NCBI GenBank assembly: GCA_017469685.1
Contig: JAFUFW010000027.1
Coordinates: 1 to 32,093 of the forward strand
DNA: 32,093 nt
Reading direction: 5' to 3'
Source: Bacteroidaceae bacterium
Lineage (GTDB): Bacteria > Bacteroidota > Bacteroidia > Bacteroidales > Bacteroidaceae
Under the pieces are notes generated by a model. The model saw only the letters and a list, made by a program, of their open reading frames with translations, was not told the origin of the DNA and did no database searches. This document shows positions 1-32,093 of this stretch, piece after piece. The position numbers were made by a program, and so were the translations under genes. The first letter of the stretch is position 1, and every line of letters begins with the position of its first letter.

Positions 1-2
1 CA

Positions 3-248
3 CGACGTGTAAGCAGCAAGCAGCGCAAGTTGTCCCTTGACGAGTACCGGGCAACCTTCCTGCAGGTGCCGAAGGTTGTCAACCGCCGTCCCGTGTTCGT
101 CAGTGAGGAAGTCCGCCAGAAACTTGACCTCATTGTCCTCCGTCTGTCAGACACACGCAGGATGAGTGTCACAGGACTGCTGGAGAATATCTGCCGACAC
201 CACATCGCCATGTACGAGGACGACATTAAGCAATGGCGTAAATTGTGA
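3..248 (+). CDS. DUF3408 conjugation/mobilisation protein, C-terminal part (partial)
   Basis: The reading frame is open from the window edge to a TGA at 246-248, so the start lies outside. The visible 81 residues have the features of the C-terminal DUF3408 domain of Bacteroidota conjugative transposons: a basic lead-in, then LDEY, a PVFVS segment, a predicted helix EEVRQKLDLIVLRL, an MSVTG turn and an ending in DIKQWRKL. DUF3408 proteins are encoded beside the ParA-like and Mob genes of CTnDOT-type elements and are thought to act in DNA processing or partition during transfer (family knowledge). An oriT-like hairpin follows about 85 bp later, but no relaxase gene follows it. This suggests that the element ends or is broken here. 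A TTG at 30 is not needed as a start because the frame continues upstream. Confidence 0.8.
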   Translation, partial: RRVSSKQRKLSLDEYRATFLQVPKVVNRRPVFVSEEVRQKLDLIVLRLSDTRRMSVTGLLENICRHHIAMYEDDIKQWRKL

Positions 249-559
249 GCGATAAGACCGAACTGGAAAGCAAAGGGAATGGTTTTGACGCTGAAAGCGG
301 CATTTGGTCGAGGAACAATGTTCCGAGAGCAAGCAAGGTTGTGTTTTCGTAACCCGAAAACTGCCTTGCTCCACACTCCGAAGGGTCGCGTGGAGGGGAA
401 ATTGCTCCCGATGGTCGTTGATATCAGAGTTCAGTTACTATAACGAGAATACGCAGATTATTATGAATAACTTTATTGCAATATTAAAAGGATGAGACCA
501 AATTCAGGGTAAATTTCTCGTTCTTTTTATGTGTATTTACGTTGATTTATATGAAAACA
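249..559. other. Non-coding stretch: element remnant with oriT-like hairpin, then AT-rich junction
   Basis: No convincing gene is present. From 249 to about 420 the sequence has the moderate GC of the conjugative element and contains the hairpin at 332-370. From about 420 it becomes strongly AT-rich, like the island downstream. The change near 415-430 is my best guess for a junction between the element remnant and inserted cargo. An open frame from 304 runs straight through the hairpin and looks spurious. Confidence 0.5.
332..370. repeat. Two-tier inverted repeat, candidate oriT / relaxase site
   Basis: The outer arms AGCAAGG (332-338) and CCTTGCT (364-370) and the inner arms GTTTTCG (343-349) and CGAAAAC (355-361) are both perfect. 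A small asymmetric bulge separates the tiers and the apical loop is the 5 nt TAACC. The hairpin lies just after a DUF3408 gene, which in Bacteroidota conjugative elements is a usual place for the transfer origin and the mob gene promoter region. The position and structure support an oriT. The nick site cannot be read from sequence. Confidence 0.5.
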
Positions 560-591
560 TTTGTTTTCTTGCATTATTTTTATTACATTTG
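560..591 (+). promoter_or_regulatory. Bacteroidota-type promoter for the XRE gene/island
   Basis: TTTG at 560-563 and TACATTTG at 584-591 are separated by 20 bp, which matches the Bacteroidota consensus (-33 TTTG, -7 TAnnTTTG). Transcription would start near 595, about 33 nt before the ATG at 628. This is the only full-consensus promoter I found upstream of the five-gene block. Confidence 0.65.
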
Positions 592-627
592 CACACGAAA
601 CGCCTATAAATAATAGATTTCTACTAA

Positions 628-846
628 ATGAAAGAATATACGCATTACAATCGTATCAAGTCAGTCTTAGCGGAGAAGAACAAGACAGGAACATGGCTCT
701 CAGAACAGATGGGCCGTAATCTTGGAACTGTTTCAAGATGGATGACCAATAAGGTTCAGCCATCGGTGGAACAATTATACGATATTGCTAGACATCTTGA
801 TGTGGACGTAAGGGAGTTGTTGGTGGCATCAAAAGCTAAAGAATAA
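628..846 (+). CDS. XRE/Cro-C1 family helix-turn-helix regulator
   Basis: A 72-residue protein that is essentially one Cro/C1-type DNA-binding domain. Residues 8-14 form the first helix, the recognition region lies around GTVSRWMTNKVQPS (33-46), and the final helix includes DIARHLDVDVRELL. It has no extra effector domain. Small regulators of this kind often sit at the head of restriction-modification or other defence operons in Bacteroidota and autoregulate them (family knowledge). The ATG is preceded by a consensus promoter at 560-591, and the next gene starts 14 bp after its stop, so the two are probably co-transcribed. It is likely to control the FtsK-like gene downstream. Base composition is AT-rich like the rest of the island. 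Confidence 0.85.
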   Translation: MKEYTHYNRIKSVLAEKNKTGTWLSEQMGRNLGTVSRWMTNKVQPSVEQLYDIARHLDVDVRELLVASKAKE

Positions 847-860
847 AAAAGAGTGATATT

Positions 861-3515
861 ATGGGCTGGAGATATAGAAAAAGAATAAAGATTCTTCCTG
901 GTATTCATATAAATATCAGCAAGAGCGGTATCAGTACCAATGTAGGCGTAAAGGGAGCGAGTGTAACTTTTGGGCCTAAAGGAACCTATGTTAATACAGG
1001 GCTTCCTGGTACAGGATTATATCGAAGGGATAGACTTTCCGTAAGCGACAAAAAGCATGAATATAGTAATGGAACTGAATATGAAAGAGATGCATTCAGC
1101 AATAACAGCCTTAGCATAGAAGAATATAGCGAGGATACATCCTTTTTGTCATATAATCCATTACACTACATTTTCTATTTCTTTTCATTGCTATTCCCAA
1201 TAGCAGCATTTGCATGGTATATTAACGGTTTAGATATGCTTTATAGCTGTCTTATCAATGCTGGTTTTCAGTTAATACTTTGCTTTGCCATCATTACCAA
1301 CATGTCACTCAAAGAAGAACCTTCTGCGTATAGGATAAAGTTGATTGAAAAGGCATCTTTAAACAGCATTAAAGGAGAAATTGTAGGTCATGTAGTTAGA
1401 TGTTCTCTTTATATCGTAATTATTGTCCTCAATTTGTTCCCTCTATTATCAATGAGTGGTTCTTTTGTAAGTATCTTCTGTGGATATGAAAAATCATGGG
1501 ATGGAGGTATCCTTGTTGTCTTGATAACATTTTTAATTGTGATTTGCTGGATAAAAGCTTTCATCAAAGAGAAGAAATTCATATTATCATTGGATAATGC
1601 TGTTTTGTTGAAACAAGGAATAAATGAAGACAAGCAGGACAATAGTAGTCCAAATAATAATATTGAAAAACAAACTACAAAATCAGAATCAAATACCCTT
1701 AGTAATGACGGAAAATTATCTTCGTCAAATTTTGACCATCCTCTTACAAGAGATATTTTAGGAAATCTAATAAATAAAGAAAACGGAAAACCTTTATCTT
1801 CTCCTTCTTCACGAGAATTAGGAGTAATGATGGATAACCAGACGGAATCAAGTAATGAGTCATCATCTCCTATTGTTTCAAGACAAGAAGTAAGAGACAT
1901 TCTGGGTGCTCTTGTCAACAATGATGATACCAGTGCATCTGCCACAGCTATAAAACAAGATGAAGGAAGTGTTTCACACCCCCGTGAAGAACTTATTGAG
2001 CCATATGACCCCAAATTAGACTTGGAGAGCTATCACTATCCAACACTTGAACTTCTTAAGAAATACGATGACAGAGGCAAACCATACATTGATATGGAGG
2101 AGCAACAAGCCAACAAAAATCGTATAGTAGATACTTTGCGTAGCTTCGGCATTGAGATTTCTTCAATCAAAGCCACTGTTGGCCCAAGAATTACACTCTA
2201 TGAGATTACACTGGCTCCAGGTATAAACGCCTCCAAATTAAGAGGATTAGAAGATGATCTTGCTTTAGCGTTGTCTTCTCATAATGTTCAGTTTTTAATT
2301 CCCGTACCAGGTAAAGGGACTATTGGTATAGAGGTTCTCAATCCTCGCCCCTCTATTGTCTCTATGGAAAGTATTCTTTGCACAAAGGTTTTCCGGGAAA
2401 CTACGATGGAATTACCTTGTGCTATTGGTAAGACTATTACTAATGAGACCTTTATGTTCGACTTGGCGAAAGCTCCACATATTCTTATAGCAGGCTCGAC
2501 AGGTCAAGGGAAGTCGGTAACGCTAAATGCCCTTATTGCGTCCTTACTTTACAAGAAGCATCCGGCAGAAATGAAACTTGTACTCATGGATCCCTATGGT
2601 GTAGGGTTTGGGAGTTACTCAGAGATTGCTAATCATTTCTTAGCCGCTCTGCCAGACGAATCGGCTATCATTTCAAATAGTAGTAAAGCTGTTAGTACAT
2701 TGAATGCTTTATGCAAGGAAATGGTAGTCCGTTACGACTTACTGAAAATGGCTTATGCACGGAATGTCAAGGACTATAACCATAAATTTATTGAGCGTCA
2801 GCTGAGTCCGGCTGTTGGTCATAAATTCATGCCCTACATAGTCGTCATAATTGATGAATATGGGGATTTTATCGAAGAGAGAGGACAGGAGTTCGAAACT
2901 CCAATTGTACAATTGGCGCAATATGCTCGTGCTGTTGGTATTCACCTAGTAATATCAACAAAACGTCCTACCAATGATGTTATTACAGGAGCTATCAAAG
3001 CAAACTTCCCAACACGTATCGCTTTTAGATTGCCTGAGCGCATTGACTCACAGGTTATTCTTGATTGTGATGGTGCAGAGGATTTGTTAGGAAATGGCGA
3101 CATGTTGTATAGGGCTGGTAAAAGCATCGATTGCTTACGTATTCAAGGGGCTTTCGTGGATACACCTGAATTAGAGCGTATCATTGAGTTTATTTCCTGT
3201 CAGGATAGTTATTCAATTCCCTTTGAATTGCCTGATCCCTATTATGATGAAGATGATTATTATGTCCATGATGTTGATATGCAACATCTTGACCCACTAT
3301 TTGAAGATGCTGCCCGTTTGATAGTCAGAGAACAAAGTGGTTCATCAAGCTTAATCCAACGTAAGTTTGCTATTGGCTACAATCGTGCAGGCAGGTTGAT
3401 GGACCAATTAGAGAAAGCAGGCTTTGTTGGTGCTGCCCATGGGAGCAAACCACGTGAAGTTCTCATTATGGACGAAACGAGTCTTGAAAATCTTCTGTCA
3501 CAATGGAGAGATTAA
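861..3515 (+). CDS. Chimeric DUF4236 - membrane - FtsK/SpoIIIE-type DNA translocase
   Basis: An 884-residue protein with an unusual domain order. Residues 1-55 match a DUF4236 domain (starts MGWRYRKRIKI, followed by repeated glycine turns GISTNVG, GPKGTYVNTGLPGTG). Four hydrophobic helices follow at about 100-121, 126-147, 175-197 and 215-236. A low-complexity Ser/Asn-rich linker covers about 250-375. The FtsK motor starts near 400: alpha/beta region at 415-500, Walker A GSTGQGKS at 545-552, Walker B VVIIDEYGDF at 661-670, and the segment KANFPTRIAFR near 713-723. A complete winged-helix gamma domain lies at about 808-872. The motor resembles the cell-division FtsK of Bacteroidales, but the usual N-terminus is replaced by DUF4236 and DPKKVE-type residues are changed to DPYGVG. 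It probably pumps double-stranded DNA at the membrane. Its role is unknown; defence or element transfer is my inference. Confidence 0.85.
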   Translation: MGWRYRKRIKILPGIHINISKSGISTNVGVKGASVTFGPKGTYVNTGLPGTGLYRRDRLSVSDKKHEYSNGTEYERDAFSNNSLSIEEYSEDTSFLSYNPLHYIFYFFSLLFPIAAFAWYINGLDMLYSCLINAGFQLILCFAIITNMSLKEEPSAYRIKLIEKASLNSIKGEIVGHVVRCSLYIVIIVLNLFPLLSMSGSFVSIFCGYEKSWDGGILVVLITFLIVICWIKAFIKEKKFILSLDNAVLLKQGINEDKQDNSSPNNNIEKQTTKSESNTLSNDGKLSSSNFDHPLTRDILGNLINKENGKPLSSPSSRELGVMMDNQTESSNESSSPIVSRQEVRDILGALVNNDDTSASATAIKQDEGSVSHPREELIEPYDPKLDLESYHYPTLELLKKYDDRGKPYIDMEEQQANKNRIVDTLRSFGIEISSIKATVGPRITLYEITLAPGINASKLRGLEDDLALALSSHNVQFLIPVPGKGTIGIEVLNPRPSIVSMESILCTKVFRETTMELPCAIGKTITNETFMFDLAKAPHILIAGSTGQGKSVTLNALIASLLYKKHPAEMKLVLMDPYGVGFGSYSEIANHFLAALPDESAIISNSSKAVSTLNALCKEMVVRYDLLKMAYARNVKDYNHKFIERQLSPAVGHKFMPYIVVIIDEYGDFIEERGQEFETPIVQLAQYARAVGIHLVISTKRPTNDVITGAIKANFPTRIAFRLPERIDSQVILDCDGAEDLLGNGDMLYRAGKSIDCLRIQGAFVDTPELERIIEFISCQDSYSIPFELPDPYYDEDDYYVHDVDMQHLDPLFEDAARLIVREQSGSSSLIQRKFAIGYNRAGRLMDQLEKAGFVGAAHGSKPREVLIMDETSLENLLSQWRD

Positions 3516-3606
3516 TTATAATGACCATCTTATAATTATAACGAGGTCCTCTTTGTAGCCCCCGAAACACTATCACACTAGAAGAGTACGAAAAACTAGC
3601 AAAATT

Positions 3607-4749
3607 ATGACACATAGGAAAGGAACATATATAGCTTTAATTGATTATGATTCTTGGGGAGATCGAATTACAATAGGTTTTCCTATGCATTTTGAGAACG
3701 AGGAAGCTTATGTTTTAGAAACGGACGAAAATGGCTGTTGGACAACATTTGGGGCTCCGATCAATAATTTATGCACATTAGACGATGAGAACGTCTTCGA
3801 ATGCTTGAAACAGAGCACTCCGTTTCTTTCTCAAAACAATACAGGGAATAATTTTAGACTTATTCCATTAAACTTGAATTATGGTCAATCATTCTGTTCT
3901 ATTTATAGGCCGTCATTTACGGATAAATATTTAAAATACTTTTCCATACCATTTCAAGAAGGAAGGCCTGCAAGAGATTTTTATGAGGACTTGCCAATTT
4001 CTGTCCTCAATGAGTATTCTAATTTGTTGAAGCAAATAGAGATTATATTTGATGATTTGGATACCATCTTTAAAGTTGTCTCGCCTCATAAAAACCAATA
4101 TAGTGTTTATGGGCATGCTATAAGGAATGTTATTATGTTGGCATGTACAGAGTTGGATTCAAGGATGCAACATATTTTGATCAATAATGCAGTAAAGCCA
4201 AATGGTAAATATTTCCAGATGACGGATTATTACAAACTTAAGGAAGTCTTAAGACTGGACGAATACAGTTTGTCATTTTATAGATATGGCGATTTGGAAG
4301 TTTACTCTCCATTTAATGAATGGGAGCAAAACAATGAACTTATCTGGTATAAAGCATACAACAAAGTTAAGCATAACCGCGAAGATAAATTCACGGATGC
4401 AAACCTATACAATGCTATAAATGGCGTAATTGCTTTATGTATCATAGCGATAGCTCAATATGGATATCGGAATGATTTGTGGAATGAGAGAATAGGAAAG
4501 GTCATAAGAGTAGAAAAGGAACCCTTATGGGATTTGGAGGATTTTTATTTGGCGCGCCCCGATAAACGGGAGTATATTCATTACTCTTTCCCAAATTATA
4601 CGAGACATACAAGTAAAAGGGGCATTTTAGCTAAAGAAGTTTTAACTTTGGTAAATAGGCCTAATAGCAAGAAAGAGGATATTATAAGTAAACTTGATGA
4701 ACTCAAAGAAATGATTGAGAATGATAGTCCTAACAAGATAGGCGAATAA
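3607..4749 (+). CDS. Unknown protein with HEPN-like helical region
   Basis: A 380-residue protein that I do not recognise as a named family. Residues 1-70 look like a beta-rich domain (IALIDYDSWGDRITIGF). Residues 135-160 form a helix (LLKQIEIIFDDLDTIF). Residues 165-195 contain YGHAIRNVIMLACTELDSR, and residues 247-285 contain WYKAYNKVKHNRED followed by a hydrophobic helix. The KVKHNR motif after an all-helical segment resembles the HEPN fold, in which an R-x-H pair often forms an RNase site. That is an analogy only. There is no signal peptide or membrane helix. It lies 91 bp after the FtsK-like gene and 24 bp before the next gene. No consensus promoter was seen in the 91-bp gap, so it may belong to the same operon. 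Confidence 0.7.
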   Translation: MTHRKGTYIALIDYDSWGDRITIGFPMHFENEEAYVLETDENGCWTTFGAPINNLCTLDDENVFECLKQSTPFLSQNNTGNNFRLIPLNLNYGQSFCSIYRPSFTDKYLKYFSIPFQEGRPARDFYEDLPISVLNEYSNLLKQIEIIFDDLDTIFKVVSPHKNQYSVYGHAIRNVIMLACTELDSRMQHILINNAVKPNGKYFQMTDYYKLKEVLRLDEYSLSFYRYGDLEVYSPFNEWEQNNELIWYKAYNKVKHNREDKFTDANLYNAINGVIALCIIAIAQYGYRNDLWNERIGKVIRVEKEPLWDLEDFYLARPDKREYIHYSFPNYTRHTSKRGILAKEVLTLVNRPNSKKEDIISKLDELKEMIENDSPNKIGE

Positions 4750-4773
4750 ATTGGAACTATAAATGACGAAGTA

Positions 4774-5073
4774 ATGAAAGATCATAGAATAGAGCAATGT
4801 CTAGGTGACATTCAGAAATACGAAAAGTGGGGAAACCTGCTTGCGGGGCAGAGTTGGATTCATTTATTCAATTCTAATGCTCCTGTGAGTGCATTAGCAA
4901 TTCACAACGGATTGGAATGTATTAAGGCAAAAATGAAACTGAGTGTACTTCAAGACAATCAGCATACTGATAAAGAAAAAGAAAAGCGACTAAAGCAAAT
5001 AGACCTTGAAACGCATCAAATGGAAGAAATGATGAAGCATGACCTTGAATATAGAGGTCTGCTGATGCCGTAA
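4774..5073 (+). CDS. Small hypothetical protein
   Basis: A 99-residue protein with no recognised family. It is predicted mostly helical, with a charged stretch DKEKEKRLKQIDLETHQMEEMM (about 68-89) that could form a short coiled coil. It has no signal peptide or membrane segment. It lies 24 bp after the HEPN-like gene and 16 bp before the DUF4062 gene, all on the same strand, so it is probably part of that operon and might be a small partner or adaptor protein. The reading frame is clean and AT-rich like its neighbours, but the assignment as a real gene rests on context. Confidence 0.6.
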   Translation: MKDHRIEQCLGDIQKYEKWGNLLAGQSWIHLFNSNAPVSALAIHNGLECIKAKMKLSVLQDNQHTDKEKEKRLKQIDLETHQMEEMMKHDLEYRGLLMP

Positions 5074-5089
5074 TCAAAATGTATGAAAT

Positions 5090-5650
5090 ATGGATAGAAA
5101 GATAAAGATAATGGTTGGCTCAACTGTATATGGTTTTGAGAACGAACTGTATCAGATTGTAGCATTGCTACAGACTCTTGGATATGAGGTTCTGAATTCG
5201 CATGTCGGGACAATTAAGGTGAATCCCAAACTGTCGAATTTGGAGAACTGTCTGAATGCTGTAGATGAGTGTGACTTGTTCCTTGGTATTATCAGACCTT
5301 ATTACGGGACTGGGAATATCGGTGAGAAGAATATTACGTTTGAAGAAATCAAAAGGGCTATAGAACTGAAAAAGCCGTATTGGTTCTTGGTGCACAGGGA
5401 TGTGGTGTTTGCAAGAAAGTTGTTCACGAAGATAAAGGATACAGAAAAGATAGAAGTGAGAAAGAACAACTTTTTTGACCCTCGCTGTATAGACGTGTAT
5501 AACTACGTAATAAAGAATCACATTCCCATTACGCTAAGAAATGGAAATTGGGCGCAGGAGTTTTATCGTCTTGATGAGATGAGCATCTACATTAAGACTC
5601 AGTTTGAGGATAGAACATTCATAGAAAACATATTGGCACAGGAGGATTAA
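5090..5650 (+). CDS. DUF4062 (TIR-like fold) domain protein
   Basis: A 186-residue protein whose first 100 residues look like DUF4062. A first beta-strand with a serine turn (KIKIMVGSTVYGF) is followed by a long helix (ELYQIVALLQTLGY), a strand/acidic segment CDLFLGIIRPYYGTG (61-75) and ITFEEIKRAIELKKP (81-95). DUF4062 is structurally related to TIR and nucleotide-sugar-hydrolase folds and occurs in signalling and immunity proteins (family knowledge). The FEE residues near 83-85 could be the acidic site, but I cannot prove catalysis. The C-terminal part (105-186) is unassigned. It ends 3 nt before the AlbA_2 gene, so the two are probably translationally coupled. A DUF4062/AlbA_2 pair is an arrangement I recognise from other accessory regions. 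Confidence 0.8.
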   Translation: MDRKIKIMVGSTVYGFENELYQIVALLQTLGYEVLNSHVGTIKVNPKLSNLENCLNAVDECDLFLGIIRPYYGTGNIGEKNITFEEIKRAIELKKPYWFLVHRDVVFARKLFTKIKDTEKIEVRKNNFFDPRCIDVYNYVIKNHIPITLRNGNWAQEFYRLDEMSIYIKTQFEDRTFIENILAQED

Positions 5651-5653
5651 GTT

Positions 5654-7096
5654 ATGGATGGAAGATTTATAATAGACAACTTGCTGAGACAAGAAAAGAA
5701 TGAGCGTTTGGATTTCTTGCCTAAAGCAACGGAAGAGATGCTTGCCAAGATGATTACGGCAATGCTTAATAATCGTGGTGGCGATATAGTTATCGGAGTA
5801 GATGATAACAAACGCGTTATAGGGGTTTCTGAGGGGGATATAAGTGGATTGTCTAAGGCTCTGGCTAACAGGATACGCCCATCGGCTCCTATTGATATTC
5901 ATTCTATTGATTATAATGGAGCAAATATAATGCTTATAAGCGTTTGGGAAGGTGCGCAGAAGCCATATCATTGCGATGGAAAGATATATCAGAAGTTAGG
6001 GGATGAAATCGTCGTGGCCAGTCCTGAGAGCATTGGCAACATGCTGCTAGAGCGTAAAAAGTCTGATTTCAACTGGGAACGGATGCCTGTCCTTGGTGCG
6101 GAGATGGACGATTTGGATATGGATGAGGTCAGAAATACGATGAAGGAGTATATTCGCATGAACGGCAGCATCATACATGACGAGGAGTTATTCCTAATCA
6201 AGAATGGACTTTTAAAGGATGGTAATTTGACTAATGCCTGTATAGCTCTATATGCTAAAAACCCAGCACAATTCGTTGCCCAGACTAGAATCAAGTTGTC
6301 GGTATTCTCTTCGGACTCTAATGCTGATTTAGTGGAGGCACGACTATTTGAAGGTAATATCTTTAAGAATATCAGTGCCATATTCCAGTTTATAGATATG
6401 ACATATTCTAAAAGTGTCAAGATTGACGGTCTGTATAGAGAGGAAAGATGGAATTACCCACAAGTAGCAGTAAGAGAGGGTGTTATGAACGCTATCGTAC
6501 ACAGAGATTACAACTCTGTTAATGGCTTTATGCATATTCTCCTATATCCTAATCGCTTAGAAATAGCCAACTATGGAATAATACCTTCAATGGAATCTGT
6601 TATCGTAAAAGGAGGTGAAGGTGTGTCAATGCTTCGTAATCCAGATATTGCTCATCAGTGCTATTATAGAAAACTTATAGAGATGATGGGGACAGGCATA
6701 CCTCGAATGATACAAGACAGCAAGGAACACGGCTTTGACATTCCAATATTTGAGATTAAAGACCAAATTGTTAAGGTGTCTTTCCCCAATATCCATTACC
6801 TGCGTACGGAAAAAACACTTCAAGGTGGCACTAACTTGAAGTCCCATTTTGAGGGAGTAATTGAGGGAGTAATTGAGGGAGTTAGTAAAGACATTAAAAA
6901 GAAACTGGCATCTATTCTTTGTGTTCTGAACAATCAGCCAGGGCTTAGGACGACAATGCTCAGTAGTAAGACGGATATTCCCGTGAAAAGCGTTGAGCGA
7001 TATGTAAAGCGTTTGAAGGATGCGGGACTTATCAAGTATTTAGGTTCAAGTAAATCTGGTGGTTACTTTCTGTCCGGCTCTGCAGTGAGGGAGTAA
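5654..7096 (+). CDS. AlbA_2 / GHKL-like ATPase-fold putative regulator with winged helix
   Basis: A 480-residue protein of the Schlafen/AlbA_2 type often annotated as ATP-binding protein or RecG-like transcriptional regulator. AlbA_2 covers about 10-120 (ITAMLNNRGGDIVIGVDD at 34-51). The ATPase-fold region covers about 260-360, with REGVMNAIVHRDY (274-286), IANYG (304-308) and GTGIPRM (346-352). A linker with three EGV repeats lies at 400-410. A winged helix covers about 415-472 (SVERYVKRLKDAGLI). Such proteins bind nucleic acid and may sense or regulate. The gene starts 3 nt after the DUF4062 stop. A 12-bp DNA repeat encodes the EGV linker, and further copies overlap the stop codon. The gene is full length for the family. 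Confidence 0.85.
   Translation: MDGRFIIDNLLRQEKNERLDFLPKATEEMLAKMITAMLNNRGGDIVIGVDDNKRVIGVSEGDISGLSKALANRIRPSAPIDIHSIDYNGANIMLISVWEGAQKPYHCDGKIYQKLGDEIVVASPESIGNMLLERKKSDFNWERMPVLGAEMDDLDMDEVRNTMKEYIRMNGSIIHDEELFLIKNGLLKDGNLTNACIALYAKNPAQFVAQTRIKLSVFSSDSNADLVEARLFEGNIFKNISAIFQFIDMTYSKSVKIDGLYREERWNYPQVAVREGVMNAIVHRDYNSVNGFMHILLYPNRLEIANYGIIPSMESVIVKGGEGVSMLRNPDIAHQCYYRKLIEMMGTGIPRMIQDSKEHGFDIPIFEIKDQIVKVSFPNIHYLRTEKTLQGGTNLKSHFEGVIEGVIEGVSKDIKKKLASILCVLNNQPGLRTTMLSSKTDIPVKSVERYVKRLKDAGLIKYLGSSKSGGYFLSGSAVRE
6851..6886 (+). repeat. Three tandem 12-bp repeats inside the AlbA_2 gene
   Basis: GAGGGAGTAATT starts at 6851 and 6863, and a diverged third copy starts at 6875. Being a multiple of three, the unit keeps frame and encodes repeated EGVI. 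Copy changes would alter the length of the linker between the ATPase-fold region and the winged helix without a frameshift. Related copies occur at 7087-7108. Confidence 0.85.
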
Positions 7097-7108
7097 TGAG
7101 GGAGTAAA
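7087..7108 (+). repeat. Two further GAGGGAGTAA copies over the AlbA_2 stop codon
   Basis: GAGGGAGTAAT (7087-7097) and GAGGGAGTAAA (7098-7108) lie directly over and after the stop, in a different register: here the TAA of the unit is the stop codon. They are direct repeats of the array at 6851-6886, about 215-235 bp away. Recombination between the two sites would remove the winged helix and end the protein early. Confidence 0.8.
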
Positions 7109-7123
7109 TTAATCCGCTGAACA

Positions 7124-7155
7124 TTTGGTTATTTGAACTATATTGCCTACCTTTG
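7124..7155 (+). promoter_or_regulatory. Consensus promoter at the island/core boundary
   Basis: TTTG at 7124-7127 and TACCTTTG at 7148-7155 are separated by 20 bp, a perfect Bacteroidota match, reading rightwards. No gene on the plus strand follows before der, which is on the other strand. It therefore probably drives a short non-coding transcript. The bases after the -7 box (CACCC) match those after the -7 boxes of the tRNA-Gln and higB promoters. Confidence 0.55.
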
Positions 7156-7202
7156 CACCCGATGATGGACCACGAAACAGGCGGTGGCTCTGAGTCGGGT
7201 GC
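7155..7202 (+). ncRNA. Nested hairpin, candidate small RNA or operator
   Basis: The outer arms GCACCCGA (7155-7162) and TCGGGTGC (7195-7202) are perfect, and the inner arms CCAC (7170-7173) and GTGG (7184-7187) nest within them. TCTTTTA follows, as at an intrinsic terminator. A consensus promoter ends exactly at 7155. Transcription starting 3-5 nt later would lose part of the outer arm, so the palindrome may act as DNA (operator) rather than RNA. On the minus strand a 95-codon open frame (7032-7319) crosses it; I do not call that frame a gene. Confidence 0.4.
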
Positions 7203-7347
7203 TCTTTTAGGCAATTTATAGCAGAACATTGAGTCCAGAACGGTCTCCAAATCGTAACCCAAATTTCTCTCAATCCTCGGAACTGCCTTTATATAAAGAA
7301 ATCCTGCAAATTCTTCCAAAGTTAAGATAATTCTTTAATTTACAATA
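7203..7347. other. Intergenic stretch between hairpin element and der terminator
   Basis: There is no gene I can support on the plus strand. On the minus strand the open frame 7032-7319 starts at 7319 with a sequence that looks protein-like (MEEFAGFLYIKAVPRIER) and becomes implausible after about 55 residues, where it crosses the hairpin and the AlbA_2 stop. It may be a recurring Bacteroidales non-coding element or a truncated gene; I cannot decide between these. Confidence 0.35.
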
Positions 7348-7383
7348 AAAGTGCATGTGATTCTAAGATTTCACATGCACTTT
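7348..7383 (-). terminator. Strong intrinsic terminator of the der operon
   Basis: Perfect 13-bp arms (7348-7360 and 7371-7383) enclose a 10-nt loop. On the minus strand the hairpin is followed by TTTTATTG. It lies 34 bp beyond the der stop. It may also stop plus-strand transcription from the island. Confidence 0.8.
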
Positions 7384-7417
7384 CATTAATTCGTCAGTTG
7401 TTAATCTGTCAACCCTT

Positions 7418-8725
7418 TTATTTCTGCCGGATGAAGATGTTGATGGGTGTGCCGGAAAAGTTCCAGCGCTCGCGTATTTTGTTCTCGAGGAAGCGGCGGT
7501 AGGGCTCCTTGATGTACTGAGGCAGGTTGGCATAGAAGACAAAGGAGGGGATGCGGGTGTCGGGGAGCTGCGAGCAGTACTTGATCTTGATGTACTTGCC
7601 TTTCATCGAAGGTGGCGGATAGGCCTCGATGAGGGGCAGCATCTCGGCGTTGAGGCGTGTAGTGCCGACGCGTGCACGGCGGTGTTTGTCTACCTCAGCA
7701 GCTGTCTCTAAGACCTTGAAGATGCGCTGCTTGGTGAGGGCAGAGGCGAAGATAATCTCGAAATCGGTGAACGGTGCCATGCGCTCGCGAATCGTGTCCT
7801 CAAAGTATTTGATGGCGGTGTTGCTCTTGTCCTCTACAAGGTCCCATTTGTTGACTACAACGACCAGACCTTTCTGGTTGCGCTGGATGAGCGAGAAGAT
7901 ATTAAGGTCCTGTGCCTCGATGCCGCGAGTGGCATCGAGCATGAGTATGCAGACGTCGGAATTCTCGATGGCGCGTATGCTGCGCATGACGCTGTAGAAT
8001 TCGAGGTCTTCGTTGACCTTCGACTTGCGACGTATGCCGGCGGTGTCTACGAGCAGGAAGTCGAAGCCGAACTTCTGGTAGTGGGTGTAGATGCTGTCGC
8101 GTGTGGTGCCGGCGATGTCCGTTACGATGTGGCGTTCCTCGCCTATGAAGGCGTTGGTGAGGCTGCTCTTGCCTACGTTTGGGCGCCCTACGACGGCTAT
8201 GCGTGGAAGGTCGAGGTTGTCCTGCAGCTCGTCGGTCTTAGGCAACTTCTCCAGCACGAGGTCGAGGAGGTCGCCTGTGCCGCTGCCCGTGGCGGCTGAG
8301 ATGCAGAACGGGTCGCCAAGACCGAGGCTGTAGAAGTCGGCGGCAAGCCACTGCTGGTCGCCATTGTCGGTCTTGTTGGCTACGAGGATTACAGGCTTGT
8401 CTGAACGGCGGAGTATGGATGCCACGGCTTCGTCGAGGTCAGTGACGCCCGTATTGATGTCGACAAGGAAGAGGATGACATCGGCTTCTTCTGTGGCCAG
8501 CGTCACCTGCTTGCGGATTTCCTCCTCGAAGATATCGTCGCTGTTGACAACCCAGCCGCCGGTGTCGACGACGGAGAACTCACGCCCCACCCACTCGCAC
8601 TTGCCATACTGGCGGTCGCGAGTCGTGCCAGCCTCCTCAGAGACGATGGCATGGCGGGTCTTAGTCAGACGGTTAAAGAGAGTGGACTTGCCCACATTGG
8701 GGCGCCCGACAATGGCTACTAACAT
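7418..8725 (-). CDS. der: Ribosome assembly GTPase Der (EngA)
   Basis: A 435-residue protein, normal length for Der, with two tandem GTPase domains. The first has GRPNVGKST at 7-15, DTGGW near 55 and NKTD near 117. The second repeats [14 protein letters not shown] and NKWD. A C-terminal KH-like domain ends in FIRQK. Der is an essential factor in 50S subunit maturation. The start [12 protein letters not shown] is the usual one. The gene begins 6 bp after the era stop on the same strand, so the two GTPase genes are in one operon. A strong terminator follows. There is nothing unusual in the sequence. Confidence 0.97.
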
Positions 8726-8731
8726 ATTAAT

Positions 8732-9622
8732 TCAATTCAAATCATATCCATACTGCTTCATAGCGCGCTCACTGCTGCGCCAGTCTTTGTCGACCTTTAC
8801 GAAGCATTGAAGGTATATCTGCTTGCCGAAGAAGCGTTCGAGGTCCTTGCGGGCCTCGGAGCTGACACGCTTAAGGGCTACGCCCTGATGCCCGATGATG
8901 ATGCCTTTCTGGCTCTCGCGCTCGACGTAAATGACGGCGCTGATGCGTATGAGTTTCTCATCTTCCTTGAAACTCTCCACGACGACTTCTACCGAGTAAG
9001 GTATCTCCTTGCTGTAATAGAGCAGAATCTTCTCGCGGATAATCTCGTTGACGAAGAAGCGGGCTGGCTTGTCGGTCAGAGCATCGTTCTCGAAATAGGC
9101 AGGCGACTCGGGCAGGAGCTCCTTGATGCGGCTGAGCACTTGATCCACGCCGAAGCTGTGGAGAGCCGAGATAGGAAAAATCTCTGCCTTGGGAAGCACA
9201 GCGTGCCATTCGTCGACCTTCTGCGCCAGCGCCTCTTGGTTGCTGAGGTCTATCTTATTGACAAGAACGAGCACAGGCACACTCATGCGCGAAACTTTCT
9301 CGAGGAAGTCGGCATTCTTGTCGGGCGTCTCCACCATATCGGTGACGTAGAGCAGCACGTCGGCATCCTCGAGAGCGCTCTCTGAGAAGTGGAGCATCTG
9401 CTCCTGAAGCTTGTAGTTGGGCTTCAGCACGCCGGGCGTGTCGGAGAAGCATATCTGCATCTCGGGCGTATTGACGATGCCCATGATGCGGTGGCGCGTG
9501 GTCTGTGCCTTGAAGGTGGCAATGGAAATGCGCTCGCCCACGAGCAGGTTCATGAGAGTCGACTTACCGACATTGGGGTTGCCGACGATATTTACGAAGC
9601 CTGACTTGAACTTACTTCCCAT
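8732..9622 (-). CDS. era: Ribosome assembly GTPase Era
   Basis: A 296-residue protein of typical Era length. The N-terminal GTPase domain has GNPNVGKST at 14-22, a TTRHR switch, DTPG near 61 and NKID near 123. The C-terminal KH domain contains GIIIGHQGVALKRV. Era binds 16S rRNA near its 3' end during 30S maturation. The start at 9622 lies inside the end of fabH (11-bp overlap), and der follows after 6 bp, which supports translational coupling in the order fabH-era-der. All key motifs are intact. Confidence 0.97.
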   Translation of the reverse strand: MGSKFKSGFVNIVGNPNVGKSTLMNLLVGERISIATFKAQTTRHRIMGIVNTPEMQICFSDTPGVLKPNYKLQEQMLHFSESALEDADVLLYVTDMVETPDKNADFLEKVSRMSVPVLVLVNKIDLSNQEALAQKVDEWHAVLPKAEIFPISALHSFGVDQVLSRIKELLPESPAYFENDALTDKPARFFVNEIIREKILLYYSKEIPYSVEVVVESFKEDEKLIRISAVIYVERESQKGIIIGHQGVALKRVSSEARKDLERFFGKQIYLQCFVKVDKDWRSSERAMKQYGYDLN

Positions 9623-10610
9623 CGTAGCCCCATTTCATATAGGCTGCGCCCCATGTGAAGCCGGCGCCGAAAGCTGTGAAGATGAGGTTGTCGCCTCGGC
9701 GGAGCTGGCTCTCATAGTCCCAAAGAGCGAGAGGCAGGGTGGCGCTCGACGTATTGCCGTAGCGCTGAATGTTGAGCATCACCTTCTCCATAGGCAGTTC
9801 CAGACGCTTAGCCACAGCCTCGATGATACGGACGTTGGCCTGGTGAGGAATTACCCATGCGATGTTGTCCTTGTTCAATCCGTTGCGCTCAGCTATAAGG
9901 GCTGTTGCATCAGACATATTCGTCACGGCGAATTTGAACACAGTGCGGCCTTCCTGATGCAGGTAGTGCATCTTGTGCTCGATGGTGAAATATGAGGGAG
10001 GAGTTGCGGAGCCGCCGGCTGTAAGGTTGAGGTAGGGCAAGCCCTGCCCGTCAGTGCGGAGGTAGCTGTCCTGCCATCCGAGATCCTCGGCAGTGGGCTC
10101 TACGAGCACTGCAGCAGCGCCGTCGCCGAAGATGGGGCAGGTCTGGCGGTCAGTGTAGTCGATGATGGACGACATCTTGTCTGCCCCAATGACTACGATT
10201 TTCTTGTAGCGTCCGCTCTCAATCATGCAGGCGGCTTGGTCCATGGCGAAGAGGAAGCCGGAGCAGGCTGCCGACAAGTCGAAGGCGTGAGCGTTAGTCA
10301 TGCCGCACTTGCCAAGGACGATGCTTGCTGTGGAGGGGAAATGATAGTCGCCCGTAGAGGTGGAGCAGATTACGGCGTCGACCGTTAGCGGGTCGGTGCC
10401 CGTGCGCTCCAGCAGCTGCTTTACGGCTTTGCGGGCCATATAGCTGGGGCCGAGGCCCTCCTCGTTGAGGATGCGGCGCTCCTTGACGCCTATGCGCGTC
10501 ATTATCCACTCGTCAGATGTGTCGACCATCCGGCTCAGTTCCTCATTGTTCAAGATATAGTCAGGCACGTAGCCTCCTATGCCTGTGATAACAGCATGTA
10601 GCTTTTCCAT
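9612..10610 (-). CDS. fabH: Beta-ketoacyl-ACP synthase III (FabH)
   Basis: A 332-residue thiolase-fold enzyme that condenses acetyl-CoA (or a branched acyl-CoA) with malonyl-ACP to start fatty-acid synthesis. The catalytic triad is visible: Cys116 in LSAACSGF, His256 in IPHQAN and Asn286 in YGNTSS. The glycine-rich end FGAGFTWGAAYMKW is typical. It lies between rpmF and era, the arrangement usual in Bacteroidota, with plsX absent from this cluster. The ATG is only 14 nt after a strong hairpin (10624-10652), so fabH expression may depend on read-through or on control of that hairpin. Confidence 0.96.
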   Translation of the reverse strand: MEKLHAVITGIGGYVPDYILNNEELSRMVDTSDEWIMTRIGVKERRILNEEGLGPSYMARKAVKQLLERTGTDPLTVDAVICSTSTGDYHFPSTASIVLGKCGMTNAHAFDLSAACSGFLFAMDQAACMIESGRYKKIVVIGADKMSSIIDYTDRQTCPIFGDGAAAVLVEPTAEDLGWQDSYLRTDGQGLPYLNLTAGGSATPPSYFTIEHKMHYLHQEGRTVFKFAVTNMSDATALIAERNGLNKDNIAWVIPHQANVRIIEAVAKRLELPMEKVMLNIQRYGNTSSATLPLALWDYESQLRRGDNLIFTAFGAGFTWGAAYMKWGYDGK

Positions 10611-10623
10611 AACAGAAAAAATT

Positions 10624-10652
10624 AAAGCCCCACCCCGACGGGGTGGGGCTTT
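10624..10652 (-). terminator. GC-rich intrinsic terminator/attenuator between rpmF and fabH
   Basis: Perfect 13-bp arms (10624-10636 and 10640-10652) with a 3-nt loop are followed on the minus strand by TTTAATTTTTTC. The hairpin sits 9 bp after the rpmF stop and 14 bp before the fabH ATG, inside a gene cluster otherwise expected to be one operon. It could balance high rpmF output against low fabH-era-der output. Confidence 0.75.
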
Positions 10653-10661
10653 GGTTTAGAC

Positions 10662-10844
10662 TTACGCTTCTTCCTTCTCGATAGCGACCTTGCCACGATA
10701 GTAACCGCAGGCGGGGCATACGGTGTGGTAGATGTGGAACTCGCCGCAGTTGGGGCATACTGCCAATGCAGGTGCTACGGCCTTGTCATGCGTACGACGC
10801 TTGAGGGTGCGTGTCTTTGATTGTCTTCTTTTAGGATGTGCCAT
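10662..10844 (-). CDS. rpmF: 50S ribosomal protein L32
   Basis: A 60-residue basic protein with the L32 start MAHPKRRQSKTR and the zinc ribbon CPNC (30-33) and CPAC (43-46). All four cysteines are present, so this is the zinc-binding (C+) form. It lies 23 bp after the DUF177 gene, the pairing conserved across most bacteria. An intrinsic terminator follows immediately, which fits a short, highly expressed transcript DUF177-rpmF. Confidence 0.97.
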   Translation of the reverse strand: MAHPKRRQSKTRTLKRRTHDKAVAPALAVCPNCGEFHIYHTVCPACGYYRGKVAIEKEEA

Positions 10845-10867
10845 TGTTATTTACTATTTTTTGTGAT

Positions 10868-11401
10868 TTACGATTTCTCTTTGTCGCCACGCCCCTGTCC
10901 CATCAGCTCTTTAAGCTTTGCAAAGGGGCTTCCCGTTTCTGTGTCTGATTCCTCGTCGCCGAGGTCGTCGACCAAGAAAGGAACGTCAACAGGGCATTGC
11001 CCGTCGGCGTGGGCGTGCTGTATGGGAATCCCGAGCACTATCACCTCGTAGAGGTTCCAAGCTATGTCAAGCTCCAGAGTGTCGGCAGGCACCATGATGA
11101 CGTCGCCGTCATCTTCGAAACAGCTGCCAGGCTTCACGTTTAGTGTAGTCTCAGCATCTATCCCCTGTTCCATAGGCTCCAAACACCTGTTGCAGGGAAT
11201 ATCCACCGATCCGGTCATAGTTATATAGAGCTCGTAGGCGTCGGCTTTATGTCTCACCCGAAGCGTGCAGTCGAGGTTTCCGTGCTCTATCTCAGTTTGG
11301 TCGAGGTCCTTAAAGAAGTCATCGCCGAGATGCCAAGCGAAGGTTGCTCCGTCAGCAGGCACGTCGCGCAAGGCTATCGTATAGGGTCTCGAACATTCCA
11401 T
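10868..11401 (-). CDS. DUF177 (YceD-type) rRNA accumulation protein
   Basis: A 177-residue protein of the DUF177/YceD family, which is nearly always encoded just before rpmF and is linked to 23S rRNA accumulation. The typical PCNRCLEPM segment lies near residues 73-81, and an acidic stretch follows in the C-terminal third. The start at 11401 is supported by a consensus promoter whose -7 box ends at 11410, giving an almost leaderless message. It is the first gene of the DUF177-rpmF-fabH-era-der cluster. Confidence 0.9.
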   Translation of the reverse strand: MECSRPYTIALRDVPADGATFAWHLGDDFFKDLDQTEIEHGNLDCTLRVRHKADAYELYITMTGSVDIPCNRCLEPMEQGIDAETTLNVKPGSCFEDDGDVIMVPADTLELDIAWNLYEVIVLGIPIQHAHADGQCPVDVPFLVDDLGDEESDTETGSPFAKLKELMGQGRGDKEKS

Positions 11402-11409
11402 ACGGGCGG

Positions 11410-11440
11410 CAAAGGTAGTGCTTTTTTCTTTTGCGACAAA
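11410..11440 (-). promoter_or_regulatory. Promoter of the DUF177-rpmF operon
   Basis: On the minus strand, TTTG (11440-11437) and TACCTTTG (11417-11410) are separated by 19 bp, matching the Bacteroidota consensus. The predicted start is only about 5 nt before the ATG at 11401, so the transcript should have almost no leader. Confidence 0.75.
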
Positions 11441-11516
11441 GGATTAGGCTAAAAAACTTAATTTTTAGGCTCCAATCTTTCATCTTTTTTGCATTTTCAA
11501 GTCAATTTTGAACTTA

Positions 11517-12671
11517 TTATTTGTTTAGTTCGATACGGAAAGTTGTTCCTTTATTGATTTCAGACGTCTTGACAAAGATGCGGCCGTTGTGGTATTCCTC
11601 AATGATACGCTTCGCAAGCGAGAGGCCAAGCCCCCAGCCACGGGCCTTGGTGGTGAAGCCTGGCTGGAACACTGTTGAGAATCGGTTCTTGGGGATGCCC
11701 TTGCCCGTGTCAGCCACTTCAACCACGAATCGCACCGGCTCCTCATGAGCGGAGATGGTTATGCTACCGGCTCCGTCCATGGCGTCGACGGCATTCTTGC
11801 AGAGGTTTTCCACCACCCACTCGAAGAGTGGTGCAGAGATGTTTGCGTAGAATGGCTGTGCCGGCAGTTGAGTAGATATGACGACGTGGTTGCTGGTGCG
11901 TGGGCCAATGTAGTCGACGACGTGAGAAATCACCTCGCTGATGTTTTCGGGATTCGTCTCTGGGTGAGAGCCTATCTTTGAGAAGCGCTCTGCGATGACC
12001 TGCAGGCGCTGAACGTCCTTGTCCATCTCCGGTAGCAGTTTGTCGTCGGGATAGGTATCCTTGAGCACTTGGGCCCATGCCATGAGTGATGAGATGGGCG
12101 TGCCCAACTGGTGAGCCGTCTCCTTCGAGAGGCCAACCCACACCTTGTTTTGCTCGGCACGTTTGCTGCTCAGGAGGGCGAAGATGGCGACCACGACGAA
12201 GATGAAGACGATGCCGAGCTGTATGTAAGGATAGCTCGCCAGGCGTTTGAGCATGACGCTCTCGTCGTAGCAGATCTGCATCACTTCGTCATCGTCAAGA
12301 TGTATGTTGATGACGCTGCCGGCATCACGGCGCGCCAAAGCCCACGAGGTTATTTTCTTTTCAAGGGTGGCTTCGTCGGGGGCCTTGAGATCGAGGTTGC
12401 GATGAGCCTGTATGGCGCCGTCGGGCGAAAGCACAACAACTGGTATGGTGTTGTTTCCATTAATCACTTTGAGCACGAGAGCCAGGTCGGTCTGCTCGTC
12501 GGCCTGCTCGAAAGAGCGCATCGCTTCGGCCCACACCTCCATGCGGCTGCGCTCTTCGCGAGCGAGGTCGCTGGCCAGAATATGCGACCATACAAGCGAT
12601 GCCGCGCTGATAGCCACAGCGCTGCACACGAGCACGACTTTAACTAAACGCATGCGGTCAGTCCAATGCAT
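11517..12671 (-). CDS. Membrane sensor histidine kinase (orphan)
   Basis: A 384-residue protein. A membrane helix at about 8-34 and another at 150-168 flank a roughly 115-residue extracytoplasmic sensor domain. The HisKA region follows, with the phospho-acceptor His187 in KETAHQLGTP. The catalytic ATPase domain has Asn293 in the N box, DTGKG at 321-325, the F box FQPGFTTK and GWGLGL at 345-350. There is no HAMP domain. All catalytic motifs are intact. No response regulator gene is adjacent on either side, so its partner must lie elsewhere. It points away from the clostripain gene, with 81 bp between the divergent starts. Confidence 0.93.
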   Translation of the reverse strand: MHWTDRMRLVKVVLVCSAVAISAASLVWSHILASDLAREERSRMEVWAEAMRSFEQADEQTDLALVLKVINGNNTIPVVVLSPDGAIQAHRNLDLKAPDEATLEKKITSWALARRDAGSVINIHLDDDEVMQICYDESVMLKRLASYPYIQLGIVFIFVVVAIFALLSSKRAEQNKVWVGLSKETAHQLGTPISSLMAWAQVLKDTYPDDKLLPEMDKDVQRLQVIAERFSKIGSHPETNPENISEVISHVVDYIGPRTSNHVVISTQLPAQPFYANISAPLFEWVVENLCKNAVDAMDGAGSITISAHEEPVRFVVEVADTGKGIPKNRFSTVFQPGFTTKARGWGLGLSLAKRIIEEYHNGRIFVKTSEINKGTTFRIELNK

Positions 12672-12739
12672 ATTTCACTTTTTTTATTAAAAGAACGAAA
12701 ATGATGGCCATTTTAGTATGCAGTATGGCCAAAAAAAGG

Positions 12740-12747
12740 TAACTTTG
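12740..12747 (+). promoter_or_regulatory. -7 element of the clostripain-like gene
   Basis: TAACTTTG matches TAnnTTTG and lies 5 bp before the ATG at 12753. I see no clear -33 TTTG at the right distance. The message would be practically leaderless. Confidence 0.5.
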
Positions 12748-12752
12748 CCGCC

Positions 12753-13961
12753 ATGAAACGCATGAATATGTCATTTTCGTGGCTGTTGGCTGCTTTTTTG
12801 AGCCTCTCCACGCTCGCCTCATCTTGCCGCCACGACGCCCCTGAGCCGCACGTGCGCCACAACCGACATACGATCCTCCTCTACATCGCCGCCGAGAACA
12901 CACTGGGCAGCTACTTCCGCTCGGACTCCTTAGAGATAGCCGAAGGACTGAAGCTGCTGCCCGACACTGTCCAAGTGGCTCTTTTTTTTGACAACACCAA
13001 GAGCAGCAAGCTCTACTTTGGTTCATCGAAGCACCAGCTGATGCCCGTCAAGACCTACGATCACAACGTGTGCTCCACCGACAGCGCCGAGATGGAAATG
13101 GTGCTCGACGACGTGTTCCGCTTCTTTCCAGCCCAGCACTACGGCATCATCTTCTGGAGCCATGCCTCTGGCTGGGTGCCCTCCAGCGAGAAGAAGGTAC
13201 GCCGCCGCACCTTCGGCATCGACAACGGCCAGCGCTCGTCGCGAAGCGATGAAGGGCCACAGATGGAGATTACCACCTTGGCTAACGTGCTCGCCCACCA
13301 CCCGCACACCGACTACCTCTTTTTCGACGCCTGCTTCATGCAGTGCATAGAAGTGGCCTATCAGCTGCGCCACGTGACAGACTGCGTCATAGGCTCTCCG
13401 GCCGAGATACCGGCCGACGGGGCGCCCTATGCCGAGCTGTTGCCCATCCTTGCTGCCGGAGATATCGACGGAGCCTTGCGCTGCTACTATGATTACTACG
13501 TCAGCGGGGCTGGCAGCGACGAGTACGGCGGGGCCATCATATCCGCCCTGCGCACCGACCGTCTCGAAGCCTTGGCAGCAGCCACACGACCGCTGGTTGA
13601 AAGCCTCTTCAAGGACAGCACCGAGGTGAATACGTCCGACGTCCAGTACTACTACCCCCTCATCGGCAGCAAAGTGTTCACCCAGTATTTCGACATCGTG
13701 AACTTTTTCTACCAACGCTGCCCCGAAGAGACCTTTGAGGTCTGGCGACAGGCATTTGACCGTGCCGTGACGGCCCAATACATCTCACGCCGGTGGGCTT
13801 CGGCTGCACGGTCGTGGCTTCAGGAGGTGCGCGATCCGGCCCACTGCGGCGCCGTCTCCATCTTCGTGCCTTCAGAGTACTACGGGGTCTTAGGATGGAA
13901 CAAGGCCTTCCACGCCTTCGACTGGTACCGCGACGCGGGGTTTGACAAGACAATCTGGTAA
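12753..13961 (+). CDS. Clostripain-like cysteine protease (family C11), probable lipoprotein
   Basis: A 402-residue protein with a signal sequence (MKRMNMSF, hydrophobic core to about 22) and a possible lipobox ending in LASSC (Cys25). The -3 residue is Ala, so lipidation is only likely, not certain. The C11 catalytic pair is visible: His137 in IIFWSHASGW and Cys194 in FFDACFMQ. The family cleaves after arginine or lysine and, in gut Bacteroidota, is secreted or surface-bound (family knowledge). It starts a plus-strand set of protease genes; a small unknown gene follows after 5 bp and an aminopeptidase P gene after that. No disruption is seen. Confidence 0.9.
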   Translation: MKRMNMSFSWLLAAFLSLSTLASSCRHDAPEPHVRHNRHTILLYIAAENTLGSYFRSDSLEIAEGLKLLPDTVQVALFFDNTKSSKLYFGSSKHQLMPVKTYDHNVCSTDSAEMEMVLDDVFRFFPAQHYGIIFWSHASGWVPSSEKKVRRRTFGIDNGQRSSRSDEGPQMEITTLANVLAHHPHTDYLFFDACFMQCIEVAYQLRHVTDCVIGSPAEIPADGAPYAELLPILAAGDIDGALRCYYDYYVSGAGSDEYGGAIISALRTDRLEALAAATRPLVESLFKDSTEVNTSDVQYYYPLIGSKVFTQYFDIVNFFYQRCPEETFEVWRQAFDRAVTAQYISRRWASAARSWLQEVRDPAHCGAVSIFVPSEYYGVLGWNKAFHAFDWYRDAGFDKTIW

Positions 13962-13966
13962 TCACA

Positions 13967-14233
13967 ATGGCAGAGAACAAGCACTACAAGCCCACATACA
14001 CTCCAGAAGAAGCGGAAGAATGCTTCAGCTGGCTGGAGCAGCACATCGATGAGCTTCCCTCGGCACTGCGCCTGAGCCCGTCAATCAACATCCCTGACGT
14101 GCGCTCCACGGTGACTACCTTCATCCGCAAGATGCGCTTGCAGATGGGTAAAAAGCCTATATTTGCCGGGCAGTTTGCCGTACTGCTGATGATACGAGAG
14201 CACGCACAGGGGCTTCTAAAGCCCAAGGAATAG
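13967..14233 (+). CDS. Small conserved-looking protein of unknown function
   Basis: An 88-residue cytoplasmic protein with no signal peptide. The first half has YTPEEAEECFSWLEQH and LPSALRLSPSINIPDV, which is reminiscent of DUF6965-type proteins, but this is a weak impression. The second half is helical and basic. It starts 5 bp after the clostripain stop, so it is co-transcribed with it. Codon use is GC-rich like its neighbours, which supports a real gene. The function is unknown. Confidence 0.75.
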   Translation: MAENKHYKPTYTPEEAEECFSWLEQHIDELPSALRLSPSINIPDVRSTVTTFIRKMRLQMGKKPIFAGQFAVLLMIREHAQGLLKPKE

Positions 14234-14292
14234 ACTCAACGCCCATCGCGCGCGAAAATATTTTCTATAACTAATTACTACGACATACTACT

Positions 14293-15693
14293 ATGCTTTT
14301 TCCAAAACAAACTTACATTGAGCGCCGTGCCGTCCTGCGCCAGCGCATAGGCCGCGGGCTCATACTTCTCTTTGGCAACAACGACTCGCCTGTCAACTAC
14401 CCCTCAAACGGCTATAAGTTCCGTCAGGACAGTTCATTCCTCTACTATTTTGGGCTTCAGCGCGACGGCCTTGTGGGCGTTATCGACGCCGACACTGGCG
14501 ATGAGTGGCTCATTGGCAACGACATCGACATAGAGGACATCGTGTGGTTCGGCTCCGTTGACAGCGTTGCCGACATGGCCGAGCAGGCCGGAGTGGGCAA
14601 GAGTGCACCTATGAGCAGGCTCGAGAGTCTTGTCATCGACGCACGCGACCGCGGCCGCGAGCTGCATTTCCTGCCGCCCTACCGCCACGACATTATGATT
14701 CAGCTCATGGATCTCACCGGTATTCACCCCCGTGACCAACGCGCCCGTGCCAGCCTGAAGCTCATCGAAGCAGTAGTGGCGCAGCGCATTGTGAAGACAC
14801 CTGAAGAGGTTGCCGAAATAGAGCGTGCCTGCGCCATAGGCTACGAGATGCACACTACGGCCATGCGCCTCTGCCGCCCCGGCGTCACCGAGCAGGAGAT
14901 AGCAGGCCGCATCAGCGGCATAGCATCCTCGCGCGGCTGCATCGTCAGTTTCCCCAGCATACTCTCCATGCACGGCGAAATCATGCACGGCTACCCCTCG
15001 CCCCGTCCGCTTGAAGCCGGACGCCTGATGCTCTGCGACTGCGGCGCCGAGACCAACGAGAATTATTGCTCAGACAACACCCGCACTACGCCCATCAGCG
15101 GGCGCTTCGACGCCCGCCAGCGCGACATCTACCAGATCGTTGTCGATGCCCACGACCGCGCTTTCGAGGTGGCACGCCCGGAGGTGAAGTGGTGGGACGT
15201 CCACTTCGAGGCAGCCCGTGTCATCACCGAAGGGTTGAAAGCCTTAGGACTGATGAAGGGCAACACCGACGATGCTCTCGCAGCAGGCGCACATGCCATG
15301 TTCTTCCCCCACGGCCTCGGCCATGCTATGGGTATGGACGTCCACGACATGGAAGGCCTCGGGCAGACCTACGTAGGCTTCGACGATGAGGTACAACCGC
15401 GCCTTGACCAGTTCGGCACCAACGCCTTGCGCTTCGGCCGCCGCCTGAAAGAAGGTTACGTCATGACCGACGAGCCTGGCATCTACTTCATTCCCGCGCT
15501 CATCGACGAGTGGCGAGCCACCGGCCACTGCAAGGATTTCCTCAACTTCGATGCCATTGAAGCCTACAAAGACTTTGGCGGCATACGCCTTGAGGACGAC
15601 TTGCTCATCACAGCCACCGGCGCCCGATACCTCGGCGAGAAGATGATTCCTTATCACATCGACGAGCTGGAAGAATTCCTGGCCTCAAGATAA
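14293..15693 (+). CDS. pepP: Xaa-Pro aminopeptidase (aminopeptidase P, M24B)
   Basis: A 466-residue enzyme that removes an N-terminal residue linked to proline. The N-terminal AMP_N domain covers about 1-140 and the pita-bread metallopeptidase domain about 175-455. The metal ligands are present in the expected order: Asp in CDCGAE, Asp in SDNTRT, His in FPHGLGHAMG, Glu in TDEPGIYF and Glu in GIRLEDDLL. There is no signal peptide, so it acts in the cytoplasm. It lies 59 bp after the small unknown gene and 36 bp before a C1B protease gene, suggesting a peptide-degradation cluster. Confidence 0.95.
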   Translation: MLFPKQTYIERRAVLRQRIGRGLILLFGNNDSPVNYPSNGYKFRQDSSFLYYFGLQRDGLVGVIDADTGDEWLIGNDIDIEDIVWFGSVDSVADMAEQAGVGKSAPMSRLESLVIDARDRGRELHFLPPYRHDIMIQLMDLTGIHPRDQRARASLKLIEAVVAQRIVKTPEEVAEIERACAIGYEMHTTAMRLCRPGVTEQEIAGRISGIASSRGCIVSFPSILSMHGEIMHGYPSPRPLEAGRLMLCDCGAETNENYCSDNTRTTPISGRFDARQRDIYQIVVDAHDRAFEVARPEVKWWDVHFEAARVITEGLKALGLMKGNTDDALAAGAHAMFFPHGLGHAMGMDVHDMEGLGQTYVGFDDEVQPRLDQFGTNALRFGRRLKEGYVMTDEPGIYFIPALIDEWRATGHCKDFLNFDAIEAYKDFGGIRLEDDLLITATGARYLGEKMIPYHIDELEEFLASR

Positions 15694-15729
15694 GACAAAA
15701 CGACCCATTAATAACTCAAGACAACTGCA

Positions 15730-16938
15730 ATGAAAAAAGCACTTATCATCGCACTGGCAGCCATCATGGCCATGCCCTCGTTCGCTGCCAAGAAGAAAGA
15801 AAAGGAGACGAAAAGCAACAAACCCGTCTTCACAATCGTAAAACAGCTGCCCATTACCAGCATCAAGAACCAGAACCGCTCAGGCACATGCTGGGCCTAC
15901 TCCACCCTCAGCTTCTTCGAAAGCGAGATACTGAAGAAGAGCGGCAAGACCTACGATCTGGCCGAGATGTACATCTGCAATATCGACTACATGGAACGCG
16001 CCGAGGTCACCGTGCGCATGCATGGCGACTGCGACTTCTCTCAGGGCGGTTCGGCCGGCGACGTACTGCTGACGCTCAAGAACCACGGTATAGTTCCCGA
16101 GGAAGCCATGGCAAAGCCTGGAACCATGATTGGTGACACGCTCGCAAATTTCAATGAATTCTTCGCCGTCATGACGCCCTACGTCAAAGCCATTGCCGAG
16201 AGCAAGAGCAAGACCATCACCTCACAGTGGAAAGCTGGTCTGCAAGGCATCCTCGACTCGTATCTCGGCAAGGTGCCCGAGACATTCACCTACGAAGGCA
16301 AGGAGTACACCCCGAAGACCTTCGCAGCAAGCCTCGGCCTCGACTGGGACGACTACGTAAGCATCACATCCTACACGCACCACCCCTTCTACACAAGCTT
16401 TGCCGTCGAGGTTCAGGACAACTGGCGCTGGGACCACAGCTACAACGTGCCTATGGATGAGATGATGCGCATCATCGACAACGCCATCGACAATGGCTAC
16501 ACAATCGCATGGGGCGGCGACGTCAGCGACGACGGCTTCACCCGGCAGGGACTTGGCATCCTCTACGACCTCAAGGCCGGCGGCGAGAGCCTCAGCGGCA
16601 GCGACCAGGCTAAGTGGCTCAAGCTGAAGCCAACAGAGCGCAAGAGCCTGGCTGAGGAGCTCGGAGTAAATGCTCCCGAGGCAACACCCTCACAGGAGCA
16701 GCGCCAGAAGGACTTCGACAACTGGGAACTCACCGACGACCACGGCATGCACATCTATGGCCTGGCAAAGGACCAGAATGGCCGAGAATACTATCTTGTG
16801 AAAAACTCTTGGGGCGAGACAGGCGAGTACAAGGGCACTTGGTACATGACAAAGAACTTCATTGCCGCACGCACCATGGACTTCCTCGTCAACAAGAACG
16901 CCATCCCCGCCGACATCCGCAAGAAGCTCGGCATCTGA
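15730..16938 (+). CDS. Secreted C1B cysteine peptidase (bleomycin hydrolase/aminopeptidase C type)
   Basis: A 402-residue protein with a clear signal peptide (MKKALIIALAAIMAMPSFAA, residues 1-20), so it is exported, unlike the classic cytoplasmic PepC. The papain-fold catalytic residues are visible: Gln48 and Cys54 in NQNRSGTCWAYS, His338 in DDHGMHIYG and Asn359 in VKNSWG. An insert at about 145-235 is typical of the C1B group. It follows the aminopeptidase P gene by 36 bp and is closed by a terminator at 16991-17030. It probably degrades peptides in the periplasm. Confidence 0.93.
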   Translation: MKKALIIALAAIMAMPSFAAKKKEKETKSNKPVFTIVKQLPITSIKNQNRSGTCWAYSTLSFFESEILKKSGKTYDLAEMYICNIDYMERAEVTVRMHGDCDFSQGGSAGDVLLTLKNHGIVPEEAMAKPGTMIGDTLANFNEFFAVMTPYVKAIAESKSKTITSQWKAGLQGILDSYLGKVPETFTYEGKEYTPKTFAASLGLDWDDYVSITSYTHHPFYTSFAVEVQDNWRWDHSYNVPMDEMMRIIDNAIDNGYTIAWGGDVSDDGFTRQGLGILYDLKAGGESLSGSDQAKWLKLKPTERKSLAEELGVNAPEATPSQEQRQKDFDNWELTDDHGMHIYGLAKDQNGREYYLVKNSWGETGEYKGTWYMTKNFIAARTMDFLVNKNAIPADIRKKLGI

Positions 16939-16990
16939 CGGCTACAAGACTGGTGGCCGCGAAATACTCAACGACCGCCCACGGATAAAA

Positions 16991-17030
16991 AAAACGTCCG
17001 GACACACAATGAAGTGCGCCCGGACGTTTT
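16991..17030 (+). terminator. Intrinsic terminator after the C1B peptidase gene
   Basis: The 11-bp arms AAAACGTCCGG (16991-17001) and CCGGACGTTTT (17020-17030) enclose an 18-nt loop, and a T-rich tail follows. It lies 53 bp after the peptidase stop and closes the protease gene set. Confidence 0.8.
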
Positions 17031-17060
17031 ATTTACCCCACAGGCCACAGCAAGAGACAT

Positions 17061-17160
17061 GCCCAAGGGTATTGCAAAAAAGGCCCAAGGGTTTTGCCAA
17101 AAAGGCTTAAGGGTTTTGCCAAAAAGGCTTAAGGGTTCTGAAGAAAGGCCTTAAGGGTCC
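17061..17160. repeat. Degenerate 22-bp tandem repeat array
   Basis: About four and a half units beginning GCCCAAGGG or GCTTAAGGG start at 17061, 17083, 17105, 17127 and 17148, with a 22-bp period (the last step is 21). The period is not a multiple of three, there is no gene, and the array sits between a terminator and the GH20 promoter. The units share AAGGG and GCCAAAAAGG. The function is unknown. Confidence 0.8.
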
Positions 17161-17201
17161 TTCACAATAGTCTCTGGGTTCAGTCGGCTGTTCTACGCCT
17201 A

Positions 17202-17253
17202 TTTCTCACGCGCGCGCAAAATAATTATATGTAATATGCGCGCGTGTGAGAAA
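17202..17253. repeat. 17-bp inverted repeat over the GH20 promoter region
   Basis: The arms at 17202-17218 and 17237-17253 match at 16 of 17 positions, with a core of alternating CG (GCGCGCGCA) and an 18-nt AT-rich centre. The right arm covers the place where the -33 element should lie, 8 bp before the -7 box. It may be an operator for a dimeric regulator, or an RNA hairpin if transcription enters from upstream. Confidence 0.8.
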
Positions 17254-17260
17254 AAAAACC

Positions 17261-17268
17261 TATCTTTG
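17261..17268 (+). promoter_or_regulatory. -7 element for the GH20 gene
   Basis: TATCTTTG matches TAnnTTTG and is 41 bp before the ATG at 17310. No -33 TTTG is seen; the inverted repeat arm occupies that position, which suggests regulated transcription. Confidence 0.55.
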
Positions 17269-17309
17269 TGCCGGAAAAGACTTATCAACCCACACTAACC
17301 ATCAAAGTC

Positions 17310-18953
17310 ATGAAAAAAATCATCGCTGCTATCGCTTTCCTGCTCGCAGGCGCATCGGCCTTCGCTGAGCAAGCTGACTACAACATCATCCCGTTGCCGA
17401 AGAGCGTCGACGTTGACGCCTCGCAGACAATGACCTTACGCTCTGGCATGGGCATAGCCTACGATGCAGGCAACCCTGACGCTGCACGTAATGCCCAGTT
17501 CCTGCGCACATGGGTCGAAGAAGCCACCGGCATTCACCTCGAGCTGACGCCTACCGACAAGAAGGCCGCCGTACGCATGACCATCGCGGCGCAGAAGAAG
17601 CTCAAGAAAGGCCAGAAACTCACGCCACAGGAGGAAGAAGCCTACACCATCGTCGTTGACAAGAAAGGCATCAGCATCAGCGCTGCCTCGCAGACAGGAC
17701 TCTTCCGCGCCGCACAGACGCTGCGCAAGGCGCTGCCCATGGGTGAAGGAATGACAGAGGTTGAGCTGCCCTTCGCCAAAATCACCGACCAGCCCCGCTT
17801 CGAATACCGAGGCGTCATGATTGATTGTGCCCGCCACTACTTCCCGCTTGAAACACTGAAACGATATATCGACGTGGCCGCGCTCCACGGATGCAACCAG
17901 CTACACTGGCATCTCACCGAAGACCAGGGATGGCGCTTCGAGGTGAAAGCGCTGCCAGAGCTGGCACAAAAAGGCAGCTGGCGCGAGCAGACCGTCGTAG
18001 GGCGCAACACAGGTGTCTACGATGGTCAGCGCTACGGAGGCTTCTACACGCAAGCCGAGTGCCGTGAGCTCGTCAACTACGCCGCCGAGCGCTACATCAA
18101 CATCATTCCCGAAATAGACTTGCCCGGCCACATGATGGGCGCACTCCACGTATTCCCCAACCTCGGCTGCACCGGAGGCCCGTACCCAGTGTGGCCCCAG
18201 TGGGGCGTAAGCCACGAAGTGCTATGCGCCGGCAACCCCGAGACACTGACGTTCCTTAAGACCGTAGTTGGCGAGCTGTGCGACGTATTCCCTTCAAAAT
18301 ACATACACATCGGAGGCGACGAGTGCCCGAAAGAGCGCTGGAAGCAGTGCCCCAAATGCCAGGCCAAGGCTAAGGAACTGGGGCTTAAGGATGATGGCAA
18401 GCATAGCGTAGAAAACCAGCTTCAGACATACATCAACCACGAAATGGAGAAATTCCTGAGCGAACGTGGACGCGACATGATAGGCTGGGACGAAGTGCTT
18501 GAAGGCGGACTGACCGAAAGAGGCATCGTAATGTCGTGGCGCGGCATTCAAGGCGGCATAGAGGCCGCCAAGCAGCACCACCGCGTCATCATGACCCCGA
18601 CAACATTCTGCTACATCGACTACTATCAGCTCAAAGACCAAGGTGCACAGCCGCTCGGCATCGGAGGCTACCTGCCCACATCCAAAGTCTACTCCTTCGA
18701 GCCTCTCGTGCCTGAAGACCTCACAGAGGAAGAGCAGCAGTACATTCTCGGGCCTCAGGTGAACCTCTGGACCGAATACGTAGCCTATCCACAGCACCTC
18801 TTCTACATGCTGCTGCCGCGCCTCGACGCCATAAGCGAAGTACAGTGGTGCCGCTCAGACCAAAAGGACTTCGACAACTTCAAAGCCCGTCTGCCACGTA
18901 TGCTTAAGCTCTACGACCGGTTAGGCATAAACTATTGCCACAGAATAGAATAG
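17310..18953 (+). CDS. GH20 beta-N-acetylhexosaminidase, secreted
   Basis: A 547-residue protein if the ATG at 17310 is used. This start gives a clean signal peptide (MKKIIAAIAFLLAGASAFA) and lies after the -7 box, whereas an in-frame start at 17268 would overlap the promoter. A GH20b-type domain covers about 22-158 and the catalytic barrel about 162-510. The acid pair Asp337-Glu338 is in HIGGDECPK, and the substrate-binding motif HWHLTEDQGWR lies near 199-209. The enzyme removes terminal GlcNAc or GalNAc from glycans such as mucin or chitin fragments in the periplasm. The stop is followed 1 nt later by the ABC ATPase start. Confidence 0.95.
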   Translation: MKKIIAAIAFLLAGASAFAEQADYNIIPLPKSVDVDASQTMTLRSGMGIAYDAGNPDAARNAQFLRTWVEEATGIHLELTPTDKKAAVRMTIAAQKKLKKGQKLTPQEEEAYTIVVDKKGISISAASQTGLFRAAQTLRKALPMGEGMTEVELPFAKITDQPRFEYRGVMIDCARHYFPLETLKRYIDVAALHGCNQLHWHLTEDQGWRFEVKALPELAQKGSWREQTVVGRNTGVYDGQRYGGFYTQAECRELVNYAAERYINIIPEIDLPGHMMGALHVFPNLGCTGGPYPVWPQWGVSHEVLCAGNPETLTFLKTVVGELCDVFPSKYIHIGGDECPKERWKQCPKCQAKAKELGLKDDGKHSVENQLQTYINHEMEKFLSERGRDMIGWDEVLEGGLTERGIVMSWRGIQGGIEAAKQHHRVIMTPTTFCYIDYYQLKDQGAQPLGIGGYLPTSKVYSFEPLVPEDLTEEEQQYILGPQVNLWTEYVAYPQHLFYMLLPRLDAISEVQWCRSDQKDFDNFKARLPRMLKLYDRLGINYCHRIE

Positions 18954-18954
18954 G

Positions 18955-19728
18955 ATGACCTACAAGCTCCAAAATCTCACAACAGGCTACCACGTGCACG
19001 GAAAGATGCACGTGGTAGCAAGTAATATAACAGCCCAACTCTGCGAGGGACAGCTGACATGCCTGCTCGGTCCCAACGGCGCCGGCAAGAGCACTCTACT
19101 ACGCACCCTGGCCGCCTTCCAGCCAGCCCTGCAAGGAGAAATGCTGCTCGGCGGCAAGCCCCTGGCTAATTATTCATCCAAAGAACTGGCTACGTATATA
19201 GGAATTGTGCTCACCGAGAAGCCTGAACTGGGCAACATGCACACCGACGAGCTCGTAGCCATGGGGCGCAGCCCCTACACTGGCTTCTGGGGAAAGCTAA
19301 CCGACGATGACAACGCGGCCGTAGATGAAGCCATAAGCCTCGTAGGCATAGAGCCACTTCGCCATCGTCTCGTAACCACTCTGTCCGACGGCGAGCGCCA
19401 GAAAGTGATGATTGCCAAGGCTCTGGCACAGCAGACACCCATCATCATGCTCGATGAACCGACGGCATTCCTCGACTTTCCCTCAAAGGTGGAAGTCATG
19501 CTGCTGCTGCGCAGGCTCGCTCACGAGATGAACAAGACCGTTTTCCTTTCGACCCACGACCTTGAACTTGCGCTCCAGACAGCCGACAGCCTATGGCTTA
19601 TGAACAAGGAAGAACTCGAGATAGGCACTCCTGCCGATCTCGCTGCATCCGGCGCTCTCTCCAGATTCTTCTCTGGGCCAGGTATCACTTTCGATTCCCA
19701 AAGCCGGCGATTCACCATCCTCTCTTGA
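18955..19728 (+). CDS. ABC transporter ATP-binding protein, FecE/BtuD type (orphan)
   Basis: A 257-residue ATPase with all motifs: Walker A GPNGAGKST (39-47), Q-loop region near 85, signature LSDGERQ (143-149), Walker B IIMLDEP (163-169) and His201 in STHD. The segment MGRSPYTGFWG is typical of iron-siderophore/vitamin B12 importers. No FecCD permease or binding protein gene lies nearby, so its membrane partner must be elsewhere. The ATG is 1 nt after the GH20 stop, so translation is probably coupled. The link between a hexosaminidase and this ATPase may be accidental or may reflect uptake from host glycoconjugates. Confidence 0.92.
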   Translation: MTYKLQNLTTGYHVHGKMHVVASNITAQLCEGQLTCLLGPNGAGKSTLLRTLAAFQPALQGEMLLGGKPLANYSSKELATYIGIVLTEKPELGNMHTDELVAMGRSPYTGFWGKLTDDDNAAVDEAISLVGIEPLRHRLVTTLSDGERQKVMIAKALAQQTPIIMLDEPTAFLDFPSKVEVMLLLRRLAHEMNKTVFLSTHDLELALQTADSLWLMNKEELEIGTPADLAASGALSRFFSGPGITFDSQSRRFTILS

Positions 19729-19793
19729 GGACATGACGCAGCCAAGAGCCACGTCATCCTCGCAGCATCTACCCTAATAAGAGCCTCAAATGG

Positions 19794-20108
19794 TCAGTCC
19801 AGATGGAAGACCTCACGAATAGGCACTGTCACGGGCGAATTGTCGGCATTAGTCTCCATGATATCCTTCATGTAAGCCCACCAGCGCTGCGTAGTATCGT
19901 CGGCACCCATGTCCTGCGAACTCTGTTCACCCTCTATTTCCTGATAACCGAAGAGGATGTTCGTCTCACGGTCCCAGAAGATGCTGTAGTTGCTCACACC
20001 AGCATCCTTGATGCCCTTTTTCAGCTCTGGCCACAACGCAGCGTGGCGCCTTTCATACTCATCCTCAAACCCGGGTTTGAGATACATCTTGAAAGCAAAT
20101 CGTTTCAT
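19794..20108 (-). CDS. rhaM: L-rhamnose mutarotase
   Basis: A 104-residue protein, the usual RhaM length when the ATG at 20108 is used; an upstream in-frame start would add 14 implausible residues. The family signature is present: MKRFAFKMYLKPGFEDEYE, RRHAALWPEL, a conserved SNYSIFWD segment and LFGYQEIEG. RhaM interconverts alpha- and beta-L-rhamnose. No other rhamnose genes are in the window. It is transcribed divergently from a short AraC-type gene, which could regulate it, though this is inference. Confidence 0.92.
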   Translation of the reverse strand: MKRFAFKMYLKPGFEDEYERRHAALWPELKKGIKDAGVSNYSIFWDRETNILFGYQEIEGEQSSQDMGADDTTQRWWAYMKDIMETNADNSPVTVPIREVFHLD

Positions 20109-20384
20109 ATTGCTGACACTTTGGAATTGATTTAATAAAAACTGACACAAAAGTAAGCAAAAGAATGCTTATGGCCTCATTTTTGCGACTTTTTTTCCGC
20201 AAAAACATAGTAAAAAGCTCCTAACTTACACATTTTAAGCACAAAAACAACTGCTTGCACAAAATTGACCCGCAAAACAAACGCACGTCTATGTGAATAA
20301 ATTATCTTTGCAGCGCAACAGTGAAAAACCCACCAAAGACTCACTGCTCTGCAATTTCTTTTCTTATCCACTTAAATAGTGCTT
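20109..20384. other. Divergent intergenic region rhaM / araC-like gene
   Basis: 276 bp holding the rhaM -7 box (20148-20155) and a -7 box TATCTTTG for the AraC-type gene (20303-20310). An inverted repeat TTTTTGCG (20180-20187) / CGCAAAAA (20198-20205) with a 10-nt centre lies between them and is a candidate operator. No additional gene is seen. Confidence 0.5.
20148..20155 (-). promoter_or_regulatory. -7 element for rhaM
   Basis: On the minus strand TACTTTTG matches TAnnTTTG and is 39 bp upstream of the rhaM ATG. No -33 element is obvious. Confidence 0.45.
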
Positions 20385-20786
20385 ATGCCCGATACAAGCT
20401 TCAACACCACTCCAACTGCTATTGAAGCCCTGAATGCCGATAATGGCGGCCGCCCACGAGAGAGAACACGCGGCAGCAAGATCGACCTCCAGGACTTTAT
20501 GGAGCGTAATTATCGATGCGACATGTCGATGACAGAGTTTGCACGGGCTTCAGGACGTAGCCTATCTACATTCAAGCGGGACTTCAAGAATATGAGCGAA
20601 CTCTCGCCTGAACGCTGGCTTACAGACCGCCGTCTGCGCGCGTCGTACGACTTGCTTGCCCGCGGCCTACGAGTGTCGGACGTCTGCTTCGACGTAGGCT
20701 TCAAGAACGTTTCACACTTCTCAGCAATCTTCAAGAAGAAATTCGGTTGCACACCGGGAGAAGTCAGAAAAGCGAACCGCTGCTAA
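20385..20786 (+). CDS. Short AraC/XylS-type transcriptional regulator (DNA-binding domain only)
   Basis: A 133-residue protein (ATG 20385; a GTG 6 nt upstream is an alternative). Residues 35-130 form the double helix-turn-helix of the AraC family: MSMTEFARASGRSLSTFKRDFK, then VSDVCFDVGFKNVSHFSAIFKKKFG and the ending TPGEVRK. Usual family members of 270-300 residues carry an N-terminal effector domain that is missing here. There is an in-frame stop just upstream and a promoter-like -7 box at 20303-20310, so this looks like a genuine short regulator rather than a fresh truncation. A shared terminator follows. Confidence 0.85.
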   Translation: MPDTSFNTTPTAIEALNADNGGRPRERTRGSKIDLQDFMERNYRCDMSMTEFARASGRSLSTFKRDFKNMSELSPERWLTDRRLRASYDLLARGLRVSDVCFDVGFKNVSHFSAIFKKKFGCTPGEVRKANRC

Positions 20787-20805
20787 CGCCTCTGCCAACA
20801 GGCAA

Positions 20806-20867
20806 AAAAAAGACGCACAATGCATCGCCACCGCAAGGGTGACAGAATTGCATTGTGCGTCTTTTTT
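20806..20867. terminator. Bidirectional terminator, 19-bp stem
   Basis: Perfect 19-bp arms (20806-20824 and 20849-20867) enclose a 24-nt loop that itself holds a small CACC/GGTG hairpin. There are A-runs and T-runs at both sides. It lies between the convergent AraC-type gene and the outer-membrane protein gene and can serve both strands. Confidence 0.85.
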
Positions 20868-20889
20868 GTCAAAACCGCCTGTCAGATGC

Positions 20890-23871
20890 TCAGCGACGGC
20901 CACCGCCGCCAGGGCCTCTGCCACCGGGGCCTCGGCCGCCGCCAGGCCCTCCAAAGCCAGGGCCGCCCCACCCTTCACGACGCATCTCGCTGTTGCCAAG
21001 CAGGTTGAGCTGATAGATGACGTGAACCATAAGATAGGAGTTGATGGCGTTGCTCCACGAGTCGGTGCGCGAGAAGGCACTTATTGCACGGCTGATGTTG
21101 CTGCGCTCCTTGAGTATGTCGTACCACTGCACGCTCAACGTGAGCGATTTATTCTTCAAGAATGTCTGTGAGAGTTGAGCATTCCAGATGAGCTCGTTGG
21201 TGTTCATGGACGCGTCCTGATAGCCGCGGCGACTCTCTTGCGAGATGTCAGTCGAGAGGCTTGTGCCCCATGGAGCTGTGACCTGGGCATTGCCACCGTA
21301 GTTGAAGTTCCAGGTGTCGAGGTTTGCGCTCTCGCGGATGGCATTGCGTGCGTGGCTGAAAGTGAAGCCGCTGCTAACTCCGAAGTCGACGCTCCAATCG
21401 CAGAACTCATTGCGGTAGTTCAGACGCAGATTGTCGCCGATGGACGTGTTCCGGGTCGTAGACTTCACTGATGACGACTTTTGGTCTAAAGCCATATAAC
21501 CTACATTGTTCGAGTAGTTAAGGTTGACGTTATTCGATACGTTCCAATTCTTGTTGCGGTCGATGGCTGTGTTGTACATCGCCCACATGCCTGTATTCCA
21601 GTTTCCATTGATATTATCGGGCGTCGTCTCGCGCTTACCCGTCGTCATGTCATACAGCGTACGGCTTGAAATAGAGTTCAAAGTGTTGTTGAAGCGCAGG
21701 TTTACAGCCCAGCCCATCTGCTTCTCCACGAGATAATCGTTGTAGAAGAGGTTGAAATTATTATTCCAAGAAGGCTTCAACCCCGGGTTTCCATGACTTA
21801 CATTCATCGGGTCGCTGGTGTCGTCGACATCAAGCAGCTGGGTCATCGAAGGCTGGCTCATGCGAGCATTGTAGCGCACTCGCATCTGACTGGTATTGGA
21901 TATTCTCCACCGAAGGTCCACTCGTGGAGCCCAGTTGAATACGTGCCGAGTGACAGTTGTGTCAAGGCGATGCTTCATGTAGTCCATGTGTGTCGTCTGC
22001 GGTTGGAAGCTCACGCCGGCATTAAGGTTGAAGTCTCCGAACTGATAACGCAGCATGACGCTGGCGTCATGGTTGAACTCATTGTATGTTGCGTACTGCG
22101 AGTTCTCAATATTCTTAAGGCCCTCAAGCAGTCCCGGGGAGGGCGTGTAGCCGAGTACGAGCTGCTGGATTATCTCCTCGTCGGTTAGGTCGCCCCAGAG
22201 ATAAGCGTAGTCGCTCTTTGTCAACAGCGAGTCGATACTGTACATGGAGCGGTCGCTGTCAGAGAACCGACGCTGAAACTGGTAAGAGAGCTGCAGGTTA
22301 GCACCCTTGAATATCGGCTCGGCATAGCTTGCGCGAACGCGGTAGTTCCAGTTCTTCGACGGGTTATCATTGTACTGATTAGTGAATGTATAGGGCTGTT
22401 CCTTACTCTGGAAGAAGTTGACAAGCGAGCGGCTAAAGCTTTCATTTGTGCTCTCGCCGATGTTACCGCCAACGTCGAGAGTGGCGTTCCGTCCGGGTTT
22501 CTCGAGGCGGCGGTTAATCTGCAATGAGCCGTTGACATTGTAGTTGTGGCCATTGCTCATGTTCTGGCGTGTATTATCGTTAACAAGTATGTCCTTATAA
22601 ATGAGCTCATCGTCGCTCGTCCGGCCATACTCATTGAGGGGATCTGCCATGCCTGCATCGTAAGGACTGTCGTTGAAAGTGACACTCCGGCTTGAACCGC
22701 TATTGTCGTTCGTGCTGTAGCTGTAGCCGGGACGGAAGACTATGTTCGTCATCGAGTCCGGCTGCCACTCAAGGCGGAAGTCGGTATTCACGCTCTTCGA
22801 TTTGCTCAGGTTCTGGCTGAGGCTGTTTACGAACTGAGAAGCCGTCGATGTAAGGAAGTTCTCGCTGTTGGTCTTTGTCTGCACGTCGTTCTTGCGATAG
22901 TTGTAGCGGATGTTGCCACCGACCTCAAAGCGCCCTTGCTCATTCTGCTTTTTACCGTTGTTCCAGGCGAAATTGGCTCCTGGATTAAACGTTGTAGTGA
23001 GCCCGTTTCCGCCGCCCCACCCGCCGAAGCCTCCGAAGCCACGGCTGTTGACGTTGTTGGCATTGCCTGTGAGGAAAAAGTTAAGATTATCGGTGAAACG
23101 GCTTATAGTTACGTTCTCTGCGTAGCGGTCGTGGGTGCCATAGGCCAGATCAGCATTTATGAACCACCCCTCGGTCATGCCCTTGCGTACGGTAAGGTCG
23201 AGCACTGTTTCCTCCTCACCATCGTCGATGCCAGTGACGCGGCTGTAGTCACTTTGGCGGTCGTAAGCCTTCACCTTGCTCACCATTTTGGCAGGCAGGT
23301 TTTTGAGGGTCATTTGCGTGTCGTTGCCGAAGAACTCCTTCTCGTTGACTAATATCTTTTTCACTTCCTTACCGTTAATCTTAATCGTACCCTCCTCAGT
23401 GATTTCAGCCCCTGGAAACTTCTTTAACAACGCTTCAAAGTTAGAACCTTCGGGGATGCGGAAGGCATCGGAGTTGTAGACAAAGGTGTCAGCCTTCATC
23501 TCCACCTGAGCGGCGCGGGCCGTCACCTCAGCCTCCCTGAGCAGGCGAGCATTGTCATCGAGAACTATTTCGCCCAGGAGCATCGACTTGTTTTTCTTTG
23601 TCAGTTCCAGCTTGCGCCAGGCCGTCTTGTAGCCTACGAACGAGGCTCTGAGCAGATAACTGCCAGCCTTCACCCCTCCGATGCTGAAGGTGCCGTCGGT
23701 TTTAGTCTGCTGACCTGTTACCTGTGCGCTGTCTGTTGTCATTATTACTACCGTAGCTCCTGGCAGAGGACCGCCCTCTGAGTCGACGATAGTTCCGCTG
23801 ACGGTTACTTTCTGAGCGCTGGCGGCCATCGTGAGGCACAGCGCAACAATTGTGGTAAGGAATCTATTCAT
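20890..23871 (-). CDS. Outer-membrane beta-barrel protein, TonB-receptor-like, with CarboxypepD_reg domain
   Basis: A 993-residue protein from the ATG at 23871, chosen because it gives a signal peptide (MNRFLTTIVALCLTMAASAQ). A start at 23949 would run through the terminator hairpin. A CarboxypepD_reg/beta-sandwich domain covers about 20-100 (GTIVDSEGGPLPGATV), followed by a plug-like region and a long Asn/Tyr-rich barrel of OMP_b-brl_3 type from about 400. The last 25 residues are a Gly/Arg/Pro-rich tail ending GGGGRR, not the usual aromatic barrel end. It is probably a transporter or surface protein of unknown substrate. No SusD-like partner is adjacent. Confidence 0.88.
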   Translation of the reverse strand: MNRFLTTIVALCLTMAASAQKVTVSGTIVDSEGGPLPGATVVIMTTDSAQVTGQQTKTDGTFSIGGVKAGSYLLRASFVGYKTAWRKLELTKKNKSMLLGEIVLDDNARLLREAEVTARAAQVEMKADTFVYNSDAFRIPEGSNFEALLKKFPGAEITEEGTIKINGKEVKKILVNEKEFFGNDTQMTLKNLPAKMVSKVKAYDRQSDYSRVTGIDDGEEETVLDLTVRKGMTEGWFINADLAYGTHDRYAENVTISRFTDNLNFFLTGNANNVNSRGFGGFGGWGGGNGLTTTFNPGANFAWNNGKKQNEQGRFEVGGNIRYNYRKNDVQTKTNSENFLTSTASQFVNSLSQNLSKSKSVNTDFRLEWQPDSMTNIVFRPGYSYSTNDNSGSSRSVTFNDSPYDAGMADPLNEYGRTSDDELIYKDILVNDNTRQNMSNGHNYNVNGSLQINRRLEKPGRNATLDVGGNIGESTNESFSRSLVNFFQSKEQPYTFTNQYNDNPSKNWNYRVRASYAEPIFKGANLQLSYQFQRRFSDSDRSMYSIDSLLTKSDYAYLWGDLTDEEIIQQLVLGYTPSPGLLEGLKNIENSQYATYNEFNHDASVMLRYQFGDFNLNAGVSFQPQTTHMDYMKHRLDTTVTRHVFNWAPRVDLRWRISNTSQMRVRYNARMSQPSMTQLLDVDDTSDPMNVSHGNPGLKPSWNNNFNLFYNDYLVEKQMGWAVNLRFNNTLNSISSRTLYDMTTGKRETTPDNINGNWNTGMWAMYNTAIDRNKNWNVSNNVNLNYSNNVGYMALDQKSSSVKSTTRNTSIGDNLRLNYRNEFCDWSVDFGVSSGFTFSHARNAIRESANLDTWNFNYGGNAQVTAPWGTSLSTDISQESRRGYQDASMNTNELIWNAQLSQTFLKNKSLTLSVQWYDILKERSNISRAISAFSRTDSWSNAINSYLMVHVIYQLNLLGNSEMRREGWGGPGFGGPGGGRGPGGRGPGGGGRR

Positions 23872-23916
23872 TGTAATCATTCTACTGTTATCAAAACAAC
23901 AAACGGCTTGCATGAA

Positions 23917-23945
23917 AAAAGCCGTCCGATTGTGTGACGGCTTTT
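23917..23945 (-). terminator. Terminator of the rsfS-ftsH-cdsA operon
   Basis: The 10-bp arms AAAAGCCGTC and GACGGCTTTT (23917-23926, 23936-23945) have a 9-nt loop, with a six-T run after the stem on the minus strand. It lies 42 bp after the cdsA stop and just before the outer-membrane protein gene. Confidence 0.8.
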
Positions 23946-23986
23946 CCATTCCATCGTTTAAGCGATGAGTGTAGATTTAACGTTTA

Positions 23987-24874
23987 TTATAAGAGCACAG
24001 CCATGTAAAGGTAGATGACAGCAGCAGGGATGGCAAGCAGGCTGCTATCGAAACGGTCAAGCATGCCGCCATGGCCCGGCAGTATGTTGCCGCTGTCTTT
24101 GATGCCCATCTGGCGTTTGAAGAGACTTTCGATGAGGTCGCCCCACGTGCCGAAGACTACGACCGTCAGGGCGAAGCCTGCCCACTGCGGAGCTGTCATG
24201 CCGAGAACGGTGGCGGCAGCGGCGTCAATGCTGTCCTTAGGCCCGAGCAAGGCTACGGCCACGGCCACAGCCACGGCCAGCACACCGCCTCCTATGCTCC
24301 CTTCCCACGACTTGCCAGGCGACACGCGGGGAAAGAGTTTGTGACGACCAAGCAGCGAGCCAACACAGTACGCTCCGGTATCGTTAATCCAGAGGAATAC
24401 GTAAATAGCAAGCACCAGCCAAGCTCCGACGGCCGAGGTGGAAGTGCCTGCATCAGCAGGAATCAGGCTTGCAAACTCCACGAGTGCGAGTAGCGCAAAG
24501 GGCAAGGCGACATAAATCTGTGCCATCATGGCATAGGCCCAATTGTTCATCGGCACCTCGCGCTTCAGATAAAGTTCGGCCACGAGCATGTAAATCATAC
24601 TCAACAGCCAGGGTATGAACAGCAGCACTCCGCCTGGGATGCCTGCAGCGTAACCAAAGAAGCCCACGAACAGGCAGCACCCGGCAACGGTAGTAATGAA
24701 GCGGTTGACGTCTACGTCAGTCCTCATATTGACGATGCCCGTAAATTCCCACAGACAGAAGGCGGTGATGACAGTGAAGAGCACGCCGAAGGTGGCGGGC
24801 GAATATAGTATGCCGGAGATCATGACGGCAAGAAATACGATGCCGGTCAGGGTTCGGACTACAAGATTCTTCAT
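23987..24874 (-). CDS. cdsA: Phosphatidate cytidylyltransferase (CdsA)
   Basis: A 295-residue integral membrane enzyme that makes CDP-diacylglycerol from CTP and phosphatidate, the precursor of phospholipids. Multiple hydrophobic helices fill the N-terminal two thirds. The family signature lies near the C-terminus: SLFKRQMGIKDSGNILPGHG followed by GMLDRFDS. The gene starts 19 bp after the ftsH stop and is the last gene of the rsfS-ftsH-cdsA operon, an order common in Bacteroidota. A terminator follows. Confidence 0.95.
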   Translation of the reverse strand: MKNLVVRTLTGIVFLAVMISGILYSPATFGVLFTVITAFCLWEFTGIVNMRTDVDVNRFITTVAGCCLFVGFFGYAAGIPGGVLLFIPWLLSMIYMLVAELYLKREVPMNNWAYAMMAQIYVALPFALLALVEFASLIPADAGTSTSAVGAWLVLAIYVFLWINDTGAYCVGSLLGRHKLFPRVSPGKSWEGSIGGGVLAVAVAVAVALLGPKDSIDAAAATVLGMTAPQWAGFALTVVVFGTWGDLIESLFKRQMGIKDSGNILPGHGGMLDRFDSSLLAIPAAVIYLYMAVLL

Positions 24875-24893
24875 GCGGTTGTTATGTTTAGTT

Positions 24894-26915
24894 CTAACTT
24901 TCTGTGTTCTCCGTGCTTTGCTCTTCCGTCTTCTCCTCGGGTTGGCCGGTCAGCAACTCTTCAGTACGGCTCACCCAAGGCCGCTTGCCAAAGATTTTCT
25001 CGACATCCTCGGCATAGATGACCTCACGCTCTACGAGCAAATCGGCCAGTGCCTTGTGGCCTTCTTGCTTCTCCAACAGAAGTCTCTTTGCTCGCTCATA
25101 CTGCCCGGCAATCATGCGTTTCACCTCCTCGTCTATGAGCTCAGCGGTGGCTTCGCTGTAGGGTCGCTGCCAGGAGTATTCGTCATTGTTGTAGTAGCAC
25201 AGGTTCGGCAGTGCGTCGCTCATTCCCATGTAAGCTATCATGCCATAAGCCTGTTTGGTGACGCGCTCGAGATCGTTCATTGCTCCGCTTGAGATGTGCC
25301 CCGTGAAGAGTTCTTCAGCTGCTCGCCCTCCGAGGGTTGCGCACATCTCATCGAGCATCTGTTCGCGCGTTGTAATCTGGCGTTCTTCAGGCAGATACCA
25401 GGCGGCTCCGAGGGCACGGCCTCGCGGAACGATGGTCACCTTGATGAGCGGGTTGGCATACCGCAGGTTCCACGAGATTGTGGCATGTCCAGCTTCGTGG
25501 AGTGCTATGGTGCGTTTTTCGTCCTCGGTCATGACCTTAGTCTTCTTCTCCAGGCCGCCAACGATTCGGTCTACGGCTGCGAGGAAATCGTCCTTCGTGA
25601 CGGCTTGCTTGCCGTGACGAGCAGCTATAAGCGCAGCCTCGTTGCAGACGTTGGCAATGTCGGCGCCGCTGAAGCCAGGTGTCTGACGTGCCAGCAGGTC
25701 TATGTCGAGCGAGCTGTCGACTTTAATAGGTTTCAAGTGCACTTTGAAGACAGCTTTGCGCTCATTCAGGTCGGGCAGGTCTACATGTATTTGGCGGTCA
25801 AAGCGGCCTGCACGCAGCAGAGCCTTGTCGAGGATATCGGCCCGGTTGGTGGCAGCCATGATTATCACGCCCGAGTTGGTGCCGAAGCCGTCCATCTCTG
25901 TCAGCAGCTGATTTAGCGTCGACTCGCGCTCGTCGTTGCCGCCCATCATAGCGTTGCGTGAACGTGCCCGGCCTACGGCGTCAATCTCGTCAATGAAGAT
26001 TATGCACGGCGCTTTCTCTTTGGCCTGACGGAAGAGATCGCGTACGCGACTTGCCCCTACGCCGACAAACATCTCAACGAAGTCTGAACCGCTCATCGAG
26101 AAGAAGGGGACGTCGGCCTCGCCAGCCACAGCCTTGGCCAGCAGCGTCTTACCCGTTCCTGGAGGTCCTACGAGCAGAGCGCCCTTGGGTATCTTACCTC
26201 CCAGATCTGTGAACTTATTCGGGTTCTTGAGGAACTCCACAATCTCCTGCACCTCCTGCTTGGCCGATGCTTGGCCGGCTACATCCTTGAAAGTCACCTT
26301 GGACTCGTTCTCGCCACCCTTCTCGACAAGTTTGGCGCGCGAGCGACCGACGTTGAAGATTCCACCCATGCCGCCGAAGTTGCCGCCGCCACTACCGCTC
26401 ATGCGCCGCATGATAAAAATCCACACGGCTACGATAAACAATAGCGGAAAGAGATTCCAAAAGACCTGCATGAACGTGTCGTCTGAGCGCTTGTAGCTCA
26501 ACTCGCCCTGGAAGTTGCCAAGTTCATGTTGTGACTCGATGAACTCGTCGAGTTTATCGGCCGAGGGGAACTCAGCCTGTACGAAGGGCTGTTTGCCTGT
26601 CTGCTCCACGCCTTGCTGGAATACGTCACGAATGTGTTCGGGCTTGACATACATGCGCACCGAGCCCTCGTCCTTATTGGCTACAATTTTGTTAGCGTAG
26701 CCCTGCTCCACGTATTGCTTGAACACCGTATAGGTGACTTTTTTCGAGGCTGTGCCGCCCTGCTGCATGTCGCCACCTGCAAAAAAGAGGTAGCCCAGTG
26801 CAAGGGCTATCACGACGTAGATCCAAGTGAGGTTGAAGCGCGGCATCTTGTTCTTCGAACCGCGGTTTGCGTTATTCTGGGTGCCGCTGTTATTCGGCTG
26901 TATCTGGTCTGCCAT
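24894..26915 (-). CDS. ftsH: ATP-dependent zinc metalloprotease FtsH
   Basis: A 673-residue membrane protease that degrades membrane and regulatory proteins. A membrane helix at about 28-46, a periplasmic domain, and a second helix at 150-170 are followed by a Gly-rich linker. The AAA+ module has Walker A GPPGTGKT (250-257), Walker B IIFIDEID (305-312) and the second region of homology [20 protein letters not shown]. The zinc site is HEAGH at 473-477. All catalytic residues are intact. It lies between rsfS and cdsA, and a heptamer repeat array covers the rsfS/ftsH junction. Confidence 0.97.
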
Positions 26916-26948
26916 AAATCTTTAATCTCTAATCCATAATTCCTAATC
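26914..26948. repeat. Five 7-bp repeats at the rsfS stop / ftsH start
   Basis: Units of 7 bp with a TAATC core start at 26914 and run to 26948 (ATAAATC, TTTAATC, TCTAATC, CATAATT, CCTAATC). On the minus strand the last one supplies the TAG stop of rsfS, and the array fills the gap to the ftsH ATG. Gain or loss of a unit would change the spacing between the genes and so perhaps ftsH translation. Confidence 0.75.
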
Positions 26949-27305
26949 CAGATCTGGAATCTCAGTGAGCGTAGCATCGGCCCAAAGGTGTTCCAAGTCG
27001 TAGAACTCGCGAGCCTCTGCCAGGAAGATGTGCACAATCACCGTGCCGTAGTCCATCGCCACCCACTGGGCATTGCGCAGGCCGTCGATGGCCGTAGGGC
27101 GAGCTTGTGCATTCTTGCGCGCAAACTCCTCCACGGAATCAGCCATTGCCTGAATGTGGCTGGGCGAGTTGCCTGTGGCAATCACGAAGGCACTGCAGAT
27201 AGCATCGTCGATACCCGTAAAATCTGCAATAACTATGTCTCGGCCTTTTTTCTCTTGCAGACCGGCCTGAATTTGGTCAATAAGTTTTTCTGTATGTATA
27301 TCCAT
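26943..27305 (-). CDS. rsfS: Ribosomal silencing factor RsfS
   Basis: A 120-residue protein of the RsfS/DUF143 family, which binds ribosomal protein L14 and blocks subunit joining in starvation. Conserved features are GRDIVIADFTGID near 21-33, a CSAFVIATGNS segment near 37-47, and the end region WVAMDYGTVIVHIF. I choose the ATG at 27305 because the consensus promoter ends at 27325, so the in-frame TTG at 27320 would lie at the transcript start. It heads the rsfS-ftsH-cdsA operon. Its stop codon is inside a heptamer repeat array. Confidence 0.93.
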   Translation of the reverse strand: MDIHTEKLIDQIQAGLQEKKGRDIVIADFTGIDDAICSAFVIATGNSPSHIQAMADSVEEFARKNAQARPTAIDGLRNAQWVAMDYGTVIVHIFLAEAREFYDLEHLWADATLTEIPDLD

Positions 27306-27324
27306 AAGCGCTGTTTTCAAGCGA

Positions 27325-27357
27325 CAAAGATACTATAAAAGACTCTATAACGGCAAA
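27325..27357 (-). promoter_or_regulatory. Promoter of the rsfS-ftsH-cdsA operon
   Basis: On the minus strand TTTG (27357-27354) and TATCTTTG (27332-27325) are separated by 21 bp. The predicted start is about 16 nt before the rsfS ATG. Confidence 0.75.
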
Positions 27358-27392
27358 AATTATCCCGAAAATTTATTTTTTTTATGGAAAAG

Positions 27393-27424
27393 CTTGCACG
27401 TTTCACAAAAACTGCATACTTTTG
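27393..27424 (+). promoter_or_regulatory. Promoter of tRNA-Gln
   Basis: CTTG (27393-27396) and TACTTTTG (27417-27424) are separated by 20 bp. GCACCC follows, as at the 7148 and 30376 promoters. Transcription would start near 27428, some 64 nt before the tRNA. Confidence 0.7.
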
Positions 27425-27450
27425 CACCCGCAAATCGGAAACGAGATGCA

Positions 27451-27485
27451 GTTTAACTTTAAATATTAAACGTTAAACATTAAAC
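27451..27485. repeat. Five 7-bp repeats in the tRNA-Gln leader
   Basis: The units GTTTAAC, TTTAAAT, ATTAAAC, GTTAAAC and ATTAAAC run from 27451 to 27485, ending 6 bp before the mature tRNA. The core TTAAAC resembles the TAATC core at 26914-26948. The array lies in the precursor leader that RNase P would remove. Confidence 0.75.
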
Positions 27486-27491
27486 TAATTT

Positions 27492-27562
27492 TGGGCTATG
27501 GTGTAATGGTAACACTGCAGATTCTGGTCCTGCCTTTCCTGGTTCGAGTCCGGGTAGCCCAA
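27492..27562 (+). tRNA. tRNA-Gln (anticodon CTG)
   Basis: A 71-nt tRNA. The acceptor arms TGGGCTA (27492-27498) and TAGCCCA (27555-27561) pair, with A27562 as discriminator. The D arm contains TAATGGTA. The anticodon loop TTCTGGT (27522-27528) has U33 and anticodon CTG at 27524-27526. The T arm has GGTTCGAGTCC. The U1 start is typical of bacterial tRNA-Gln. CCA is not encoded. The anticodon stem has one mismatch next to the loop. A promoter lies upstream and a terminator downstream, so it is a single-gene unit. Confidence 0.93.
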
Positions 27563-27574
27563 CGCACAAGCAGA

Positions 27575-27606
27575 GGAGGTTGTTCATGGGAACAACCTCC
27601 TTTTTT
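27575..27606 (+). terminator. Terminator of tRNA-Gln
   Basis: The 10-bp arms GGAGGTTGTT and AACAACCTCC (27575-27584, 27591-27600) with a 6-nt loop are followed by TTTTTT. It begins 13 bp after the tRNA. Confidence 0.9.
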
Positions 27607-27699
27607 GATTCTCCCGGCCTGTGCATCTGGCAGGCTTCGACCCTCCTGTCAACTACCCACCGCGGATTGACTACACATTAATTAAATATACAGGACTAC

Positions 27700-28512
27700 A
27701 TGCTCGACAATTCTCCAGACTTCCTCATGATAGAGCTCGACGAGGTAAGCTCAACCAACACCTTCCTTCGCGACTACAGACCGACAAGCCACACGCCAAT
27801 CACCCTCGTGACAGCCGAACATCAGACGGCTGGCCGAGGACAGACTGGCAACACTTGGGAGTCAGAGCGCAGCTCTAACCTGCTATTCAGCCTTCAGGTG
27901 AAGCCTGCGTCACTGCCCGCCAACCACACATTCGCACTCAGCCAAGCCATAGCACTCGCCATCCGCGAAGCAATTGCATCAATCCTCAATCGTCAATCAT
28001 CAATCACCAATCCTCAATCATCAATCTCCGTCAAGTGGCCCAACGACATCTACGTCGGCGACCGTAAGATTGCAGGCATACTCATCGAGAACGACTTCCG
28101 AGGGGCATCCGTAGAGCGCAGCATCATTGGCTGCGGCGTAAACATAAACCAAGCGGACTTTAAATTCCCGACCATTTTGCCACCCAAGGCCAACGCCCCC
28201 ACCCCCGTGTCGCTGCTACAAATCACGGGGCAGCCAACCGAGCGCAGCCTCGTGCTCAGCGCCATCGTCGAAGCCTTCCGCCGCCGCTACCCTGCAATCG
28301 AGAGCGGTAGCAGCGAAGCCATCGGTGCGCTTCGGGCGGACTACCTCGCAGCCCTCTATCGCCGTACAGGCTTTCACCCATACCGCGATGCCAATGGCAC
28401 CTTCATGGCCGAAATCGCAGACGTGGAACCTTCCGGCTGCCTCATCCTGCGCGACAGCGAAGGGCGCCTGCGCCACTACGCATTCAAACAGGTAGCGTAT
28501 TTACCTGAATAA
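27700..28512 (+). CDS. birA: Biotin-[acetyl-CoA-carboxylase] ligase (BirA, catalytic type)
   Basis: A 270-residue enzyme that attaches biotin to biotin carboxyl carrier protein. There is no N-terminal helix-turn-helix, so it is the non-regulatory form. Motifs: VSSTNTFLRD (16-25), AEHQTAGRGQTGNTWES (39-55) which is the biotinyl-AMP-binding loop, and VKWPNDIYVGDRKIAGIL (112-129). A C-terminal SH3-like domain is present. An odd feature is the stretch ILNRQSSITNPQSSI (about 94-108), encoded by seven 7-bp repeats just before the KWPND motif. A copy change not divisible by three would break the gene. Confidence 0.95.
   Translation: MLDNSPDFLMIELDEVSSTNTFLRDYRPTSHTPITLVTAEHQTAGRGQTGNTWESERSSNLLFSLQVKPASLPANHTFALSQAIALAIREAIASILNRQSSITNPQSSISVKWPNDIYVGDRKIAGILIENDFRGASVERSIIGCGVNINQADFKFPTILPPKANAPTPVSLLQITGQPTERSLVLSAIVEAFRRRYPAIESGSSEAIGALRADYLAALYRRTGFHPYRDANGTFMAEIADVEPSGCLILRDSEGRLRHYAFKQVAYLPE
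27979..28027. repeat. Seven 7-bp repeats inside birA
   Basis: Units TCAATCN start at 27979, 27986, 27993, 28000, 28007, 28014 and 28021; only the fifth begins with C. The unit length is not a multiple of three, so gain or loss of one or two units shifts the birA frame. The present frame is open. Confidence 0.85.
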
Positions 28513-28523
28513 TTGCAGCGCTT

Positions 28524-28646
28524 ATGGCAAGTAGCACAGATTTTGTACAGTTCATCGCCAATCTGGACGACCGCGACAACCTATCCGCCCTCGTCCGCGA
28601 GACCTGTAAGGCTCTACCGGAGACGAAACCCAAAAAGAAAAAGTAA
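28524..28646 (+). pseudogene. 40-codon remnant of a TfoX N-terminal-domain gene (internal deletion)
   Basis: A complete small frame from ATG 28524 to TAA 28644-28646. Its first 13 residues (MASSTDFVQFIAN) look like the start of TfoX-N domain proteins. The rest (LDDRDNLSALVRETCKALPE and a KPKKKK tail) looks like their C-terminal end. About 60-70 residues expected between, including the MFGEYG-type motif, are missing. The two parts are joined in frame at about residue 13-14. TfoX-type proteins are around 105-115 residues. I therefore read this as an internally deleted copy; it could still be translated. It lies 11 bp after birA and 5 bp before the lipocalin gene, in the same orientation. Confidence 0.6.
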
Positions 28647-28651
28647 CTGAT

Positions 28652-29152
28652 ATGAAGACAACAGCATTTCTCACACGCATTCTCAGTTGGCTGACAGGCT
28701 GTCGGCTGACGGTGGATAATTCGGTGGTTCGTGAACTCGACCTCGACCGTTTCCTGGGCAGTTGGTATGAAGTGGCCCGCTTCGACCATTTCTTCGAGCG
28801 TGGCATGTCGCAGACCAAGGCCAACTACGTGCTCCGCGAGGACGGCGACATCGACGTCATTAACACGGGCTTCAAGAATGGCAAGCCCAAGACAGCCAAG
28901 GGCAAGGCTAAACTCACAAGCACCCCGGCCCTACTCCGTGTCTCCTTCTTCGGCCCCTTTTACTCCGACTATCGTGTCATGCTTGTTGCTGCCGACTACC
29001 GCTACATACTCATCGGCAGCGGTTCCGACGGCTACCTTTGGATTCTCTCCCGCACGCCACAACTCCCGGAGAGCGACCGCACCGCCATCCTCAACGAGGC
29101 AAAGCGCCGCGGCTACGACACCAACAAACTGATTTGGGTGAGACAAAACTAA
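28652..29152 (+). CDS. Bacterial lipocalin (Blc-like), probable lipoprotein
   Basis: A 166-residue protein. A short hydrophobic N-terminus ends in the lipobox-like LTGC (14-17), suggesting a lipoprotein. The lipocalin signature GSWYEVARFDHFFERG (36-51) is intact, followed by strands DIDVINTGF, the conserved KAKL segment and YRYILIGSG. The C-terminal helix includes ESDRTAILNEAKRRGYD. Blc-type lipocalins bind lysophospholipids at the outer membrane. It starts 5 bp after the TfoX remnant, in a cluster with birA and the laccase-domain gene. Confidence 0.92.
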   Translation: MKTTAFLTRILSWLTGCRLTVDNSVVRELDLDRFLGSWYEVARFDHFFERGMSQTKANYVLREDGDIDVINTGFKNGKPKTAKGKAKLTSTPALLRVSFFGPFYSDYRVMLVAADYRYILIGSGSDGYLWILSRTPQLPESDRTAILNEAKRRGYDTNKLIWVRQN

Positions 29153-29197
29153 GCGAATGTATAATTGAGACACTCGGCAATCTTTTTGTGATATCGT

Positions 29198-29875
29198 ATG
29201 AGAATGGATTTGTTGAAATATAATATGTGTGCAGGCGTGGAGGCTTTTTCTACGCGAAGGGAATCGGTGCTTCCCTATCCTGTGGTTCAAGGACATCAGG
29301 TGCACGGGTGCCAGGTGGCCGTGATTGACAGGGAGGGGCTGACGAGAACGGACTTAGAAGGATTTGATGCTTTTGTGACGGCACTGCCAGGTGTCGCCAT
29401 CGGCGTGCGTACAGCGGATTGTGTACCTGTGCTGCTTTACGATCCTGTGGCGCGGGTCGTGGCTGCTGTACATGCAGGCTGGAAGGGGACGGTGCTGCAT
29501 ATTGTCCGAAAAGCCATTGACGTGATGGTGACTCAGTTCGGCTGCAAGGCAGAAGATATGCATGCTGTCATAGGACCGTCTATTGGTCCGGACAGCTTTC
29601 AGGTGGGCGAAGAGGTCGTCCAGAAATTCAAAGAATCCGGTTTCCCGAAGGATGAGATATGGACTTTCCGCGGTGAGGGCAACGGGAAGCCGAAGTCCGG
29701 CGGTCATCACATTGATCTTTGGGCGGCCAACCGCTGGCTGCTGGAGCAGGCTGGTGTGCAGGCCGGGCGTATTCAGATTTGCGGTATTGACACGTATACT
29801 GATGCGTCTTTCTTCTCTGCGCGTCGGGAAGGAGTGCAATGCGGACGCATCATCAATGCAATATGTTTACGCTGA
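29198..29875 (+). CDS. pgeF: Purine nucleoside phosphorylase / laccase-domain protein (YfiH, PgeF type)
   Basis: A 225-residue protein of the multicopper-polyphenol-oxidase-like family, now known to act on purine nucleosides or to correct peptidoglycan precursors. The motifs VQGHQVHG (29-36), TADCVPVLLYD (72-82) with its cysteine, and AAVHAGWKGT (88-97) provide the metal-binding His and Cys residues. The end FFSARREGVQCGRIINAI is typical. The ATG at 29198 follows the lipocalin gene by 45 bp. Its last 103 bp overlap, on the other strand, the end of the small open frame at 29773-30051. Confidence 0.93.
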   Translation: MRMDLLKYNMCAGVEAFSTRRESVLPYPVVQGHQVHGCQVAVIDREGLTRTDLEGFDAFVTALPGVAIGVRTADCVPVLLYDPVARVVAAVHAGWKGTVLHIVRKAIDVMVTQFGCKAEDMHAVIGPSIGPDSFQVGEEVVQKFKESGFPKDEIWTFRGEGNGKPKSGGHHIDLWAANRWLLEQAGVQAGRIQICGIDTYTDASFFSARREGVQCGRIINAICLR

Positions 29876-30051
29876 GCGACGTAGCTCTTGTAGCGGAGCT
29901 GTGCCATGCGTTGGGCCTCGGAGAGTCCTTTGAACTCGACGGTAGAACCGTCGAGCGCACTGGCTTCCTGGAGAAACTTAGCCACACGCTCCTTCATTTT
30001 CTTGTTACCGAGGGCGCCAACTTCTACATCACTAAAAGATATTCGTTCCAT
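29773..30051 (-). CDS. Small hypothetical protein, convergent overlap with pgeF
   Basis: A 92-residue frame from ATG 30051; a start 15 nt upstream is also possible. The first 70 residues look like a real helical protein (MERISFSDVEVGALG, KMKERVAKFLQEA, GLSEAQRMAQLRYKSYVAQRK). The last 30 residues lie over the 3' end of pgeF and look less natural. This suggests a gene whose natural end was lost, or a genuine convergent overlap. No named family is recognised and there is no signal peptide. The region between here and higB is AT-rich and contains another fragment, so it may be decayed mobile DNA. Confidence 0.5.
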   Translation of the reverse strand: MERISFSDVEVGALGNKKMKERVAKFLQEASALDGSTVEFKGLSEAQRMAQLRYKSYVAQRKHIALMMRPHCTPSRRAEKKDASVYVSIPQI

Positions 30052-30105
30052 CGTTTTTGCCGACAATGCAAAACATCTTCTGCCTAATACTAAACCACAA
30101 GATGA

Positions 30106-30327
30106 GAAACTGTTACAAAACTTATCAATGTCGCAGGTGATTTCATAAAATCATATATCAGTGACAATAGCAACCTGCAATTTCTGATTGATAAGCAAAT
30201 CCTATCGGCTAACCTTGTTATAAAGTTTAATCCTGTAAAAAAAGCAGATTCTGATGACGATGAAATCAAAAAAGCTCTCAGTGCTATATTGAAACCATTG
30301 GCAGATGATTCGATTCAAAGAAATTGA
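30106..30327 (+). pseudogene. Orphan 3' coding fragment without a start codon
   Basis: An open frame of 73 codons between TGA stops at 30103-30105 and 30325-30327, with no ATG, GTG or TTG near its start. The translation looks protein-like: NVAGDFIKSYISDNSN, LQFLIDKQILSANLVIKF, then an acidic DSDDDEIKKAL and LKPLADDSIQRN. It is probably the C-terminal end of a lost gene. The family is not recognised. Confidence 0.4.
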
Positions 30328-30352
30328 AGTTGAGAAAATAATTGTTCATAAA

Positions 30353-30383
30353 TTTGCGAACGCGGGATTTTATTGTACCTTTG
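30353..30383 (+). promoter_or_regulatory. Promoter of the higB-higA operon
   Basis: TTTG (30353-30356) and TACCTTTG (30376-30383) are separated by 19 bp. The higB ATG is at 30391, so the leader is only about 4 nt. Confidence 0.75.
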
Positions 30384-30390
30384 CACCCAA

Positions 30391-30708
30391 ATGATAGTTA
30401 CATTCGAGCAGACATACCTACAGGAACTTTACACAGAGGGCAAGGCGAGCGATAAGAAACACCGCTTTCAGCCTCAGGTTGTCAGCAAGTACGTCAAGGT
30501 AGTCAACCTGATGAAGCAGCAAGAGAATGTTCTGGGACTAACCAAGTACGGTTCCCTGCACTACGAGAAACTGCACGGCGACAAGGCGGGAACATCGTCC
30601 GTACGCGTTAACGACCAGTATCGCATTGAGTTCACAGAAGGCATGGAAGCCGGCAAGCAGATAGCCACGATTTGTAACATCACCGAATTGTCAAACCATT
30701 ATAATTAG
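30391..30708 (+). CDS. higB: HigB-like RelE-fold toxin
   Basis: A 105-residue protein of the RelE/HigB superfamily, a ribosome-dependent mRNA endonuclease. It begins MIVTFEQTYLQELY, has a basic middle (KKHRFQPQVVSKYVKVVNLM), LHYEKLHGDKAGTSSVRVNDQYRI, and the end CNITELSNHYN, all typical of Bacteroidota HigB. The ATG at 30391 is chosen because the -7 box ends at 30383; an in-frame TTG at 30373 would be inside the promoter. The antitoxin gene follows after 14 bp. Confidence 0.9.
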   Translation: MIVTFEQTYLQELYTEGKASDKKHRFQPQVVSKYVKVVNLMKQQENVLGLTKYGSLHYEKLHGDKAGTSSVRVNDQYRIEFTEGMEAGKQIATICNITELSNHYN

Positions 30709-30722
30709 AAGGAGGACGAGAT

Positions 30723-31067
30723 ATGATGACACTTGAAGGAATAAATCCGCATATGATAGCAAACAACCTGAAGCCCTATCAACCCACCCATCCCGGCGAG
30801 GTACTGAAGGACGAACTGGAATACCGTGGCATTTCGCAGCGCGGACTTGCCAAGAAAATAGGCATATCCTATTCCGCCTTCAACGAAATGCTGAATGGCA
30901 AGCGATCACTCAGTCCCGAACTGGCCATGATGATGGAGGCAGCCCTCGGTGTGGATGCCGCCCCTCTGTTGGCTATGCAGAACGAATATGACATACTGAT
31001 GGCCGAGCGCGACGATTCGTTTATGAAGAAACTCAAACAGATTCGTCGCATTGCCGCCATTTTCTAA
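30723..31067 (+). CDS. higA: HigA-like antitoxin, XRE family
   Basis: A 114-residue antitoxin with a Cro/C1 helix-turn-helix at about 35-90: HPGEVLKDELEYRG, SQRGLAKKIGIS, FNEMLNGKRSLSPELAMM, typical of the HigA/VapI group. The C-terminal helix (ERDDSFMKKLKQIRRIA) probably contacts the toxin. It lies 14 bp after higB, the toxin-first order characteristic of hig systems. A clear Shine-Dalgarno AGGAGG at 30711-30716 precedes the ATG, unusual for Bacteroidota. It probably represses its own promoter at 30353-30383. Confidence 0.92.
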   Translation: MMTLEGINPHMIANNLKPYQPTHPGEVLKDELEYRGISQRGLAKKIGISYSAFNEMLNGKRSLSPELAMMMEAALGVDAAPLLAMQNEYDILMAERDDSFMKKLKQIRRIAAIF

Positions 31068-31361
31068 TAAATAAAGATAATGTAATTATTAAACAGAGAT
31101 GCCAATGGATGGATAAAAGATAATAGGACATAAGACTGAACGTCCACTTTTGATTCTTGTTTTCCGACAATTGGGATTGGGGAATTAGACGAAAATTACC
31201 AAGAACTGAAGTGGATAGTTCACGCCGTTCGGCGTGGGCATCTACTCGTTTAAGGTAATAGGCTTTCCCCAATGCCTCGAACAACGTAAGCGAAGTAGAT
31301 TGCTCACGTTTTCATTCTAACTAAAACTTAAATGTGAATAATATCAAATATGTTAATTTAA
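31068..31361. other. Gene-poor AT-rich stretch after higA
   Basis: No gene is supported. A hairpin CACGCC (31221-31226) / GGCGTG (31231-31236) with a GTTC loop has no T-run after it, so it is a weak terminator candidate for higBA. The 13-14 nt string CGTA(A)GCGAAGTAGA occurs here near 31287 and again inside the next gene near 31410. Confidence 0.45.
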
Positions 31362-31787
31362 ATAGATGTTCAACCATTAGAGCGCAATGAGCATGAATTC
31401 CTAAGAATCCGTAGCGAAGTAGAAATATGCATATTCCTCACACCTACATGTGTAAAGACTCTAAAGCTAAGGGCTCTATGGGATACAGGAGCAACAAACA
31501 CCAGTATACCAATGGAACTGGCAGAGAAGATGGGCATACCTCTACGTGAAGAAATCGTCATGCAATTGGGTACTGTCAACCAACCATCGCATTACTGCTC
31601 ATTTTATATACACTTCCCAGATGGACATTTTATGTTTATACGTGATGGCGTAGCTGTACCAGGTTCGAGAAATCAGTTAGTGATTGGTATGGACGTGATG
31701 AAGCACGGCAAGACGACAATTGTGCCTAATGGACAGAATGGAGTCCGTTTTTCTATTGAGATTAGTGAAACAGAATTACTAAAATAA
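31362..31787 (+). CDS. Retropepsin-like aspartic protease, start codon missing or non-standard
   Basis: The frame is open from 31362 to the TAA at 31785-31787, about 141 codons, and shows a retropepsin fold: the active-site motif LWDTGATNTSIP (about 40-51) with catalytic Asp, a middle strand region, and LVIGMDVMKHG as the second half. Upstream of this motif, QPLERNEHEFLRIRSEVEI looks coding too, but there is no ATG, GTG or TTG before the in-frame stop at 31359-31361. The first in-frame ATG (31512) would cut off the DTG motif. The gene is therefore frameshifted near 31360 or uses a non-standard start such as ATA. The following gene begins 10 bp after the stop. Confidence 0.6.
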   Translation: MDVQPLERNEHEFLRIRSEVEICIFLTPTCVKTLKLRALWDTGATNTSIPMELAEKMGIPLREEIVMQLGTVNQPSHYCSFYIHFPDGHFMFIRDGVAVPGSRNQLVIGMDVMKHGKTTIVPNGQNGVRFSIEISETELLK

Positions 31788-31797
31788 GGCGATAATT

Positions 31798-32093
31798 ATG
31801 AAAAAGTTCCTATTTGTTTTAATTGTTTACACCTTATCATCTGTTGGGATATGCGCCCAAGGTATAAAGACATCTTTTTCGGAAAAGGTGGTTTTAAGTT
31901 ACTGTGTTGAATATAGTTTAAAACAGCATACGTTCTATGCAGGAGAAAGTGCCACTATCCACGCATTTAAGAAGAAGGGTGGCAGATACTATTTTGTGGT
32001 AGAGACAGAGTATTATGCGACAAGCCTTAATTGTGACAAAATACCATTTTATGCCACTGAAAAAGAACTAAAGAAACTCCCAGATGCGTTAGG
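31798..32093 (+). CDS. Secreted protein of unknown function (partial)
   Basis: An ATG at 31798 opens a frame that runs off the window (98 codons seen). A signal peptide is clear: MKKFLFVLIVYTLSSVGICAQ, cleaved after about residue 20. The mature part has FSEKVVLSYCVEYS, HTFYAGESATIHAFKKKGG, YYFVVETEYYATSL and a Lys-rich end, suggesting a beta-rich domain. No family is recognised. It starts 10 bp after the retropepsin-like gene, in the same direction, so they may be one unit. Confidence 0.7.
   Translation, partial: MKKFLFVLIVYTLSSVGICAQGIKTSFSEKVVLSYCVEYSLKQHTFYAGESATIHAFKKKGGRYYFVVETEYYATSLNCDKIPFYATEKELKKLPDAL

What the first reader, a model, noticed from the sequence alone, without database searches (positions are those of the whole stretch)
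861..3515. DUF4236-four-helix-FtsK chimera under an XRE regulator
Seen: a DUF4236 module, four membrane helices and a linker are fused to a complete FtsK motor with Walker motifs and the winged gamma domain, in an AT-rich island behind a small XRE gene. Known: DUF4236 is normally a small stand-alone domain; chromosomal FtsK has a different N-terminus. Inference: an FtsK paralogue has been recruited for another task, such as moving or clearing foreign DNA at the membrane, or helping transfer of the neighbouring conjugative element. I do not know a described system with this architecture.
Basis: partly seen in the sequence, partly recalled or inferred. Interest (0 to 1): 0.72.

Follow-up and report, generated by a model that had tools for sequence, protein, structure and literature searches.

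The report
FtsK copy in a defence-type operon
A gut-type bacterium carries, next to a regulator often found in front of anti-virus genes, a re-purposed copy of its chromosome-moving motor whose fuel-burning site is altered while its DNA-recognition tip still matches that of normal motors, which suggests a switchable decoy or brake acting on the cell's own chromosome machinery.

Summary
Window 861-3515 encodes DUF4236 + four hydrophobic segments + FtsK alpha, motor and gamma, 14 bp behind an XRE gene, in a 35-40% G+C island. A normal FtsK lies elsewhere in the genome; 14 of 14 other fusion genomes checked also hold a second, full-size FtsK.

Unexpected: (1) 15 full-length fusions form one motor clade against 34 chromosomal FtsKs (100/100), with an altered ATP site: phosphosensor Gln replaced in 14 of 15 (Lys in the window), DPK Lys in 15, Walker-B Glu in 6 (kept in the window). 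(2) The gamma domain does the opposite: it is as similar to chromosomal gammas as these are to each other, its tree mixes fusions with chromosomal FtsKs, and its KOPS/XerD surface is mostly kept. Some relatives, prophage ones included, carry DUF4236+gamma without the motor. (3) XRE homologues precede restriction, phosphorothioation-type or abortive-infection genes in 20 of 27 loci.

Best reading: a conditionally expressed, defence-type FtsK mimic that engages KOPS, XerD or the host FtsK ring without normal pumping. Accessory status, altered site and gamma behaviour are shown; the action is inferred. Six literature searches found no description.

The parts
560..591 (+). Bacteroidales-type promoter match TTTG-N20-TACATTTG, ahead of the XRE gene
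   Evidence: 5 matches in the window against 0.21 expected; the consensus itself is recalled. The TAnnTTTG part is kept in L079 and L069, not in L067 or L089.
628..846 (+). XRE/Cro-type regulator (72 aa) whose homologues lie in front of defence-type genes
   Evidence: HTH_26 E 9e-8; 20 of 27 downstream genes R-M/PT-type/Abi; XRE found within 800 bp upstream of 11 of 17 fusion genes, 8 intact and 3 damaged.
861..3515 (+). DUF4236-4TM-FtsK(alpha, motor, gamma) fusion, 884 aa
   Evidence: Pfam; 16 further fusions in genome contigs, one of them split and one cut by a contig end.
867..1028 (+). DUF4236 module
   Evidence: PF14020, E 1.7e-22; genome search places it at 867-1028.
1167..1565 (+). stretch with the four hydrophobic segments (residues 103-235); no FtsK_4TM match
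   Evidence: hydropathy; no PF13491 hit, whereas relative L068 (E 2.2e-12) and the own chromosomal FtsK (E 3.1e-16) have one.
2040..2336 (+). FtsK alpha domain
   Evidence: PF17854, residues 394-492.
2379..2969 (+). FtsK motor: Walker A Lys551, Walker B Asp665-Glu666 and arginine-finger Arg690 kept; DPK Lys -> Tyr579; phosphosensor Gln -> Lys701; DNA-grip Arg702 and Lys713 kept
   Evidence: residue roles from passages of PMC9410874 and PMC7321959.
3288..3467 (+). FtsK gamma (KOPS/XerD-binding) domain, surface residues kept
   Evidence: PF09397; residue tables.
3607..5073 (+). two genes of unknown family (380 aa and 99 aa) in the island
   Evidence: ORFs; no match over a curated cut-off in Pfam, none in NCBIfam, one weak PADLOC match (E 0.021).
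5090..7096 (+). DUF4062 gene and AlbA_2/RecG-C-like gene, end of the low-G+C island
   Evidence: the AlbA_2 gene also matches a PADLOC pAgo model (E 2.3e-15). 4786-5949 is 92% identical in DNA to the island of Segatella albensis DSM 11370 (L067), while the fusion genes are 68-69% identical.

Best explanation
An accessory, XRE-controlled two-gene unit of defence-operon type. The protein descends from an FtsK that gained an N-terminal DUF4236. Its ring and gamma tip still address what host FtsK addresses (KOPS sites, XerD at dif, perhaps the host FtsK ring itself), but the ATP site has been altered, so that it should grip DNA, or join rings, without normal fast pumping. When the XRE switch lets it be made, I propose that it acts as a membrane-anchored brake or decoy at the chromosome-segregation step, stopping division or dimer resolution of a cell under attack (abortive response). 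Shown here: accessory status, common motor origin, altered active site (under purifying selection in the XRE-linked branch), gamma kept and repeatedly exchanged with chromosomal FtsKs, regulator of a family that precedes defence-type genes. Inferred: expression on attack, effect on ATP hydrolysis, block of host FtsK/XerCD, protection.
For: Accessory: normal FtsK in the own genome and a second strong FtsK in 14 of 14 other fusion genomes; fusions in 4 of 301 family genomes sampled, own included. One motor clade, 15 against 34, support 100/100. Altered site: Gln701 lost in 14 of 15, Lys579 in 15 of 15, Glu666 in 6 of 15, each invariant in 34 of 34 chromosomal FtsKs; phosphosensor Gln631, catalytic Glu596 and grip Arg632 as named in PMC9410874 and PMC7321959. 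Motor dN/dS 0.09-0.37 in nine pairs, eight of them from the XRE-linked branch (0.09-0.26). Gamma: fusion-to-chromosome identity 0.723 against 0.737 among chromosomal copies, whereas the second motor half is 0.554 against 0.814 (14 fusions, 13 chromosomal copies); gamma tree mixed, one fusion clade rejected (p-AU 0.00019), starred fusion/own-chromosome pairs L072, L076, L100; own-genome gamma identity 0.80 against 0.707 shuffled, 0 of 10,000, own copy best in 7 of 14. Contact positions mostly kept in 16 gamma copies of 14 motor-less DUF4236 proteins: R1289 13, N1296 12, R1297 14, R/K1300 13, D/E1303 14 of 16. Six viral contigs have DUF4236-gamma; of the five upstream genes scanned, two are HTH and two Peptidase_S24 (repressor-like), one has no match. 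XRE: 20 of 27 downstream genes R-M/PT-type/Abi, against at most 5 of 28 upstream.
Against: In the window Walker A, Walker-B Glu and arginine-finger Arg690 are intact, so slow or altered hydrolysis remains possible; L069 keeps the Gln. Six of 17 fusions have no XRE within 800 bp. For the Walker-B-less branch purifying selection rests on one near-identical pair (L070/L072, ratio about 0.37). The window's gamma does not match its own genome best: 71%, rank 10 of 14; its best match is another genome's FtsK at 96%. Own-genome identity also exceeds shuffling for alpha and both motor halves, by less, so part of it may be common descent; gamma exchange could be passive gene conversion. Of the 20 'defence' genes four carry only a PAPS-reductase domain, and several are near-repeats (L298/L299/L304; L300/L301/L318), so they are not 20 independent cases; the upstream control uses the nearest ORF of 90 aa or more, some of which may not be genes. 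PADLOC gave only FtsK/HerA-like model matches for the protein. Six of 15 fusions have no hydrophobic N-part segment, so membrane anchoring is not general. Gamma outside FtsK is rare: 14 of 151 family genomes list two or more gamma matches.
Confidence: 0.42

Rival explanations
1. An active defence translocase: a membrane-bound FtsK-like pump that intercepts or moves invading phage or plasmid DNA.
For: Defence-type XRE; Walker A kept in 15 of 15, and Walker-B Glu kept in the nine XRE-linked fusions of the alignment, with the loop II Arg kept in all but L067; the motor region matches the SspH and mad8 defence models of PADLOC (E 6.4e-47 and 2.3e-29).
Against: Sensor Gln and DPK Lys replaced; no nuclease domain in the protein; gamma stays like that of chromosomal FtsKs, which points to self DNA as its partner.
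Confidence: 0.22
2. A Xer/dif guard or exploiter: the gamma tip binds XerD to block or trigger recombination at dif, for or against elements that integrate there.
For: The Arg equivalent to E. coli R1289, which contacts XerD (PMC5052618 passages), is kept in 13 of 15 fusions and 13 of 16 gamma copies of motor-less DUF4236 proteins; six viral contigs carry DUF4236-gamma.
Against: No dif site or Xer gene was examined; no DUF4236-FtsK gene was found among the 57 viral-contig loci, and no match covering 80% of the protein in the phage and plasmid collections.
Confidence: 0.12
3. A spare FtsK: a decaying or backup copy of chromosomal FtsK with an added N-terminal domain and no separate role.
For: In L070 and L072 the fusion lies directly behind the normal ftsK, in L100 about 3.5 kb from it; L068 has an FtsK_4TM; gamma is exchanged with ftsK.
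Against: A consistent set of altered catalytic positions in one clade; purifying selection in the XRE-linked branch; XRE cassette in different contexts.
Confidence: 0.12
4. A helper of a conjugative or integrative element's DNA transfer.
For: DUF3408 fragment at the contig end; low-G+C, mosaic island.
Against: No relaxase or coupling family among the seven ORFs of 1-7100 scanned (the rest of the window read by eye); no near-identical island in the plasmid collection; no shared transfer neighbour seen by eye in the other fusion loci.
Confidence: 0.05

Closest known systems
Chromosomal FtsK of Bacteroidales
   Same: alpha, motor and gamma domains in order; 63% motor identity and 71% gamma identity to the own genome's copy
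   Different: DUF4236 and another 4-TM stretch in place of FtsK_4TM (which the own chromosomal copy has); phosphosensor Gln and DPK Lys replaced; not in the ftsK-lolA-trxB context; second copy in the genome
HerA/FtsK capture systems, DndH clade 2 with FtsK-alpha (PMC10853773, passages)
   Same: an FtsK motor with alpha domain taken from the chromosome-segregation system and used in a defence-type context
   Different: no REase in the protein and no Orc/Cdc6 partner among the seven ORFs scanned; keeps FtsK gamma; the sensor-1 Gln, which that paper uses to place DndH in the HerA/FtsK clade, is lost; carries DUF4236 and hydrophobic segments
SspH and mads_8 (PADLOC models)
   Same: motor region matches (E 6.4e-47 and 2.3e-29)
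   Different: only the ATPase part aligns; no other gene of those systems among the seven ORFs scanned
DUF4236-FtsK_gamma proteins of Bacteroidales prophages (L178, L184-186, L188, L189) and DUF4236-gamma-AAA+ proteins
   Same: DUF4236 N-terminus and the same gamma surface; prophage genes lie directly behind a small gene that is HTH or Peptidase_S24 in four of five scanned
   Different: no FtsK motor; C-terminus with weak TPR matches below cut-off (L051), or an AAA + lid domain (L052, L133 by Pfam; others by BLAST), the latter often beside an ion-channel gene

Membership tests
FtsK (chromosomal DNA translocase) | FtsK_alpha + FtsK_SpoIIIE + FtsK_gamma in order | tested here: met
   all over the curated cut-offs
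FtsK (chromosomal DNA translocase) | N-terminal FtsK_4TM | tested here: not met
   No PF13491 match in the window protein; met by three of three chromosomal FtsKs scanned and by fusion L068
FtsK (chromosomal DNA translocase) | Phosphosensor Gln, DPK Lys, Walker-B Glu (34 of 34 chromosomal copies) | tested here: not met
   Window has Lys701 and Tyr579 (not met), Glu666 (met)
FtsK (chromosomal DNA translocase) | NCBIfam FtsK equivalog cut-off (PRK10263, 1566 bits) | tested here: inconclusive
   Window 293.9 bits, but three chromosomal Bacteroidales FtsKs also fall far below it (342-365 bits), so the cut-off does not discriminate here
FtsK (chromosomal DNA translocase) | Only or housekeeping copy, ftsK-lolA-trxB context | tested here: not met
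   Second, complete copy at G000:C19; island context of the window. The context of the C19 copy was not examined; the ftsK-lolA-trxB order is as seen in L018, L054, L055
HerA/FtsK capture defence systems | Sensor-1 Gln of the HerA/FtsK clade | tested here: not met
   Lys701; feature taken from PMC10853773 passages
HerA/FtsK capture defence systems | Nuclease (REase) in the protein or operon | tested here: inconclusive
   No nuclease family in the fusion; an AlbA_2 gene 2 kb downstream, with a PADLOC pAgo-model match, is in the island and might be an effector
HerA/FtsK capture defence systems | Anti-invader activity | not testable with these tools
   Needs phage or plasmid challenge
XRE regulators of defence operons | Homologues mostly in front of R-M/PT-type/Abi genes | tested here: met
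   20 of 27 downstream genes against at most 5 of 28 upstream; regulation itself not tested
DUF4236 proteins | PF14020 at the N-terminus | tested here: met
   E 1.7e-22, residues 3-56

The most novel reading that the evidence does not exclude
DUF4236-gamma proteins are a previously undescribed class of conflict proteins that plug the host's own KOPS/XerD-reading FtsK tip onto interchangeable membrane and ATPase bodies. The DUF4236-FtsK branch is a pseudo-translocase that keeps its tip matched to resident FtsKs by recombination, so that, once derepressed, it can poison FtsK-driven chromosome segregation as an abortive defence.
Probability: 0.25. Interest if true: 0.88.

Novelty: new variant of a known kind. 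Interest (0 to 1): 0.66.

Why it matters
If true, bacteria (and some of their prophages) use the chromosome-segregation address system itself as a trigger or target in conflict, with a decoy built from the cell's own motor and kept tuned by recombination. It would give DUF4236, a domain with a single mention in one paper of the searched library, a biological setting, and it offers a clean test case of how an FtsK ring behaves when sensing and gripping are separated from hydrolysis.

Tried and rejected
Housekeeping FtsK: rejected (second, complete copy; second FtsK in 14 of 14 other fusion genomes). Pseudogene: rejected for the XRE-linked branch (open frame, dN/dS). Several independent DUF4236 captures of the FtsK motor: rejected (one clade), although the N-part and gamma are mosaic. 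Gamma matching strictly to the own genome: own copy is the best match in 7 of 14, not in the window, L067 or L079. Loss of DNA grip: not supported, Arg702 kept in 14 of 15 and Lys713 in all 14 rows of alignment A2; loop I charge is shifted (Arg727 where Bacteroidales FtsKs mostly have Met, Gln731 where they mostly have Arg). Carriage on plasmids or phages: no near-identical island in plasmids, no match covering 80% of the protein in either collection. The best plasmid hit, B. finegoldii 'plasmid 29', is ftsK-lolA-trxB. NCBIfam equivalog score as a membership test: dropped, since real FtsKs fail it too. Structure: not obtained, so no fold search was made. Literature: six searches, no description of DUF4236-FtsK seen in their listings; the single DUF4236 paper (listing only) is about Salmonella genotypes. 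Papers were seen as passages only: PMC9410874, PMC5052618, PMC7321959, PMC10853773, PMC12839542.

Rows dropped: L080 (split gene) and L081 (cut by contig end) are left out of the 15-fusion alignments; L070 (gap in gamma) is left out of the own-genome test, the region averages and the gamma tree. L079's own chromosomal FtsK is very divergent (possible binning error or recent transfer); it was kept in the own-genome test and the gamma tree, but left out of the chromosomal baseline. In one search one gamma row (L091) was overwritten by that of its neighbour gene; one search is the corrected count. The 80 loci are the best of 270 and the query held three FtsK fusions, so proportions there are not prevalences. 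The 29 foreign XRE loci examined are the best-scoring ones, one per genome; two (L302, L319) had no downstream gene within 500 bp and are outside the 27; L291 had no upstream gene and is outside the 28.
Full report
Observation. The 884-aa frame at 861-3515 has DUF4236, FtsK alpha, FtsK motor and FtsK gamma at curated significance, and four hydrophobic segments between DUF4236 and alpha. A 72-aa XRE gene ends 14 bp before it. A Bacteroidales-type promoter match lies at 560-591 (consensus recalled). The stretch 501-7100 is 35-40% G+C; 7101-32093 is 53%. The window is the whole contig C77 of a 94-contig genome, so the island's left border is not seen.

Is it the cell's FtsK? No. The genome has another FtsK on contig C19, with FtsK_4TM, alpha, motor and gamma. 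Each of 14 other fusion genomes tested has a second FtsK with a strong motor match (E 7e-59 to 7e-54) in a frame of 817-857 aa. In 301 genomes of the same family, 18 have DUF4236 at all and 4, the own one included, have it fused to FtsK.

Relatives. One scan of the genome collection (84,980 species) with seven DUF4236 N-termini gave 270 relatives, of which the best 80 were kept. A DUF4236 ORF was found in 79 of these loci. 16 are DUF4236-FtsK fusions, all from records named Prevotella, Segatella, Prevotellaceae, Bacteroidaceae or Bacteroidales, one of them an isolate (Segatella albensis DSM 11370). A further 14 carry FtsK gamma but no FtsK motor. Of these 14, three were checked by Pfam under their other locus names or directly: L052/L075 and L133 have AAA plus AAA_lid_6 ('CbxX-type' is recalled), and L051/L140 has weak TPR matches below cut-off. 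In viral contigs, 57 DUF4236 loci were found; 6 have gamma and none has the motor by BLAST. The gene directly upstream of these six: HTH by Pfam in L188 and L189, Peptidase_S24 in L184 and L185, no match in L178, and L186 not scanned.

Evolution of the parts. The motor tree puts 15 fusions on one side of a branch against 34 chromosomal FtsKs with full support, so the motor was most simply taken once; no outgroup was used. The N-part is variable: L068 has an FtsK_4TM behind DUF4236 (E 2.2e-12), either ancestral or re-acquired; the window, L066, L067 and L069 have other four-segment stretches; four have two segments; six have none. Neighbouring DNA is mosaic: window 4786-5949 is 92% identical to the S. 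albensis island, although the fusion genes themselves are 68-69% identical.

Active site. Columns invariant in the 34 chromosomal copies but changed in the fusions include the DPK Lys (15 of 15 changed), the phosphosensor Gln (14 of 15; L069 keeps it) and the Walker-B Glu (6 of 15). The residue roles come from passages of PMC9410874 (Glu596, Thr630/Gln631, Arg632, Arg620) and PMC7321959 (K657, R661, R632, K643), transferred through the alignment with numbering set on Walker A Lys472 (recalled) and borne out by Gln631/Arg632 and R661 falling on TQRP and DSR. In the window Walker A, Walker-B Glu, the arginine finger and the loop II contacts are intact, so hydrolysis is likely altered rather than proven dead. 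The six fusions without a detectable XRE are the same six that lost the Walker-B Glu. Motor dN/dS is 0.09-0.26 in eight pairs of the XRE-linked branch and about 0.37 in the one, nearly identical, pair of the other (L070/L072); some dS values are near saturation.

Gamma. Chromosomal gamma domains are 73.7% identical to one another on average; fusion gammas are 72.3% identical to chromosomal ones. For the second half of the motor the figures are 81.4% and 55.4% (14 fusions, 13 chromosomal copies). The gamma tree mixes fusions and chromosomal FtsKs (9 changes against a shuffled mean of 9.6), rejects a fusion clade (p-AU 0.00019), and pairs three fusions with their own chromosome's FtsK at starred support (75 columns, bootstrap not settled). 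Across 14 pairs, own-genome gamma identity is 0.80 against 0.707 after shuffling (0 of 10,000 shuffles as high) and the own copy is the best match in 7 of 14; alpha and both motor halves also exceed shuffling, by less. The window itself is an exception: own 71%, best 96% to the FtsK of L082's genome. The contact positions for XerD (R1289, PMC5052618 passages) and KOPS (N1296, R1300, E/D1303, recalled) are kept in nearly all fusions (13-14 of 15) and in 12-14 of 16 gamma copies of motor-less DUF4236 proteins, counting Lys at 1300 and Asp or Glu at 1303. FtsK gamma is otherwise mostly single-copy: 14 of 151 family genomes list two or more matches.

Regulator. Homologues of the XRE were sought in 151 family genomes (95 with a match). 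For the 29 best foreign loci, 27 had a gene within 500 bp downstream. Pfam of these cytosine or adenine methylases (7), HsdR/ResIII-type proteins (6), PAPS-reductase-domain proteins (4; DndC-like by inference), MutH-type (1), Cap4 (1) or AIPR (1); the rest are AlbA_2 (2), WYL (1), DUF1016 (1) and no family (3). Several are near-repeats of one another. Upstream neighbours serve as a rough control: at most 5 of 28 proteins match R-M/defence families (Vsr, N6_Mtase, Eco57I, TaqI_C, SIR2_2; several may be one protein), but some of these upstream ORFs may not be genes. The XRE is upstream of 11 of 17 fusions, intact in 8.

Interpretation. These results point to a defence-type unit whose effector is built to meet the host's own FtsK partners while its motor has drifted away from normal pumping. 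I therefore prefer a conditional brake or decoy at chromosome segregation over a pump for foreign DNA. The second remains possible, since FtsK-like ATPases are known in defence (PADLOC SspH and mads_8 matches; HerA/FtsK capture systems, PMC10853773; BREX-related capture, PMC12839542).

Novelty. The listings of the searches showed no description of DUF4236-FtsK or DUF4236-gamma proteins; most subscription papers and all bioRxiv preprints are outside the library. As an FtsK recruited to conflict it is a variant of a described theme; the retained gamma, exchanged with chromosomal FtsKs, on an altered motor, and the DUF4236-gamma modular family, are the new parts.

Noticed in passing
L020 9224-12651; L075 6066-9952; L109, L133, L136, L142, L145 (and L092, L096): DUF4236-[TerB-like]-[FtsK gamma]-AAA+ genes lie next to an Ion_trans channel gene of about 250 aa (Pfam for L020 and L136; others by eye). 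'TerB-like' is by eye only: the separate 174-aa gene of L020 had no Pfam match. Some loci (L022, L136, L142) also hold small genes resembling a His-Xaa-Ser cluster (recalled). It looks like an undescribed membrane system.
   Followed up: partly
L091 3974-5890: Protein with FtsK gamma (E 3e-8) in front of an RNase_T exonuclease domain, beside a DUF4236-gamma-AAA+ gene: gamma perhaps used as an address tag on a nuclease.
   Followed up: no
window 4786-5949: 92% identical to the island of Segatella albensis DSM 11370 (L067 15019-16180), far above the fusion's own similarity there: recent transfer of the DUF4062/AlbA_2 part.
   Followed up: partly
window residues 297-305 and 345-353 of the fusion (about 1749-1775 and 1893-1919): Repeated short motif RDILGxLxN in the otherwise variable linker, with a similar pair in L066; possible partner-binding peptide.
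   Followed up: no
L068 8001-10490: A fusion with a genuine FtsK_4TM behind DUF4236: an intermediate between FtsK and the window's form, or a re-acquisition.
   Followed up: partly
NZ_OY725931.1 (L018): Record called a B. finegoldii plasmid carries ftsK, lolA-like, trxB and glutamine synthetase genes, so it is probably a chromosomal contig.
   Followed up: no
window 30373-31067: Two small genes that look like a HigB-HigA toxin-antitoxin pair (recalled resemblance, no profile search), with a Bacteroidales-type promoter match at 30353-30383.
   Followed up: no
window 30-248: DUF3408 C-terminus cut by the contig end (E 5.8e-19): edge of a mobile element left of the island.
   Followed up: no
L291 675-1509 (G404:C8): The best-scoring XRE relative in the 151-genome search apart from the window's own (78% identical) is followed, with overlapping ends, by a 208-aa gene without a Pfam match: candidate new defence gene.
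   Followed up: no
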